Source: Chloroflexaceae bacterium (GTDB lineage: Bacteria > Chloroflexota > Chloroflexia > Chloroflexales > Chloroflexaceae). Taken from it: 61,612 bases of DNA. The notes below the pieces were generated by a model. That model was given only the letters and a program-made list of their open reading frames with translations, did no database searches and was not told where the DNA came from. The stretch lies in contig JANQID010000109.1 in NCBI GenBank assembly GCA_028282325.1, positions 1 to 61,612 of the forward strand, written 5' to 3'. Positions within the stretch are counted from its first letter, which is position 1; every line of letters begins with the position of its first letter. Positions 1-61,612 of the stretch are shown here, one piece after another. A program made the translations under genes and the position numbers.

Positions 1-2
1 TG

Positions 3-99
3 CCGCATGTCACCCTGAACGGAGCCGCAGGCAGCGTGAAGGGTCTCGGCGTTGGGGGAATCGGAGATTCTTCGCTGCGCTCAGAATGACCCCATGCGG
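3..99. repeat. Inverted dispersed repeat
   Basis: A palindromic non-coding element. The outer arms CCGCATG (3-9) and CATGCGG (93-99) are inverted. Inside, GTCACCCTGAACGGAGC at 9-25 faces a diverged inverted copy at 74-90, which reads GTCATTCTGAGCGCAGC on the minus strand. A related element lies at 29998-30091. This looks like a small non-autonomous dispersed repeat of the kind common in large bacterial genomes. The only open frame over it (10-276, minus) is a shadow of the repeat. Confidence 0.6.
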
Positions 100-200
100 T
101 GTCTCCCATATTGTTTGGTAGCTTCCCCCTCTCCCGACGCAAACCAGCCCGAAATGTAATGCCTCACACGCATACCCGATCGACGATCGGCGCGCTGTGG

Positions 201-1697
201 TTATGACATAGCCGCCGGCACACCGACCTGGGACTCGCCGCCCTCGTCTTCGGTTGAAACATAGGGCGCGGGCCAACCCGGCAGCCAGAGCGCCATAATG
301 AGCGACGCGAATGACGCGTAGAAGGTCAGCATATAGGCATTCGACAACCCCGCCAGGTATTGGGTGCGGAAAAGCGCAATCTGATCGCCCGCTGCGGGCG
401 TTCCCACCGTGACCTCGCTGACAAGCACTGTCGCCAATAACGCCACGCCAATCGCCATAAACGTCTGGCGCGTCGCATTGATCAAAGAAGAACCGCGCGC
501 CAGCTTGGGCATCGGTACATCGCGCAACGCCGTCGCCTGCGTCGTCTGGATCAACATGCCCATCGCCACGCCCCGCATCGCCATCAGGCCGGCAATATAC
601 CAGAGCGACGCCGCGAAATCCAGGTGCGCCAATTGCCAGGTGTTGAGCATCAACAGCACGAATCCGGCCACAATGAGCGGACGCGGGCCGATACGGTCAA
701 ACGCGCGTCCGGCCAACGGCAAGACGACGCCCGACGCCACAGCCAGCGGCAACATCATCAAACCCGCCTCGAACGCCGGTCGTTCGCGCAGCACTTGCAG
801 ATAAAGCGGCAACAGGAACTCCGAGCCAAACATCGCCACCACGCCAACCCAACCGATCACATTCGCGATCAGAAACGTCGGAATGCGGAAGAGCCGCAAA
901 TCGAGCAGCGGATCATCCAAGCGCAATTCGACCACGGCGAAAACCGCCAGCGCGGCCAATCCTACCCCGATCGCGATCAGCACCTCGGGCGCGCCCCAGC
1001 CGACACCGGCCACGCCAGCGCGCGACGCCCCATACAGCACCGCGCCGAACCCGATCATCGACAGGACGATGCCGGGTAGATCCAGCTTGCTGTGCGCATC
1101 ACTCGTCTGCTCATTCAGGAACAGCCAGGAGATCGCCATGCCGAGCAGGCCGAAGGGAATGTTCATCGCAAAGATCCAGCGCCACAGCCCCAGGTCGATC
1201 AACCAGCCGCCGAACATCGGCCCGATCGCCGGCCCAAACACCACCGCAACGCCGAAGATGCCCAGCGCCATGCCGCGTTGTTCGGGCGGGAATGCCGCGA
1301 AGAGCAGCGCAGTGCCGAGCGGCATAGCGATGCCGCCGCCCAACGCCTGGATCATCCGTGCGACGATGAGCAATGGCAGATTGGGCGCAACGCTGCACAA
1401 CAACGAACCCAGGACGAACAGCGCCAATGCACCGGTGTACACCCGCTTGATGCCAAAACGATCCGCCAGAAATCCCGCCAACGGCGTCACAATTCCCAAG
1501 GACAAATTGTAGATGCTGATCGTCCACTGCACTTCGTTCGTCTGGGCTTGAAAGAAGTCCTGGAACGTATGCAGCGCAACATTCACCACCGTCGAGTTCA
1601 GCATGATCATAAACACGCCGAACACCGTGGCGATCAGGACCTTCCATTTGTACTCCAGGCCCCCGGTCGCGCCTGGCTCAGTCTGGGACGACGTCAT
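201..1697 (-). CDS. MFS multidrug exporter, DHA2 (EmrB/QacA-like) family
   Basis: Predicted inner-membrane proton-coupled exporter of 498 residues. I start at MTSSQTEPG because hydrophobic segment 1 (KVLIATVFGVFMIML) follows directly, and the 37 residues upstream in frame look untranslated. Visible motifs are the DHA2 segment-1 signature with NSTVVNVAL, the loop motif GFLADRFGIKRV (MFS motif A) near residue 70, and many hydrophobic helices consistent with a 14-helix DHA2 protein. The gene lies downstream of a TetR repressor gene on the same strand, which suggests a drug- or solvent-inducible pair. The substrate cannot be read from sequence. Length is normal for the family. Confidence 0.9.
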   Translation of the reverse strand: MTSSQTEPGATGGLEYKWKVLIATVFGVFMIMLNSTVVNVALHTFQDFFQAQTNEVQWTISIYNLSLGIVTPLAGFLADRFGIKRVYTGALALFVLGSLLCSVAPNLPLLIVARMIQALGGGIAMPLGTALLFAAFPPEQRGMALGIFGVAVVFGPAIGPMFGGWLIDLGLWRWIFAMNIPFGLLGMAISWLFLNEQTSDAHSKLDLPGIVLSMIGFGAVLYGASRAGVAGVGWGAPEVLIAIGVGLAALAVFAVVELRLDDPLLDLRLFRIPTFLIANVIGWVGVVAMFGSEFLLPLYLQVLRERPAFEAGLMMLPLAVASGVVLPLAGRAFDRIGPRPLIVAGFVLLMLNTWQLAHLDFAASLWYIAGLMAMRGVAMGMLIQTTQATALRDVPMPKLARGSSLINATRQTFMAIGVALLATVLVSEVTVGTPAAGDQIALFRTQYLAGLSNAYMLTFYASFASLIMALWLPGWPAPYVSTEDEGGESQVGVPAAMS

Positions 1698-1858
1698 AGC
1701 TAAACCCTTTCTATCCAAACAGCAAGCCTGCCAGATGGTTTCAGAGACGAACTGATTGCGGCGACATAGCCATCCGGAGCGCGGCAGTCTGGTTGCCGAA
1801 TTCCGCAATCAACCGCATGCACAACCTAAAAAACAGTAGGTTTGCATGTCAAAAAATT

Positions 1859-2446
1859 TTAGCGTTGATACATGCCTTTCAGCAGGATGTCGATCACATC
1901 ATCGGCCATTTCCTGCTTCGATACCGGAGCATGCGGAGCGCCTTGCTGCACGCCTTCGATCACCGACAAGAACATGCCCGCCATCAGGTGCGGATACACT
2001 GAACGTATCTCTCCGCGATCAATGGCCGCCTGGTAGATCGCTTCCAGCGGAGCCAGCAACGCCCGCGCCGCCGCCGCCTTTAGCCGTTGCGCATGACTAG
2101 GCGCAATCGCGGGCATATCGGAGAGATTCATGCGGGAAAGGTTGATCGGAGGTTGCGAGAGCAACCAGCGCGCCGCAGCGCGGAGTTGCTCCCGTAGATC
2201 ATCTGGTCGCGACTGGGAGATCGCCTGCTCCATACCCACGCGATGGCGTTCCATACTCCGCTCGGTGACATCGACGAAGAGCTGCTCTTTGCCGCCCGGT
2301 GCGTGATGGTACAACGAGGCCTGGCGTATTCCCAACGCATCGGCAATATCGCGCAGCTTGACCGCGGTGTAGCCGCGCTCGCTAAAAAGCCGTTCGGCGG
2401 CGTTGAGTACGCGCTCATGCGAGTCGCTCACTATCGATTGAACCAT
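1859..2446 (-). CDS. TetR/AcrR family transcriptional repressor
   Basis: A 195-residue regulator. The N-terminal helix-turn-helix is typical: RVLNAAERLFSERGYTAV, then LRDIADALGIRQASLYHH at about residues 20-50. The C-terminal ligand domain is divergent. The start chosen is the ATG of MVQSIVSD. A GTG two codons upstream is also possible, and neither has a strong ribosome site. It is followed by the DHA2 exporter on the same strand, so it probably controls the exporter and itself. A candidate operator lies 75-120 bases upstream of the start (inverted GACACGTG motifs). Confidence 0.9.
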   Translation of the reverse strand: MVQSIVSDSHERVLNAAERLFSERGYTAVKLRDIADALGIRQASLYHHAPGGKEQLFVDVTERSMERHRVGMEQAISQSRPDDLREQLRAAARWLLSQPPINLSRMNLSDMPAIAPSHAQRLKAAAARALLAPLEAIYQAAIDRGEIRSVYPHLMAGMFLSVIEGVQQGAPHAPVSKQEMADDVIDILLKGMYQR

Positions 2447-2520
2447 ATGCACGTTTGCTCGTGTTGTGTGCGAAGCGATACCGGCGAACGATCACCTCAC
2501 ACTGACTGGTTATCATATCC

Positions 2521-2565
2521 GACACGTGTATCGACAGCATTCTAGATCTGAACGATCCACGTGTC
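2521..2565. promoter_or_regulatory. Candidate TetR operator region
   Basis: Upstream of the tetR start, GACACGTG (2521-2528) and CACGTGTC (2558-2565) form inverted arms, and ACACGTGT at 2522-2529 is a perfect 8-base palindrome. The position between the end of metG and tetR fits autoregulation. This is inference only; the wide spacing could instead mean two separate half-sites or chance. Confidence 0.3.
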
Positions 2566-2620
2566 AACGCGCCGTCTCAAGCGCCCGGCGCAGGACGCGG
2601 CGCACTGCACGCCGTCAGCA

Positions 2621-4417
2621 TCAATGCGCCGACGAATTGGATTCCATGCGCGCCAATTCTTCCGCCACAACGCGCTCGTCGAGCTTCTTGAACAGCGGTT
2701 GCGGCTCGTGCAACTGTTGACCGACGGGCAGCGGTGTCGGCTGCCAGCGCCCGATCCAACTCGCGTAATCGCCGGTCAGTCCGCGATGCGCGACGCCGTC
2801 TTCTTCGACATACTCGCGAAACTCCAGCGGCCCTGCTATATATCCATCATACCCCAGATAGGAGTGAAGCCTCTGGCAGGTGAACGGCAGAAACGGCGTG
2901 AGCATAGTTTTGAGGTTATCCACGCAACGCAGCGCCACATACCAGATCGTCGCAGCACGTTCGCGGTCGTTCTTGATCACCTTCCACGGCTCCTGCTCGC
3001 TCAAATAGGCGTTGACCTGCGCCGCAAGCCGCATCGTCTCGGTTAGCGCAGCCTTGAAGCGCACTACGTCGAGCAACTCGCCAACCGTGGCGAAACCGTG
3101 CTCGACATCTTCAATTAGTAACAGGTCGCCTTGATGGAGGTCGCCCGGCTGGGGAACGCCGCCGAAGTTGCGATAAACGTTCGTCAGCGTTCGATTCACC
3201 AGATTGCCCCAGGTCGCCACTAACTCATCGTTGTTGCGCCGTACAAATTCGGCCCAGGTGAAGTCGGTGTCCTGGTTCTCCGGCCCAGCGATCATCAAGA
3301 AATAGCGCAACGGATCGGGATCATAGCGGCTCAGGAAGTCGTTGACGTAGATCACCACGCCCCGGCTGCTGCTGAACTTCCGACCTTCCATCGTCAAAAA
3401 CTCGCTGCTGACCACGTTGTAGGGCAGTTGCAGGGCCTCACTCGCGCCGCCGCCGCCGATCACGCCGCCGTTGCCATAGCCTAGCAGCATTGAAGGCCAG
3501 ATCACCGAGTGAAAGACGATGTTATCCTTGCCCATAAAGTAGTAGTGGCGAGCGTCAGGATTCTGCCACCACTCGCGCCAGGCATCGGGCGTGCCGTTGT
3601 TGTGCGCCCACTCGACGCTTGCCGACAAATAGCCGATCACGGCGTCGAACCAGACATAGATCTTCTTATCATCGCGATCGGCATATTCCGGCAACGGGAT
3701 CGGCACACCCCAGTCGAGATCGCGGGTGATTGCGCGCGGCTTGAGATCGGCCAGCAGATTGAGCGAGAATGTTCGCACATTCTGCCGCCAATGCTCTTGT
3801 TGCGAGATCCAACTATGAAGTTGCTCGGCGAAGGCCGGCAGATCCAGAAAGAAGTGCTCGGTCTCCTTAAAAACCGGCTCGCTTCCATCGATCTTGGAAC
3901 GCGGGTTGATCAGATCAATCGGATCAAGCTGATTGCCGCAGTTATCGCACTGATCGCCGCGCGCCTCGTGATAGCCGCAGATCGGGCACGTCCCCTCGAT
4001 ATAGCGATCGGGCAACGTGCGCCCGGTCGCAGCGGAAAACGCGCCGAGCATTTCTTTGCGAGTCACATACCCCTTGTCATAGAGTGTCTTGAACAGATCC
4101 TGGGTCACCCGATAGTGATTGCGCGTCGTCGTCCGGGTGAAAAGATCATAGCTCAGGCCCAGATTATACAAATCATCGCCGATGATCGTATTGTAACGAT
4201 CCGTCAATTCTTTTGGCGTCAGCCCTTCCTTATCGGCGGCGATGGTAATCGGCGTCCCGTGTTCATCAGTGCCGCTCACCATCAACACATAATTGCCCTT
4301 GAGACGCTGGTAGCGTGCGAAAACATCCGACGGCACGCCAAAGCCAGCGACATGACCCAGGTGGCGTGGGCCGCTCGCATAGGGCCAGGCGACCGCGACA
4401 AGTATCCGCTCCGGCAT
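2621..4417 (-). CDS. metG: Methionyl-tRNA synthetase
   Basis: Class I aminoacyl-tRNA synthetase of 598 residues that charges initiator and elongator tRNA with methionine. It begins [19 protein letters not shown], with the HIGH-type motif HLGH. A single zinc knuckle CPICG...CDNCG lies at about residues 144-160. The second catalytic loop reads KFSSSRG in place of KMSKS, the form I recall from actinobacterial MetRS, so it is not evidence of inactivity. [15 protein letters not shown] and the anticodon-binding helical domain follow. No C-terminal tRNA-binding (Trbp111-like) domain is present. The start has a strong AAGGAG seven bases upstream. It stands alone, transcribed toward tetR. Confidence 0.96.
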
Positions 4418-4935
4418 ATATTACTCCTTAAAACTGTCAGGAAACATTCTCAATCACGACTCAACGCTACGATACTACGACGCCACGGTAAAAAATCAGA
4501 ACTTGAACAGGTATGCTATCGTCCCGTTCAACTGGGGTGATATAGATGAATTGGGCTGATAGATGAGGATTCGGCGGCTAGGCCGCCATAGAACCGCGGG
4601 TGGCAAGCAGCAATCCAACCCCATGCCACGGGCAACCATTCTCGGCCTGCGTGCGGAGAAACGCTTGTAGAATCCACCGAAATATGCTGTATCGGATCGT
4701 CATAGCACGTATTGCTCCTGGGCAAAGGATCTGCTCTGTATATGATTATACCATAAGCCATATGCATTTCCCGCTCTTTTGCATAGCCGGAAACCAGAAT
4801 GCTTATGAAACAAGTTACACCTTATAGAAGACTTTCGCTTTCCTTCCGCTTGCAAAGCGAGGCTCGTTGTAATATGATATGCATATTATCATAATAGACA
4901 TCGATCTGTGAGGTTCGAAAGGATTCATATATACA
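4418..4935. promoter_or_regulatory. Divergent intergenic region metG / SH3 protein
   Basis: About 520 bases without a credible gene, AT-rich in the right half. It must hold the promoters of metG (leftward) and of the SH3 protein (rightward). An inverted repeat TATGATA (4873-4879) / TATCATA (4887-4893) encloses the palindrome ATATGCATAT just upstream of the SH3 gene, either an operator or simply AT-rich promoter DNA. I see no T-box leader for metG. Confidence 0.5.
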
Positions 4936-6582
4936 ATGCAAGATGTGCTTAACCAGCTTTCGACACCCGCTGCCATTATTCTCATTGCCGTAGGCGTAGT
5001 CATTCTGGTCATCATCGTGATTCTGGCGCGACGCATATTTCGTAACCAGTCTCCGCGTGAAGGCGCAGCGGGACTGCCTGACCTAGACGACAGCGGCAGC
5101 AGCATCGATTACACGTCAATCCCAATCGACGAAGAACCAAAAAGTTGGCGTGAGCGCTTCACGAACCTCTCACTCGCCGGCAAAATTTTGTTGGCAGTCA
5201 TCCCGTTACTCATTATTGCCGCCGTAGTCGTGATGGCGCTGGCATTGTCGCCGGACGATCCGCCGCCGCCGCCGCCAGCGACGCCCATTCCCGTGGCGAT
5301 GACGATCACAAAAGCCGATCTCATTCGGATCGATCCTCAACAGACCATTGCAATCGAAGTTGAGATCAGCGGTATAGCGGATGGCACAGAAGCGCGCGTT
5401 GAATTGATTGAAGCCGATCAGCCGCTGGCCTGGTTTGAACTCGAAAGCGCGGTCGCCACCGTTCGTCAGAACAGCGTTGAGTTTTCTTTGCAGCGTTCGA
5501 ATGATGCGCCGACGCCAAACTGCGATGAAACGCAGACCGCTGTCGTCACCATCACGGCTAATGGCGAAGATTTGGTTGATGAGCTTGCCGTCACCATTCC
5601 GAGCATTTATAAGAGCGCGTACTGCGGCTCAACCACAGCCCAGGCCGACACGCCTGTACCCGATGAGCCAAAGCCAACTCCGACAGCAGAGGCGCCAACT
5701 CCGGAGCCGACTGCCTCGGCGACGCCAGAGTCCGCACCGGGCATTCCGGTCACCGTCGGCAATGGCGGCCGCGTTCGTCGCCTCCCAATTGTCGTCAGCG
5801 GCAATGAGGTAACGCTTATTGATCCGGGCGACACAGTCGAAGTGCTGGAGAAAACGCCAAACGAGGAGTGGTTCCGCATCCGCACGCCGGATGGCCAGGA
5901 GGGCTGGTCCAGCGGGTCGTTGCTGAATCTCGACCCGGAGACTATCGCCCAGACGCCTGTGGCAACTATTGTCACCGTATTCGTCGCCGGTTCGATCCAC
6001 GAGCTGCCGAACGAGGAAAGCCCTGTGTTGGGGCCGGTAAATGTTAACGAGATTGTGGTCTTGCTGGAGAAGACCGCCGACAGCACGTGGTATAAGATTA
6101 CCGACATCCGCGACGTAACCGGATGGGTGCGCGCCGACTTGTTGGGCATACCGGACAACGTCGATACGCAGGTTCCGTTGCAAGGCCAAGAAGCAGCCAC
6201 AGGAACCGGCCTTCCCCCGCTCACCAGCGGAGTGACGCCGACGCCGGAGATAACAACGCCCGCCGGTCTGACTGCGCCGGTTGTGAATGGGGGCCGGGTG
6301 CGAGCCGAACCGATCATTGAAGAAGGCAACGAACTCGATACCATTAACGCCGGCGAAAATGTTGAACTGTTCGCCAAAACCGACGATGGTACCTGGTATC
6401 GCGTCCGAACCGAGCGCAACATCGTGGGATGGGTGAATTTCACCCTGCTGCGCGTTGCACCCGAGGTTGCTGCAAAAGTTCCGGTTTACACGGAAGCGTC
6501 GGAGGAAACGCCAACACCGGAAGAAACTGTAGAACCCGAAGAAGAAGGCGATGAACCACTTCCCCCGGAAGCAACCGGGTAA
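4936..6582 (+). CDS. Membrane-anchored protein with three bacterial SH3 domains
   Basis: 548 residues. Two hydrophobic helices (about 13-33 and 80-102) flank a short acidic cytoplasmic loop, so most of the protein should lie outside the membrane. A beta-rich domain (about 110-225) and a Pro/Thr-rich linker (TPTAEAPTPEPT) follow. Three bacterial SH3 repeats come next, each with the pattern GGRVRR(L/A)P ... WYR(I/V)R(T) ... GW(V/S): about 268-330, 345-408 and 450-510. The tail is acidic (TPTPEETVEPEEEGDEP). Such SH3 repeats usually bind cell-wall or surface ligands. No enzyme domain is seen, so it may be a scaffold or sensor. A weak hairpin at 6638-6662 follows. Confidence 0.75.
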   Translation: MQDVLNQLSTPAAIILIAVGVVILVIIVILARRIFRNQSPREGAAGLPDLDDSGSSIDYTSIPIDEEPKSWRERFTNLSLAGKILLAVIPLLIIAAVVVMALALSPDDPPPPPPATPIPVAMTITKADLIRIDPQQTIAIEVEISGIADGTEARVELIEADQPLAWFELESAVATVRQNSVEFSLQRSNDAPTPNCDETQTAVVTITANGEDLVDELAVTIPSIYKSAYCGSTTAQADTPVPDEPKPTPTAEAPTPEPTASATPESAPGIPVTVGNGGRVRRLPIVVSGNEVTLIDPGDTVEVLEKTPNEEWFRIRTPDGQEGWSSGSLLNLDPETIAQTPVATIVTVFVAGSIHELPNEESPVLGPVNVNEIVVLLEKTADSTWYKITDIRDVTGWVRADLLGIPDNVDTQVPLQGQEAATGTGLPPLTSGVTPTPEITTPAGLTAPVVNGGRVRAEPIIEEGNELDTINAGENVELFAKTDDGTWYRVRTERNIVGWVNFTLLRVAPEVAAKVPVYTEASEETPTPEETVEPEEEGDEPLPPEATG

Positions 6583-6730
6583 CGCCGAAACGTAGCGCTT
6601 CAACATCCATATCGATCAAACAACCAAGCAATAGTATGGGGCAGCCTGCTCAAGGCCGCCCCTCGCATTTGCCAACTTTTCTCATCTGGAGCCAGATGGC
6701 CACACGCTGACTCAGACGCGCCGCGCGGCA

Positions 6731-8029
6731 TCACCGTTGCAAAGCCGCCTCCAATACCTGTCGCATACGATCCATCCGAACAATCTGCATTCCGTCGAGC
6801 GCCGCATCGGAAACAGGCGCTAGATCACCGCCATTGGCCTGCGGCAAGATCAGCGTTGTACAACCCATCCGCAACGCCGTCAGCGCCTGTTCGCGCACCT
6901 GTCCAATCGGCGGGATGCGACCATGCAAGGTCAACTCGCCAGCCAGCGCAGTCCCGGCTTGCACCGATCGACCCGTAATCAACGAAACCAGCGCCGTTGC
7001 GATGGCAATGCCTGCGGATGGAATAGACTCCGGCAGCGCACCTGACGGAATGTGCAGATGCAAGTCGTGCTGCATAAAGAAATCCGGTCGTATTCCCAGA
7101 CTGACCGCCTCGGCGCGCACCCACGATAGCGCAATCCGCACGGTGTCTTCCATCACATCGCCCCGCTGACCGGTGAGCAGTAACGCTCCGTCGCCGGGCA
7201 TCTGCACAGCCTCGATGCTCACACACTCGGCGCCAGCCCGCCCCCGGCGCAGCCACACGGCGCTGCCGGGAGAATCCGCATCGGACACAAGCAAACCGAC
7301 GTTGTCAGGCGCAGGAGCGACAGCATCAATCGTCGGCGCTTGCTCTGTCGGCTGCAACATAGCCATCTCGTTTTCGAGAAGCGTCTGTACATACTCCAAT
7401 CGTTGGCGTGTGTTGGGCAAGACCAATATCTGCTGTCGCTCAGCCACACTACGTCGCGCTAACATTGCGCCGGCAATCAGATACGCCAACCGCGCCGGAT
7501 CGGCCTCGCTCCCGATCTGAGCCAGCGCTTCGGGGTTGGAGTAAGCTGTCACCCGCGCGATCCGCATCGTCACGTCACGCACGGCTGCTGTTAACGTCGC
7601 CAGATCGGCGTCCAGCAACGTCTCATCATCAGGCAAGAGGCGCACTCGGACTCGCAAATGCGGCTGGTTTGCCAGAAATTCGACAACCTCAAAACGCGCC
7701 AGGCCTTGCACCGCAACGCGCAGCGTGCCATCGGGCAAACGCAGGAGGCGATGAACCAACACTGCCGTGCCGATGGTATAACAATCCTCCGGACGAGGCG
7801 GATCGGGGCGTTGATCCTCGGCTCGTAATGTCACCGCGCCGAGCAGACACGGCGCACTTGCCGACACATCGAGCAAGCGCAACGTTGCCGGCTGACTGAC
7901 CGCCAGCGGCGCGACAATCAGGGGATATGCCACCGTACCAAACAACGGCATAAGATCAAGCTCGTCGGGTACTAACACATTGGATTCACGCGCGGTCTTG
8001 TCGTCCACAGATGTCTCACATCGTTTCAT
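6731..8029 (-). CDS. Lon-like protein: Lon N-domain fused directly to a degenerate Lon protease domain, no AAA+ module
   Basis: 432 residues. Residues about 20-220 match the Lon substrate-binding N-domain (LVPDELDLMPLFG ... GTAVLVHRLLRLPDGTLRV). After a short linker, residues about 240-432 match the Lon proteolytic domain (MPGDGALLLTGQRGDVMEDT, HLHIPSGALPESIPSAG, GELTLHGRIPPIG). The whole ATPase domain is absent. The catalytic serine of PSAG is present (Ser338), but the KEK segment carrying the catalytic lysine reads REQ (379-381), so proteolysis is doubtful. ATG at 8029 overlaps the end of the upstream purD-like gene, indicating translational coupling; a TTG at 8038 is the alternative start. 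It may act as a peptide-binding pseudoprotease. Confidence 0.8.
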   Translation of the reverse strand: MKRCETSVDDKTARESNVLVPDELDLMPLFGTVAYPLIVAPLAVSQPATLRLLDVSASAPCLLGAVTLRAEDQRPDPPRPEDCYTIGTAVLVHRLLRLPDGTLRVAVQGLARFEVVEFLANQPHLRVRVRLLPDDETLLDADLATLTAAVRDVTMRIARVTAYSNPEALAQIGSEADPARLAYLIAGAMLARRSVAERQQILVLPNTRQRLEYVQTLLENEMAMLQPTEQAPTIDAVAPAPDNVGLLVSDADSPGSAVWLRRGRAGAECVSIEAVQMPGDGALLLTGQRGDVMEDTVRIALSWVRAEAVSLGIRPDFFMQHDLHLHIPSGALPESIPSAGIAIATALVSLITGRSVQAGTALAGELTLHGRIPPIGQVREQALTALRMGCTTLILPQANGGDLAPVSDAALDGMQIVRMDRMRQVLEAALQR

Positions 8030-9353
8030 GCTGGCCAATATCGCCGCGAAAATAGCGGCCAGGGAATGTCACACGTTCGGCGTTGAGCAATGCGCGTCCG
8101 CGCGCGCCGTTCAGCGTCGCCGCCAGCGCTGCAACCGTCAGCACATGGCCGCCGGTTGTCGTAATTGTAGACCTGTCACGCTCTCCCGCGCCCATCAAGA
8201 GGGCGGCAAGCGGATTGGAGCTATGGCGATGATCGATGGAGTAACGCATTCCCGCCGAGTTATGCGTCTGGCTATGGAATACCAGCACCCCTTCATCCAA
8301 CTCGGTTAGACCCTCTACTGGGCCGCCGACGGCAAAATGGTGCGGATAGCCCTGGGCGACCAGTCCGATGCCGACGCTGGCTTCATCACGCCAACGCAGC
8401 GGGGGCAGCTTGTCGAGACGACGGGTTATCGCCGCTTCCAGCAGCGGCAAGACGTCATCTTCCAGACGCGGCAACACAACTTGCGCCTCTAGATCGCGCA
8501 AGCTGCAACGCAACGCGGTAATGCGCGGCCCTTTATCAGTAATGACGCAGTCAATGCCGAGAACGCCCCAGTAGGGCAATTGCTCATGTTGCAGCGCTTT
8601 AACAAGCGGTTGCATCACCTGATGGCACAAATACTCCGCCAACTTGCGCGCGTAGGCGGATGCCGTCGTATAAGCGCCCATACCCGACACAAGAGGACCC
8701 TGATCACCTTCATCGAGGCGATCATAGATTCGTGTGGGCAACAAAGGAATCACCGCGCTGCCATCGGTTATCACCGAGAAACTTATTTGCACGCCGGGCA
8801 GAAATTCTTCAATGACAACACCCGCACCGTCGCCTTCCAGCGGGTGAGCGGCGAATATTCGTTGCAGCGCTTCGAGAGCCGCATAGCGATCGTGGTAAAT
8901 CCCATCGTCCGCTGCTGCCCGATCGGCTTTGATCACCATCGGCAATTGCTGAGACGCCAGGTATTTCTCCGCCGTAGCCAGATCGGCGCAGCATCGCCCA
9001 TGCGTCGTCGGCAGCTTATAGCGTAGCAGCAGGTCTTTGGCATAACACCGGCTTTGCTCAATGCGAGTCGAGCGCTGCGGCGGACCGCACACGCCGATAT
9101 GCATCGACACGACTTCATCAACCAATCCTGCGTACAGCGGCGCACTACTCGCCGGAATAATCAGATCAACTTGCTCGCTGAAGGCCCAACGCGCTATCTC
9201 AACAGCATTTTCAGCGTCAATATCCACCTGAGGCGCGAGTTGAGACGTCCCGCCGTTGCCCGGCCCACAGAGCGCATCGGCCTGCGAGTCGGCAAACAAC
9301 TTCCAGACGAGCGCGTGAGCGCGACCATCATTGCCAAGAACCAGCACCTTCAT
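8016..9353 (-). CDS. PurD-like ATP-grasp protein, probably lacking GAR synthetase activity
   Basis: 445 residues along the full length of phosphoribosylamine-glycine ligase. It starts MKVLVLGNDGRAHALVWKL (usual GSGGREHAL) and keeps VIEEFLPGVQISF, SGMGAY and the C-terminal GGHVLTVAALA ... GRYFRGDIG. Key ATP-grasp positions are altered. KADGLAAGKGV reads KADRAAADDGI (142-152), and the metal-binding EFNxRFGDPE reads ALRCSLRDLE (280-289), losing both Glu and Asn ligands. The family identity is secure but enzyme activity is unlikely. A functional purD would be expected elsewhere, since purH in this window looks intact. It lies in an operon after folD and overlaps the lon-like gene. Confidence 0.8.
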   Translation of the reverse strand: MKVLVLGNDGRAHALVWKLFADSQADALCGPGNGGTSQLAPQVDIDAENAVEIARWAFSEQVDLIIPASSAPLYAGLVDEVVSMHIGVCGPPQRSTRIEQSRCYAKDLLLRYKLPTTHGRCCADLATAEKYLASQQLPMVIKADRAAADDGIYHDRYAALEALQRIFAAHPLEGDGAGVVIEEFLPGVQISFSVITDGSAVIPLLPTRIYDRLDEGDQGPLVSGMGAYTTASAYARKLAEYLCHQVMQPLVKALQHEQLPYWGVLGIDCVITDKGPRITALRCSLRDLEAQVVLPRLEDDVLPLLEAAITRRLDKLPPLRWRDEASVGIGLVAQGYPHHFAVGGPVEGLTELDEGVLVFHSQTHNSAGMRYSIDHRHSSNPLAALLMGAGERDRSTITTTGGHVLTVAALAATLNGARGRALLNAERVTFPGRYFRGDIGQHETM

Positions 9354-9411
9354 ACGACACCTGCCAGGACTTGCCGCAGTCACCCTGCCTGCGTATTTTG
9401 CTTGGCACGGG

Positions 9412-10269
9412 CTATTTCGAGAGCTGTGAACGCGCCGCATCAAGCACGTTGCGCAACAGCATGCTGTTCGTCATCGGGCCGGTTCCGCCGGGAACAGGGG
9501 TGATCGCTCCGGCAACTTCAACCGCGCTGGCAAAATCAACATCGCCGACCATACTGCCATCCTCGCGCATATTGATGCCAAAATCGATCACTACCGCGCC
9601 CGGTCGCAGCATATCGCCAGTCACCAATCCCGCCCGCCCGGCAGCCACCGCGACGATATCGCATTCGCGCAACACCGCGGCGAGATCAGGCGTGCGCGAG
9701 TGGCAAATCGTCACCGTTGCGTGAGCATGCACCAGCAGCAGCGCCATCGGTCGCCCGACCACGGCGCTCCGCCCGACCACGGCGGCTCGTCGGCCGGCGA
9801 TTTCGATGCCGTAATGCTGCAACAAGGCCATCCCGCCAGCCGGCGTGTTGGGAATAAACGCCGAGCGACCCTGGGCCAGCAAACCGGCGTTCATCGGATG
9901 AATGCCATCGACATCTTTGCGATAATCAAGCTGCGCGACAACCCGGTCGGCTAAGAGCGCCTTGGGCAGCGGCATCTGAATGAGAATACCGTGAACCGAG
10001 TCATCAGAGCTGAGCGCCTGAACAACCTCATCCATCGCGGGTTGCTGAACATCAGCCGGCAGTTGTTCCAAACGAAACGCAATACCTGCTGAAGCGCACT
10101 GCTTGCGAATGCTGCGCACATAGCTCTCCGAGGCAGGATCGCCTTCGACCTGCACCACAGCCAGTTGGGGCGTTCTGTTATATTGAGCGACAAATGCAGC
10201 TACATCGGTTTGCAACGACGCGCGCAACGATTTCGCCAACGCTCGTCCATCAAGAATCATTGCTGGCAT
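9412..10269 (-). CDS. folD: FolD, methylenetetrahydrofolate dehydrogenase; cyclohydrolase lysine replaced by Ile
   Basis: 285 residues, full length for the NADP-dependent 5,10-methylene-THF dehydrogenase / methenyl-THF cyclohydrolase. Conserved blocks are [43 protein letters not shown] and [11 protein letters not shown]. Tyr50, Gln98 and Asp121 are present with Escherichia coli FolD numbering, but Lys54 is Ile54 (codon ATT, 10108-10110). That lysine is the key cyclohydrolase residue in studied enzymes. The gene directly upstream encodes an FchA-type cyclohydrolase, so this FolD is probably dehydrogenase-only. The start follows GAGG at a suitable distance. The gap to fchA is 34 bases. Confidence 0.93.
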
Positions 10270-10303
10270 AATGCCTCACGCAGCGCGCTAGAAGACGCGC
10301 AGA

Positions 10304-10942
10304 TTACTGATTGATTCGACCCCGCACGATCTCAGTTACACCAAGGGTTTCCTCAGCCAGGCCAATCGTTAGATCTTCGATACGGGCACGGACTTCATGC
10401 ACGTAGAGATGATCATCCAACGCCGCCAGATTAATCTCGACATTGAGCAGCGCGCTCTGCACAGTCGAACGGGCCAGCAGCGCGGCAACACCCACATCGC
10501 TCACAACCAGCCGTCCGCAGCGTGTCGCCAGGCTTGCACACAACGGCAGCAGAGCTGAGGCCGCGCGAGCCGTACGCAACGGCACATCAGCCGCCTGGCG
10601 CGTCACCGTCTGAATCGCAGCTTTCCGGCTGGCCGCGTCCGCCTCGGTGGTTTTCGGCAATTTGTACGCCGCCGATAAACGTTCAAAGACTTCTATATCC
10701 GCCTGAGCCAGGTCCAGCAATTCCTGGCGTAGCTGCTCGGACTGATTGTAAATCCCCCGCACTTCTTCTTCGATATCGGCGAACTGCTTCTTGCCGATGG
10801 TCAATGCGCACACCATACTCACCAGACCCGCCGCCATAGCTCCCGACAACGCAGCGACGCTCCCACCGCCAGGGGTTGGAGCTTTCGATGCTAACGCATC
10901 AAGAAATGCGCCAATCTGTTGTTGGTTTATCTTTTCTGACAT
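10304..10942 (-). CDS. fchA: Methenyltetrahydrofolate cyclohydrolase / formimino-THF cyclodeaminase family protein (FchA-like)
   Basis: 212 residues, an all-helical member of the FTCD C-terminal family. The substrate-loop signature APTPGGGSVAALSGAMAAG is at about 21-39. The DIEVFERL segment and SDVGVAALLARS ... SALLNVEINL are also conserved. Family members either deaminate formimino-THF or hydrolyse methenyl-THF (FchA). No glutamate formiminotransferase or histidine-degradation gene is nearby, whereas folD follows 34 bases downstream, so cyclohydrolase is the more likely activity. It is the first gene of the operon, with GGAG eight bases before the ATG. The symbol is given by context. Confidence 0.85.
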   Translation of the reverse strand: MSEKINQQQIGAFLDALASKAPTPGGGSVAALSGAMAAGLVSMVCALTIGKKQFADIEEEVRGIYNQSEQLRQELLDLAQADIEVFERLSAAYKLPKTTEADAASRKAAIQTVTRQAADVPLRTARAASALLPLCASLATRCGRLVVSDVGVAALLARSTVQSALLNVEINLAALDDHLYVHEVRARIEDLTIGLAEETLGVTEIVRGRINQ

Positions 10943-11141
10943 CGGCGTTGCTCCTTCGATCAGATTCAGAACTCAATTCCATTATAGCAGTCGTTGGAAT
11001 AGGCTCGATGTATCGGATGGTCTATGCGCTCACAACCACGGCGAACATGTTACACTATGAACAATGGGCGAACGTGCATCAATCACGTCGTTCCCGCGCA
11101 AGATCAAGTTCCAACGCATATCAGCAAGCTAGAGACTGTTT

Positions 11142-12308
11142 ATGATGCAAACGCTTATTTTTACCGGCAGCGGCGGGATTGGCATTTCCGTGGCTGCCGT
11201 TGCAACTGCGAGCGCCGCCGCAGAATCCGGGAAGCAAACATTGCTCGCCAGCGTCGGTCCGACGCATAATCTCAGTGCGTTGCTCAACGCGCCCTTTGCC
11301 GCCGCACCCTATCCAGTCGCACCCGGACTGGACATCATTACCGTCGATGTATTGAACGAGATGAGTGAACTATGGACCGAACTACGCTCGAAGATGCCTG
11401 CCGGCATTCTGAGCCAGATCAGCGGCGATGAGTTGCCGCTGGCGCCGGGGTTCGACCTCTTGATGGCGTTCGTCCGGCTGGCGAAACACGCTTCCAGCGG
11501 CTATGACATCATAATCATTGATGCCGGCTCTCACGAAGGATTGCTGCGCGGGCTTGCCGTACCTGACAGCCTGCGTTGGATTATTCGTCTGCTTTTCGGG
11601 TTGGATCGCGGCCCAGGCAAAAGCGCTGCGTCGCAGAATCGCGCCCTGGTGCCAGGCGCCTTGCTGCCTCTCGAATGGATCGGACAACTCCAGGATGCTC
11701 GCGTGCAATTCGAGGCGCTGCGTGACAACACCACCGATGCTAGCCGAACGCTGGTGCGTTATGTGTTGCGCCCCGACTTCGCAGCCCTTGAAGATGCCCG
11801 CCTGGCTATCCCGGCGCTGCATCTGCATGGACTTTCGGTGGACGCACTCCTTACCGGGCCACTGCTTCCCAGCGGTATCAATGACTCACGACTCGCAGAG
11901 TTGATCACACAACAGCGCGCCGTAGCCGAGGAAGCGCGAAATATCTGGTCGCCGCGTCCGATCCTGCAATTGCCGGGCGATCTGCCAACCTATGGTTATC
12001 AACACTTCAGCACACTGGGCGCCGCAGTCTATGCTAACCATTCCCCCGCAACAACGCATATCTCAGCCGCGCCGATCGAGCAGGCTGAGGAGCCAGAGCC
12101 GTTTATCGACATCTCATTGCCAGGAGCACGCCGTGAATCACTCGGTCTGACGATCAGCGGCGATGAGTTGATTGTGCGCGTCGGGCCCTATCGTCGGCAC
12201 TTGTTGCTGCCGGAAGGGCTGCGCAACCAGAGCAACATCCGAGCCCGGCGCGATGGCGAACGGCTTGTTGTGCACCTGCAACCGCCTCCGAGCCAGTCTG
12301 AAACGTGA
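11142..12308 (+). CDS. ArsA/Get3-like protein with degenerate P-loop and C-terminal Hsp20-like domain
   Basis: 388 residues. The N-terminus matches the ArsA/Get3 ATPase fold, but the deviant Walker A GKGGVGKT reads GSGGIGIS (9-16). Both the intermonomer signature lysine and the phosphate-binding lysine are gone (Ser10, Ile15). YDIIIIDAGSHEGLLRGLAVPDSLRW resembles the family segment DTAPTGHTLRLL.P. The C-terminus (about 310-385) resembles the alpha-crystallin-like domain appended to many bacterial ArsA homologues (ISLPGARRESLGLTISGDEL ... VGPYRRHLLLPEGL). ATP hydrolysis is unlikely. Such proteins often pair with an active paralogue, but none is in this window. It stands alone on the plus strand, divergent from fchA. 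Confidence 0.75.
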   Translation: MMQTLIFTGSGGIGISVAAVATASAAAESGKQTLLASVGPTHNLSALLNAPFAAAPYPVAPGLDIITVDVLNEMSELWTELRSKMPAGILSQISGDELPLAPGFDLLMAFVRLAKHASSGYDIIIIDAGSHEGLLRGLAVPDSLRWIIRLLFGLDRGPGKSAASQNRALVPGALLPLEWIGQLQDARVQFEALRDNTTDASRTLVRYVLRPDFAALEDARLAIPALHLHGLSVDALLTGPLLPSGINDSRLAELITQQRAVAEEARNIWSPRPILQLPGDLPTYGYQHFSTLGAAVYANHSPATTHISAAPIEQAEEPEPFIDISLPGARRESLGLTISGDELIVRVGPYRRHLLLPEGLRNQSNIRARRDGERLVVHLQPPPSQSET

Positions 12309-12512
12309 CAGATCGTATGAAGCGATTACCTGAGAAGTGCAGCAGCATAGCCGCCGCAAACACTCTCGCCGTTCACCTGTTCTATTCATCCTTTAAATTT
12401 TCCCGACAGAGCGTCAGGGTAATTATAATTTGGTTGACGCATCGTTGCCGTTGGTCTATACTAACCCGCTGGTGCGTTGGGAGCATTCAACGAGATTACT
12501 GACTACGTATCT

Positions 12513-13322
12513 ATGACAAAAAAACCTATCTCTCTTGATGGCCGTGTTGCTGTCATCACCGGAAGCACGCGTGGTATCGGGCGCGCGATTGCCGAACGAT
12601 ATGGCCAAGCCGGCGCCCAGGTGGTTATCTCATCATCAAAGCCCGATGCTGTAGAACAGGTTGTCGCCGAACTATCGGCCAGGGGAATTCAATGCATCGG
12701 CCAGGCATGTGATGTATCCGATCAAGCTCAAGTGCAGAATCTGCTCCAGCGAACGCTGAACGAATGGAATAGGGTGGATATCTGGGTCAACAACGCCGGC
12801 ATTGCTGGCCCATTCGGCTACACGCTCGATATTCCGTATGCGGTATGGGAACGCGTATGGCGCGTCAATGTGCAGGGCACGTACAATGGCTGCGTCACCG
12901 CGCTGCCGCATATGCTTGAACGCCGATCGGGGCAAATCATCAACCTGTCCGGCGGCGGGGCCAGACGCGCACAGCGTTTTCTCACCGTCTATAGCGTCAC
13001 CAAAGCGGCGATTGTGCGTATGAGCGAAGGTTTGGCGCGCGAGTATAAGGACAAGCGTTTCTTGTCAATCAACGTATTGATACCGGGAATGGTGCCGACC
13101 GATATGATGAAATTTGGCGAGGCAGTCGGTGACGCCGCCAAAATACTGAAGAACCTACCACGAGTCTTGCAAATCTTCGGCACTACCGCCGAGGAAACCG
13201 CCGAGATGGCGCTCTTTATGGTTTCCCCGGCAACCAATGGCGTAAGCGGAAAAGTCTTTGAGGTTATGCCGCGTCGCCGAATGCTCTGGCGTCTGGTTCA
13301 GGGCGCGCTTCGGCTGCGGTAG
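12513..13322 (+). CDS. Short-chain dehydrogenase/reductase (classical SDR)
   Basis: 269 residues, NAD(P)-dependent Rossmann oxidoreductase. It has the cofactor loop GSTRGIG near the N-terminus, NNAG at about 90, a catalytic Ser in INLSGGGARR and the YxxxK pair in YSVTKAAI. All catalytic residues are in place, unlike several neighbours. The start is the ATG of MTKKPISLDG, because the homologous region begins there; no strong ribosome site is seen. The C-terminal 20 residues are basic and not typical. The substrate cannot be assigned. Confidence 0.88.
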   Translation: MTKKPISLDGRVAVITGSTRGIGRAIAERYGQAGAQVVISSSKPDAVEQVVAELSARGIQCIGQACDVSDQAQVQNLLQRTLNEWNRVDIWVNNAGIAGPFGYTLDIPYAVWERVWRVNVQGTYNGCVTALPHMLERRSGQIINLSGGGARRAQRFLTVYSVTKAAIVRMSEGLAREYKDKRFLSINVLIPGMVPTDMMKFGEAVGDAAKILKNLPRVLQIFGTTAEETAEMALFMVSPATNGVSGKVFEVMPRRRMLWRLVQGALRLR

Positions 13323-13816
13323 AATCGTCGCGTCGGCAAACCTCTAACCGCACACTGTCCAAAAGACCGGGACGCATATGCACAAGCTGCATACGCGTCC
13401 CGGCGAGATTCACAATACCAAGAGGGCTGGCAATCCGATCTTCTCTGATCTGCCTCAACGCAGCGAAACGCTGCGAACCGTGGCGATGGTTGTCCACGTG
13501 TCGGCGTTTCCGGCAAAATCCAGCGCCTGCACGCGCAGTACATACTCGCCCGGTTCTAACGCCGAAATTTCCACTTGCGGATGAGCAGTGCGCCCCTGGG
13601 CGCTCACGAGATCGAGCGAATAATAATCCCAGGCGTTATGCGTGCCGCAACCATCTTTGACGAGCGCGGAGGATGGCATAACTTACCGGAAAGATCAAAC
13701 CCAGGTTAATATTTGTTCAACCTGCTGCATACGATCGCGAGCGGTGGTATACTTTCCATCAGCATTCGCGTCTACTCACCGACATCACGATAATAACCAG
13801 ACGGTTTCTTAAACCT
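13323..13816. other. Intergenic region with hairpin and gene remnant
   Basis: About 490 bases between the SDR gene and the phosphatase-like gene. It holds a strong hairpin at 13367-13403 (CCGGGACGC ... GCGTCCCGG) without a clear T-run and, on the minus strand, a short reading frame at 13455-13679 resembling the end of an Ig-like domain protein. The promoter of the next gene should lie in the right-hand 130 bases. Confidence 0.5.
13455..13679 (-). pseudogene. Possible remnant of an Ig-/fibronectin-like domain protein
   Basis: A 74-residue frame. Its middle (QVEISALEPGEYVLRVQALD, then FAGNADTWTTI) has the typical C-terminal strands of fibronectin-III or bacterial Ig-like repeats from large surface proteins. 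An in-frame TAA sits two codons before the ATG, so there is no continuation upstream, and no signal peptide or anchor is present. I read it as the surviving end of a deleted gene. It could be a real small protein, but nothing supports that. Confidence 0.35.
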
Positions 13817-14719
13817 ATGCCACCACACATTCTAATCGTTGGCGGAGCCGACACCGGGCGCGCCCCGATGGCCGTCGCATTGCTTCAACGACTGCTGACC
13901 GGGAGTCAGCTTCATTGGTATGTTTCGTCAGCCGGGGTCGTCGGACACGACGACTCGCCTGCAGAGACGGAAGCGCGCGACGCAATGCAAGCGTTGGGAC
14001 TGGACATCAGCAACCACCAGGCGCGGTTTTTCACCGACGACCTGGCAGCGTCGGCAACTGCATTGATCACCGTCGATAGCGGAACCGCACGCGTCATACG
14101 GATGCGCTATCCCGAATATGCCCCACGCATTATGTCGCTGGGAGAGTTGGCAGGTCGGCAGCGCGACATCCCCGACCCATTCCGTATGCCGTTAGCCGCA
14201 TGGATCGGCTATGCTCGCGAGATTGAACAGATGCTCCAGACGGGTTTGGACAGGCTCATCGCGCTTGTCAACGGCGATACCGCACCAAACCAGACGCCTG
14301 CACGCACAGAATCACCCGTGTCGAACCCACTCCAGGTCAATCAGACCAACGGCACATCCGTCGATTCTATCCTTCCGACTAACGAACTTCCTCAACCGAC
14401 GCGCGCGCGTGAGGAGATTGTCGAACGCTGCGAGCGCTTGCTGACCCTGATGATCGATATACCCGCACTCATTGCGTGGAACAACGCACGCCAGCAACTC
14501 GCTAACGAACTGCGCGCTCTGGAGTCTGTCGGCAATATGCCCGATGAACCAAAACAAAGCTACGTTGCGCTGCTACAAACGGCGTTGACGACGCCAGCTC
14601 ATCCGACCGGCGAACAACTAAATCTGCTACGCACAGCCTTCAGGCGATTGAACACGGCAATCGATCAGAGCGCGTTAAACGCACTGTCCGACGATCTGCG
14701 CAATTGGCCTGCACCGTGA
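13817..14719 (+). CDS. Low-molecular-weight protein tyrosine phosphatase homologue lacking the catalytic cysteine
   Basis: 300 residues. Residues 1-150 follow the LMW-PTP/arsenate reductase fold: ILIVGGADTGRAPMA at the N-terminus, SSAGVVGHDDSPAE, DISNHQARFF, and IPDPFRMPLAAW holding the general-acid Asp of DPF. The CX5RS active-site loop reads GGADTGRA, so nucleophile Cys9 is Gly and the loop Ser is Ala, while Arg15 is kept. It cannot use the normal mechanism and may bind phosphoproteins or be a remnant function. Residues about 165-300 form an unrecognised, mostly helical extension beyond the family's usual 150-160 residues. It lies 120 bases upstream of ffh. Confidence 0.75.
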   Translation: MPPHILIVGGADTGRAPMAVALLQRLLTGSQLHWYVSSAGVVGHDDSPAETEARDAMQALGLDISNHQARFFTDDLAASATALITVDSGTARVIRMRYPEYAPRIMSLGELAGRQRDIPDPFRMPLAAWIGYAREIEQMLQTGLDRLIALVNGDTAPNQTPARTESPVSNPLQVNQTNGTSVDSILPTNELPQPTRAREEIVERCERLLTLMIDIPALIAWNNARQQLANELRALESVGNMPDEPKQSYVALLQTALTTPAHPTGEQLNLLRTAFRRLNTAIDQSALNALSDDLRNWPAP

Positions 14720-14839
14720 TAACATTTGACGCGCACTCGTTTCACCGCTACAATGTGCAAGATACAGTGTAGAATCATCTAACTCTCTAAGAGTCCTGAG
14801 AATACAAACCAGCGTGAACAACGTTGGAGTGGAAGTATT

Positions 14840-16243
14840 ATGTTTGAAAGTCTTTCGGATCGCCTCCAAAGCGTTTTTCAGAAACTTGGCAGCAAAGGCA
14901 TCCTCACCGAAGACGATGTGCGCGAGGGAATGAAGCAGGTGCGTCTCGCCCTGCTTGAAGCCGACGTTAACTACAAAGTCGTCAAAGACTTCGTCGCGCG
15001 CGTCACCGAGCAAGCCATCGGTGAGGAGGTGATGAAGAGCCTCACACCCGATCAGCAAGTGGTCAAGATCGTCAACCAGGAGCTGATCAATCTGCTAGGC
15101 GAGAATAACGTCCCGCTTCAAGAGGCGCGACCCGGCCCGACGATTATCACCCTTGTCGGCTTGCAAGGCACCGGCAAGACGACGCTCGCCGCAAAGCTGG
15201 CCTTGCATCTGCGCAAAAAAGGCAAGCGCGTATTGATGGCTGCCTGTGACGTATATCGTCCCGCTGCGATTACCCAACTCGAGTCGTTGGGCAAGCAGTT
15301 GAGCATCCCGGTGTATAGCGAGGGAACCGAATCCCGACCGCCGGATATCGCGCGGCATGCAGTTGAGCAGGCGCGTCAGGAACTGTTCAACGTCGTCATT
15401 GTTGATACTGCCGGTCGTCTCCAGATCGACGAAACCTTAATGACCGAGCTGGATGAGATTGATGCAGCAATCCAGGCGGCCGAGCGTTTGCTGGTAGTAG
15501 ACGCAATGACCGGTCAGGAAGCCGTCCGCGTCGCCGAAACGTTTAACCAGCGCGTCAATATTACCGGGCTGGTGATGACAAAGATGGACGGCGATGCCCG
15601 CGGCGGCGCGGCGCTGTCGGTGCGCTCAGTTACCGGCGTGCCGATCAAGTTCATCAGCACTGGCGAGAAAGTTGACGGACACACGCTTGAGGCGTTTTAT
15701 CCCGATAGATTGGCCTCGCGCATTTTGGGTATGGGCGACGTTCTCTCGCTCATCGAAAAGGCCGAACAGCTCTATGATGAGGAGCAGGCCAAAAAGATGG
15801 AGAAGCGTCTGCGCAAAGGGAAGTTTGACTTTGAAGACTTCCTGAATTCTATGCATCAGATGCGCAAACTGGGGCCGCTCCAGCAAATCATCGGCATGAT
15901 CCCGGGACTCAGCCAATTCGCCAACAATGAAGAGTTGATCAGTGAGAAACAACTGAAGCGGGTCGAGGCGATTATCTTTTCAATGACCCCTCACGAACGC
16001 CGCAACCCGGATCTCATCAAGGGTAGCCGCAGCGCCCGCATCGCACGAGGAAGCGGGACAACAGTGCAAGACGTATCCGCGCTGGTCAAGCAATTCCAAC
16101 AGATGCAGCGGATGATGAAGCGGCTCGCGGATGGCGGTAAACCAGGCAAAGGCGGCAAGAAAGGTCGCGGCAAAGGCCGCGGCGGGCGCAAGCCAGAGCT
16201 TGATCAGCTCGATCCAAACGATATTATGCGGATGTTCCGCTAA
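14840..16243 (+). CDS. ffh: Signal recognition particle protein Ffh (SRP54)
   Basis: 467-residue GTPase that binds signal sequences and SRP RNA for co-translational membrane targeting. The order is N-domain helices (LSDRLQSVFQKLGSKG), G-domain with P-loop GLQGTGKTT, DTAGRL and TKMDGDARGGAALS, then the methionine-rich M-domain (MHQMRKLGPLQQIIGMIPG, GSGTTVQDVSALVKQF). The tail is unusually Gly/Lys/Arg-rich (PGKGGKKGRGKGRGGRK) before DPNDIMRMFR. It heads the usual ffh-rpsP-khpA-rimM order. Confidence 0.97.
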   Translation: MFESLSDRLQSVFQKLGSKGILTEDDVREGMKQVRLALLEADVNYKVVKDFVARVTEQAIGEEVMKSLTPDQQVVKIVNQELINLLGENNVPLQEARPGPTIITLVGLQGTGKTTLAAKLALHLRKKGKRVLMAACDVYRPAAITQLESLGKQLSIPVYSEGTESRPPDIARHAVEQARQELFNVVIVDTAGRLQIDETLMTELDEIDAAIQAAERLLVVDAMTGQEAVRVAETFNQRVNITGLVMTKMDGDARGGAALSVRSVTGVPIKFISTGEKVDGHTLEAFYPDRLASRILGMGDVLSLIEKAEQLYDEEQAKKMEKRLRKGKFDFEDFLNSMHQMRKLGPLQQIIGMIPGLSQFANNEELISEKQLKRVEAIIFSMTPHERRNPDLIKGSRSARIARGSGTTVQDVSALVKQFQQMQRMMKRLADGGKPGKGGKKGRGKGRGGRKPELDQLDPNDIMRMFR

Positions 16244-16295
16244 TGGTTCACTCATTACATAGTAAGTTCAGTTTACACGGAGGCATATCACATCT

Positions 16296-16595
16296 ATGGT
16301 CAAGATTCGTCTTCGCCGAACCGGCAAGACCAAGCAACCCAGCTACCGACTGGTGGTGGCCGATTCACGCTCGCCCCGCGACGGCAAATTTATCGAGATT
16401 ATCGGTCACTATAACCCGATCCGCCAGCCTAAGGTGTTGGAGATTAAAGAAGACCGGGCACGTTACTGGCTTAGCGTCGGCGCTCAGCCATCCGATGCAG
16501 TTGCCCATCTTTTCAAGCAAATAAACATCCTTGATGAGCATGGCAAACTCCTTCCCACCGCTGAAGCCAGCTCGCCTGAAGAAGTCAGCACATAG
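16296..16595 (+). CDS. rpsP: 30S ribosomal protein S16
   Basis: 99 residues: [30 protein letters not shown] and IEIIGHYNP are diagnostic of bS16. The C-terminal extension is short. GGAGG lies about 12 bases before the start. It is the second gene of the ffh operon. Confidence 0.97.
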
Positions 16596-16624
16596 CTTTC
16601 AACACATCGAAAGGCGGTGTTGCA

Positions 16625-16852
16625 ATGAAAGCGCTGCTCGAATACATCGCTCACAACCTGGTCGATAAGCCAGACGCCGTGCGCATCAAAGAGCGCATCG
16701 GTCGTTATACCGTGACTTACGAGCTTTCAGTTCATCCTGATGAAACCGGTAAAGTCATCGGTCGGAGTGGCCGTGTTGCCAAGGCTATCCGCGATCTTAT
16801 GGGCGTTGCCGCAGCCAGGCACAACAAGCGTGTGCATATCGATATTGAGTAA
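16625..16852 (+). CDS. khpA: KH-domain RNA-binding protein KhpA
   Basis: 75 residues, a single KH domain with the GxxG loop in the form IGRSGRVAKAIRDLM. It begins MKALLEYIAHNLVDKPDAV, typical of the YlqC/KhpA family between rpsP and rimM in many bacteria. KhpA commonly pairs with KhpB (Jag) to bind RNA. AAGGCGGTG provides the ribosome site. Confidence 0.93.
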   Translation: MKALLEYIAHNLVDKPDAVRIKERIGRYTVTYELSVHPDETGKVIGRSGRVAKAIRDLMGVAAARHNKRVHIDIE

Positions 16853-16859
16853 TGAACGT

Positions 16860-16890
16860 AGTCAGTAGTCAATGCATTTGACTACTGACT
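16860..16890. repeat. Perfect 13-base inverted repeat between khpA and rimM
   Basis: AGTCAGTAGTCAA (16860-16872) and its exact reverse complement (16878-16890) are separated by five bases. It occupies nearly the whole 51-base gap and would form a strong hairpin in the mRNA 13 bases before the rimM start. There is no T-run, so it is not a classic terminator. It may be a transcript-processing or attenuation site, or a small dispersed element. Confidence 0.7.
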
Positions 16891-16903
16891 ATGAACACTG
16901 CAT

Positions 16904-17434
16904 ATGTCCTCCCCTCTCGAATCTGAAGATTTTCTCCTTATCGGAACTATCGTGGCTCCCTTTGGAGTTCATGGCCAGGTCAAGCTGCGTGCATTCACCG
17001 ATAACCCCGAACACGTTCAGAAACGCATTCGGACGGTCTACATCGGCAAGCGATTTAGTCCATATCAATTGCTTAACGTGTTTCAGCACAAGCCCGGACT
17101 GCTTATCCTCACCCTTAAAGGCATCGCCACGCGCGAAGACGCTGAAGATTTGCGCGGCGCAGATGTACATATTCCCGAATCCGAAGCAGCGCCGCTCGCC
17201 GCCGGTGAATATTTTCTGCACCAACTGTACAATCTCCACGTGGAAACCATCGATGGACAAACCATCGGCCAGGTGCGCGAAGTCATCGAGACCGGTGCCA
17301 ACAACGTGGTTGTCGTGACCCGCCCCAACCAGAGCGATGCGCTCATTCCAATGATTCATGATGTCGTGCAGGAGATTGACTTTGCCGGAGGGCGGTTGAT
17401 CATCCGCGTAATCGAAGGATTGCTCTCAGAGTAG
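16904..17434 (+). CDS. rimM: Ribosome maturation factor RimM
   Basis: 176 residues needed for 30S head maturation; RimM binds S19. The N-terminal domain has LLIGTIVAPFGVHGQVKLR, and the C-terminal PRC-barrel has YFLHQLYNLHV, IGQVREVIETGANNVVVV and ALIPMI. It is the last gene of the operon. trmD and rplS, which often follow, are absent here, and a convergent kinase gene ends 30 bases downstream. Confidence 0.95.
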   Translation: MSSPLESEDFLLIGTIVAPFGVHGQVKLRAFTDNPEHVQKRIRTVYIGKRFSPYQLLNVFQHKPGLLILTLKGIATREDAEDLRGADVHIPESEAAPLAAGEYFLHQLYNLHVETIDGQTIGQVREVIETGANNVVVVTRPNQSDALIPMIHDVVQEIDFAGGRLIIRVIEGLLSE

Positions 17435-17463
17435 CCGCTCTGCGTGGCAACTGCCCAACACGG

Positions 17464-19497
17464 CTACGAGACAAACGGCAGACGAATGCGAAATGTCGAG
17501 CCTTTGCCGACATAGCTGCTTACCGATAACTCGCCGTGATGCTGCTCAACAATACTGTAACAGATCGCCAACCCCAGGCCAGTGCCAGTTGTCCGCGTTG
17601 TGTAAAATGGCTCAAAGACTCTCGAAAGATCCTGACTCGGAATACCAGCACCAGTATCACTAAACTCAACTATCGCCGAAGGCCCGCGCACACGATGTCC
17701 GGCTGAGCCAATCGCTGCGAGGATGAAATTTGCATCGTACTGTCCATCAGACTCACCGGTAAGATATGTCCGGATTGTCAGTTCGCCCCCATCCGGCATT
17801 GCTTCAATCGCGTTGAAGATCAAGTTGAGATAGACCTGCTTCATATGATTGCTGATGACAGGCACCTCCGGCAAATCCGCCGCCCATTCACGAGTCACGC
17901 GGACGCGATTCTTCTCGAGTTCATTCGCCACCAGCATCAGCACCGCTTCAAGCAGATCGTGCAAATGCACCGGACGCATACCCTCACGCGACGGTCGGTA
18001 GAAATCCAGCACGCGACCTACCAGGCTGATCAGTCGCTCGACCTCATCGTGGGTCATAGTGAGGTAACGCTGGCGTTTTTCATCATCAAGAGCGTGATTC
18101 AACACCAAGTGAAGCGAGCTACGAATCGCTTGCAAAGGATTATTAATTTCGTGAGCGAGTGACGCCGAGATGCGCCCAACCGCCGCCAGTTTTTCGGTTT
18201 GGAAAAGTTGCTGTGCGACCCGTTGCCGCTCGCTGATGTCGCGGGCGATCATCAGCAACATATGCTGGCCATCATACGGAATGCGACTTATGCTAACCGA
18301 AACCGGGATAGTATGGCCAGACCGAGGCCTCAAAGACGTTTCAAGTTCACTCGGCGCATCAATTGCAAAAGCGTCGCCTTCCTGATCCGCACCAGCCCCA
18401 TCCGCATACGTCTCGCGTACACCTAGCTGCGGGAAGAGATGAGATCGTGATAATAGCATAATCTCGCTATGAGCATACCCGGTCAGATACTCAGCGGCAG
18501 GATTGGCGTCAAGGATATATTCGCCATGTTCATCGAGCAACAGCACCGCATCATTTGCATGCTGGAGCAAAGCACGGTAACGCGCTTCAGAATGAGTCAC
18601 ATCGTTGTATAGGCGCGCATTTTCTATTGCAACGACAGCCTGACTGGCAAGCATCACCAGCAGTTCACGATCGGCTTCGCTGAAAGAGGAGCCGGTTGTT
18701 GTTTTGGCGGCATTGAGCACGCCCAACACACAATCTCCCGCTACAAGCGGCGCCGAGAGTGACGCGATCACTTCTTCTTCAACCAACAAGTGACGCAGAT
18801 CGATACCTGGCGAAATAATAGCACTCTGGCGTTCAACAAACACTGGTTGGCAATGTGTCGCCACCCACCCGGCAAGGCTCTTGTTGCGCGGCACAAGCTG
18901 GCCCATCTGAACTGTATCGGGCAACCCTGAACCGGCGACAATGCGTAGTGTGTCCGAGTCTGGCTCGCAAAGCATAATTGAGGCTCGATCCGCCCGTAAC
19001 TCAACGCGGACTGTTTCGATGATAAGATCATACAATCGAGGCAGATCAAGTTCGGACAACAAGCGCTCGCTAACTCGTACCAGCGGGCGCAATGCTCGCA
19101 CGCGATCATAGGTGCGTATTTCGCGACGTTTCTGAATAACATCCGAAACGGTACTACAGAGCTTGTCAGGCGTAAACGGCTTGAGTAATAAACCCTGCGC
19201 CCCTGCACGCATAGCCCGCGCCGTATGTTCTATTGTCGCTGCGCCTGTGATGATAACAATCGGTACATCAAGATTATGATTACGGATCTGCTCCAGCAGG
19301 GTCAAGCCATCGATGACCGGCATCTGGATATCCAGGAGTACCAGATCAAAACGTTGCTGGCTCAGAATATCCAACACGGTTTCGGCTGTATTGACCGTAT
19401 CCGCAGCGTATCCGGCATGCTCAAGCGAGCGCCGACACAGTGTGAGTATTACTGTATCATCATCAACAACCAGTATACGTTCAGCGTGTTTGTTCAT
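17464..19497 (-). CDS. Hybrid signalling protein: receiver - GAF - PAS - histidine kinase
   Basis: 677 residues, no membrane helix. Residues 1-120 are a receiver domain (ILVVDDD, phospho-Asp in LVLLDIQMPVIDGL, Lys in LLKPFTPDKL). A GAF domain follows (about 150-305, ELRADRASIMLCEP), then a PAS domain (about 310-435, NDAVLLLDEHGEYILDANPAAEYLTGY). HisKA has its His in ASLAHEINNPLQAI. The ATPase domain shows NLIFNAIEAMPDGG, FSDTGAGIP, FEPFYTTRTTGTGLGLAI. An N-terminal receiver suggests it is itself switched by another kinase. No dedicated response regulator is adjacent. It is the last gene of a minus-strand run after hisIE. Confidence 0.92.
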   Translation of the reverse strand: MNKHAERILVVDDDTVILTLCRRSLEHAGYAADTVNTAETVLDILSQQRFDLVLLDIQMPVIDGLTLLEQIRNHNLDVPIVIITGAATIEHTARAMRAGAQGLLLKPFTPDKLCSTVSDVIQKRREIRTYDRVRALRPLVRVSERLLSELDLPRLYDLIIETVRVELRADRASIMLCEPDSDTLRIVAGSGLPDTVQMGQLVPRNKSLAGWVATHCQPVFVERQSAIISPGIDLRHLLVEEEVIASLSAPLVAGDCVLGVLNAAKTTTGSSFSEADRELLVMLASQAVVAIENARLYNDVTHSEARYRALLQHANDAVLLLDEHGEYILDANPAAEYLTGYAHSEIMLLSRSHLFPQLGVRETYADGAGADQEGDAFAIDAPSELETSLRPRSGHTIPVSVSISRIPYDGQHMLLMIARDISERQRVAQQLFQTEKLAAVGRISASLAHEINNPLQAIRSSLHLVLNHALDDEKRQRYLTMTHDEVERLISLVGRVLDFYRPSREGMRPVHLHDLLEAVLMLVANELEKNRVRVTREWAADLPEVPVISNHMKQVYLNLIFNAIEAMPDGGELTIRTYLTGESDGQYDANFILAAIGSAGHRVRGPSAIVEFSDTGAGIPSQDLSRVFEPFYTTRTTGTGLGLAICYSIVEQHHGELSVSSYVGKGSTFRIRLPFVS

Positions 19498-19623
19498 AAC
19501 TCTGAGAGCACATTATGATGACGCTCACAGCAGAAAATCCGACGTCGATTACCACGCAAGCCGAGCACTCATCGTGTCATTCACCCATTTGCTTACCGTC
19601 GCAGTATGTGCCAGAGTGTGCGT

Positions 19624-20289
19624 TCAGCGGTAACGACGATCAAGCTCCGCCCAGACATTCTCGATCGATACGCCTTGATTCTCAAGCAACACCAGACTGT
19701 GATAGAGCAAATCGGCCATTTCGTAGGTCAACTCATCATCTGAGTAATTTTTAGCGGCAATAATCACCTCGGCTGATTCCTCGCCAATTTTCTTGCCGAT
19801 GCGGTCAACTCCGCCTTGCAAGAGTTTCACTGTATACGAACCGGATGTCTGCTTAATGTTTCGCTCGTGTATCAAATCCACCAGTCGGGTCAGGATTATG
19901 CTTGAAGGGAGCCGCTCTGAAAGCGCCTCACCCTGAAGAGTGCGGTGAAAACAACTCGGACGGCCCGTGTGGCACGTTGGGCCAGCCGGTTCCACCAACA
20001 CCAGTAATGCATCTCCATCACAATCCTGGCGAATATCCGTCAAACGAAGAGTATTGCCGCTCGTCTCGCCTTTCTGCCACAATCTACCCCGGCTGCGACT
20101 CCAGAATGTCACCAATCCGGTTTCTAGCGTGCGCTGCAATGCCATCTCGTTCATATAGCCGAGCATCAACACCTCGCCGCTCCGCGCATGTTGAACAATG
20201 GCAGGGATAAGACCATTCGCATCAAACGTCAGCGATCCAACGGCGCCTGCGGGCATAGCGGTTGCTTCATCGGTATTCGGTGCAGACAT
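19624..20289 (-). CDS. hisIE: Histidine biosynthesis bifunctional protein HisIE
   Basis: Phosphoribosyl-AMP cyclohydrolase fused to phosphoribosyl-ATP pyrophosphohydrolase, steps 2 and 3 of histidine synthesis. The HisI part shows MLGYMNEMALQRTLETG, WSRSRGRLWQKGETSGN and zinc/metal ligands in DCDGDALL and CHTG. The HisE part shows SYTVKLLQGGVDRIGKKIGE and ESAEVIIAAKN. The fusion is common in bacteria. Two adjacent ATGs compete; the second is chosen for its distance from AGAGG. It lies 30 bases after purH, whose pathway shares the AICAR by-product of histidine synthesis. Confidence 0.95.
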   Translation of the reverse strand: MSAPNTDEATAMPAGAVGSLTFDANGLIPAIVQHARSGEVLMLGYMNEMALQRTLETGLVTFWSRSRGRLWQKGETSGNTLRLTDIRQDCDGDALLVLVEPAGPTCHTGRPSCFHRTLQGEALSERLPSSIILTRLVDLIHERNIKQTSGSYTVKLLQGGVDRIGKKIGEESAEVIIAAKNYSDDELTYEMADLLYHSLVLLENQGVSIENVWAELDRRYR

Positions 20290-20324
20290 CATATCCTCTG
20301 TTCAAGACCAGCAAGCCCGGCAAC

Positions 20325-21854
20325 TCAGTGACGAAAGTGACGTCGGCGCGTAAAAACCATTGCCGCCCCGGCTCGATCAGCAGCGGCGATGACCTCTTCA
20401 TCGCGAACCGAGCCACCCGGTTGGATCACTGCCGTTGCTCCGGCGGCAAGCGCAACTTCCACACCATCGGCAAAGGGAAACAATGCGTCGCTGGCAACCA
20501 CCGAACCTTGCAGCGACAGGCCAGCTTGCTGAGCTTTCCACACAGCCAGGCGCGAGCTGTCAACACGGCTCATCTGCCCGGCCCCAATGCCCAATGTACG
20601 ATCTCCGGCAGTATAGACAATTGCATTCGATTTTACGTGCTTGCAGACGCGCCAGGCAAAACGTAACGCCGTTTCCTCCGCTTCGGTCGGCGCGCGCCGG
20701 GTGACAACATCGAACGGCTCATCACGTAGCGGAGCCCGATCGGCTTCTTGTACCAGCACGCCCCCCGGAACGCTCTGCACAACGAATTCATGTTGCCGCG
20801 CAATTGGACGCAGCGCACGCATCAAGCGGCGATTCTTCTTCTTGCGGAGCAGTTCAAGTGCATCTGGCGCAAACTCCGGAGCGATGATGATCTCAGTGAA
20901 GATCTCGTCGATTGCTTCAGCCAGTTGCATATCACACGGCGCATTGACCACAATAATGCCGCCGAATGGCGCCTGGACATCAGTGGCAAACGCTCGCTGC
21001 CAGGCCTCCAGCGTATGTGCGCCGACGCCGACGCCACAGGGGTTGGTATGCTTGATGATCGCCAGCGCCACCCCTTCATCAGGCGAAAATTCTTCGATCA
21101 ACTCTTGAGCGGCATTAATATCGAGAATGTTGATATACGACAACTCCTTGCCGTGCAACTGCTCAAAATACTGGGCAAAATCACCATACAACGCTGCCGA
21201 CTGATGCGGGTTCTCGCCATAGCGCAACGTTTGAACCAGCGGCCAGGCCATCGGCAATGTTTGCGGAAACGCAGCATCGTTCAAATACGCGGCAATTGCG
21301 GCATCATACGCAGCAGTATGGGCGAAGACTTTCGCCGCCAGCCGCTGACGCATCGCATACGGCGCTTCGCCGCGGCGCAACCCATCCAGCGCCGCGGCGT
21401 AATCTTCCGGATCAACCAGCGGCAACACAAAAGGAAAATTCTTCGCCGCTGCACGCAGCAAGGCGACGCCGCCAATATCGATCTGTTCCTGCGCTTCCGC
21501 CAATGTCACATCTGGGCGAGCGATTGTTTGCGTAAAGGGATAAAGATTCACCGCCACGATATCGATCAAGCCGATCATATGCTCAGCAAGTTGTTCATAG
21601 TGTGATGAAAGATCGCGCCGCGCGAGAATCCCGCCGTGAATCGCCGGGTGCAAGGTTTTCACCCGTCCGTCGAGAATTTCCGGAAAGCCCGTAATCGCCT
21701 GCACAGGCTGTACAGGCAAGCCCGCTTCGGTCAGGACACGTTGCGTATTCCCTGTTGACACCAGTTCAACACCCAGTTCAACCAATTCACGGGCGAAATC
21801 AACAACACCCTGCTTGTCCCAGACGCTAATTAACGCTCGCACTGTTCTAATCAC
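20325..21854 (-). CDS. purH: Bifunctional purine biosynthesis protein PurH (AICAR transformylase / IMP cyclohydrolase)
   Basis: 509 residues, the last two steps to IMP. The N-terminal IMP cyclohydrolase has [26 protein letters not shown] and [16 protein letters not shown]. The transformylase has [16 protein letters not shown], the catalytic [24 protein letters not shown] and KSNAIVYT ... [12 protein letters not shown]. The family's catalytic residues appear intact. The start is GTG. It uses 10-formyl-THF, linking it to the folD/fchA operon. A 12-base-stem hairpin lies 36 bases upstream. Confidence 0.97.
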
Positions 21855-21889
21855 CCCACACTACGTTACAGATTCGGTTCATGCTGCAA

Positions 21890-21918
21890 CGACCCTGCCC
21901 AATCGATGGGCAGGGTCG
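21890..21918. promoter_or_regulatory. Strong hairpin between the DUF4388 gene and purH
   Basis: CGACCCTGCCCA (21890-21901) pairs perfectly with TGGGCAGGGTCG (21907-21918) across a five-base loop. It lies after the DUF4388 stop and 36 bases before the purH start on the minus strand. No T-run follows, so it may be a factor-aided terminator or an element in the purH leader. Confidence 0.5.
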
Positions 21919-21949
21919 CAGTATTACACATTATGACCAACATGTAAAT

Positions 21950-22762
21950 CTATCGCTCGCCGAGGATCTCATGCGCATATCCTCGCAAATCAGCCCCCAT
22001 GCGCCGCGCCTGCTCCAGACCGAACCCATCCGCCGCAGACCGCTCCAGGTAATCAATGACCCCATACACATGTTCAAGCGATGCGTCGGAAAGATCAACC
22101 AACCCCGCCTGGAGGCAAGCTTCCTGTAGCAATAAAGGAGCTTTGTTGCCAAACACGCTCGCAGCGATCTGCTCAAATTCCGGCAACAACGCCTCGGTTG
22201 GGGGCGTTGCTCGCTTCTCGATCAGACCATCGGCCAACAAGCGCGTGACAATCTCAGAAGTTCGGGTCTCTCCCAGCCCGCTATGCTGAGCGATCTGGCG
22301 CACAGTATTCTTACCATTGACCATTGTCAAGACGCGCCATTCCTCGGCCTCCAGGCTGATCTCAGATGATCCCGTCGCCGGGTTAGGTATCAGCCGCGGC
22401 ACAACATCAAGCAACGGCTCCTGATCCTGCGTCTTTGCCCAGGCCTCCTGGCGCATAATGCCTTCCATAATGATCACTTCGTTGCTCATCGTGATCATCG
22501 GCTTCTCAAGCGTATCTTCTGCCGCGTCACTGAAACGGAAGTGACCCGACTCAAGCGTGAAGCACGTATAGATTGCTTCAAGCGGAGGCAAATTGGCAAT
22601 ATCCGCACCACTAATCTTGCCATCGCGGAAATAGATTTTCCCCTCAATGCGATGCACACCACGCTGCCCGCCGATATAGACTGCGCCGGTTTTCTTACTC
22701 AGATCAACAAGCTGAATAATATCAGTCAGCGGAAACTCTCTGAGATCGCCTTCGAGGGCCAT
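21950..22762 (-). CDS. DUF4388 (PATAN-like) domain protein with winged-helix segment
   Basis: 270 residues, soluble. It begins MALEGDLREFPLTDIIQLVDLSKKTGAVYIGG and GKIYFRDGKISGADI, the hallmark of DUF4388/PATAN, a domain linked to surface motility and two-component signalling in Myxococcus and cyanobacteria. Residues about 140-190 look like a winged helix (WRVLTMVNGKNTVRQIAQHS, then TSEIVTRLLADGLIEKR). It is the fourth gene of a run Roadblock-Roadblock-MglA-DUF4388, suggesting an effector or regulator of the GTPase. Confidence 0.8.
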   Translation of the reverse strand: MALEGDLREFPLTDIIQLVDLSKKTGAVYIGGQRGVHRIEGKIYFRDGKISGADIANLPPLEAIYTCFTLESGHFRFSDAAEDTLEKPMITMSNEVIIMEGIMRQEAWAKTQDQEPLLDVVPRLIPNPATGSSEISLEAEEWRVLTMVNGKNTVRQIAQHSGLGETRTSEIVTRLLADGLIEKRATPPTEALLPEFEQIAASVFGNKAPLLLQEACLQAGLVDLSDASLEHVYGVIDYLERSAADGFGLEQARRMGADLRGYAHEILGER

Positions 22763-22833
22763 AGATCATCTATCCTCAAATCTGATGAGCAAACATCGCG
22801 CAACACAACGCGGAAGCTACCGCTACTACCGGG

Positions 22834-23415
22834 CTAGAGCTTACTAATCACCAGTTTGCTAATTGCCCGCAACGTCTCAAAAACACCAACGCCCGTTGTC
22901 GCAACAGCGGCAAAACGTTGCCAATTCATACCATTGAGATATTTATCAAGCGTTGAAATCGGCACAAGAGTTTCTGAGGGCAGATCGCGTTTGTTATATT
23001 GCAAAACGATTGGAAAATCGCGAAAGTTTTTATTCTGTTTGGTGATGTTCCGTGCAAGCTCCTTCAAGCTGTCAATATTTTCTTGCATCTTCTGGCGTTG
23101 CGAGTCGGCAACGAACACCACCCCATCAGCACCATTTAGCACCGCAACACGAGTTCGCTCATACAACACCTGCCCTGGCACCGTATACAGATGGAAGCGC
23201 GTCAAAAAACCGCGCACTTTCCCAAGCTCCAACGGCAGAAAATCGAAGAAGAGCGTACGCTCTGTCTCGGTAGCTATCGACAGAAGATCGCCCTTTGTGT
23301 CACGCGGCACCTGGCTGTGAATATACTTCAAGTTCGTGGTTTTTCCGCACATACCCGGACCATAATAGACAATCTTGCAATGGATCTCGCGCGCCGCGAC
23401 GTTGATCAGAGCCAT
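22834..23415 (-). CDS. MglA-family small Ras-like GTPase
   Basis: 193 residues, close to MglA of Myxococcus (195). The P-loop is GPGMCGKTTNLKYIH, with TLFFDFLPLELG, TVPGQVLYERTR (switch II with PG in place of DxxG), and NKRDLP for guanine recognition. The start is the ATG of MALINVAAREIHCKIVYYG. MglA GTPases set cell polarity or motility and are controlled by Roadblock (MglB-type) GTPase-activating proteins, two of which precede it. It lacks lipidation signals. Confidence 0.9.
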   Translation of the reverse strand: MALINVAAREIHCKIVYYGPGMCGKTTNLKYIHSQVPRDTKGDLLSIATETERTLFFDFLPLELGKVRGFLTRFHLYTVPGQVLYERTRVAVLNGADGVVFVADSQRQKMQENIDSLKELARNITKQNKNFRDFPIVLQYNKRDLPSETLVPISTLDKYLNGMNWQRFAAVATTGVGVFETLRAISKLVISKL

Positions 23416-23594
23416 AGGTCCTCTCGCGTGACAGTCAAACCAGATGCGCTGACGGTACAATGCAACCATCTGCGCGACACTTCTACACCCCTACATCAAC
23501 CATCGTACAGGCATGCCGCAAATCACTTACACATCGAAATATCCACATATTTTCGATATGAGCCTGGTATCGGCATACACTTTACCGCTCGCAT

Positions 23595-24092
23595 TTAATC
23601 GCGGAAGAGCAAATCAATCGTATCCTCCATCGACGTGCGAAAGGAGGAGCCAAGCACTTCATCGCGAGCTTTATGCTGCTGACGCACTCGTTCAAGCACC
23701 GATGCGAGCTCATCGGTTGCTTTCTTCGTCAACACTTTCACCAATCCAATATGTGTTCCCTTATTGAAGATGATGCAAAGTATCCACTGCTCTTCGATCA
23801 GGGCAATAAATATATTCTCGCGCACTCCTTGTTGAAAAGAGGCTCGAAAATCTTTCTCGCGCAGCAATTTGGCGACTTCGCGTGATGATGCAAAGACGCC
23901 CGCAATGAGCGCGCCGAGTGACGTAATATCCTGGCGATCCCCGTCACCCTTTGAGGCAATAACCTGACCGCTCTTATCTAACAACAAGGCATAGTCACTC
24001 CCGGTATCCTCAACGAGATGAGCCAGGCACTCCTCTATTTTTGTAATTTCTTCAGTGGGTACAATTAAACTGGTGAGTTGTGGATCCATCAT
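23595..24092 (-). CDS. Roadblock/LC7 domain protein, longer form
   Basis: 165 residues. A single Roadblock domain (about 15-125) shows DYALLLDKSGQVIASKGDGD, ITSLGALIAGVFASSREVAKLL and the C-terminal helix TDELASVLERVRQQ. Then comes a basic, polar tail ending IDLLFRD that may contact partners. The homology starts near MDPQLTSLIVPTEEI; the ATG pair there follows AAGG. It is probably a regulator (GAP or scaffold, MglB-like) of the adjacent MglA GTPase. Confidence 0.85.
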   Translation of the reverse strand: MMDPQLTSLIVPTEEITKIEECLAHLVEDTGSDYALLLDKSGQVIASKGDGDRQDITSLGALIAGVFASSREVAKLLREKDFRASFQQGVRENIFIALIEEQWILCIIFNKGTHIGLVKVLTKKATDELASVLERVRQQHKARDEVLGSSFRTSMEDTIDLLFRD

Positions 24093-24160
24093 TATCTGCC
24101 TTGTCACTATGAACTTGGGAGGCCTGTTAACTACCCTGAGCAATTATAGCACATAGCACG

Positions 24161-24526
24161 TCAAATCGCCTCTAATGCTGCCAGTAAATCCTGCCGATAC
24201 ATCGCAACCATAAAACGAACCTGTCCGAGCATCTCGCGCGCACTCGCCATCAGAAGGATCATCGCATCATCGCTGATCGGCTCAAGCACGACCAATCCTT
24301 GCTCGTATTCGAGAAGGGTCTGGATTGATCGGCCTTTGTCGATTTCACGCCCCAGCGCATCAGCCATCGCAAGGCCGTTGGAAGCTACAGCGCAAATCGC
24401 CTCGACTTCAACATCCGGTCGCGCGACGCTTTCAATCAACAGGCCATCGTGTGCAACAATGGCGGCCATTTCGACGCTATCAATGCCTCGGAAGCGACTG
24501 AGAAGACTACGCAACTGGCTACTCAT
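24161..24526 (-). CDS. Roadblock/LC7 domain protein, short form
   Basis: 121 residues, a stand-alone Roadblock domain: VEMAAIVAHDGLLIESV, EAICAVASNGLAMADALGRE, and the closing helix. It resembles MglB. It is the first gene of the Roadblock-Roadblock-MglA-DUF4388 run, 68 bases before the second Roadblock gene. The two different Roadblock proteins may form a heterodimer. Confidence 0.88.
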   Translation of the reverse strand: MSSQLRSLLSRFRGIDSVEMAAIVAHDGLLIESVARPDVEVEAICAVASNGLAMADALGREIDKGRSIQTLLEYEQGLVVLEPISDDAMILLMASAREMLGQVRFMVAMYRQDLLAALEAI

Positions 24527-24656
24527 AGAGAGGTGCCTCCCCGCCAGCGCTATGAGATAAGGCGCCAGCGTACTTGCATTATACTACTACATCACTGTCT
24601 ATGCGACGATTGCGCGCCAAGGAGCGCAGGATTATGAGTATCAACCAGAACAGCCA

Positions 24657-24947
24657 TCAATACAATTCGCTGTTATGGGTGCGTTCGCGCTCTTTGGGAG
24701 GTCGTCCGGTTCGGATACTGCGCAGCGATTGAATGGTGGATGAAATCGCCCGATCAGCCCACCCATAAATTGTCGGGCGGCTTTTTTGAAGCTCGTCGGC
24801 TATTTGAGTGACATTGGTACGGTAATCAGGATCAAATGTGGCAAGGTTTATCCGAGCGGAGGCGACAATTTGCTGTATTTCCTCCTCGGTTAGACTATGC
24901 TCGCGGATGAGCTTCTTGGCCCGCTTGCTGGTCAGGTTAAGCTGCAT
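24657..24947 (-). CDS. Small helix-turn-helix protein, possibly a truncated transposase N-terminus
   Basis: 96 residues. The start MQLNLTSKRAKKL has AAGGAG seven bases upstream. A helix-turn-helix is visible in NVTQIADELQKSRPTIYGWA (about 44-63), followed by basic RTGRPPKERER. The HTH plus GRPPK pattern resembles the N-terminal part of several transposase families, but no catalytic domain follows. It borders an AT-rich gene-poor stretch. It could be an IS remnant or a small DNA-binding protein; the good ribosome site argues that it may still be translated. Confidence 0.5.
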   Translation of the reverse strand: MQLNLTSKRAKKLIREHSLTEEEIQQIVASARINLATFDPDYRTNVTQIADELQKSRPTIYGWADRAISSTIQSLRSIRTGRPPKERERTHNSELY

Positions 24948-25454
24948 AGCAATACTCCTTGCCAACAGATACCCGCTACATCCTTTGACAGCGTGGTCAA
25001 ACGGGTAGCCAAGTGTAATTCTTTATTAGCATATCATAGTGTCGCTCATCTGTCGAGTCTTTTCTGTAAACAGTAAAATGGGAACAATGAGCATCATTAG
25101 AATTTTTAATCTTTCATAGATCATGTCTTTGCTATCTACAACAAGCTCCGATGGACTCCGGCAAACAGGGCATAGAGAAATTGAGAAGAATAGAGCAAAG
25201 TAAGGCTTAACAGATTTCCAGAGTGGGCTCGTCATATGGTGTAAAGGCTTGTAACAATGCGCCCATATATGCTCATATGCTCGCTGTTTGTCCATATGTC
25301 CTGGAATGCTCATCAGCGATTAGCCGGCAACAGATCCAAACGCAATGCATACACATAGCCCCCCACGCAGTGAAATGCGCAGGGGGCTACGGATGAAGCT
25401 GAATTTTTATGTCAACAGTAGTTTGTAACGCTCAGCAACGACGTTTCTACGATA
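24948..25454. other. AT-rich gene-poor region
   Basis: About 500 bases, clearly lower in GC than its surroundings over roughly 25020-25320. A 95-residue minus-strand frame is present, but its composition (scattered Cys/Met, no motif) is not convincing. Repeated CATATG/GCTCATATG words occur near 25230-25300. With the adjacent HTH gene it looks like the scar of an inserted element. Confidence 0.4.
25356..25389 (-). terminator. Hairpin downstream of hsp20
   Basis: TAGCCCCC (25356-25363) pairs with GGGGGCTA (25382-25389), enclosing a smaller GCG-type inner stem. It lies 65-100 bases past the hsp20 stop on the minus strand. The T-run is weak, so terminator function is probable but not certain. 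Confidence 0.5.
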
Positions 25455-25904
25455 TTACTCGGTAACGTTGACGGTAATCCGACGCGGCTTCACCTCTTCG
25501 GCTTTCGGGATATCCAGACGCAGCACGCCATCTTTCATCGACGCGACGATAGCATCGGCCTTCACCGTGTTCGGAAGCGTGATCGAACGCTGAAACGACC
25601 CAAAGCGTCGCTCAATCCGGTGGAAATTGCGCTCCTTGGTTTCTTCCTCCTGATGCAACTCACCGCTGATAGTCAGCACATTGTTCTCGACGGTAATGTT
25701 TACATCGTCAGCTTTAACGCCCGGAAGCGCGGCATCAACGATATACGACTCGGGAGTCTCGCTTAAATCAAGCGCCGGAACAAAACCCGTCTTGTCTCGC
25801 GACAGTGATGGCGCCGGTATTACGCTCTCCTCAAACAGCTGATTCATCGCCTCACGCAGCGATAGCACATCCTGGAAAGGATCCCAACGCGTCAAGCTCG
25901 TCAT
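25455..25904 (-). CDS. Small heat shock protein, Hsp20/alpha-crystallin family
   Basis: 149 residues, an ATP-independent holdase chaperone. It begins MTSLTRWDPFQDVLSLREAMNQLF. The alpha-crystallin domain spans about 45-140 (PALDLSETPESYIVDAALPG, VTVENNVLTISG-type strand, RSITLPNTVKADAI, DGVLRLDIPK), and the C-terminal ITV is an IxI-type motif. It is divergent from a GAF-PAS histidine kinase 130 bases away. I see no CIRCE element. Confidence 0.95.
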   Translation of the reverse strand: MTSLTRWDPFQDVLSLREAMNQLFEESVIPAPSLSRDKTGFVPALDLSETPESYIVDAALPGVKADDVNITVENNVLTISGELHQEEETKERNFHRIERRFGSFQRSITLPNTVKADAIVASMKDGVLRLDIPKAEEVKPRRITVNVTE

Positions 25905-26036
25905 AATAACACCTCCTTATGATGCAAGTCAGAGCTTTGTTAACCTTATGTGCGCGGCTATGCGCCACGCAATGTTCCTTACGGTTGTTAGCATACAACC
26001 TTCATGTTAGAATAATATACGCAAAGTATTAAAACG

Positions 26037-27620
26037 ATGTTAGAACTACCCGATCACCGCCTGCGCCAACGCGAATATTTGTTACAAATCAGCCGGGCGA
26101 TCACCTCGCAACTGAACCTAACCAGTGTGCTCAGCCTGGTGATTAATGTTGCCGTGGAGATGCTCGCCGGCACCTCCGGTCTGATTGCGCTCTATGAAGA
26201 AGATGGCAGCGATGAGTTGCGTGTGCGCGCATCAGCCGCATTGCCGCGCGAGATCTGGCCCGCTTTCACGCCGCTCCTCAACCTACCGCTTGGTCAAACG
26301 CGCCGCAACGTAATGGCTCGCATACTTCGCGAGATTGCCGCCGACACCGGCTTGAATCTGCGTCAGTTAATTGCTTTGCCGTTAACCTTCAGCGATATCC
26401 CCGTGGGAATGATCTATGTCTTTCGGGCTGCGCTCAATGTTGGGTTTTCCGCCGATGACGAACAGGTGCTGCAAGCGTTCGCCGATCAAGCTGCGATCGC
26501 AGTCAGCAACGCGCGCCTCTATCAGGGTGTACTGCGCGAAAAACAACGCCTCGATGCGATCATCGAGCAGAGCGCCGACGGCGTCATGATCCTCGACAAT
26601 CGCTGGCGCATCACAACTTTCAACCAGACGATGGAGCAACTCACCGGTTGGCCGCGCGAGGAATCGATTGGGCGCCCCTGCGCCGAGGTGCTGGGCATAC
26701 GCAACACCCAGGGAGTAAACATCTGCCTGGCGGATTGCCCGCTTCAACGCCGTCCGTTTATGCACAATCCGGTCGTCGAAGGTTGGATTACCAATCGTGA
26801 TGGACGCGAATTGTATATTCAAAGCCGCTACGCGCCGCAACGCGGGTCAAACGGCTCGTTGATCGGCGCAATCGCGAATGTGCGTGACATAACCGAACAA
26901 AAGCGCGAAGAGGAATTGCAGAATACGTTTGTGTCGGTGATCTCGCACGAACTGAAGACGCCGGTCAGTATTATCAAAGGCTACGCCGGAACTTTGCAAC
27001 GTGAAGATGCGAACTGGAGCGCAGAGACCCTGCGCGATGGCTTGCGAATCATCGAAGAAGAGGCCGATCGGCTGGCGCGGCAGATTCAGGACCTGCTTGA
27101 CGTGTCGCGTATTCAGGCCGGCGGGTTGCGCCTGGAACCGACCGACTGGTCGCTGCCGGCGCTCGCGAAAGAAACCGTGCAACACTTTGCCGCCCAGACT
27201 AATGGTCGCTTTGAGTTCGAGCTACGATTTCCCGATGACTTTCCGCCCGTACGCGCAGACTTTGAACGTATCCGCATGGTATTGACCAACCTGATTTCCA
27301 ATGCCATTAAATATAGCCCCGACGGTGGTACGATCCGGATCGGCGGGCGGGCGGAAGACAAGATCGCGATCGCATATGTCGCCGATCAGGGCATCGGCAT
27401 TCCGCCGGAAGAGCAAGACCGAATCTTTCAGCGCTTCTATCGGGTAGACAATCGCGTCGGGCGCGAGGCCCAGGGCGCGGGATTGGGGTTGTATCTGGCC
27501 CGCGCGATCATCGAGGCGCACAGCGGGCGGATCTGGGTTGAGAGCCAGGTGGGTCGCGGATCGCGTTTCTTCTTCACATTGCCGCTCGCACATCGCCAGA
27601 TCCAAGTACGCGACGAATGA
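26037..27620 (+). CDS. Soluble GAF-PAS sensor histidine kinase with a cysteine cluster in the PAS domain
   Basis: 527 residues, no membrane helix. GAF spans about 25-160 and PAS about 172-285 (AIIEQSADGVMILDNRWRI). HisKA has phospho-acceptor His304 in VISHELKTPVSII. The ATPase domain shows NLISNAIKYSPDGG, DQGIGIP, FQRFYRVDN and GAGLGLYLA. In the PAS domain Cys215, Cys230 and Cys234 (RPCAEVLG, NICLADCPL) form a CX14CX3C pattern, which may hold an iron-sulfur cluster or act as a thiol switch. Neighbours are hsp20 and thioredoxin reductase, which would fit a redox or proteotoxic stress input. No cognate regulator is adjacent. Confidence 0.92.
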   Translation: MLELPDHRLRQREYLLQISRAITSQLNLTSVLSLVINVAVEMLAGTSGLIALYEEDGSDELRVRASAALPREIWPAFTPLLNLPLGQTRRNVMARILREIAADTGLNLRQLIALPLTFSDIPVGMIYVFRAALNVGFSADDEQVLQAFADQAAIAVSNARLYQGVLREKQRLDAIIEQSADGVMILDNRWRITTFNQTMEQLTGWPREESIGRPCAEVLGIRNTQGVNICLADCPLQRRPFMHNPVVEGWITNRDGRELYIQSRYAPQRGSNGSLIGAIANVRDITEQKREEELQNTFVSVISHELKTPVSIIKGYAGTLQREDANWSAETLRDGLRIIEEEADRLARQIQDLLDVSRIQAGGLRLEPTDWSLPALAKETVQHFAAQTNGRFEFELRFPDDFPPVRADFERIRMVLTNLISNAIKYSPDGGTIRIGGRAEDKIAIAYVADQGIGIPPEEQDRIFQRFYRVDNRVGREAQGAGLGLYLARAIIEAHSGRIWVESQVGRGSRFFFTLPLAHRQIQVRDE

Positions 27621-27705
27621 CGCAGCGCAGGATTCGCAAAGCCGCGCAACACATCAGCCAAAAATTATGTCAATACAAACTCCCTATATATTGCCCGTGT
27701 CGATA

Positions 27706-27720
27706 TACCCCCTGGGGGTA
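27706..27720. promoter_or_regulatory. CsoR/CstR-type operator-like palindrome upstream of trxB
   Basis: TACCCCC (27706-27712) and GGGGGTA (27714-27720) are inverted around one base. The TACCC...GGGTA form is what I recall for operators of CsoR-family copper or persulfide repressors. It lies about 135 bases before the trxB start. Confidence 0.4.
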
Positions 27721-27769
27721 AGCGAGATTACAGCGCATCTTGATCGGGTATGTTATACTGGCGCTACTT

Positions 27770-27785
27770 CCGACCAGATGGTCGG
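27770..27785. promoter_or_regulatory. TetR-type operator-like palindrome in the trxB promoter
   Basis: CCGACCA (27770-27776) and TGGTCGG (27779-27785) form a perfect inverted repeat with a two-base spacer, a common TetR-operator shape. A possible -10 box TATAAA at 27802-27807 places this palindrome over the -35 region. A third palindrome TACAATATTGTA (27820-27831) follows near the expected transcription start. Confidence 0.4.
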
Positions 27786-27851
27786 TGTAGAAATTTGTGA
27801 GTATAAAATCACTGGGTTGTACAATATTGTATATCTGGGAGATATGAGGCA

Positions 27852-28823
27852 ATGCATCATAAAGTGGTCGTCATTGGATCGGGCCCGGCAGGATTGACCG
27901 CTGCACTCTATGCAGCGCGCGCCAGTCTGGAGCCGCTTGTCATCCGCGGCTTGCAGCCGGGCGGCTTGATCGCAACGACAAATGAAGTAGAAAACTATCC
28001 TGGTTTTCCCGAATCCATCGGGGGATTTGAGCTTTACGAAAACATGGAGAAGCAAGCCGAGCGCTTCGGCACGCAGTTTCTGGACGCCATTGTCGAGAAG
28101 GTCAACCTCTCACAACGGCCTTTTGTTCTGGAGACCGATGCAGGGGAGATGGTAACAGCCGACACGCTCATCGTCTCGACGGGTGCATCGCCACGCAAGC
28201 TTGGCGTGCCGGGCGAAGAAAAACTGGCCAATCGCGGCGTTTCCTACTGCGCCACCTGCGACGGCTTCTTCTTCCGTGACAAACGCGTCGTGGTGGTGGG
28301 CGGCGGCAATAGCGCACTCGACGAGGGTCTGTTCTTGACCCGTTACGTCTCAGAGTTGATTATCGTGCATCGCCGCGATGAACTCCGCGCAGATTCCGTG
28401 CTCCAGGAGCGAGCGTTTGAGAATTCGAAGGTACGCTTCGTATGGGACTCGGTCGTCACCGAAGTGCTTGGCGAAGAGCGTGTAACCGGCGTGCGGCTTC
28501 AGAATGCGAAGACGGGCGAAAAGAGCGTCCTGGAAGCAGATGGCGTCTTCCCTTACATCGGCCACGTACCGAACACCAGCCTGTTCGCAGGCCAACTCGA
28601 TATGGACGAAACCGGCTTCCTACTCTCTGACGGGCGAACCCGCACAAATATCCCCGGCGTCTTTGTCGCCGGCGATGTCGTCGATCATGTCTACCGTCAG
28701 GCTATCACCGCCGCCGGCGATGGGTGCAAAGCCGCGATGGAAGCGACCTGGTTCCTGGCCGAGCAAGAGCATGCCGAAAAGAAAGCCCGGCAGGGCGAGT
28801 CTGTCGCACCCGCGATCTCGTAG
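27852..28823 (+). CDS. trxB: Thioredoxin reductase (NADPH-dependent flavoprotein)
   Basis: 323 residues. FAD-binding GSGPAGLTAALYAARA is at the N-terminus, the redox-active CATCDG at about 134-139, NADPH-binding GGGNSALDEGLFLTRY follows, and GVFVAGDVVDHVYRQAITAAGDGC closes the FAD site. It is a canonical low-molecular-weight TrxB that reduces thioredoxin. The leader carries three palindromes, suggesting regulation by thiol, metal or drug signals. A 22-residue tail is basic and acidic. A hairpin follows at 28861-28912. Confidence 0.95.
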   Translation: MHHKVVVIGSGPAGLTAALYAARASLEPLVIRGLQPGGLIATTNEVENYPGFPESIGGFELYENMEKQAERFGTQFLDAIVEKVNLSQRPFVLETDAGEMVTADTLIVSTGASPRKLGVPGEEKLANRGVSYCATCDGFFFRDKRVVVVGGGNSALDEGLFLTRYVSELIIVHRRDELRADSVLQERAFENSKVRFVWDSVVTEVLGEERVTGVRLQNAKTGEKSVLEADGVFPYIGHVPNTSLFAGQLDMDETGFLLSDGRTRTNIPGVFVAGDVVDHVYRQAITAAGDGCKAAMEATWFLAEQEHAEKKARQGESVAPAIS

Positions 28824-28860
28824 CAACACCCGCCAGGTCATCTTATCTTTCGCTGATATA

Positions 28861-28912
28861 GTCCGTAGTGCGAACCGAGAGCATTTGCCCTCTGAGCGCT
28901 ACGGGCTATTTG
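28861..28912 (+). terminator. Hairpin after trxB
   Basis: GTCCGTAGTGC (28861-28871) pairs with GCGCTACGGGC (28896-28906), one wobble and one bulge-like mismatch, followed by TATTTGTT. It probably separates trxB from the antiporter gene, or lies in the antiporter leader. Confidence 0.5.
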
Positions 28913-28951
28913 TTGGTTCGCATCCTCGTACTGAACAGCCAGGAGTAGCTC

Positions 28952-29959
28952 ATGGCTCTCGTCATACAGGTTCTGATCTGCGTCGTACTCGTGATTGCAA
29001 TCGGCACATGGCTTTCACAAAGCGCCGACGTGATCGCCGAGAAAAGCGGGCTAGGCCGCGGCTGGGTCGGAGCAATCCTGCTTGCCGGCGCAACGTCGCT
29101 GCCGGAACTGGCTACCGGCGTCAGCGCTATCACGATTGTCGATCAGGTTGATCTGGCGGTCGGCGGCATTTTCGGCAGTTGTCTGTTCAATCTGGTCATT
29201 CTCGCATTGCTGGATATTGCCAGCGGTCCTGGCCCATTGTTCAGACGCGCTCAGGTCAGCCACGGTCTATCGGCCGGCCTCGGCAGTATGCTGATCGGGC
29301 TGGCAGCATTCGCTACACTATTGGCCGGCGATGGTTACAGCTATAATATGGGATGGATAGGCGCGCCCTCGGTGATCATCCTGATCCTGTACCTTATCAG
29401 CGCACGCCTTATTGCAATGTACGAGGTGCGCCGCCGCACCGAGTTTCACAAACAGGAAGCCACCCAATACCGGTACGAACACATTCCCGCTTGGAAAGCC
29501 TATCTTACCTTTGTCAGCCTTGCAGCAGTGATCGTTGTGCTGGGCGTGTGGCTATCCTCACTTGGCGAACAGGTTGCGCAAGTCACCGGCCTCGGCGAGA
29601 GCTTCGTCGGCGCCTTGATGCTCGCCGCAGCCACATCGTTGCCCGAAGTAGTGGCATCATTCGCCGCCATTCGGCTCGGCGCCGTTGATCTGGCAGTATC
29701 AAACGTGCTGGGGTCAAACCTGCTTAATATTGGCATTCTGGCGCTGTATGATCTGATATACCTCAACGGTGACATCTGGAGCAGCGTCAATCAGATTCAC
29801 GTGTTCGCTGCACTGGCTGCGATGGTGATGACGGCTGTAGCGATAGTCGGTCTGATCTTCGATGCCACGCGCCGCCCGCCAACGTATATCAGTTGGGACG
29901 CATTGGCGCTGATTATGCTGTATATCGGCGGGATGTATGCGGTGTTTCAAGGAGGATGA
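28952..29959 (+). CDS. Sodium/calcium (CaCA family) antiporter
   Basis: 335-residue inner-membrane cation exchanger with about ten helices in two inverted halves. Each half carries the alpha-repeat: GAILLAGATSLPELATGVSA near residue 40 and GALMLAAATSLPEVVASFAA near 225. GSCLFNLVIL and GSNLLNIGIL supply the second signature. The conserved Glu of SLPE is present in both, as needed for Ca2+ binding. It resembles the YrbG/CaxA group. The ATG follows AGGAG. Confidence 0.9.
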   Translation: MALVIQVLICVVLVIAIGTWLSQSADVIAEKSGLGRGWVGAILLAGATSLPELATGVSAITIVDQVDLAVGGIFGSCLFNLVILALLDIASGPGPLFRRAQVSHGLSAGLGSMLIGLAAFATLLAGDGYSYNMGWIGAPSVIILILYLISARLIAMYEVRRRTEFHKQEATQYRYEHIPAWKAYLTFVSLAAVIVVLGVWLSSLGEQVAQVTGLGESFVGALMLAAATSLPEVVASFAAIRLGAVDLAVSNVLGSNLLNIGILALYDLIYLNGDIWSSVNQIHVFAALAAMVMTAVAIVGLIFDATRRPPTYISWDALALIMLYIGGMYAVFQGG

Positions 29960-29997
29960 GACAACGTTCACACCATTGTCTTTTCGCCCGTGCTGCA

Positions 29998-30091
29998 ATG
30001 CGTATAGTAGATCACTCGATCATACACGATACGATCGAGACCCTTCCCCTTCGCTTCGCTCAGGGTCAGGGTGACGTGCAGCATACGCATC
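29998..30091. repeat. Second copy of the inverted dispersed repeat
   Basis: Outer inverted arms ATGCGTAT (29998-30005) and ATACGCAT (30084-30091) enclose GAGACCCTTC ... GGGTCAGGGTGAC (30037-30074). The reverse complement of that core matches the arms of the element at 3-99, with the same GTCACCCTGA...AAGGGTCTC core. It is non-coding, between the antiporter gene and the nuo terminator. Confidence 0.55.
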
Positions 30092-30160
30092 ATCGTTTGG
30101 TAGCGTAGCGATAGATAACGATAACGCCTCAACCTCTGACTTCACCCCAATGAACCAGGC

Positions 30161-30196
30161 AAAATCAAAACAGGAGGCGAAATATCTCGCCCCCTG
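30161..30196 (-). terminator. Rho-independent terminator of the nuo operon
   Basis: On the minus strand a GGGGGCGA ... TCGCCTCC stem with a short loop is followed by TTTTGATTTT (30170-30161), about 40 bases past the nuoN stop. Confidence 0.75.
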
Positions 30197-30233
30197 CCTT
30201 TCGTCATCCTGTTCAATTATCGAACATTGACGC

Positions 30234-31853
30234 CTAAAAGCCCGCTCCGGCCACCGCTTGCACTTGGTCGATAACGCTCAAGATCAGGTTCGGGAAGATG
30301 CCCAACACTAACAGGAGGACTGTCGTGACGATCAGCGTGGCATTCATCCCCAACGGCGTTGCAATGGGCGTATCGTCGGCGGGCGCAGTAATAAACATCG
30401 CCTTGAGGAAACGCAAATAGTAATACAGACTGATGATCGTCGTGACCAGAGCGATGATGACAAGCCAGGTCGCGCCTGCCTGCCAGGCAGCCATAAAGAC
30501 ATAGAATTTGGCAAAGAAGCCCGCCAGCGGCGGAATACCGGCCAGCGAGAGCACACTGACCGTAAACAACACCGTCAGGCCCAGATTGCGCCGCGCCAGA
30601 CCATTCAGATCGCTCAATTCATCGCCGCCGACTGCCATTGAAACCACGGCCAACGCACCGAATGCGCCGATGTTGGTCACAGTATAGACAATCAGGTAGT
30701 AGATCAGCGCCGACGCGCCCATCTCGCGATCAATAGGCAGCGGCGAAGCCCAGGCAAGCAGGGCTAGCAGAATGAAGCCGGCCTGAGCGATGCTCGAATA
30801 GGCCAGCAGGCGTTTGGCGTTGTTCTGTGGCAATGCCGCCAGATTGCCGACAATCAGCGTGAGGAGGGTGAGCAACGCCAGCAGGGTAGTCCAGCCGCTC
30901 AATTCATCGAACGACTCCAGCGAGCCGTTGAGTCCCGGAAATGCCGTAACCAGCACACGATAGAGCAGGAAAAACCCCGCCGCCTTCGAGGCCGTCGAAA
31001 CGAACGCTGTTACCGGCGTTGGCGCGCCCTGGTACACGTCGGGCGACCAGCCGTGGAACGGCACGACCGCAACCTTGTAGCCCAGCCCGGCAATGATAAA
31101 GATCATACCGAGGATCAACATGCCGCGCCCGTCGTCGCTCAGGAACGCCGCCCGCGCGATCGTATCGAACTGGGTCAGATTATTGGCGCTGATCGAGGCG
31201 TTGAATGCGTTCGCGACAAAACCATAGGTCAGACTCATGCCATAGAGCAAAATGCCCGACGACAGCGCGCCAAAGAGGAAATACTTCATCCCGGCCTCGG
31301 ATGATTTGGTCTCGGCGCGGAAATACCCGGCCATAATGTAAAGCGGAATCGAGGTCAGCTCCACCGCCAGGTAGGCAAGAATCAGCTCGTTCGCCGCCGC
31401 CATCAAACCCATGCCGGCAGTAGAGGAGAGCAAGAGCGCGTAGAACTCGGCGGGATGGCCTATCGGGCGAAAATCTAGCGTAAGCAGCGCCGTGAGCAAT
31501 GCAGCGGCGATAAGCGTCAGCCGGGCGATCACCGTCAGGTGATCGGTGGCAAACACTCCCAGGATCGGATCGCCGACCGGCCCGCCGCTCTGCAGATTGC
31601 GCACGATGTTGGTGAAGAAATTTACCGGCGCATCCTCAGGCAGTTTGTACACATATCCGCTTTGCAGCAGCACGATCACGAAGATCATCACCAGGCCAAA
31701 GATCGTGAGCGACGCGGCTGAACGACTGCGTTCGCGCTGTGACGCAGCATCATTGCTCCAGCGCTCGAAGATGTCCGAGCCGAGCACAAGCAACGCCAGC
31801 ACTATCAACAGGATTTCCGGCAGAATGCGCGGGATGTCAGTCAGTTGAAACAT
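30234..31853 (-). CDS. nuoN: NADH-quinone oxidoreductase subunit N
   Basis: 539 residues, one of three antiporter-like proton-channel subunits of complex I. The start is [24 protein letters not shown]. It shows the family core [34 protein letters not shown], the charged-helix segment [22 protein letters not shown]-like ([20 protein letters not shown]), and [18 protein letters not shown]. About 14 helices. Last gene of the operon. Confidence 0.96.
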
Positions 31854-31937
31854 GGGCCAGACTCTCCTCGGAGCACGACAGCGCTGTGACAGCAACCAGG
31901 ATGTTCAAAACCTCTCGGCGTCATAGCGAGTGCAGTA

Positions 31938-33452
31938 TTACGGACCAACGGCCACAACGGCGCTATGCAATTGCTGGACTATCGGCGTAACGCCAACGTC
32001 GATCATCTCGGTCAAGATTGCCGGATAAATGCCGACGCCGATCAAGATGATCGCCAGCACGATGCCGCCGGTGTATTCTTGCCAGGTAAGTTTCGGCAGC
32101 TTCAGGAATTCGGGGTCTTTGACTTCATCAAAGAACACCTGATAGACCGCCCGCAAGATATAGGCGCCGGTAATCGGGATCGAGATCGCCGCAATGATTG
32201 CGATGAGCGGATATCTCTCCCAAACGCCGATGAAGATGCTGAACTCCGCCCAGAATCCTGCAAAGCCGGGCATGCCCATCGATGACAGGCCGCCGAGAAT
32301 AAACATATATGCGGCAAAAGGCATCACCCTGGCCATACCGCCCAGTTCAGGCAACTGGCGGGTGTGCGTGCGCTCGTAAATCATTCGCCCGACCACGGCA
32401 AAGAACAGGCCGGTCATAATGCCATGAGCAAACATTTGCAGCACGGCGCCGGTCAGGCCGATCTGGTTGCCCGCCGCAAGCGCCATCACCACCAGGCCCA
32501 TATGGCTCACCGACGAATAGCCGATGATGAATTTGAAGTCGCGTTGCGCCATCGCGATTGTCGCGCCATAGACCACATTGAAGATGGTCATCACCGCAAT
32601 AATCGGCAACCACTGCTGCGCGCCGTCGGGCATCAGCCACATCGCGGCCCGCAGGCAGCCATATGCGCCCAGCTTCATCAACACACCGGCGTGAAGCATC
32701 GACACCGCCGTCGGCGCGGCGACGTGGCCAGTCGGCGACCAGGTGTGGAACGGGAACATACCGGCCAGAACCGCAAAGCCAATAAATAACGGCGGGAAGA
32801 AGATAATCTGGAATTGGCGCGAGAAAACAACATTCTCAGCCAGCAGCGGCATATCGAACGTCCGCAAACCGCTGCCAAAGTAGATCGCCAGCAACCCGAT
32901 AATGCTCAATGCGCTGCCGGCCATCAGGAACATCGTCAGCTTCATCGCGCCGTATTCTTTGCGCGTGCTGCCCCACACGCCGATCAGCAAGTACATCGGC
33001 AAGACAGCCAATTCGTAGAACACAAAGAACAGAAACAGATCGAGCGAGACGAACACGCCGTAGACGCCGGTGGTGAGCAAGAGCAGCAGCACCCAGTACT
33101 CTTTCAGGCGATTCTCGATGTTCCAACTCATCAACGCGCCAGTCGAGATGATGAAGCCATTCAGCACTAGCATCGGCAGTGTAATGCCGTCGGCGCCAAG
33201 GATATAGTTGATGCCGAGTTGAGGCATCCAGGGCAACCGCTCGACGAACTGGAAACCGCCCTGAAGGGGATCATAGGCGAAGAAGAGGATCAGCGACAGG
33301 ATCAGCGACAGGATCGAGAAGCCCGCGCCAATCCAGCGGATCAACTCGCGCTGCGTCGACGGGACGACCATTATCAGCAAGCACGGAATCAGCGTACTGA
33401 GCCAGGTGAGACTGAGCCAGGGCACATCGGGAGAAATATCAAACAAATGCAT
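31938..33452 (-). CDS. nuoM: NADH-quinone oxidoreductase subunit M, copy 2
   Basis: 504 residues. Antiporter-like subunit with ILGADGITLPMLVLNGFI, VFYELAVLPMYLLIGVWG, PFHTWSPTGHVAAPTAVSML and GYSSVSHMGLVVMALA. The usual NuoM length is about 500. It is the second of two adjacent nuoM-type genes. The two proteins are clearly different sequences, so this is an old duplication rather than a recent tandem copy. Confidence 0.94.
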   Translation of the reverse strand: MHLFDISPDVPWLSLTWLSTLIPCLLIMVVPSTQRELIRWIGAGFSILSLILSLILFFAYDPLQGGFQFVERLPWMPQLGINYILGADGITLPMLVLNGFIISTGALMSWNIENRLKEYWVLLLLLTTGVYGVFVSLDLFLFFVFYELAVLPMYLLIGVWGSTRKEYGAMKLTMFLMAGSALSIIGLLAIYFGSGLRTFDMPLLAENVVFSRQFQIIFFPPLFIGFAVLAGMFPFHTWSPTGHVAAPTAVSMLHAGVLMKLGAYGCLRAAMWLMPDGAQQWLPIIAVMTIFNVVYGATIAMAQRDFKFIIGYSSVSHMGLVVMALAAGNQIGLTGAVLQMFAHGIMTGLFFAVVGRMIYERTHTRQLPELGGMARVMPFAAYMFILGGLSSMGMPGFAGFWAEFSIFIGVWERYPLIAIIAAISIPITGAYILRAVYQVFFDEVKDPEFLKLPKLTWQEYTGGIVLAIILIGVGIYPAILTEMIDVGVTPIVQQLHSAVVAVGP

Positions 33453-33493
33453 AGTTCTTCCTTAAGGCGCGACGCGAACCAAAAAACCCGGCC

Positions 33494-35161
33494 TTACGAC
33501 AGCACATTCATAAACACACTGACCATCTGGGAGGCTGTCGCATTCGCCAACTCCATAATCGGCGCAGGGTAAAGGCCCAGCGCCAGCAGCAGCGCCAACA
33601 AGGGCGCCATCGTCCAGAACTCCAGCGGGTTCAGGTCGGGCAACGCCTTCCAGCGCTGGTTGAGCGGGCCCAGAAAAATGCGCTGGAACATCACCAGCAG
33701 CGCCAGCGCCGTGATCACCAGCCCGATCGTCGCCAGCAGGGTGAAGAGCGGCAGCGTGGCCCAGGCGCCCCGGAAGATGAAAAATTCGCCGACGAAACCG
33801 GCCAGACCCGGCAGACCCAGATTGGCGAACATCGCCACGCCCATCACCCCCGCGAATGTCGGCATCGTCACACGCAGGCCGCCAAACTGACTCAGGTCGT
33901 AGGTTTTGGCGCGTTCATAGAGCGCGCCGGCGAGCAAGAACAACCCACCGGTCGAGAGACCGTGGGCGACCATTTGCATCACCGCACCGTTGACCGCGAT
34001 CGTGCGGCTCTCCTGGGTTGCGCCGCCAGGCAGCGCCGCCGCCGCTGCAATCGCCAGCATCACATAGCCCATATGGTTGATCGAGGTGTACCCGATCAAC
34101 CGTTTGATGTCGCCGTTGCTATAAGAAAGCGCGCCGAACGCGCCCGCAACGATGCCGATCAGGGCCAGCGCGCCAATCACCGGAGCGAAGTATTGTGCGG
34201 CCTGGGGCGTGAACGGCAACAGGATGCGCAACATACCATATGCGCCCATCTTGCTCATCACCGCCGAGAGCATAATCGAGCCAGATGTCGGCGCTTCACC
34301 GTAAGCATCAGGGAGCCAGGTATGAAACGGCCAGACCGCCAGTTTGATCGCGAAGGCCACAAAGATCGCCCAGAAGGCAATCGAGGTATAGAGCAGCGGG
34401 AAGCGCCCCAGCACGTCAGCGACACCGAGATGATCAATGTAGGCGAAGAGAATCTGCTGCAAATCGCCCTGGAAGCCGGCGACCGGCAAGCCCTGGCCAA
34501 GGCGCCCATAGGCGATCAGATCAAATGTCGGCTGTCCGGCGAAACGCGTGGACAGGTAGAAGACCTGGAAAAGTAGCAGCATGCCCACCGAGCCGGCCAT
34601 TGTATAGATAAAAAACTTGAAGGCAGCATAGCGGCGATTTTCGCGGCCCCAGACCTGAATCAAGAAGAACGCCGGCACTAGGCTAAATTCCCAGAAGATG
34701 AAGAAAAAGAAGAAATCAAGCGCCAGGAAATAGCCTAGCATCGCCGCTTCGAGCAGCAGCAACAGCGCGAAGTGAACCCTGGCGTTGGTCGAGACGTTGA
34801 ACGACGCCAGCGCAGCGATTGGCGCCATCACCACCGTCAGCAAAACCAGCGGGAGACTCAGGCCATCCACGCCGAGAAAATAGTCAACCCGGATCGCCTG
34901 CACCCAGGGCACGCGTTCGACGAATTGGATCACGCCCTGACCGTCGGCGGTTGACCGAGCGTCGAAACCGGCCCAGACCGCCAGCGCCAGCCCAATCGGC
35001 ACGAGCATCCACGCGGTCACGCCGATTTTCACCAGCCGATCATCCAGACGCAGCAGCGCGGCGAGGCCGACCAACAGGACACCGGCGAGCGGCGCGAGAA
35101 CAAGCAGTGTCAGCCAGGGTACGCCATCCGGCGCAGCCATTAGATATGCGGGAAGAGGCAT
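33494..35161 (-). CDS. nuoM: NADH-quinone oxidoreductase subunit M, copy 1
   Basis: 555 residues, about 50 longer than copy 2. It has VDYFLGVDGLSLPLVLLTVV, FIFWEFSLVPAFFLIQVWG, WPFHTWLPDAYGEAPTSGSI and GYTSINHMGYVMLAIA. The extra length lies mainly in the region around FQVFYLSTRFAGQ and IDHLGVADVLGRF, a loop insertion similar to that in cyanobacterial NdhD-type subunits. It lies 40 bases after nuoL. Confidence 0.94.
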   Translation of the reverse strand: MPLPAYLMAAPDGVPWLTLLVLAPLAGVLLVGLAALLRLDDRLVKIGVTAWMLVPIGLALAVWAGFDARSTADGQGVIQFVERVPWVQAIRVDYFLGVDGLSLPLVLLTVVMAPIAALASFNVSTNARVHFALLLLLEAAMLGYFLALDFFFFFIFWEFSLVPAFFLIQVWGRENRRYAAFKFFIYTMAGSVGMLLLFQVFYLSTRFAGQPTFDLIAYGRLGQGLPVAGFQGDLQQILFAYIDHLGVADVLGRFPLLYTSIAFWAIFVAFAIKLAVWPFHTWLPDAYGEAPTSGSIMLSAVMSKMGAYGMLRILLPFTPQAAQYFAPVIGALALIGIVAGAFGALSYSNGDIKRLIGYTSINHMGYVMLAIAAAAALPGGATQESRTIAVNGAVMQMVAHGLSTGGLFLLAGALYERAKTYDLSQFGGLRVTMPTFAGVMGVAMFANLGLPGLAGFVGEFFIFRGAWATLPLFTLLATIGLVITALALLVMFQRIFLGPLNQRWKALPDLNPLEFWTMAPLLALLLALGLYPAPIMELANATASQMVSVFMNVLS

Positions 35162-35200
35162 CGATCACTCCTGAACGCCGAGTGCGGCGAATGCATCAAT

Positions 35201-37522
35201 CTACTGGAACACGTATAGAAACACCAGCGCCAAAACCACCACCCCCGCGAACAGCATTTCGAGGTAGTCCTGCGCCTTGCCGGTCTGGCTGCGACGTACA
35301 GCCTTGCCGGAAGCCACCGTACCGTCGGCGACCGCATCCGGCCCGTCATTGAGCACCGTGTCGTCAACGATAAAGTTCATCCGCGACAAGAAGAAGGTGA
35401 AAATCCCTGTGCCGTTGACAATACGATCCAGGATCTGACGGTCGATCCAGCTCCAGATTACCGCCAGCGCTGAAGTCAGATTGCCGACCGTCGCTGCGTA
35501 GATCTCGTCGATCATATACTTCCGGTTAAGCACGTTGAACAAAGCCGGGACGCGTGCATCAAGCGGATCGCGGTCGTGAGCGGTCTTGAACGCGTTGGCG
35601 TAGAACCAGCCTGCTGCAATGCCCACGCCAGCGATCAACAGCGACATACCGGCAACGACAACGTTGAACTTCGCCGCTTCCTGGCCCCACAGGCTGCTGA
35701 GCCAATGGCCGCCGGGAATGGGGAAGGGCAGATTGAAGAAGCCACCTGTCACCGCAAAACTGGCCAGCACAACCAGCGCAGCAGTCATTGGCGCATTCTC
35801 GTGCCAATGGTTGCCAGTGTTCATATGACCAGCGTGGGAGTCGTGAGCATGGTCGTCATGATGCCCATGATCGTCGTGATGGCCGTGGGCGGCTTGCGCT
35901 TCTGGGTTGACAAATTCAATCGGGTTTTCGCCGCGATACTCCCCAAAGAACACCGCGCGCCACTGGCGGGTCATATAGAAAGCCGTCAGGAAGGCCGCGA
36001 CCGAGAGAACAATATAGACCACCCAATGCCCATGAAGCGACGCATCGGCCAGGATCTCATCCTTGCTCCAGAAGCCCGCGAACGGCACGATACCGGCCAG
36101 CGCCAGATAGCCCGCCGTATAGGTCCAGAAGGTCCAGGGCAAGCGACGCCTCAGGTCACCCATATTGCGAATATCCTGCGCGGTCTGCTGCGCAGCGTAT
36201 TCGTCTTTGTGGTGGATCTTCTCGATTGCGGGCGTGGCTTCCATCGCGTGGATGACCGAACCGCTGCCGAGGAAGAGCAGCGCCTTGAAGAAGGCGTGGG
36301 TGAGCAGGTGGAACATACCCGCGACCCAGCCGCCGATGCCGAGCGCCGCAACCATAAAGCCAAGCTGCGAAAGCGTCGAATAGGCCAGAATACGCTTGAT
36401 GTCGAACTGGGCCACGGCGATGCTGGCAGCGAACAACGCAGTGAACGCACCGACGACCGAAACCCAGAACAGCGCGGCTCCGCCGTCGGCCTGGAAGATC
36501 GGGAACATGCGCCCAACGAGGAACACGCCCGCCGAGACCATAGTCGCGGCGTGGATGAGCGCCGAAACCGGCGTGGGGCCTTCCATCGCGTCGGGCAGCC
36601 AGACGTGCAAAGGGAACTGCGCCGACTTGCCAATCGTGCCCGCAAACAACAGCAGCGCAATCGCCGTTGCGTGACTCATACCGAGCGCGTTGAACTCGCT
36701 GCCGATGCGCGCCAGAAACTCAGGGTTGAAGACCTCGCCTTCGCGCATGCCAAACGCCAGGCTACCGGCCTGGGTATAGAGATAGACGATGCCGATCAGC
36801 ATCAGCACATCGCCGATCCGGGTCGTGATGAACGCCTTGAGCGACGCACGATACGCCTGGGGCCGCTCGAACAGGAAGCCGATCAGGAGATACGAGCAAA
36901 GGCCCATCACCTCCCAGGCCATAAAGAACAACAGCAGGTTGTCGGCCATAGTCATCGCCAACATCGCGGCGGCGAACAGCGAGATAAACGAGAAAAAACG
37001 CGACTGACGCGGATTCGTGGCCATATAGCCGAGCGAGAACAGGTGAATACAAGTTGCGGTGATTGTCACCATCACCAGCACCGCCGCGACGAGCGGGTCA
37101 ATGTAAACCCCCATCTCGAAGACGGCGTCGCCGGTTGGGGCCCAAGCGAAACGTTGAATCACATTCGCTTTCGGGAAATCGATGATCGCCGCGCCGTGCG
37201 CTGCATCCCCCTCTTCACCGTGCGCCGCATCCTCCTCCTCGCCATGCACTGCGGCGCCTTCTTCGCCGTGCGCCGCATCCTCCTCCTCGCCATGCGCTGC
37301 CCCGGCAGCCTCGACTTGAATTAGCTGGCCATCGCGCCAATGCAAGCCCTGAGCCACACCGAACGCCAGACCCAGCGCGAAAAGCGTCGCGACCATCATC
37401 AAGCCAATCGCCAGCCAGCCGCTCACCAGCTTGCTGCGACGAATAGGGGTGAGCGTGATCACCGCGAAGCTGATTACCGGAAACACGGGAATGAGCCAGG
37501 CGTATTGCAGGAAAAAGGCCAT
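35201..37522 (-). CDS. nuoL: NADH-quinone oxidoreductase subunit L with two unusual charged insertions
   Basis: 773 residues, longer than the usual 610-660. Core motifs are FFSFISLFAAAMLAMTMADN, AWEVMGLCSYLLIGF, PLHVWLPDAMEGPTPVSAL, YSTLSQLGFMVAALG and the C-terminal lateral helix region. Residues 75-111 (DNA 37190-37300) are a loop of repeated AHGEE units. A second loop (DNA about 35790-35900) is His/Asp-rich (GHHDDHGHHDDHAHDSHAGH). Both lie in extramembrane loops and might bind metal ions. The gene starts three bases after the nuoK stop. Confidence 0.95.
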   Translation of the reverse strand: MAFFLQYAWLIPVFPVISFAVITLTPIRRSKLVSGWLAIGLMMVATLFALGLAFGVAQGLHWRDGQLIQVEAAGAAHGEEEDAAHGEEGAAVHGEEEDAAHGEEGDAAHGAAIIDFPKANVIQRFAWAPTGDAVFEMGVYIDPLVAAVLVMVTITATCIHLFSLGYMATNPRQSRFFSFISLFAAAMLAMTMADNLLLFFMAWEVMGLCSYLLIGFLFERPQAYRASLKAFITTRIGDVLMLIGIVYLYTQAGSLAFGMREGEVFNPEFLARIGSEFNALGMSHATAIALLLFAGTIGKSAQFPLHVWLPDAMEGPTPVSALIHAATMVSAGVFLVGRMFPIFQADGGAALFWVSVVGAFTALFAASIAVAQFDIKRILAYSTLSQLGFMVAALGIGGWVAGMFHLLTHAFFKALLFLGSGSVIHAMEATPAIEKIHHKDEYAAQQTAQDIRNMGDLRRRLPWTFWTYTAGYLALAGIVPFAGFWSKDEILADASLHGHWVVYIVLSVAAFLTAFYMTRQWRAVFFGEYRGENPIEFVNPEAQAAHGHHDDHGHHDDHAHDSHAGHMNTGNHWHENAPMTAALVVLASFAVTGGFFNLPFPIPGGHWLSSLWGQEAAKFNVVVAGMSLLIAGVGIAAGWFYANAFKTAHDRDPLDARVPALFNVLNRKYMIDEIYAATVGNLTSALAVIWSWIDRQILDRIVNGTGIFTFFLSRMNFIVDDTVLNDGPDAVADGTVASGKAVRRSQTGKAQDYLEMLFAGVVVLALVFLYVFQ
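37190..37300 (-). repeat. Tandem repeat encoding AHGEE units in nuoL
   Basis: Four to five imperfect copies of a 21-36 base unit encode (A/V)HGEEEDA / HGEEGAA. The DNA copies are nearly identical, so copy number may vary between strains by slippage. The frame is kept. Confidence 0.85.
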
Positions 37523-37525
37523 TAC

Positions 37526-37843
37526 TTACCCCTTCATCGAGTCAACATCGTCGGCATTCACAGTCGCCCAGTTGCGATAAATCGCGATAATCATCGCCAG
37601 ACCGACGGCGGCTTCGGCGGCAGCTACAGTAATAACAAAGAGCGCGAATGTCTGCCCGGTGATGAAGCGCGGTTCCAGATAGCGCCAGAACGCAACCAGG
37701 TTGATATTCACCGAGTTGAGCATCAACTCGACGCCCATCAAAATGCCGACCATATTCCGGCGCGAGAGTGCACCAAACAGGCCGATGCAGAAGAGCGCCG
37801 CCGAAACGGTCAGCACCCATTCAAGCGGGACAGCATTGATCAT
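37526..37843 (-). CDS. nuoK: NADH-quinone oxidoreductase subunit K
   Basis: 105 residues, three membrane helices. [36 protein letters not shown] carries the conserved membrane Glu of GVELMLN used in proton translocation. Normal length. Confidence 0.96.
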
Positions 37844-37968
37844 GGTCCTTTAATCCTCAGGTTTAGGCGCAGGCAACCACGCCGCTCCTCATCATTCCCA
37901 AGACTTTTGCGTCATCGTACTCAGGGGTGTTCCGAACAAATGCCCAACCCCGCCGCCAGAATGCGCCG

Positions 37969-38622
37969 CTACTCGGATTGCGATATCGGATGACCTGGCG
38001 CAGACAAAGCGGACTCGCTGGCATTTGCGTCCGATGTCTGCTCGCGCCGCTTACGCAATTCGTGCTCCTCGGCGAGGGTCAACACCTTGCGGCGACGATT
38101 GCGCTCCTCGAAGGCGATGACTATCGCGCCGATCAGCGCAACAAGAAGCAACACGCCGGCAATCTCGAAATGGAGCAGAAACTCATGCACAAAGCCGCGG
38201 CCCAGCTCCAACGCTCCGGCGATGCCGGTTGGTTGCCCCGGTTCAATCGGCCCGGTCGGCGGCACGACATTCCAGGACTGAGCTAGCAACGTGGGCGTGA
38301 TCACCGCCGCAAACAGCGTAATCGCTACGAGCAACGCCAACCACCAGCGTTGGAAGAGTAGACGCTCACCCTGGCCGCTCACATCGCGGGTAAGCATAAT
38401 CGCAAACAGGATCAAGATTGACACCGCGCCAACATACACCAGCACCTGAACTACAGCCAGAAACTCGGCTTCGAGCAACAGATAGAGCGCGCCGACGCCG
38501 AAGAATGAGCCGATCAGCCACAATGCCGAGTGGATGATATTACGCACAGCGACAACCATCACGCCTGCGCCGAGAATGAGCGCCGCCAGCAAGAAAAAGA
38601 TGATCTGGATAAGCAATTCCAT
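37969..38622 (-). CDS. nuoJ: NADH-quinone oxidoreductase subunit J
   Basis: 217 residues with five helices: IIFFLLAALILGAGVMVV, NIIHSALWLIGSFFGVGALYLLLEAEFLAVVQVLVYVGAVSI, then a longer C-terminal cytoplasmic tail (EERNRRRKVLTLAEEHELRKRR). The start is the ATG of MELLIQ. It lies 126 bases before nuoK, a larger gap than elsewhere in the operon. Confidence 0.95.
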   Translation of the reverse strand: MELLIQIIFFLLAALILGAGVMVVAVRNIIHSALWLIGSFFGVGALYLLLEAEFLAVVQVLVYVGAVSILILFAIMLTRDVSGQGERLLFQRWWLALLVAITLFAAVITPTLLAQSWNVVPPTGPIEPGQPTGIAGALELGRGFVHEFLLHFEIAGVLLLVALIGAIVIAFEERNRRRKVLTLAEEHELRKRREQTSDANASESALSAPGHPISQSE

Positions 38623-38682
38623 GTAGATAGCTCCGATGCGCGTTGCCAGGACAAGCAATCGCGCACCACACACCAGCCACGC

Positions 38683-40008
38683 TTACGATGGCAAACCAGC
38701 CGTGTCTGCTAGCTGCTCGTCGAACGTTACGCGTCGCGTCTCGCCGTAAATCCGTGTCATCACGATATAGGCCGCAATGTTGATAGCCAGCGTCAGCACA
38801 AACGCAACCGCCCAGCGGCCCAGGTCGCCCAACGGCTCGGCGAAACCAAAGCCCTCGTTCGCCCCCCAGTTGTTGAACCCAACCCAGATCGCAGCGCTGA
38901 ACACATTCACCAGCGTCAGCGGAATGAGATACTTCCAACCAAAATCCATCAACTGATCTACACGCAGACGCGGGAACGCGCCACGGATCCAGACCATCAC
39001 AAAGAAGAAGGCATAGGTTTTGAAGAGGAAATAGAACGCACCCAGCACGCCTGCAAGCACATTGAACCAGCCGTTGCCGTCAGGATTATCCGGGGTAATC
39101 CCCAGAGCATACAACTCGTTCACACCCGGTCCCTGCCAGGCGCCAAAGAAAATCACCGCCGTGATCGCGCACAGCAAGAAGTTGAGCACATACTGGGCCA
39201 GGAAGAACAGACCGAATTTCATACCGCTGTATTCGGTCATATAGCCGGCGACAATCTCGGAGTCGGCTTCCGGGATGTCGAAAGGCGTGCGCTCGCCTTC
39301 GGCCAGCGCGGCGATAAAGAAAGCCGCAAACGCGAGGAAGCCGACCGGATTGAACACAAACCAGCCCAAACCCCAGTTCGGCACCCCAGCAACATCACTT
39401 GAACTGATGAACAACCCGCCTTGCCATTGAACGATATCGACAATCGACAGGCTGCCGGTGATCATCACAATGGCCAGCAGACTCAACATCGCCGGAATCT
39501 CATACGAGACCATCTGGGCAACCGCACGCATCGCGCCGAGGAGCGAGAACTTGTTGTAACTTGCCCAACCGGCCATCATCAGACCAACTGCGCTAATCGA
39601 GGAAACGGCAAAGAAGAAGAGCAAGCCGATATGCATATCAATCGGCGTCATACCCGGCCCCCAGGGCAGTACCGCGAACATAAACATCGTCGGCGCAACA
39701 ACCACTAGCGGGGCCAGCAGATGCACCCATTTGTCGGCGGCGGCAGGAATGATATCTTCCTTGGTAAACATCTTCACCGCATCGGCGACCGGTTGAAACA
39801 TACCTTCGGGACCAACCCGATTCGGCCCGACGCGATCTTGCATGCGGGCAATCAACCGCCGCTCGTAGTAGGTCAAAAAGAGCATCTGCAGCGGAGCGAC
39901 CAGAAACAGAACCGTCGCGATCATCAGGTAGCTGATCAGCGAGACAACCCAACCTGCCGCGCCAAGGTTGAATGTTGTATTCAACACATAATCGACCACA
40001 TCGTACAT
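38683..40008 (-). CDS. nuoH: NADH-quinone oxidoreductase subunit H
   Basis: 441 residues, the membrane subunit forming much of the quinone-binding chamber. Motifs are ERRLIARMQDRVGPNRVGP, GWASYNKFSLLGAMRAVAQMVSYE, LAEGERTPFDIPEADSEIVAGY, EYSGMKFGLFFLAQY and RGAFPRLRVDQLMDFGWK. It is longer than Escherichia coli NuoH (325) because of extra C-terminal helices and loop insertions. The start is taken at MYDVVDYVLN. Confidence 0.95.
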   Translation of the reverse strand: MYDVVDYVLNTTFNLGAAGWVVSLISYLMIATVLFLVAPLQMLFLTYYERRLIARMQDRVGPNRVGPEGMFQPVADAVKMFTKEDIIPAAADKWVHLLAPLVVVAPTMFMFAVLPWGPGMTPIDMHIGLLFFFAVSSISAVGLMMAGWASYNKFSLLGAMRAVAQMVSYEIPAMLSLLAIVMITGSLSIVDIVQWQGGLFISSSDVAGVPNWGLGWFVFNPVGFLAFAAFFIAALAEGERTPFDIPEADSEIVAGYMTEYSGMKFGLFFLAQYVLNFLLCAITAVIFFGAWQGPGVNELYALGITPDNPDGNGWFNVLAGVLGAFYFLFKTYAFFFVMVWIRGAFPRLRVDQLMDFGWKYLIPLTLVNVFSAAIWVGFNNWGANEGFGFAEPLGDLGRWAVAFVLTLAINIAAYIVMTRIYGETRRVTFDEQLADTAGLPS

Positions 40009-40118
40009 TGTCGCATTCTCCACACGATCCTGATGATCATACAGAATCAAACACAAAGAACTGAGCATTCGCCAGATCCGGCTAGAGCCCAATTCTTTGC
40101 TTTGATAGGGCTTCGACG

Positions 40119-41150
40119 CTAGCTGTTTTCTTGCTCGTCCTTGGCTTTCTTCGCCGCATTCGCCGCCCGGATCGCCGCTAACCGCGCTGCTTTGTCGTCG
40201 CCTGCCGGAGCTTCCGGGGCTGCTGGCGCTACCGAAGCGCTGCCCTCGCCGCTCTCTGCGGCCTTCTTCGCCGCATTCGCCGCCCGGATCGCCGCCAGCT
40301 TCGCCGCTTTGTCGTCGCCTGCCGGGGCTTCCGGAGTGCTCGTCCCGCCATTCCCGGCATCTTGTTTCGCCGCATTTGCCGCCCGGATCGCCGCCAACTT
40401 CGCTGCCTTGTCTGTGGCAGGCGATGTCTCAGCAGCAGATGGTTTCGTCGGCGCAGAGCTGGGCGCAGCTTCAGTCGCTTCGGATTCAGCGGCGGCAGCC
40501 CGCATCGCCTTGACCTTCTCGACCATCTGCGGTGCAATGCCGATCAAATCGACGCGACGCTTCACCGAATTCTGCAACTTCTTATACGCACTCGCCTTCA
40601 CCTCAGCCCAGAAGGTCGGCGCGATTCGTTCGTAGTACGAAACGGGACGAGATAGCTGCGCTTTATTCATCGTCAATTCGGCGTGATCTTCCGTCGAAAG
40701 CTCGAACTCGTGATCCATCTTGATCGAGTCAAACGGACATACCTCAGCGCAAAAGCCGCAACTCATACAAGCATCATACTCAATGATAAACTCCGCCGCC
40801 GCCGGAATAGCCTTGCCGGTTTCAGGATTACGCGCCTGATTAATATGGATGACCTGGGGCGGACAAACGCGTTGGCACTGAAAACAGGCGGTGCATAACT
40901 CCTGACCGGTTTCATCGTCATACAACAGAATCGGCATATTGCGATACGCTTCGGGCAGCTTAATACGCTCGTCAGGGTATTCGACCGTGAAAACGCCGGC
41001 GGTTTTACTGAAATTGTCGAGTTTCTGGAACGACTTGAGCCAGTGATGCCAGACCACAGCCATACCCTTAAGCATGCCCTGACCCACACGCAACTTCCGC
41101 GCTCCACGGTCAATAACAACGACTTTGCCCCGCTCGAACTGTATCGTCAT
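40119..41150 (-). CDS. nuoI: NADH-quinone oxidoreductase subunit I (2x[4Fe-4S]) with long Ala/Lys repeat tail
   Basis: 343 residues against a usual 160-200. Two cluster motifs are present: [12 protein letters not shown] (about 86-97) and [12 protein letters not shown] (about 128-139). Thus the quinone-side electron wire is complete. Beyond about residue 215 a tail of low-complexity Ala/Pro/Thr/Glu linkers holds three copies of KAA(K/R)[11 protein letters not shown]. Such tails are not part of standard NuoI, though similar Ala/Lys repeats occur at the C-terminus of RnfC. The start overlaps the nuoD stop by four bases (ATGA). Confidence 0.95.
40149..40412 (-). repeat. Three-copy coding repeat in the nuoI tail
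   Basis: Three near-identical units encode [16 protein letters not shown] (about residues 247-262, 280-295 and 319-334), separated by variable Gly/Pro/Ser/Thr linkers including a repeated APAGDD. DNA identity between units is high, so they arose by recent tandem duplication. Confidence 0.85.
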
Positions 41151-42256
41151 CGATCCACCTCACCCATCACAATATCAATGCTGCCGAGAATGACGACCAC
41201 ATCGGCAACTTTGTACCCACGGCACATATCGCCGAGCGGGGTCAAGTTAATAAAAGACGGTGCACGCACCTTATAGCGATACGGCTTTTCGCTGCCGTCG
41301 CTCACTAGATAAAATCCCAACTCGCCTTTGGGCGACTCGATGCGCGCGTATGCATCGCCAACCGGCGGGCGCACATTTTGTTTGGCTTTGGGATTGATAT
41401 GATCACCCTCCGCATCGGGGAGCTGCTCCAGCACCTGTTCAATAATGCGTAAACTCTGGCGCATCTCTTCCACACGCACCAGAAAGCGATCATACACATC
41501 GCCGACCGAGCCGACCGGCACATCGAAGTCGAACCGGTCATAGATGCTATAAGGCTCAGCTTTGCGAATATCGTAGGGAATACCGCTGGCGCGCAACACC
41601 GGCCCGGTCACGCTGTACGAAATCGCCAGATCCTTCGGCAAGACGCCGACGCCCTCAGAGCGTTGCAATAAGATCTCGTTCTCGCACAACAAACGCTCGA
41701 ACTCATCGAAAAACGCCGGCAGCGCAACCAGCAAATCTTTCAGCAGCGGCATAAAAGCCGGCGGTAGATCGCGCACCACCCCGCCAAAGCGGAAATAGTT
41801 GCACATCATACGCGCCCCGCTCGCCATCTCGAACAGATCGAGAATCTTCTCGCGCTCGCGCATACCAAAGGCCAGTGGCGTCTGCCATGCGCCCATATCG
41901 TTAATCAGGAAGCCCAGCGCGCCCGCGTGGTTGAGAATGCGCGTCAACTCAACCATCAAGACGCGGAGATATTCAGCGCGCTCCGGAACCTCGATCCCGA
42001 CAAGCTTCTCCACCACCATCGCGTAGGCCTGATTATTCGCCATCGAATTGAAATAATCGAGGCGGTCGGTATAGGGCATATTTTGCAGATAGGTGTTGAC
42101 TTCGGCAATCTGCTCGTGATTGCGGTGCAAATACCCAAACACCGGCACAAGGTCAACAATTGTCTCGCCATCAACCGTCACCAGCATACGAAATACACCA
42201 TGCGTCGATGGGTGCTGCGGGCCAATATTTATTTGCAGTTCTTCAGTCTTGATCAT
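41147..42256 (-). CDS. nuoD: NADH-quinone oxidoreductase subunit D
   Basis: 369 residues, 49 kDa-type subunit related to hydrogenase large subunits, lining the quinone site. Motifs are [85 protein letters not shown] and [34 protein letters not shown]. Stand-alone, not fused to nuoC. Confidence 0.96.
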
Positions 42257-42344
42257 AGCTCTCGTGCTGCTTCCGGCAATCTATTCGACGAGCTAATTGA
42301 ATCCCGTCGGCGGTATCGCGGCCTGCCACAACTCATCCGCCTCA

Positions 42345-42881
42345 TTATTCGTCGATATATTTATCACCCTGCTTCGGAAAATCTCTGCGCATAGGATAGC
42401 CTTCAAATTCATCCCACATATAGATACGGATGAGCGAAGGATGGCCTTCGAAAACGATGCCAAAGAGATCAAACGCCTCGCGCTCGTGGAAATCCGCCCC
42501 CGGCCAGATCGGCGTAAGCGACGGTACGTTCGGCGCATCACGCGGAACGCGCACCTTGATCACCAGCGCATCGCCATCATCCAGATGATAAAATCGATAC
42601 ACGATCTCGAACAAGCCGTCGTCGAGATAATCGACGACCGCGATATCGGAGAGATACGTGTAGCCGCACGCATCACGCAGATAGATCGCAGCGTCGCGCA
42701 GCCGATCGGCGACAACAACGGTATCGTTCGTGGCCAAAAAATCAGGGCGTTCGGCGGCATGCTTGCCCTTCGCTTTCGGCTTGCTCTCGGCTTCGACAAC
42801 TCTCGGACGGGTGGCAACCGCCACACCCGGCAGATCGCGCTCCATTCGCTCACGCAGCGCTGTGGCAGTGATGCTCGGCAT
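42345..42881 (-). CDS. nuoC: NADH-quinone oxidoreductase subunit C
   Basis: 178 residues, 30 kDa-type subunit. It shows YLRDACGYTYLSDIAVVDY and the signature HEREAFDLFGIVFEGHPSLIRI ... GYPMRRDFPK. A basic N-terminal insertion (PRVVEAESKPKAKGKHAAE) is not usual. Lies 13 bases after nuoB. Confidence 0.94.
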   Translation of the reverse strand: MPSITATALRERMERDLPGVAVATRPRVVEAESKPKAKGKHAAERPDFLATNDTVVVADRLRDAAIYLRDACGYTYLSDIAVVDYLDDGLFEIVYRFYHLDDGDALVIKVRVPRDAPNVPSLTPIWPGADFHEREAFDLFGIVFEGHPSLIRIYMWDEFEGYPMRRDFPKQGDKYIDE

Positions 42882-42894
42882 AGTAGCGTCGTCC

Positions 42895-43677
42895 TTACTT
42901 CTTGCGTTTGAGATCGTTCGCGGCGATCTCCGGAGATATGCCTGTCGCTTTCAGCGTATTCTCCAACTCAACCGTTGAGTCCATAATTGGAAACTGGCGA
43001 ACTTCCTCGGGATGCTCGATCTGTCCGCTACGCCGTTCACCCAGCGCCGGCGAGGTATACGCGCTTACCAGCGGCAAGCCGCCTACCGGGTCGATAAGCG
43101 TGCCATCAACCTCCAGGCCTTGCGCCCCAAACGTCGGCACGGGGAAATCAGCCATTTGCGGACGCTCGCCCTTGCCATACCAGCGCACGCGCTGCAACTT
43201 TTGATCGTCGATTTGCTCTTGCAACGTGATCAACGCATGGAGCAGGGCTTCGGGGCGGGGGGGACAACCAGGAATATACACATCAACCGGCACAAGCAGA
43301 TCGACACCACGCAAAACGTTGTAGCCATCGCGGAACGGGCCGCCGGAAGTGGCGCAGGCGCCCATCGAGATCACATAGCGGGGTTCGGCCATCTGGTTGT
43401 ACAACCGCACCACCTGCGGGGCCATCTTCTTCGTCACTGTACCCGCCACAATCATCAAATCGGCCTGACGCGGGCTGGCGCGAAACAACTCGGCGCCGAA
43501 GCGCGCAACATCATAGCGGCTCAGGCCAAAGGCCATCATCTCGATCGCGCAACATGCCAGCCCGAACGACATCGGCCAGATCGACGACCGTCGCCCCCAA
43601 TTGTAAAAGCGGGTCATCGTCGAGAGAAAGACACCCTGTTTTTCAAGATCCATCTGGATCTTTGCATCATCAGTCAT
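42895..43677 (-). CDS. nuoB: NADH-quinone oxidoreductase subunit B
   Basis: 260 residues, subunit carrying cluster N2, the electron donor to quinone. Ligands are in [22 protein letters not shown] and [10 protein letters not shown]. The first 170 residues match the family. The last 90 form an extension ([21 protein letters not shown] ... [12 protein letters not shown]) longer than in most NuoB proteins. Confidence 0.96.
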
Positions 43678-43748
43678 CGCTTCGCGACCTCGATAGCGTC
43701 GTTGTCTTCAGAATACATAGCAGACGGTGGAGAACGAACGAAAGAGCG

Positions 43749-44105
43749 TTACACCCACTCCAATGCGCCCTTGCGCCATTCGTAGACCAACCCGGCAAAC
43801 AAGATAATCAAAAACACCGACGCCGCAGTCAAACCATATAAGCCGAGTTGATTGAACGCCAGCGCCCACGGATATAGGAAGACCACCTCAATGTCGAAGA
43901 TGACGAACGCCAGCGCATAGAGGTAGTATTGAATTTTGAACTGGACGCCGATATCGCCGATCGCTTCCAGACCGCATTCATACGTGGATTGCTTCAACGG
44001 CGTCGGTCGTTTGGGACGCAGGAAAAACGCCAGTATTAAAGGAATGATCGGGAAGCTCACTGCGGCAATAAAAAAGACGCCGAGGAACCCGTAATTCACA
44101 AGCAT
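43749..44105 (-). CDS. nuoA: NADH-quinone oxidoreductase subunit A
   Basis: 118 residues, three helices, with [40 protein letters not shown], the conserved acidic/membrane pattern of NuoA. First gene of the operon; GGAGG seven bases before ATG. The 283 bases upstream (44106-44388) must hold the operon promoter; I see no other feature there. Confidence 0.96.
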
Positions 44106-44388
44106 GGAGCAACCTCCACCTGTAAGCGTCTGGCTTTACATGATAAAGATATTACACATATGGCCTAGCTGTGATACGGGGGATTATATCACCGCTCACG
44201 AGTCCTCGCAAAATTGTGCATTACCTGCACAAAGTTCGAGAACACGAGAATGCAAAGAATACGCGCAATATTTCACACAAAACTCGTAGGCGTTATCACA
44301 AAGCCTTAGATGCTCTTATGTGCAAGGCCGGCATTTGATTCGTAGCGACCGATGCGAGAGGTCGGGAAGTTGTGTATTGATATGAGAA

Positions 44389-44841
44389 TCAATTTACCAT
44401 TTTCAGCTCAATTCGCCCGATACGAATAATATCGCCCGTATTGACAGTTGTTGTGTCGCGCACCTCGAATCCATTGAGGAATGTGCCATTAGTGCTGTTC
44501 ACATCTTCGAGCAGCCATTCACCGCCTTGCAACTCCAGACGCGCATGCAGCGAGGAAAGGAAGGTGTCATTAAGCGCGACATCGTTGTCCGTTCCACGAC
44601 CGATTGTTGTCACCGGCGCAAGCGGAAAAGATTTGCCGACCGGCACCCCCGTTTGTCCAGAACTAGCGACCACCAATTGACCGTAGGGCGACGCCTGTAC
44701 GGCAGCGGGCGCCGAGCCAGCACGCAGCTCGCGCGAGACGGCACGCAACACCTGCCACAAGAAGAAGTAGAGCAAAAAGACCACCGTGACGCGCAAAAGC
44801 AGGATGATAATACCGAGCGAGAGGTTGGCAATATCAAACAT
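44389..44841 (-). CDS. Membrane-anchored FHA-domain protein (FhaB-like)
   Basis: 150 residues: one N-terminal membrane helix (LSLGIIILLLRVTVVFLLYFFL), a short linker and a C-terminal FHA domain (about 70-148). The phosphothreonine-binding residues are in TIGRGTDND, SSLHA and NSTNGTFLNG. The order TM-FHA matches FhaB/FipA of actinobacteria and relatives. It probably recruits phosphorylated partners to the membrane. It follows the FhaA-like gene. Confidence 0.88.
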   Translation of the reverse strand: MFDIANLSLGIIILLLRVTVVFLLYFFLWQVLRAVSRELRAGSAPAAVQASPYGQLVVASSGQTGVPVGKSFPLAPVTTIGRGTDNDVALNDTFLSSLHARLELQGGEWLLEDVNSTNGTFLNGFEVRDTTTVNTGDIIRIGRIELKMVN

Positions 44842-45011
44842 AGCGGTGAAAATTCCAGAACTCGCCGTCTCGATGCGGCATTGAGAGAATGCTTACAAAG
44901 ACCGGGCCTGTCTCGAAACCGACGGATCATCGCGAATCGGCACGCCATCCCCGCCAGAGACGCGCACAAACTGTGCCAGATTCGGCTGTCTATCACGCTC
45001 CAGAAGATCGC

Positions 45012-45740
45012 TTAGCCTTCCCGGAAAGTTATCAGCAAGCCGCCCAGCGAGATCGTATCTCCATCGCGCAACGCTACCTCGCTGATCTGCTCGTCGTTGA
45101 CGCAGGTGCCGTTGGTGCTGCCCAGGTCGGTCAGCCAGAAGCGCCGGTTTTTGTAGCGAAGTTGCGCATGGTGACGCGACACCCGCGTATCGTCCAGAAT
45201 AACGTCGTTGTTCAAGCCGCGCCCCAGCGTCACCGTCGTGCTTTCAATCGGGATAGGATGCGGCCCATCGGTTGTCTGAAGCAGCAACAGCGCGTGGTGT
45301 GTCGTCTGTTGCGGAGCCTGCAAGTGCGCGGCTGCCGACATCACCTGTGTCGATTCGGCGCGACCTTCCTGAACGCCGACTGTCTCAGCGACAACCTGGA
45401 TCGTATGGCTCGGCACGGCAGGATCCTCGACCAGTTGCACCCGCGGATGTTCGAGCATCGTAAAGTCGCGTTCGCCGGCCAGCTCACTCAGATACGTCGC
45501 CATTTCACGTTCAATATCGGTCAGCATTGGTTGAAAGGCGCTGAAATCCTTCGGGTTCAAATAGGCTCGATAGACGTTGGGCACGATCACCCGGCGCACG
45601 CCGATAGTCTGATGGCTTTCCATCGCCCGCTCCAGGCGTTTGGCGATCTCGGCGGGCTGCACGGGGCTGCGAAAGAAGCGCGCCACCGATCCTTCAACCA
45701 TGTTTTCCATAAACTGCTCGAAGCGGCTCAAGGCTGACAT
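45012..45740 (-). CDS. FhaA-like protein: DUF3662 plus FHA domain
   Basis: 242 residues. The N-terminal DUF3662 domain (SRFEQFMENMVEGSVARFF, PAEIAKRLERAMESH, VIVPNVYRAYLNPKDF) is typical of FhaA, and the C-terminal FHA domain has TLGRGLNNDVILDD, SRHHAQL and GSTNGTCVN. In actinobacteria FhaA is a target of PASTA-type Ser/Thr kinases controlling the cell envelope. No kinase or phosphatase gene lies in this window. Confidence 0.9.
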   Translation of the reverse strand: MSALSRFEQFMENMVEGSVARFFRSPVQPAEIAKRLERAMESHQTIGVRRVIVPNVYRAYLNPKDFSAFQPMLTDIEREMATYLSELAGERDFTMLEHPRVQLVEDPAVPSHTIQVVAETVGVQEGRAESTQVMSAAAHLQAPQQTTHHALLLLQTTDGPHPIPIESTTVTLGRGLNNDVILDDTRVSRHHAQLRYKNRRFWLTDLGSTNGTCVNDEQISEVALRDGDTISLGGLLITFREG

Positions 45741-45770
45741 CGTGGACTGTCCCTTCTGTTCGCGTTCTAT

Positions 45771-46439
45771 TTATATCGCTTTCCGCACCGGTTCGCCAAG
45801 ATAGATCGGCTCCAATCGGGCGAGGTCATCACGTTCGCCGACAAGAAAGCGTTGCCAGGCCAATTCAGCCAGAAAACCGGGACGACGCAAATTGGCGGCC
45901 GGACTCGGGAAGAGCGCGGCATCGCCCAGCGCTTGGCGCAACTGGCGTTGCACATCCGCGTCCACATCGCCGCAGAACAGCGTCGATCCGTCAATGGCAG
46001 CACACAGGTCTTCCAGCGTCATGCGGCGATCAGCGCTCTGTCGTTCCGGCGATTCATACGGCAAGAACCCCGCCGTGGCGAAATGGCCACGCCCCAGGCG
46101 GATCAACGGATAGACCGGCAGCGTCGGATGGCGATGCTGAAAGGCCAACGCATCAAGTGTGCCGACGCCCAGCAGCGCCAAGCCGCCCGCCAGGGCCATG
46201 CCTTTCGCAATGCTCATTCCCGTACGCAATCCGCTCCACGAACCAGGGCCCAGCGCAACCGCGATCGCTTTGACATCGCCGCGATCGCGACCGATGTGGC
46301 GCAGAAGCACGTGAAGCTGAGGCAACACCTGCGCCGTATGGTTACGACCGGAGAGCCAGACGCTTTCGCCCAACAGCCCTTCCTCGTCATAGCATGCAAT
46401 TCCGGTCAATGTTGTCGATGTATCAATAGCAAGCAGCAT
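45771..46439 (-). CDS. tsaB: tRNA t6A biosynthesis protein TsaB
   Basis: 222 residues, ASKHA-fold partner of TsaD in threonylcarbamoylation of A37 in ANN-decoding tRNAs. It starts MLLAIDTSTTLTGIACYDE and shows HTAQVLPQLHVLL and the hallmark GPGSWSGLRTGMSIAKGMAL. Followed by a C-terminal acyltransferase-like part less conserved here. Lies 50 bases after tsaE on the same strand, a common pairing. Confidence 0.93.
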   Translation of the reverse strand: MLLAIDTSTTLTGIACYDEEGLLGESVWLSGRNHTAQVLPQLHVLLRHIGRDRGDVKAIAVALGPGSWSGLRTGMSIAKGMALAGGLALLGVGTLDALAFQHRHPTLPVYPLIRLGRGHFATAGFLPYESPERQSADRRMTLEDLCAAIDGSTLFCGDVDADVQRQLRQALGDAALFPSPAANLRRPGFLAELAWQRFLVGERDDLARLEPIYLGEPVRKAI

Positions 46440-46490
46440 AGCGCTCTTTACAACGCACGAAAGCGATAGGGCGCACGTTCAGACAGATGT

Positions 46491-47015
46491 TTAGCCGAAC
46501 GCTTCGTCTTTGAAAGCGTTGACAAGCTGCTGATAGCGCACGCCATGGGGAACAAAGCGCAACACCCGCTTGGTCTCAGCCAGATGCTGCATATAGATGG
46601 TCAGATGATCGGCGGGCAGCCACTCCTCGGCACGCTCGGCCCATTCGATCAGGCAAACGCCCTGGCTTTCCCAAAGCTCCTCCAGACCAATACCGGCCAG
46701 TTCATGGGGATCATCAATGCGATACAGATCCACATGATAGATGGTTAATTTACGCGGGTGCGCTTGCGTCTGATATTCGTTGATTAATACGAAACTGGGG
46801 CTGGTAACAAGATCAGACGAACCCAACCCACGTACAGCGCCTTTAACCAGATGGGTCTTGCCAACGCCAAAATCACCCATCAGCAACAGCACATCACCAG
46901 GCGCAACAAGCTCGCCTAAACGCTGGCCAATACGCTCGGTCTGCGCCGGACTATGGCTAATAAAGTCCAGCATATGCGGTGTCTGGGTGGCAGGCAAGGT
47001 CGGCTGCTTCTTCAT
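46491..47015 (-). CDS. tsaE: tRNA t6A biosynthesis ATPase TsaE
   Basis: 174 residues with a P-loop GDFGVGKTHLVKGAVRGLG, TSPSFVLINEY, IYHVDLYRI and GLEELWESQGVCLIEWAERA, all diagnostic of TsaE (YjeE). It drives turnover of the TsaBD complex. The N-terminal 14 residues are poorly conserved, so the internal ATG of MLDFISHS could be the real start. Confidence 0.93.
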   Translation of the reverse strand: MKKQPTLPATQTPHMLDFISHSPAQTERIGQRLGELVAPGDVLLLMGDFGVGKTHLVKGAVRGLGSSDLVTSPSFVLINEYQTQAHPRKLTIYHVDLYRIDDPHELAGIGLEELWESQGVCLIEWAERAEEWLPADHLTIYMQHLAETKRVLRFVPHGVRYQQLVNAFKDEAFG

Positions 47016-47072
47016 GGCGCTGGTATTGTAGCATAAGGCCAGGCGACAGGGAATAGAGGATAGGAACCAACT

Positions 47073-47582
47073 TTACCCATGGTGAGATGTGTACGCAGGG
47101 AGCATAATCGGCGCATCAGGAATGTCGCCATCAAGCAGAGGGCCGAGGAGTCGGGGCAGATCAGGCGGCAAAAACAGCGCATCCGACTGAGCCATTTCGG
47201 GCAACGACCACCAGCGTAACGCACGATGCGTCTGCTGCTCATAGGACAACAAACCGGTTGGATTTATGTCGCCCGGCGCAACCGATGCCAGATAAAACCG
47301 CTCACGCAGGCGCAAACGCTCATCCGGAAAGCGCAGCACACGTTCATAACTCCAGACCCATGGCCCCAGCGACTCGATCCGCAGGCCGGTCTCTTCGCAT
47401 AATTCACGCCCGGCGGCGTCTTCAAAGCTCTCGTTAGCTTCCAGACCGCCGCCGGGTGTCACCCAATAGGCAAGCAGGTCGGGGCGATTTTCGTGCAGGG
47501 AGATGCCATCATCAATGTTGATCAAGAGGACGCGCTGAAGTTGATCAATGACCAGTAGGCGAACCGTGTCACACACACGCAC
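47073..47582 (-). CDS. Nudix hydrolase
   Basis: 169 residues. The Nudix box is intact: GGGLEANESFEDAAGRELCE then ETGL, with GX5EX7REUXEEXGU spacing. The N-terminal VRLLVIDQLQRVLLINIDDG is the usual first strand. The start is GTG. Substrate is unknown; the family includes (d)NTP, ADP-ribose and other nucleotide-X hydrolases. Confidence 0.9.
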   Translation of the reverse strand: MRVCDTVRLLVIDQLQRVLLINIDDGISLHENRPDLLAYWVTPGGGLEANESFEDAAGRELCEETGLRIESLGPWVWSYERVLRFPDERLRLRERFYLASVAPGDINPTGLLSYEQQTHRALRWWSLPEMAQSDALFLPPDLPRLLGPLLDGDIPDAPIMLPAYTSHHG

Positions 47583-47648
47583 AGCTATCTCCAGACGAAC
47601 CTACCGGCCATAGTGATTGTTCGCTCATACTTTGGACAACGCACATTT

Positions 47649-48758
47649 TCAAGATAGAAGGAACGCGCGCAACGCCTCATGATAAGCGTCCGGCTGCTCC
47701 AACATCGGAAAGTGGCCACATGCGTCGATAGTGACAAGCTGGCTATTGGGAAGATGCGATTGCGCCGTGGTGACTTCAGCGGAAGGGGTAAAACGATCGC
47801 CGCGTCCTGCGAGCAGCAATGTCAGCGCACGCACATCGCGCAACTTTTCAACCACCGCCGGATCACTGGTACTGTCAACGTAAGAAAGATACGTACGCGG
47901 ATCAGCGCTTGCCATCTCTGCAACAATCTCGCGCCACTGATCGGCATCGGAGGGAGCATGGCTGAGCAACCAGGCTGACACTGTTTGCACAAATGGCGGC
48001 GATTGCATCACCAGCTTCGTCCACGGTTGCCACAGATTGATCCAGGGGCGCCAGAGACCAACCGTATAATTGAGCGACCGCTGGTTTAACCATGCTGGCA
48101 ATCGCTCGGTAGCCATATGCCGCACGCCAAACGCTGTGAGCATCAAACTCCTCACACGTTCCGGATGCTGGGCAGCCAGATGCGTAGCAATAACTGCACC
48201 CAGGGAGAGGCCGCTGAGATCGAACTGATCGAGGCCAAGCGCATCAGCAAATGCCAGCACGACGTCCGCCATCGCGCCAATCGATGGCGTATCATGCAAG
48301 GGCGGCGAGGCGCCGAACCCGGGCATATCGAGCGCATAGCAACAACGCACATCGGAAAAGTGCTCCAACGTGCCAAGCCACACGCGCGAGGAGACCCCCC
48401 AACCGTGGATCAACAACAGCGCCGGGCCGCTCCCGGCTTGTCGATACGCAATCTTGCCCTGAGGAAGGTCGATTTGCTGGAGAGTTGACGACCTGAGCGC
48501 ACTACCATCGCTGCGCGGTTCATCTGGTACCGACTGCATATTGGCAGGAGTCGACGCCTCGACAGCAGACTCAGCATTGACCGAAAGGCGCATCCCTTTG
48601 CCGCGCCGGGCTGGCTGATCCAAACGCACGCCGGGCGATGTCGCCTCGTTTGCGCCAGCTACATCTGACCCGACTGAAAGGCGCATCCCCTTTCCCCGCC
48701 GGATGTTATCCGACAATCCAGCCTTATTTTGTGCGTCCGGCTTTTGCTTGTTAGCCAT
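47649..48758 (-). CDS. Alpha/beta hydrolase with N-terminal duplicated RRGKGMRLSV motif
   Basis: 369 residues. Residues about 95-369 are a complete alpha/beta hydrolase: oxyanion HGWGVSSRVW, nucleophile GLSLG (Ser), Asp in AGRGDRFTP and His in CGHFPMLEQ. The N-terminal 90 residues are polar and disordered-looking, with two exact copies of RRGKGMRLSV (20-29 and 51-60). The ATG overlaps the ParA stop (ATGGCTAA), so the two are translationally coupled. The motif resembles the ParA-activating N-terminus of ParB (RRGLGRGLS type). The start far upstream in frame is not used because it would lie within parA. Confidence 0.88.
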   Translation of the reverse strand: MANKQKPDAQNKAGLSDNIRRGKGMRLSVGSDVAGANEATSPGVRLDQPARRGKGMRLSVNAESAVEASTPANMQSVPDEPRSDGSALRSSTLQQIDLPQGKIAYRQAGSGPALLLIHGWGVSSRVWLGTLEHFSDVRCCYALDMPGFGASPPLHDTPSIGAMADVVLAFADALGLDQFDLSGLSLGAVIATHLAAQHPERVRSLMLTAFGVRHMATERLPAWLNQRSLNYTVGLWRPWINLWQPWTKLVMQSPPFVQTVSAWLLSHAPSDADQWREIVAEMASADPRTYLSYVDSTSDPAVVEKLRDVRALTLLLAGRGDRFTPSAEVTTAQSHLPNSQLVTIDACGHFPMLEQPDAYHEALRAFLLS

Positions 48759-49512
48759 AGCGCACCTCCAGTTCCGTAGCAAGGGCGGAGTAGGCCACCG
48801 CACCCGCGCTGTTTGGGGCATAACGACTGATCGGCGTTCCCGCAGTCGGCGCCTCTGCCAGCTTGACATTCATCGGTATCACGGTCTCAAATACCAGATC
48901 ACCATACTGACCACGAATTTGCTGCTCAATTTGCTGGGAGAGGTTCGTACGCCGATCGGCAAGTGTGAGGACAATGCCGCCAATGGCCAGCCGGGGGTGG
49001 ATCTCCCGCACGAGGCTGATCGTCTCTTCAAGCTGCGGCATCGCCTTCAGAGCATAGGCATGAAGTTGCAACGGCACCAACACGGCATCAGACACGGCCA
49101 ACGCGTTGAGCGAGAAAATGCCCAGGCTAGGCGGCGGATCGATCAAAATGTAATCATAGATGTCGCGCTCGTCGCGCAGCGCTTTACGCAGCAACAACTC
49201 GCGCCCCACCTTGCCTGCGAGTTCCAGTTCGGCGCCGGCTAATGCAAGCGATGCCGGTATCAAATCCAGCCCGGCATCAGTCTCTACCATAGCGAACTTA
49301 GCGCCACGATCTGGATTCAACAACACCTCATAGACGCTATATTCCAACTCTGAAGGATCAATGCCCAATCCTTGCGTCAGGTTCGCCTGCGGATCGAGAT
49401 CGATGAGCAGGACACGTCGTCCTCGTTCAGCCAGTACGCTGCCTAAGCTCAGCGTTGTGGTAGTTTTGCCGACCCCGCCCTTTTGCATCGCCAGAGCGAG
49501 AATAACACCCAT
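48751..49512 (-). CDS. ParA-family ATPase
   Basis: 253 residues, a Soj/ParA-type deviant Walker ATPase. The P-loop is MQKGGVGKTTTTLSLG, with LLIDLDPQANLTQGLG, DYILIDPPPSLG and VIPMNVKLAEAPTAGTPI. The start is taken at MGVILA, preceded by GGAGG. No parB gene or parS site is recognised beside it, so it may position a cargo other than the chromosome. It is coupled to the downstream hydrolase gene. Confidence 0.93.
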   Translation of the reverse strand: MGVILALAMQKGGVGKTTTTLSLGSVLAERGRRVLLIDLDPQANLTQGLGIDPSELEYSVYEVLLNPDRGAKFAMVETDAGLDLIPASLALAGAELELAGKVGRELLLRKALRDERDIYDYILIDPPPSLGIFSLNALAVSDAVLVPLQLHAYALKAMPQLEETISLVREIHPRLAIGGIVLTLADRRTNLSQQIEQQIRGQYGDLVFETVIPMNVKLAEAPTAGTPISRYAPNSAGAVAYSALATELEVRYG

Positions 49513-49687
49513 ATCGACCTCCGGCTGAGGCATTTTACTGGCTACAACACATGTTTATTGGCTTCATGAATTCAGGGTCGATTATAACACCGATTGAGGA
49601 AGCGTGCGCGAGCAAAAAACGGCACTCTCAAGTGGCGCAAGCAATATCTCGACATCATCGTCGGACAAGCTTACGCCCCTCCGTCAC

Positions 49688-50401
49688 TTAATTAAACACA
49701 ATCTTCTCCGGCGCTTCAAGTTGGATTTGCAACTCATCATAGAAACGCATCATCAACGGTTGATGGGAGACATCCGTCTCGGCCAACGGGCGAATCGACG
49801 GATGGTCGCCGAACTCCAGCTTCGCGCCGCCAAACTTGATGCTGCCGTAGGTATTCGCTTCACAGCGCATAACCCCGTGGAGCAGATCGCCGTTGCGCCA
49901 GCTATACGTCTCAATGTTCATTCCGCGTTTGCCTTCGCGACAAGGCCGTTCAGCTTCCATACGCAGCAACGCCTGACCATCGAGATAAATCTCGCCGATA
50001 ACCTTCTTTTCTTCTTCGATGGTTTTCACTTCAGCCAACGTACGCGGTAAGCCCCACAGGTCGCTGCCAACTTTCTGCGCCTCAGCGTCACTGACAGGCA
50101 TATGCAAAACATATGCCGGATAGCGATTCGCCGAGAGCAATTTCATAAGGGTAAATGTTGGCGTCGTCGGTTCGGGGATAGCCATTAACGCTGCGGTCGC
50201 CTCGGCGAAAACGCCGAATGGACTCTCGCGATACAGGCCAATACTGACTGCCAACACAGCCTGACCCGGCAACACCTCGACCAGATTCAGCGGAACACCC
50301 TCCGGCAGCAGCTTGCGCGCATGGCTCACCGAAAGAGTATAAGCAGCATTGACGCATAGCGCATTGTTGAAACACAACGGCAATTCGTACTGGCGCTCCA
50401 T
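49688..50401 (-). CDS. Acetoacetate decarboxylase-like protein with Schiff-base lysine replaced by Arg
   Basis: 237 residues following the acetoacetate decarboxylase superfamily: VEVLPGQAVLAVSIGLYRES, AYVLHMPVSDAEAQKVGSDLWGLPR, and a second half with KFGGAKLEFGDHPSIRPL. In active decarboxylases the segment reads GxPKK with the first Lys forming the Schiff base; here it is GLPRT (Arg120, Thr121). Decarboxylation is unlikely; a binding role or another reaction is possible. GGGGAGG just before the ATG is a strong ribosome site. Confidence 0.72.
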   Translation of the reverse strand: MERQYELPLCFNNALCVNAAYTLSVSHARKLLPEGVPLNLVEVLPGQAVLAVSIGLYRESPFGVFAEATAALMAIPEPTTPTFTLMKLLSANRYPAYVLHMPVSDAEAQKVGSDLWGLPRTLAEVKTIEEEKKVIGEIYLDGQALLRMEAERPCREGKRGMNIETYSWRNGDLLHGVMRCEANTYGSIKFGGAKLEFGDHPSIRPLAETDVSHQPLMMRFYDELQIQLEAPEKIVFN

Positions 50402-50803
50402 AACCCTCCCCTTTGATAGAAATGGCTTGTATTGGCGGCGACCGTCTCACGGCGCCCCCTATGATAGCATAATGTTTTGATTTGGCGAATAGAGATGCTC
50501 CAGCCGTTTATACGGTCAAAGGCAAAACACGCATCATCGTACGCTATATTTACGTAGCCATACACCCGTATCTTAATAGAGCGATCAAAGATTGAAGACA
50601 GGCATTGGCGTAGTGCAGCAGTCATGTTGCCGGAGGCACGGAAGCTATGCTCTTGTATGTCAGAGGTTACCCAACTCTGCGTGATCGCTCCAGGAGTGGT
50701 TGCCTTGCCTTTGCGCTTTGGCTATAATGAAGACTCCCTGAAGGTGGATCTATCCACTATAGCCAGCGCACATTGAGAAAGCGCAACGTAGTCAGGATGG
50801 CTC
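50402..50803. promoter_or_regulatory. Divergent intergenic region before the cyclase gene
   Basis: About 400 bases between two divergent starts. It should hold promoters for both genes. I see no convincing gene or strong palindrome; an AGGA lies about eight bases before the cyclase ATG. Confidence 0.4.
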
Positions 50804-53800
50804 ATGGCCCGCACCCTCAAAGATCAAGCAACGTTCTCATACGCTGGCGGACTATCGGAGAAGGTGTTGCAACATTATCTCCCATCTGATCTTGCTAAAA
50901 GGTTGTGTCGTGCAGAACCCGAGGCGCGCACGTTCGTCGAAGCTTACGCCCATTTGTCGAGCGCTCGCTATGCAGTAAGCACGTATCTCCCGCATCATTT
51001 GATCGCTCGTCAGATTACAACACATGAGAGCGGCCCCTGGTTAGAATGGGTCGAAGGTTCATTACTTTTCGCCGATGTCAGCGGTTCAACAGCCCTGGCC
51101 GAACGCCTTAGTACGCTGGGGCGTGAGGGTATCGAGATCGTCACCAGCGTGCTCAATGATTTCTTCGAGCCGATGATTCGGATCATCCAGCAGGCAAACG
51201 GCGATCTGTTGACCTTCGGCGGCGATGCACTGCTGGTACTGTTTAGTGGCCCCGATCATGCGCTCGTTGCAACACATACTGCACTTACCCTCCTTGATGA
51301 ATTATCTAACTTCGAGCGTTCAATTGCAGAGATCGGCGCCTTTCACTTGAGTATGCACATTGGCGTAGAAAGCGGGCGCGTCGCCTTGATCAGCGCCGGT
51401 CAATCCGATTCACCTCGGTACAGCGCAATGGGGTATACGGTGAATAACGTTGCGCGCGCGGAGGGTTATGGCAATCGCGGCGATCTGGTGGTCGGCCCAA
51501 ACACATGGGGCCAGATTTCAGCCAGCGCCGATGGCGAAGAGGTTGCGCCGGGTTATATGCACATCCGTACCCTCCACAACGCCCCATCCGCCGCAGCCGA
51601 GCTTCCTCAGATTGATTCGATGCACGCTCACACTTCGGAGGCGCTCTCGCTTGTTACTCAAGAGTTGGCGCAATTGAGCATCTATCTGCCGGAAGGTCTT
51701 CTGTCACGCATCCTGGCCGACCCGCAGCGACCCCGCATCGAGGCCGATCTACGCCCGGTAACTGTGCTGTTCGCCCAAATCATCGGGTTGGAGCCGCTGA
51801 TTGAAGCGTTGCCGCCGAATACCGCCGCCACTCTGGTCGATAGAGTTGTGCGCGCAATGCAAGATGCCGTCAAGCGTTTCGGTGGCGTAATCAACAAACT
51901 CGACCTGGCCGACGAGGGAAGTAAGCTGCTCGCCATTTTTGGCGCGCCCATAGCCTACGAAGACCATGCTGAACGCACCGCCCGCGCCGCGTTGGCAATG
52001 ATCGACGCATTGGCCGACGTACACAACGCACCTCGCAAAGATCTCGCTGATCAAACATCCTTACCGCTGGCAGATATTACCATACGCATCGGCATCAATA
52101 CCGGCAGCGTATTTGCCGGAAATGTCGGTTCCGCCGATCGCAAGGAATACACGGTGATGGGCGACGCCGTTAATGTGGCCGCCCGCGTGATGGGCCAGAC
52201 TGCCTGGGACGAAGTCTGGTGCAGCGAATCGACCGCCGCAAGTATCGACTCGCGATTGGAATTTGCCAACCGCGGCTATGTACGGGTCAGGGGTAAAAGT
52301 GAACCATTGCGACTGTTGAAACTGGTCGGCGAACGCGCGCAAACTGATCTCATCAAGCCCAATCAAGCGCCGTTGGTTGGTCGCCAGGCGGAATTGCAAC
52401 AGCTCCGCAGTTATCTGAAAGCAGTATCGGCAAGCCAGGGCCAGGTCGTTCGGATCAATGGCGAGGCCGGTCTCGGCAAAAGTCGCCTGGCCGCAGCATT
52501 GATCGAGCGTCCCCGCGCACAAGCGCTGCGTATCGTGCAAGTCACCTGCTTTTCGTTCCTCAACACTACGCCGTTCGCACCCTGGAGCGAAATTCTAAAA
52601 GAAATCTGTGACATCGCATCGGGAGATAGCCAATCATTGCGTGAAACCAAGCTGAAGGCAGCGCTGGCCCGACTGGGTGCTGATCAAACAGAATGGCTGC
52701 CATTGCTGGCCGATCTGATCCGCCTGGAGACTGCGGAGACGACGCTGACACGCGCGCTTGAACCGCAACAGCGCCAGATCCGCCGTTTTGAGTTGATCAC
52801 AGATTTGCTCTTCGCAGCAGCCCAAAACGCTCGGCATGCGCCCGCCGGGATGCTGCTTATCTTCGAGGATTTACATTGGGCCGACCAGGCATCGCTCGAT
52901 CTGTGGCAATATGTAGCGGCGCACATTGCCAAGGTTCCCCTCTATCTGCTGGGACTCCACCGGCCTCAACTCTCGTGGGGCCGCGGCGACCAGGGTGATG
53001 GCGCACATATAATCAACCTGGACGAGTTGCCGCCCGATGACAGCGACGCATTGCTGGAATCGCATCTGAACGGCGTCCAAATCCCGCCAGGCTTGCGCGA
53101 TCATATCATCAGACGAGCGGACGGTAACCCACTGTTCCTCGAAGAACTGGCGCGAGCCGTCGTCGCCCAGTTTCAGGCCGGTTCTGATACCGAAGCGCTC
53201 GATGTGCTGGCTGAACTGCCGGACAGTCTCAATGGCTTGTTGCTGGCGCGCATCGATCGGCTGAATGAAACCAGCCGCGCGTTGTTGCGCATTGCGGCGG
53301 TGATTGGTTTGCGCTTCCCGTTCGGCGTCTTGCAAGCGATCCATCCCGTTGATCAGCAAGCGCTGCTGCACGAATTGACCAACCTCGACGAGCAAACATT
53401 AACGCTGCTCGAACGTGAAATACCCGAACGCGTTCATACATTTCGCCATGCATTAGTGCAAGAAGTCGCGTATCAGAGCCTGCTGTATTCACGTCGGCGC
53501 GAATTGCATCGGCGCATCGGCGAATACCTCGCACGCCGCTACACCGATGATCTGATCGCACTTCAAACTTACTACGCACATTCCACAACCAGTTCCAGCC
53601 CGGTTCAGAGCAACCTCGATGACGTACCGTCGAACACAGCCAAAGCCAACACGTCGCTCCTGTTCTTGCTAGCGCATCACTATCGGCTGAGCGACGCGCC
53701 GGATCAAGCCATAACCTACTTGTTGCTGGCCGGGCATGCTGCCCGCGAAGCTTATGCCAACGATGAAGCGATCCAGCATTATCGTTGGGTCTTGGAGTTA

Positions 53801-55228
53801 TTGCGCGATCAGCCGAGTAACCCGCAAACCTGGGAGACCCGCGAGGCGCTCGGCGATGTTCTCTGCACGATCGGGCGCTATGATGAAGCCCTAGAAGAAT
53901 ACGCCGCCGTGCTAGCGTGTGCCAACGTTGATAACGATATGGAGCAAGGTCTCCCTCCAAATGTCGCCGCCGAAGCGCTGCGCAGTCGCGGTTATGCGTT
54001 GGAGAAGCAAGGGCGTTATGCCGACGCCCTGGCCGCACTCCGTCAGGCTGAAGCACTCGTCCAAAAGCGGCTAAACGACGTGCCACCGTTGTTGGTGTCG
54101 GCCATCTCCGCCGACATAGGCCTGGTGCTGACCCGCCGCGGCGAGTATGATGAAGCGCTCGAAGTTTGCATCGAAGGACTTGGACGACTGCGCCGAGATC
54201 GGCGCACGCGCGAAGATGAACGGATCGAAGCGCATCTGCAAACTCAGATCGGCACAATCCACGGGATGCGCGGCAACTACGCCCAGGCGCGATTCCACTT
54301 CGAGAACGCTCTGGCAGCCCAGGAAGCCATCGATAATCTGTATGGCAGCAGCATTCTGAACAATAACTTGGGATATTTGTGGCAGTTGCAAGGCAATTAC
54401 GAACAGGCGCTCGAACACTACCTCCTGGCTGAAGATCTGGCGCAAAAGATCAACGCGCGCAACGTGCTCAGCGGCGCCAACCTGAATGCCGCCTACGCGG
54501 CCTATTGCCTGGGGCGCTATGCTGAAGCCGAAGAAGGATGTCGCACCGCCCTCGCGCTCTATGAGGAGATGCGCGACCAGGCCGGCATAGCGCAGGCGTA
54601 CGACACGCTTGGTCAGATCGTATTCAACCGCGGCGATTACAACCAGGCGCAGGAATACTATACCCGCGCGTTGGAGCTGCATCGCAAACTAGGTAGCAGC
54701 TATGAAGAAGGCAACTGCTTGACCAATATCGCCGAGGTAGCCGGCGCGCTTGGACAAACAGAGCAAGCCTATGTTACGGCGCGCCAGGCGTTGGAGATCG
54801 GCGAGCGTTTGCAGGCAACCCAACTTCAAATCGAGGCGCTCAATGCACTGGCCGAAGCGCAACTGCTGGCAGCCGAAACAGATGCAGCGCTTGATGAGAG
54901 CGCCACCTGGGCCCAACGAGCAGCCGCCCTCGCCGAAGCGCTGGGGAGCCGCGGTGATTATGGCATCGCGCAGCGTCTGCTTGGCCAGATTGCAACGCGC
55001 CAAAAGCGCGATTTCGGTGCTTACTTTCAGGCCAGCCTCGCCGCATTCACCGAGATCAAAAACCGGTTTGAGCTGGCCCGTACACAGGCGCGTTATGCCG
55101 AAGCGCTACACGCATGCAACGAAGCAGCGGCGATTACGTATCTAAAACAAGCCCAATTCACGTTTAAAGAGATTGGAGCCAGGAGAGAACTTGAACAACT
55201 CACGATACTCAGCGAAAGGAGCGCGTAG
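50804..55228 (+). CDS. Soluble-adenylyl-cyclase-like protein: two class III cyclase domains, AAA/NTPase domain, TPR array
   Basis: 1474 residues, no membrane helix. Cyclase domain 1 (about 85-245) has both metal Asp residues: Asp91 in LLFADVSGST and Asp141 in FGGDALL. Cyclase domain 2 (about 315-510) lacks the first (Gln325 in LFAQIIG) and has NKLDLADEGSKLLAIFG, but carries the transition-state motif GDAVNVAAR. The two together form one complementary active site, as in mammalian ADCY10. Residues about 520-800 are an ATPase (P-loop GEAGLGKSR, Walker B LLIFEDLHWAD). TPR repeats fill about 1000-1474. The ADCY10 bicarbonate-site Lys95 aligns with Thr137 here. It is followed two bases later by a small peptide gene. 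Confidence 0.92.
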   Translation: MARTLKDQATFSYAGGLSEKVLQHYLPSDLAKRLCRAEPEARTFVEAYAHLSSARYAVSTYLPHHLIARQITTHESGPWLEWVEGSLLFADVSGSTALAERLSTLGREGIEIVTSVLNDFFEPMIRIIQQANGDLLTFGGDALLVLFSGPDHALVATHTALTLLDELSNFERSIAEIGAFHLSMHIGVESGRVALISAGQSDSPRYSAMGYTVNNVARAEGYGNRGDLVVGPNTWGQISASADGEEVAPGYMHIRTLHNAPSAAAELPQIDSMHAHTSEALSLVTQELAQLSIYLPEGLLSRILADPQRPRIEADLRPVTVLFAQIIGLEPLIEALPPNTAATLVDRVVRAMQDAVKRFGGVINKLDLADEGSKLLAIFGAPIAYEDHAERTARAALAMIDALADVHNAPRKDLADQTSLPLADITIRIGINTGSVFAGNVGSADRKEYTVMGDAVNVAARVMGQTAWDEVWCSESTAASIDSRLEFANRGYVRVRGKSEPLRLLKLVGERAQTDLIKPNQAPLVGRQAELQQLRSYLKAVSASQGQVVRINGEAGLGKSRLAAALIERPRAQALRIVQVTCFSFLNTTPFAPWSEILKEICDIASGDSQSLRETKLKAALARLGADQTEWLPLLADLIRLETAETTLTRALEPQQRQIRRFELITDLLFAAAQNARHAPAGMLLIFEDLHWADQASLDLWQYVAAHIAKVPLYLLGLHRPQLSWGRGDQGDGAHIINLDELPPDDSDALLESHLNGVQIPPGLRDHIIRRADGNPLFLEELARAVVAQFQAGSDTEALDVLAELPDSLNGLLLARIDRLNETSRALLRIAAVIGLRFPFGVLQAIHPVDQQALLHELTNLDEQTLTLLEREIPERVHTFRHALVQEVAYQSLLYSRRRELHRRIGEYLARRYTDDLIALQTYYAHSTTSSSPVQSNLDDVPSNTAKANTSLLFLLAHHYRLSDAPDQAITYLLLAGHAAREAYANDEAIQHYRWVLELLRDQPSNPQTWETREALGDVLCTIGRYDEALEEYAAVLACANVDNDMEQGLPPNVAAEALRSRGYALEKQGRYADALAALRQAEALVQKRLNDVPPLLVSAISADIGLVLTRRGEYDEALEVCIEGLGRLRRDRRTREDERIEAHLQTQIGTIHGMRGNYAQARFHFENALAAQEAIDNLYGSSILNNNLGYLWQLQGNYEQALEHYLLAEDLAQKINARNVLSGANLNAAYAAYCLGRYAEAEEGCRTALALYEEMRDQAGIAQAYDTLGQIVFNRGDYNQAQEYYTRALELHRKLGSSYEEGNCLTNIAEVAGALGQTEQAYVTARQALEIGERLQATQLQIEALNALAEAQLLAAETDAALDESATWAQRAAALAEALGSRGDYGIAQRLLGQIATRQKRDFGAYFQASLAAFTEIKNRFELARTQARYAEALHACNEAAAITYLKQAQFTFKEIGARRELEQLTILSERSA

Positions 55229-55230
55229 GG

Positions 55231-55452
55231 ATGTCACAAGAAGCTGTCCAGATGGTTATCGGGCGTGCAGTGACCGACGACGAGTTTCGTCAGCGACTGA
55301 TCGACAATGCTCACGAAGCCTGCAAAGGTTATGACCTGACCGCAGAAGAGTTGGAGGCGCTGGAGGCGCTCGACGCCGCCAGTCTGAAGGCATTCGCCGG
55401 CACTCTCGACGTACGCATCTCAAAGACCGGCGGGCGCGGATTCCTCGGCTAG
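55231..55452 (+). CDS. Small NHLP/Os1348-type peptide, possible RiPP-like precursor
   Basis: 73 residues. SQEAVQMVIGRAVTDDEFRQ, then GYDLTAEELEALEALDAASL, follows the short helical leader pattern of nitrile-hydratase-like leader peptides, closest in my memory to the Os1348 group of Chloroflexi. The C-terminus is DVRISKTGGRGFLG; a GG pair precedes the last five residues, as at leader cleavage sites. The start is two bases after the stop of the cyclase-ATPase-TPR gene, so they are co-translated. No modification enzyme or transporter is nearby, so it may be a signalling or partner peptide rather than a bacteriocin. A terminator follows. Confidence 0.75.
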   Translation: MSQEAVQMVIGRAVTDDEFRQRLIDNAHEACKGYDLTAEELEALEALDAASLKAFAGTLDVRISKTGGRGFLG

Positions 55453-55486
55453 ATACTATTTCCTTGACCAGAACACACACCTCCAG

Positions 55487-55517
55487 GAGGCGAGAAAGTT
55501 CTCGCCTCATTTTATTT
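55487..55517. terminator. Bidirectional terminator hairpin
   Basis: GAGGCGAGAA (55487-55496) pairs perfectly with TTCTCGCCTC (55499-55508), followed by ATTTTATTT. It ends the cyclase-peptide operon. On the other strand it lies at the end of the membrane-protein gene. Confidence 0.8.
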
Positions 55518-56052
55518 GCGTTTCTTCCGCGACGGTAAAGTCTGCTGCGGCGGCAAATGCGTCGTTATAGAACAACTCGGCGCGATAGTCGCCTGTCGCC
55601 AGGCCATGCTCAACTGAACCCTGGATAACGAAGTAGCCCCGAACATTGCCGCCGCGGCGAAATGTGTCACGGTCGTTCGGGTGTTCGGGTTGTGTCGCTC
55701 CATTGACGATATAGACGACTCGTATGACATCCCCAGGAGCAGCGGCGCGCACACGGTAGGTGATGTAGATCGTATTGTCAGGGCGAAAATGGTCGGCGGG
55801 ATCGACCGGTTGGTACTCAGCATCGATATACGTCGCGGTCTGAACTTCATAGATGGGTTGTCCGCTCACGATGGTTGCAATCGGCGCAGCCTGATCATCG
55901 GCGGCGGTCCACACTCCTGCGAGCAAGGCAAACCCGACATAAGCCAGCACGCACATTACGGCGATCACGCTTACCAGCAAACGTAGACGCGGCTCCGTCG
56001 CAGACGCTGAATCGGTCGGTTCTTCAGGAGTATACTCGGATGGAGCGCTCAT
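55507..56052 (-). CDS. Single-helix membrane-anchored protein of unknown function
   Basis: 181 residues. A polar N-terminus of about 22 residues is followed by one helix (LLVSVIAVMCVLAYVGFALL), then an extracellular beta-rich domain (ITYRVRAAAPGDVIRVVYIV, GGNVRGYFVIQGSVEHGLATG). The C-terminal strands (GDYRAELFYNDAF) look like an Ig-type fold that ends similar surface proteins in this group. It overlaps the sugar kinase stop by four bases, so it belongs to the glycosidase-kinase run. Confidence 0.75.
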   Translation of the reverse strand: MSAPSEYTPEEPTDSASATEPRLRLLVSVIAVMCVLAYVGFALLAGVWTAADDQAAPIATIVSGQPIYEVQTATYIDAEYQPVDPADHFRPDNTIYITYRVRAAAPGDVIRVVYIVNGATQPEHPNDRDTFRRGGNVRGYFVIQGSVEHGLATGDYRAELFYNDAFAAAADFTVAEETQIK

Positions 56053-56915
56053 AAAGTCCCTTGACCCACAAACGCGCTGGCGTGCCGGCAGGCAGTATGC
56101 ACAATATCAGTCCAGGATTGTTCGGCAAGCATGCCATACACCACCGCCGCACGAAAAACATCGCCGGCGCCGATCGTGTTGCGCGGTGTGATCGCGGGGG
56201 GCGACGCCTGAAAACGATGTGTGCGCCCCGCCGCATGCCAGAGCGCACGCACAGGCCGCGGTCCATCCGTCACGATCACTGTCGCGCCGCGGAGTTGGTG
56301 CAGGGATTCGATATGAGCATCAACATCCGCGCCGGGTGCGTGGTGAGCGATCAGGTCGGCGGATGTAACGATCACGTCGGCGAAACACGCCCAGGCGTCA
56401 TCGGGAAGCGTTGCGTCACCAATCACCACCGTGCGTTGCGCCACGCGGGCCAGACGCGCCGCCTCGGCAGTTCGCGGACCATAGCGCGTTATACTCACCA
56501 GGCGACACCAGCCAAGCAGCGCGGCGGATGGGAGCGTTGTCGGCGCGTGATCATCGCGACGGGCCAGGATCGTGCGCTGCCCATCGGGAGTGAGCAAAAT
56601 CTGGCATCGCGGCGTATGCGCCGTGGCGTCATACACCAGATACGCGCGCTCCAGATCGATCGCGGCTATCGCATCGCGGAGCAACCGCCCGTCGGTATCA
56701 TCCCCCAGATGATCGCCCATCAAGACGACCGATCGGCCCCAGGCCACCAGTGCACGAGCCTCGATAAACGCATTGCCCCCCGGCACAACGTCTTCGCGAA
56801 TAATCCGCACCCCATCACCTGGTTGCGGGTAGCGAGGCAGCCAGATGCGCTGATCGGCGCACAGCGCGCCATAACAAAGTACATCATAATCGGCGTTTGC
56901 ATCGCCTATCATCAT
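56049..56915 (-). CDS. PfkB-family carbohydrate/nucleoside kinase
   Basis: 288 residues, ribokinase fold. The N-terminus has YDVLCYGALCADQRIWLPRY and VPGGNAFIEARALVAWGRS (usual GG.. N A signature), and the C-terminal PfkB signature NTIGAGDVFRAAVVYGML contains the catalytic Asp of GAGD. Substrate is unknown. The start at MMIGDANAD lies after the stop of the upstream amylase-family gene with AGG at a good distance. The pairing suggests sugar use. Confidence 0.85.
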   Translation of the reverse strand: MMIGDANADYDVLCYGALCADQRIWLPRYPQPGDGVRIIREDVVPGGNAFIEARALVAWGRSVVLMGDHLGDDTDGRLLRDAIAAIDLERAYLVYDATAHTPRCQILLTPDGQRTILARRDDHAPTTLPSAALLGWCRLVSITRYGPRTAEAARLARVAQRTVVIGDATLPDDAWACFADVIVTSADLIAHHAPGADVDAHIESLHQLRGATVIVTDGPRPVRALWHAAGRTHRFQASPPAITPRNTIGAGDVFRAAVVYGMLAEQSWTDIVHTACRHASAFVGQGTL

Positions 56916-56934
56916 TGCTGCCTGCAAGCCATCT

Positions 56935-58374
56935 TTAAGCCTCGTAACACAGAACAACGCCGTTACGAGCAGGAATCCGCACCTGCGCGATCATACCGGC
57001 GTTAATTACATACTGCCCGCCATACAATAACTCAAACGCCGGACGCTGATCCGGCGCCGCCAATCCACTCAGCGGGATATCGAGCGAGCACTCCAGCGGA
57101 CGCCGATTCAACGCTACGACCAGATGCTCGCGTTCATTCCAGCGGGCGAACACATAGACCGGCGCGTTGGCATCAGCCAGCAACGTACGAAACGCCCCGG
57201 TACGCAACGCCGAATGTTCACGACGTATGCGAATACAGCGGCGGAACCAATCATACAACTTGGCATCCCACCGGTTCCGATCCCAGGGAAAACACCCGCG
57301 GCAGTACGGATCTTTGCCGCCAGCCAGCCCGATCTCATCACCATAATAGACGCAAGGAGCGCCGGGAAATGTCATCTGGAACAACGTCGCCAGGCGCAGA
57401 CCCGTTACATCGCCGTTCGCCTCGGTAAGAAACCGCGCCGTATCGTGGCTGCCCAGTAAGTTGAGCTGTGCCAGCGTGACATCGTGGGGATACAGATCCA
57501 GCAAGCGCTCGATCCCGCGGCCAAACGCTTCGGCATCGAGAATGCCTTTGGCAAAGAAATCACGGCACAGATCGCGAAAGAGATAGTTCATCACCCCATC
57601 GAACTGGGTTCCGTCAAGCCAGGGCGTCGCATCCTGCCAAATCTCGCCGACGATATAAGCGTCGGGCTTTGCGGTCTTAACAACGCAGCGAAACTCACGC
57701 CAGAATTCGTGATCGGCGATCTCATTCGGCACGTCAAGACGCCATCCATCCGCGCCTTGCTCAATCCAATAGCGTGCAACATCCAGGAGAAATCGGCGTA
57801 CCGGCGGATGATCCGTATTAAATTTGGGGAGCGAGCGCAGCCCCCACCAACCCTGATAGTTGGCCGGCTCGGTATCATCATACGGATGTAACGGCCAGTC
57901 TGACACATGAAACCATTTGACATAGGGCGACGACGCCCCATTTTCCAACACATCCGTAAAGGCGAAGAACCCGCGCCCGCAGTGGTTAAACACCCCATCG
58001 AGAATCACCCGAATCCTCCGCTGATGCGCCTGATGTATCAGCTCGTGGAAGGCGGCCAGATCGCCGAAGTGCGGATCAACACGGAAATAATCGGTCGTAT
58101 TATATTTGTGGTTCGACGATGCATGGAAGATCGGGTTCAGATAGATTGCCGAAATCCCCAGACCAACGAGATAATCAAGATGATCAATGATGCCGCGCAG
58201 ATCACCGCCCATCTTGTTGCCCGGCGTTGGCATCGCGCCCCAGGCTGCAACGTTCTCGGGATCGTTGGATAGGTCGCCGTTCGCGAAACGGTCGGGGAAT
58301 ATCTGATAGAATATCGCGTGTTTTACCCAATCGGGGGGCGGGTAAAAGCCAGACATAGGATCGTGCGCATCCAT
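56935..58374 (-). CDS. Alpha-amylase family (GH13) enzyme, neopullulanase/cyclomaltodextrinase-like
   Basis: 479 residues, intracellular (no signal peptide). All GH13 regions are intact: LDGVFNHCG (I), GWRLDVPNEI with nucleophile Asp (II), VGEIWQDATPWL with acid Glu (III), GSHDTARFL (IV), and LPKFN, the region V motif of neopullulanase/cyclomaltodextrinase enzymes. The N-terminal starch-binding domain that those often carry is absent; the catalytic barrel begins almost at once (VKHAIFYQIFPDRFANGD). The ATG of MSGFYPPP at 58356 is an alternative start. Confidence 0.9.
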   Translation of the reverse strand: MDAHDPMSGFYPPPDWVKHAIFYQIFPDRFANGDLSNDPENVAAWGAMPTPGNKMGGDLRGIIDHLDYLVGLGISAIYLNPIFHASSNHKYNTTDYFRVDPHFGDLAAFHELIHQAHQRRIRVILDGVFNHCGRGFFAFTDVLENGASSPYVKWFHVSDWPLHPYDDTEPANYQGWWGLRSLPKFNTDHPPVRRFLLDVARYWIEQGADGWRLDVPNEIADHEFWREFRCVVKTAKPDAYIVGEIWQDATPWLDGTQFDGVMNYLFRDLCRDFFAKGILDAEAFGRGIERLLDLYPHDVTLAQLNLLGSHDTARFLTEANGDVTGLRLATLFQMTFPGAPCVYYGDEIGLAGGKDPYCRGCFPWDRNRWDAKLYDWFRRCIRIRREHSALRTGAFRTLLADANAPVYVFARWNEREHLVVALNRRPLECSLDIPLSGLAAPDQRPAFELLYGGQYVINAGMIAQVRIPARNGVVLCYEA

Positions 58375-58602
58375 TGGTTCACAGGTTGACGCCACGATTA
58401 TACCACGCGCTGCGCATAGGTTTTTGCCAAGATATACGGTACAATGAACGCGCATAGCAATCTTGTATGTCTGGCAAACCTGTCAGATGCGACGCCCAGG
58501 TTTTGCGTTCTCATTATGTCGTCCTTCGCCGTACCCGCCAGGTTTTCAGCTTTAGCCAGCATCACGCCATCAAAAGCATTGAATTCGGTACAGGTCGAGT
58601 TT

Positions 58603-59184
58603 ATGCAAGTCGAGGATATCAAAGCAACCGTCCAATCGCGATTGCCCGCGACGCTGGCTTCCAAAGTGTATGTCGCCGTCTACCCCGACGAAGTGGTGAT
58701 CGTGCTGCATCCCGATATCGAACTACCCCAAGCCGACACTCCTGATCAACAGCGTCGATCCGAGCAGGCGCTGATCGCCCAGCAGCGCGAGGCGACACGT
58801 ACGCAACGGATAAAAGTAGCCAAGGAACTCCAGCGCATCCTGAAGCTGCCTATCGCCTGGGGGATGCGGATTGGCGAGAGCGAGATGCTGTTCACCACCC
58901 GCAGCGCGCCTGTGATGACCCGCTTGGGCCGCGTCGAACGTGACGTGCTGGACACGCTAGTGGCCGCTGGCGTCGCCGAAACTCGTAGCAGCGCCCTAGC
59001 GTATACGGTACGCGCATTCGCCTTGGAGCATGGCGAGTGGCTTGCTGAAGTGCGCGAAGCGTTGGAGCAGGTCCGCCAGGTGCGCGCTCGTCTGAAACCC
59101 TCGCGTCGCAGCGGCGCTCCGGTCATTACGCCTTTTAACAATAGCGACGCCGCCGATACAGACGCACAAGAAGAGGGAGAATAA
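58603..59184 (+). CDS. Conserved-looking hypothetical protein, coiled/helical
   Basis: 193 residues, soluble, no family recognised. The N-terminal third is beta-like (VEDIKATVQSRLPATLASKV, YVAVYPDEVVIVLHPD). The middle is a charged helix (QQREATRTQRIKVAKELQRI), then WGMRIGESEMLFTTRSAPVM and a helical segment with VAAGVAETRSSALAYTVRAF, which resembles ribbon-helix-helix or small DNA-binding folds. The tail is acidic. The start is chosen at MQVEDI because the in-frame residues upstream cover the divergent promoter region. It is followed by another unknown gene 57 bases later. Confidence 0.6.
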   Translation: MQVEDIKATVQSRLPATLASKVYVAVYPDEVVIVLHPDIELPQADTPDQQRRSEQALIAQQREATRTQRIKVAKELQRILKLPIAWGMRIGESEMLFTTRSAPVMTRLGRVERDVLDTLVAAGVAETRSSALAYTVRAFALEHGEWLAEVREALEQVRQVRARLKPSRRSGAPVITPFNNSDAADTDAQEEGE

Positions 59185-59240
59185 CCGCACCTGGCTATGA
59201 GTTGTGCGTTGCCGGTCGGCGCCACCGACAGGAGAAACCT

Positions 59241-59945
59241 ATGCCCTCACCTAAAACCCCCGAACGTAGCGTTACACGAACCTATCGTGCTGCAATCAGG
59301 ATTGGCGAAGATTTCATCACATTGGAAGAGACCATTACGCTTCCGCCTGGCGCATCCGATGAAGAGATTCAACAGGCCGTCGAACTCGGCTGGCATATCT
59401 ACCAGGCCCAACAAGCAGCTATCGAATCGCAGATCGCTGCCGTCCGCGAATCGCACGCTGGGGCAAACCCCGTCGTCATACGCGACCCGGAAGCCCCGGC
59501 CAGCGAGAAGCAGCGCAGTTATATCGCTGCACTTCAGGAAGATATGGCATGGAGCAGTGAGCAAATGACCGCTTACGCGGAAGATCATGCCATCGATCTC
59601 GTGACAATGACCAAGGGGCAAGCATCAACGTTCATCGATAGCCTTAAGCGCCTAGCCGAGGAGCGTACTCATTACAGCGATAAGAGTCGCCCACGAGCGC
59701 AACCGACATCCGCAACATCAACAATGCCGACCGAGCCGGGAACGATGACAGACCGCCAACGCAACGCACTGCATAAACTCGCCCAGGAACGTCATACGGA
59801 TCTCGAAGCCGAAGTGCAACAGCAACTAGGCATCTCGCTCGAAGAGCTAAGCAGCGAGCAGGCCGGCGCTCTCCTGGCGGAATGGCAACGCATCGCTCGC
59901 GACAAACCATCGCGGCGCTCGCCTGAGTCCGACACAGCCTCATAG
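59241..59945 (+). CDS. Hypothetical protein with two copies of a short helical repeat
   Basis: 234 residues. The start is the ATG of MPSPKTPERS, with AGGAG six bases upstream. The N-terminal part is beta-like (VTRTYRAAIRIGEDFITLEE, TITLPPGASDEEIQQAVELG). Two segments share a pattern: SEKQRSYIAALQEDMAWSSE ... KGQASTFIDSLKRLAEE (about 98-150) and TDRQRNALHKLAQERHTDLE ... SEQAGALLAEWQRIARD (about 172-223). These look like a small helical module often appended to DNA-metabolism proteins, but I cannot name it with certainty. It may be co-transcribed with the preceding gene. Confidence 0.65.
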   Translation: MPSPKTPERSVTRTYRAAIRIGEDFITLEETITLPPGASDEEIQQAVELGWHIYQAQQAAIESQIAAVRESHAGANPVVIRDPEAPASEKQRSYIAALQEDMAWSSEQMTAYAEDHAIDLVTMTKGQASTFIDSLKRLAEERTHYSDKSRPRAQPTSATSTMPTEPGTMTDRQRNALHKLAQERHTDLEAEVQQQLGISLEELSSEQAGALLAEWQRIARDKPSRRSPESDTAS

Positions 59946-59968
59946 CAATACCATTCCTCGGAAAACCA

Positions 59969-60007
59969 ACAGCCCTCGGAGGGAAAATTCTCCGAAGGCT
60001 GTTTTTA
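59969..60007. terminator. Rho-independent terminator between convergent genes
   Basis: ACAGCCCTCGGAG pairs with CTCCGAAGGCTGT across an eight-base loop, followed by TTTTTATT on the plus strand. The minus strand shows TTGGTTTTCC after the stem, so it may work both ways. Confidence 0.88.
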
Positions 60008-60024
60008 TTGCTCAACTGGCTCGA

Positions 60025-61612
60025 CTACATATGCGAACGCCGCACGAAGAGGAGGCTGACAACCGCCAACATCGTCAGCATATAGCCCCAAAGACCGGGT
60101 GGCGCAGAAGCCGGATCCGCGGGAATGCCCATATAGCTGCCGCGCTGATCCACGCTGTTTGATTCCGTTCCATCTGACGGCTCATTCGCGTCAGAATCGG
60201 GCGCCGGATAAGGTTCCGGATCCGGCTCATCCGTTGGAGCGGGGGCGTCCGTCGGAGCAGGTTCATCGGTTGGAGTCGGTTCGTCCGTTGGATCGGGCGC
60301 GGTCGTCGGTACATTCGTCGGTTCCGGCTCGGCTGTCGCCGTCGGTTCCGGCTCCGCGGTTGGATCGGGAGCAGATGTCGGCTCCAGCGTTGGTTCGGGT
60401 TCAGACGTCGCCGTCGGTTCCGGCTCCGGCGTCGCTGTCGGCTCCGGCTCCGGCGTCGGGTCTGGCTCCGCTGTCGCCGTCGGTTCAGTTGTCGCCGTAA
60501 GCGGAACCGGCGTACTTGTTGCAGTTGGCGGTTCCGCTGTCGCTGTCGGATCCGGCTCTGGCGTCGGGTCTGGCTCCGCTGTCGCCGTGTACGTCGCTGT
60601 CGGATCCGGCTTCGGTATTGCGGTGCGCGTGGCTGTTGGATCCGGCTCCGACGTTGCCGTGCGCATCACGGTCGCCGTTCGTGTCGCCGTTGGATCCGGT
60701 TTCGACGTTCGCGTCGCTGTCGGATCCGGATCACCATCATCGTCGTCATCATCATCGGATTTGGGCGTCGCTGTAGGCGGTACCGGCGTACTTGTCACAG
60801 TTGGCGGCTCCGCTGTCGCCGTATGCGTCGCCGTCGACGTTGGCGGATCGGGCGCAAAAACCGGTGCGGTTGGCGTTGGGGTGGGCGTTGCCGTATCTTC
60901 CGGCAGCGCGGTCGCCGTCGGCGTCGCCGTAGCCGTAACCGTCCATGTCGGCGTACTGGTCGCCGTCCACGTTGGCAACGCCGTTGCGGTGCGCGTCGGC
61001 GTCGCTGTAGGCGATGTCATCACCGTCGGCGCAGATGGGTCAGCCTGATGCGCCGGCATACCACGCAGAAGCACGAGCGGAGGATCATCATTATCAATAG
61101 TCCCTGTCGCCTGCCGATCTACGCCAAGGGTTGCATTCACCGGGTTGCTCAAGTTGACAAAGAATGTTTCATTATTCTCGATAATAACATCGCCAATAAT
61201 ATCAACGGTAATTGTACCGTTGGTATCACCGCTGGTGATCGTCAACGTCCCTGAAGCGGCGATGTAATCCGAACCGGCGTTCGCCGTGCCGTCAGTTGTG
61301 TCATAGTCAACGGTTACAGTCAGAGAACTGGTAGTAGTCAACTCGACCGTGAAGACCATTGGAGTAGTGCCGCTATCACCCTCGTTAGCACTCACACTAC
61401 TGATGATGATTCGCGGCCCGTCATTATCGATAATCGTGCCCACACCCTCGCCATCGTCAATCGTCGCATCAACTGGATTACTCAGCGTAACTGAGAACGT
61501 TTCGGAAGACTCGATGGAGCCATCGTCTACAATCGGAACATCGATAGTCTCCGCGGTATCACCAGGAGTGAAGGTCAGCGTTCCCACAGACTCTGTATAA
61601 TCGCCCGGCTCG
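60025..61612 (-). CDS. Calx-beta domain surface protein with long Pro/Thr repeat and C-terminal anchor (5' end outside window)
   Basis: About 528 codons are visible; the frame runs off the right edge and the GTG at 61587 is not a true start. From the N-terminal side: part of one Calx-beta repeat ([20 protein letters not shown]), then a complete one ([20 protein letters not shown] ... [15 protein letters not shown]). Both contain the calcium-binding-type acidic turns. A region of about 330 residues of [15 protein letters not shown]-type repeats broken by one Asp cluster ([13 protein letters not shown]) follows. It ends with a hydrophobic helix and RRSHM ([19 protein letters not shown]), a simple membrane anchor. 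Probably a surface or adhesion protein with a stalk. Confidence 0.85.
60180..61020. repeat. Low-complexity coding repeat (Pro/Thr/Glu stalk)
   Basis: Imperfect short tandem repeats such as GTCGCCGTCGGTTCCGGCTC recur throughout. They encode the PTA/PEP stalk of the Calx-beta protein. The array is liable to length change and to assembly collapse. Confidence 0.85.

Follow-up and report, generated by a model that had tools for sequence, protein, structure and literature searches.

Organization of the locus

Two adjacent genes in the window (the whole 61,612-nucleotide stretch of DNA that was analysed) encode a large soluble adenylyl cyclase (sAC)-like protein and a small protein of the Os1348/NHLP clan (Table 1). 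A spacer of only two bases (GG) separates the TAG of the cyclase gene from the ATG of the peptide gene, and an intrinsic terminator with a T-rich tail (-16.8 kcal/mol, z -4.5) lies 3' of the latter. Both reading frames, the two-base spacing and the 3' terminator thus bear out the closed two-gene unit that the first-pass annotation had drawn. Because the Shine-Dalgarno sequence of the peptide gene sits in the last cyclase codons, and a site similar to AAAGGAG is kept at orthologous loci, the two genes are probably translationally coupled. One flank of the pair carries tsaB/tsaE-like, NUDIX, hydrolase, ParA and ADC genes, and the other carries PfkB and amylase genes. The ten neighbouring genes tested include no RiPP enzyme or exporter, in keeping with the earlier remark that none lies near, and no ATP-grasp ligase of the kind that partners graspetides.

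Table 1. Features of the two-gene locus and domains of the cyclase, in window coordinates
Feature	Position	Strand	Basis and remarks
Promoter-like site TTGCCT-17-TATAAT, 5' of cyclase	50700..50728	+	Consensus scan, 10/12 matches; weak, near chance rate
sAC-like class III cyclase (C1, C2)-STAND/AAA_16 ATPase-TPR protein, 1474 aa	50804..55228	+	ORF, profiles, structure matches
C1 catalytic domain, residues ~76-290	51029..51673	+	Metal-binding D91 and D141 conserved; T137 at the human sAC Lys95 position
C2 catalytic domain, residues ~291-512	51674..52339	+	Adenine-site Lys and Thr and transition-state Asn/Arg conserved
AAA_16/STAND NTPase core, residues 523-707	52370..52924	+	Pfam
TPR superhelix, residues ~931-1474	53594..55225	+	Pfam and predicted structure
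Shine-Dalgarno AAAGGAG of peptide gene, within final cyclase codons	55216..55222	+	Position read from sequence
Os1348/NHLP-clan small protein, 73 aa, ATG start	55231..55452	+	ORF and profiles
Intrinsic terminator	55487..55518	+	Stem 55487-55508, 9 bp, then ATTTTATTTG

The sAC-like cyclase

Pfam recognises two stretches of Guanylate_cyc, an AAA_16 domain and TPR_12 in the 1474-residue protein. Its closest solved structure is human ADCY10, the soluble adenylyl cyclase (E 4.5e-27), so the initial description as soluble-adenylyl-cyclase-like was right. Because the pair of C1 metal-binding aspartates and the C2 lysine, asparagine and arginine are present at the sAC positions across the whole peptide-linked set, the cyclase should be active. 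In human sAC, Lys95 and Arg176 bind bicarbonate (residue roles in Table 1 of PMC12867704). At the Lys95 position, every peptide-linked cyclase (27/27) has T, S, N, G, A or V, and every unlinked paralog (14/14) has K. The Arg176 position, an alanine in the window cyclase, is conserved in neither group. Since one or both residues are missing from many animal sACs (PMC12867704), their absence here does not exclude membership of the sAC family. The loss of Lys95 may have been a single ancestral change; it therefore counts as a correlate and does not prove that regulation was altered.

The succession of an AAA_16 NTPase and a TPR superhelix is the architecture of a STAND NTPase with a TPR sensor. 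The superhelix is predicted with high confidence by AlphaFold2 (AF2; orthologue model), and the model is nearest to the LGN-type peptide-binding TPR superhelix. Cyclases linked to the peptide carry an extra TPR repeat (residues ~1190-1230) that is absent from the peptide-less paralogs, and their middle TPRs are mildly enriched in conserved residues specific to the linked group (14/200 versus about 4% elsewhere, a weak concentration). PADLOC matches the cyclase only to general PycC (cyclase) and TPR models and the peptide to none, which we did not take as evidence of a defence function.

The small protein

The 73-residue protein is a member of PF14407 (Frankia_peptide; E 8.8e-21, 74.4 bits versus a cut-off of 48) and of NF038399, the 'Os1348 family NHLP clan' (88.1 bits versus a cut-off of 40), and its profile matches PDB 6lk7, the structure of Os1348 (E 9.5e-5). 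Modelled alone with AF2, it forms three helices (3-15, 17-32 and 38-66) followed by a disordered tail (mean pLDDT 66). A Foldseek search with this model returned no match, and no relatives were found in viral contigs.

Across 35 sequences, 23 of the 73 positions are invariant, among them Cys31 and, in the tail, R62, K65, G68 and G70, which form part of the conserved motifs R62-x-x-K65 and G-x-G-(F/L). Cys31 is also retained in the divergent L172, L179, L183 and L185 and is missing from the SpoIIE- and SARP-linked members of the family. The GG that had been pointed out near the end of the peptide is present in the window, but it is not an invariant double-glycine motif, its first G often being A (AG) in orthologues. 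The tail is 7-9 residues long, Cys-free and conserved, which is unlike the usual picture for the core of an antibiotic or for a bacteriocin under diversification. Purifying selection on the peptide is stronger than on the cyclase: dN is lower in the peptide in 231/231 pairs (median ratio 0.52), and its omega is about 0.02-0.1 in close pairs.

Pairing of the two genes across genomes

Searches for the peptide family covered 60 related genomes and 400 genomes of the phylum; those for the cyclase covered the 60 related ones. The association between peptide homologues and cyclase-TPR genes, which the first-pass annotation had named as the point to check, proved very strong: in 34/34 loci with readable upstream sequence, the orthologous cyclase lies immediately upstream of the type-1 peptide, with a median gap of 5 nt and a gap of at most 52 nt in 32/34. 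Further pairs occur in L172, L179, L183, L185, L189 and L194, and in G030, where the peptide stands at a contig edge behind the last TPR residues. Over 61 genomes, both genes are present in 31, neither in 25, the peptide only in 3 and the cyclase only in 2 (Fisher 1.8e-11). Both cyclase-only cases (2/2) have a cyclase that runs off the contig end, and 2/3 of the peptide-only cases are contig fragments that still carry the TPR end.

Hosts of the pair include Chloroflexus, Oscillochloris, Viridilinea, Chloroploca and Roseiflexus. Distant pairs include those from two metagenome-assembled genomes labelled Anaerolineae by their submitters and one labelled Chloroflexia (L172, L179 and L185), in which the peptide lies directly downstream of a cyclase only 33-35% identical to that of the window; the peptides themselves are 62-78% identical. 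In four Chloroflexus loci (L070, L072, L074 and L118), a ~1220-aa protein is encoded 3' of the peptide on the same strand and apparently in the same operon; the one tested has HEAT repeats.

Genomes with the pair also encode a second sAC-like cyclase, alike in architecture and 33-38% identical to the first; none of these paralogs, among those examined, has a peptide behind it. In a tree made with a quick method and containing long branches, one well-supported branch parts 27 peptide-linked from 13 unlinked cyclases, and the linked side also takes in the lineages with no more than 33-35% identity to the cyclase of the window. As a separate observation, the peptide-less paralogs in L081, L082, L084, L086 and L088-L093 are followed by a ~1000-1190-aa protein, which matched no Pfam family in the one case tested.

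Loss of the cyclase can be followed within one genus (g3, Ca. Chloroploca). There, G026 has both genes, and G018 and G002 lack the cyclase between flanks that are ~92% identical. The peptide gene of G018 has decayed, with two TAG stops and several deletions. That of G002 is intact; its omega is 0.16, against 0.02-0.08 where both genes are retained, but with 14 substitutions behind it this rise is no more than suggestive. Taken with the conserved linkage in distant genomes and the peptide-less paralogs, the decay after cyclase loss strengthens the case for the functional tie of the peptide to the cyclase-ATPase-TPR protein that had been proposed from the sequence of the window.

A probable dedicated partner of the cyclase

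We favour, with somewhat better than even confidence, the reading that the 73-residue protein is a dedicated intracellular partner, either a regulatory subunit or a ligand, of the sAC-like cyclase-STAND-TPR protein whose translation immediately precedes its own. This reading is based on near-obligate pairing with signals of coupling, on the joint loss of the two genes and on a constraint that is stronger in the peptide than in the cyclase. The peptide would then probably be an on/off partner private to a cAMP-making sensor enzyme, and not an antibiotic.

Ligands bind the TPR superhelix in STAND proteins such as MalT. By analogy, the peptide may bind the TPR superhelix of the cyclase through its helical Os1348-fold body together with its conserved C-terminal tail, and binding would shift the STAND ATPase between off and on states. 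Synthesis of cAMP could thereby be gated by the amount of peptide, by the invariant Cys31 or by release of the tail, and such gating would replace that by bicarbonate, whose binding lysine the linked cyclases have lost. Single-chain AF2 predictions of the TPR region with the peptide, made on natural in-frame cyclase-peptide pairs with the stop read through, left the peptide unplaced at low confidence (7 alignment rows only, short linker). Against the partner reading we counted the intact peptide without a cyclase in G002, the weak concentration of group-specific residues in the middle TPRs, the possibility that Lys95 was lost in one ancestral event, the lack of Arg176 in linked and unlinked cyclases alike, and the resemblance of some family relatives to RiPP precursors.

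This resemblance underlies the first of three alternatives, in which the peptide is a RiPP precursor, a leader with a short core, whose maturation and export fall to enzymes with genes at other sites, and the cyclase-STAND-TPR protein acts as regulator or sensor of the mature product. Some members of the NF038399/PF14407 family are indeed of RiPP type: f2 genomes line up a cyclase-STAND-TPR gene with one for a weakly related peptide and then one for a class IV LanL, and in G126 tandem peptides adjoin a SPASM-type radical SAM enzyme. Os1348 of Pseudomonas likewise has modification-type neighbours (PMC7726476). However, searches for LANC_like, YcaO, SPASM, Peptidase_C39 and MNIO (PF05114), with positive controls in other genomes, gave no match in the window's own genome, which is 99.98% complete. 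Because these homologues are absent, a classical RiPP is unlikely; we dropped it as the leading view. For the known precursor types considered (lanthipeptide, TOMM, SPASM-radical-SAM and MNIO), neither a cognate maturation enzyme, among the ten tested neighbours or in the genome, nor a double-glycine leader with a C39 peptidase-transporter was found. No maturation gene is constant beside the pairs, the short Cys-free tail is conserved where RiPP cores usually vary, and the peptide is under strong purifying selection. An exotic maturase, such as an ATP-grasp enzyme acting in trans, may exist, and we regard a RiPP precursor as improbable overall. Matches to NHLP/Os1348 domains, taken alone, are no evidence of a RiPP pathway. 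A radical SAM gene upstream in Chloroflexus was rejected as the maturase of the pair, being weakly PhpK-like and not a conserved neighbour. The f2 rows with LanL (L142 4700-4954 and L154 1508-1756) may represent a cAMP-regulated lanthipeptide cluster.

An equally unlikely alternative gives the small protein a sensing role of its own, for instance as a redox or metal switch acting through Cys31, with its state passed on to the cyclase and contact with the TPRs secondary. Cys31 is invariant in the 35 sequences and kept in the divergent loci, and such a role would account for a peptide body more conserved than the cyclase, but a single Cys is all that the peptide offers by way of a metal-binding motif, and Cys31 is possibly structural. 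Least probable is operon hitch-hiking, in which a peptide of unrelated role merely shares the promoter: functionally unrelated genes can remain together in small operons, and the G002 peptide is intact without its cyclase, but the linkage is kept over deep divergence with no other constant gene, whole lineages lack both genes, and one peptide decayed once the cyclase was lost.

Relation to known systems

The sAC-like cyclases of Chloroflexus, the NHLP/Os1348 peptides and the NHLP clusters with a large kinase are already known. Kobayashi, Buck and Levin reportedly described sAC-like cyclases of Chloroflexus aurantiacus in 2004. The 2004 work on the Chloroflexus cyclases is cited in PMC11006738. 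With its C1-C2 tandem, ATPase, long C-terminal region and conserved catalytic metal and base residues, the window cyclase resembles ADCY10-type sAC; unlike it, linked members lack the Lys95 equivalent and are co-encoded with a small protein. To our knowledge, no sAC with a co-encoded small protein is known.

The peptide resembles Os1348 of Pseudomonas sp. Os17 in its matches to the 6lk7 profile and to NF038399. Os1348 influences antibiotic activity and has acetyltransferase, HEXXH and SagB-like genes around it (PMC7726476), whereas these three kinds of gene are absent among the tested neighbours in the window. NHLP-Burk TOMM clusters contain a large Ser/Thr kinase (Haft et al. 2010, PMC2887384). 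In the window, too, an NHLP-type peptide adjoins a large signalling protein. However, relative to the TOMM kinase, which we take to be the NCBIfam TIGR03903 kinase/cyclase fusion protein, the window cyclase scores 234 bits versus a cut-off of 705.75, no kinase domain was found in it, and its genome has no YcaO. RRNPP, SARP and FxSxx-COOH systems share with the window a TPR-containing protein that lies beside, or answers to, a small peptide. Unlike in these systems, the window peptide has no recognised export signal and the output is a cyclase; against NF040586, the cyclase shows weak TPR similarity only (54 bits versus a cut-off of 300).

The literature searched, which covered few subscription papers, describes no NHLP-fold protein as the dedicated partner of a cyclase-STAND-TPR protein. 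If the partner reading is true, sAC-like cyclases, the class of human ADCY10, have a dedicated protein partner in lineages without the bicarbonate-binding lysine, and the question of what their large C-terminal ATPase-TPR part senses could be put to a direct test with just two genes.

Other proposed partners of the peptide family

Members of the peptide family also occur beside other signalling proteins. In Ktedonobacteria, 20/22 of the MSWK-type Os1348 peptides lie within 10.5 kb, and often within 600 bp, of one subfamily of BTAD(SARP)-STAND-TPR regulators; by genome, peptide and regulator occur together in 13, the regulator only in 2, the peptide only in 0 and neither in 14. The ~1000-aa neighbours of these peptides were considered as LanM and rejected, Pfam identifying them as BTAD/STAND/TPR regulators. 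At least two MSWK-peptide loci have polyketide- or prodigiosin-like surroundings and are not RiPP clusters. In Chloroflexales, a type-2 Os1348-type peptide lies upstream of a SpoIIE-type PP2C phosphatase at 14 loci. Taken together, the cyclase, SARP-STAND-TPR, SpoIIE and M50/cNMP-binding neighbours suggest that this small-protein fold partners signalling proteins, STAND-TPR proteins above all. A wider and more tentative proposal, to which we give well under even credence, is that proteins with the Os1348/NHLP 'RiPP leader' fold could serve as general intracellular ligands of STAND-TPR proteins, sharing their origin with RiPP leaders and working with exchangeable outputs, namely cAMP, SARP transcription in Ktedonobacteria and possibly SpoIIE phosphatases.

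Several individual loci may be recorded here. MSWK peptides occur at L122, L123, L128, L131, L135, L047, L138 and others, mostly in Ktedonobacteria, and also in the window's own genome (G000:C69, L078); at L126 and L127, the surroundings include halogenase, PigA-like dehydrogenase or acyltransferase genes. Type-2 loci are found in the window's own genome (G000:C98:37196-37342; L061 9128-9352) and at L060, L062, L064, L141 and L143-L151, with tails such as ...GSFWK and ...APVWS and, often nearby, a conserved ~330-aa gene without a Pfam family. At L040-L044, L046, L048, L049, L055 and L157, genes for Os1348-domain precursors, of which several have a long variable C-terminal region, adjoin one for an M50-peptidase-related (or thioredoxin-like) protein with cyclic-nucleotide-binding domains. 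Finally, L063 3537-14829 (G059) holds a possible operon of a sAC-like cyclase-AAA protein, a 307-aa protein, a cNMP-binding protein, an Os1348-type peptide and an amylase.
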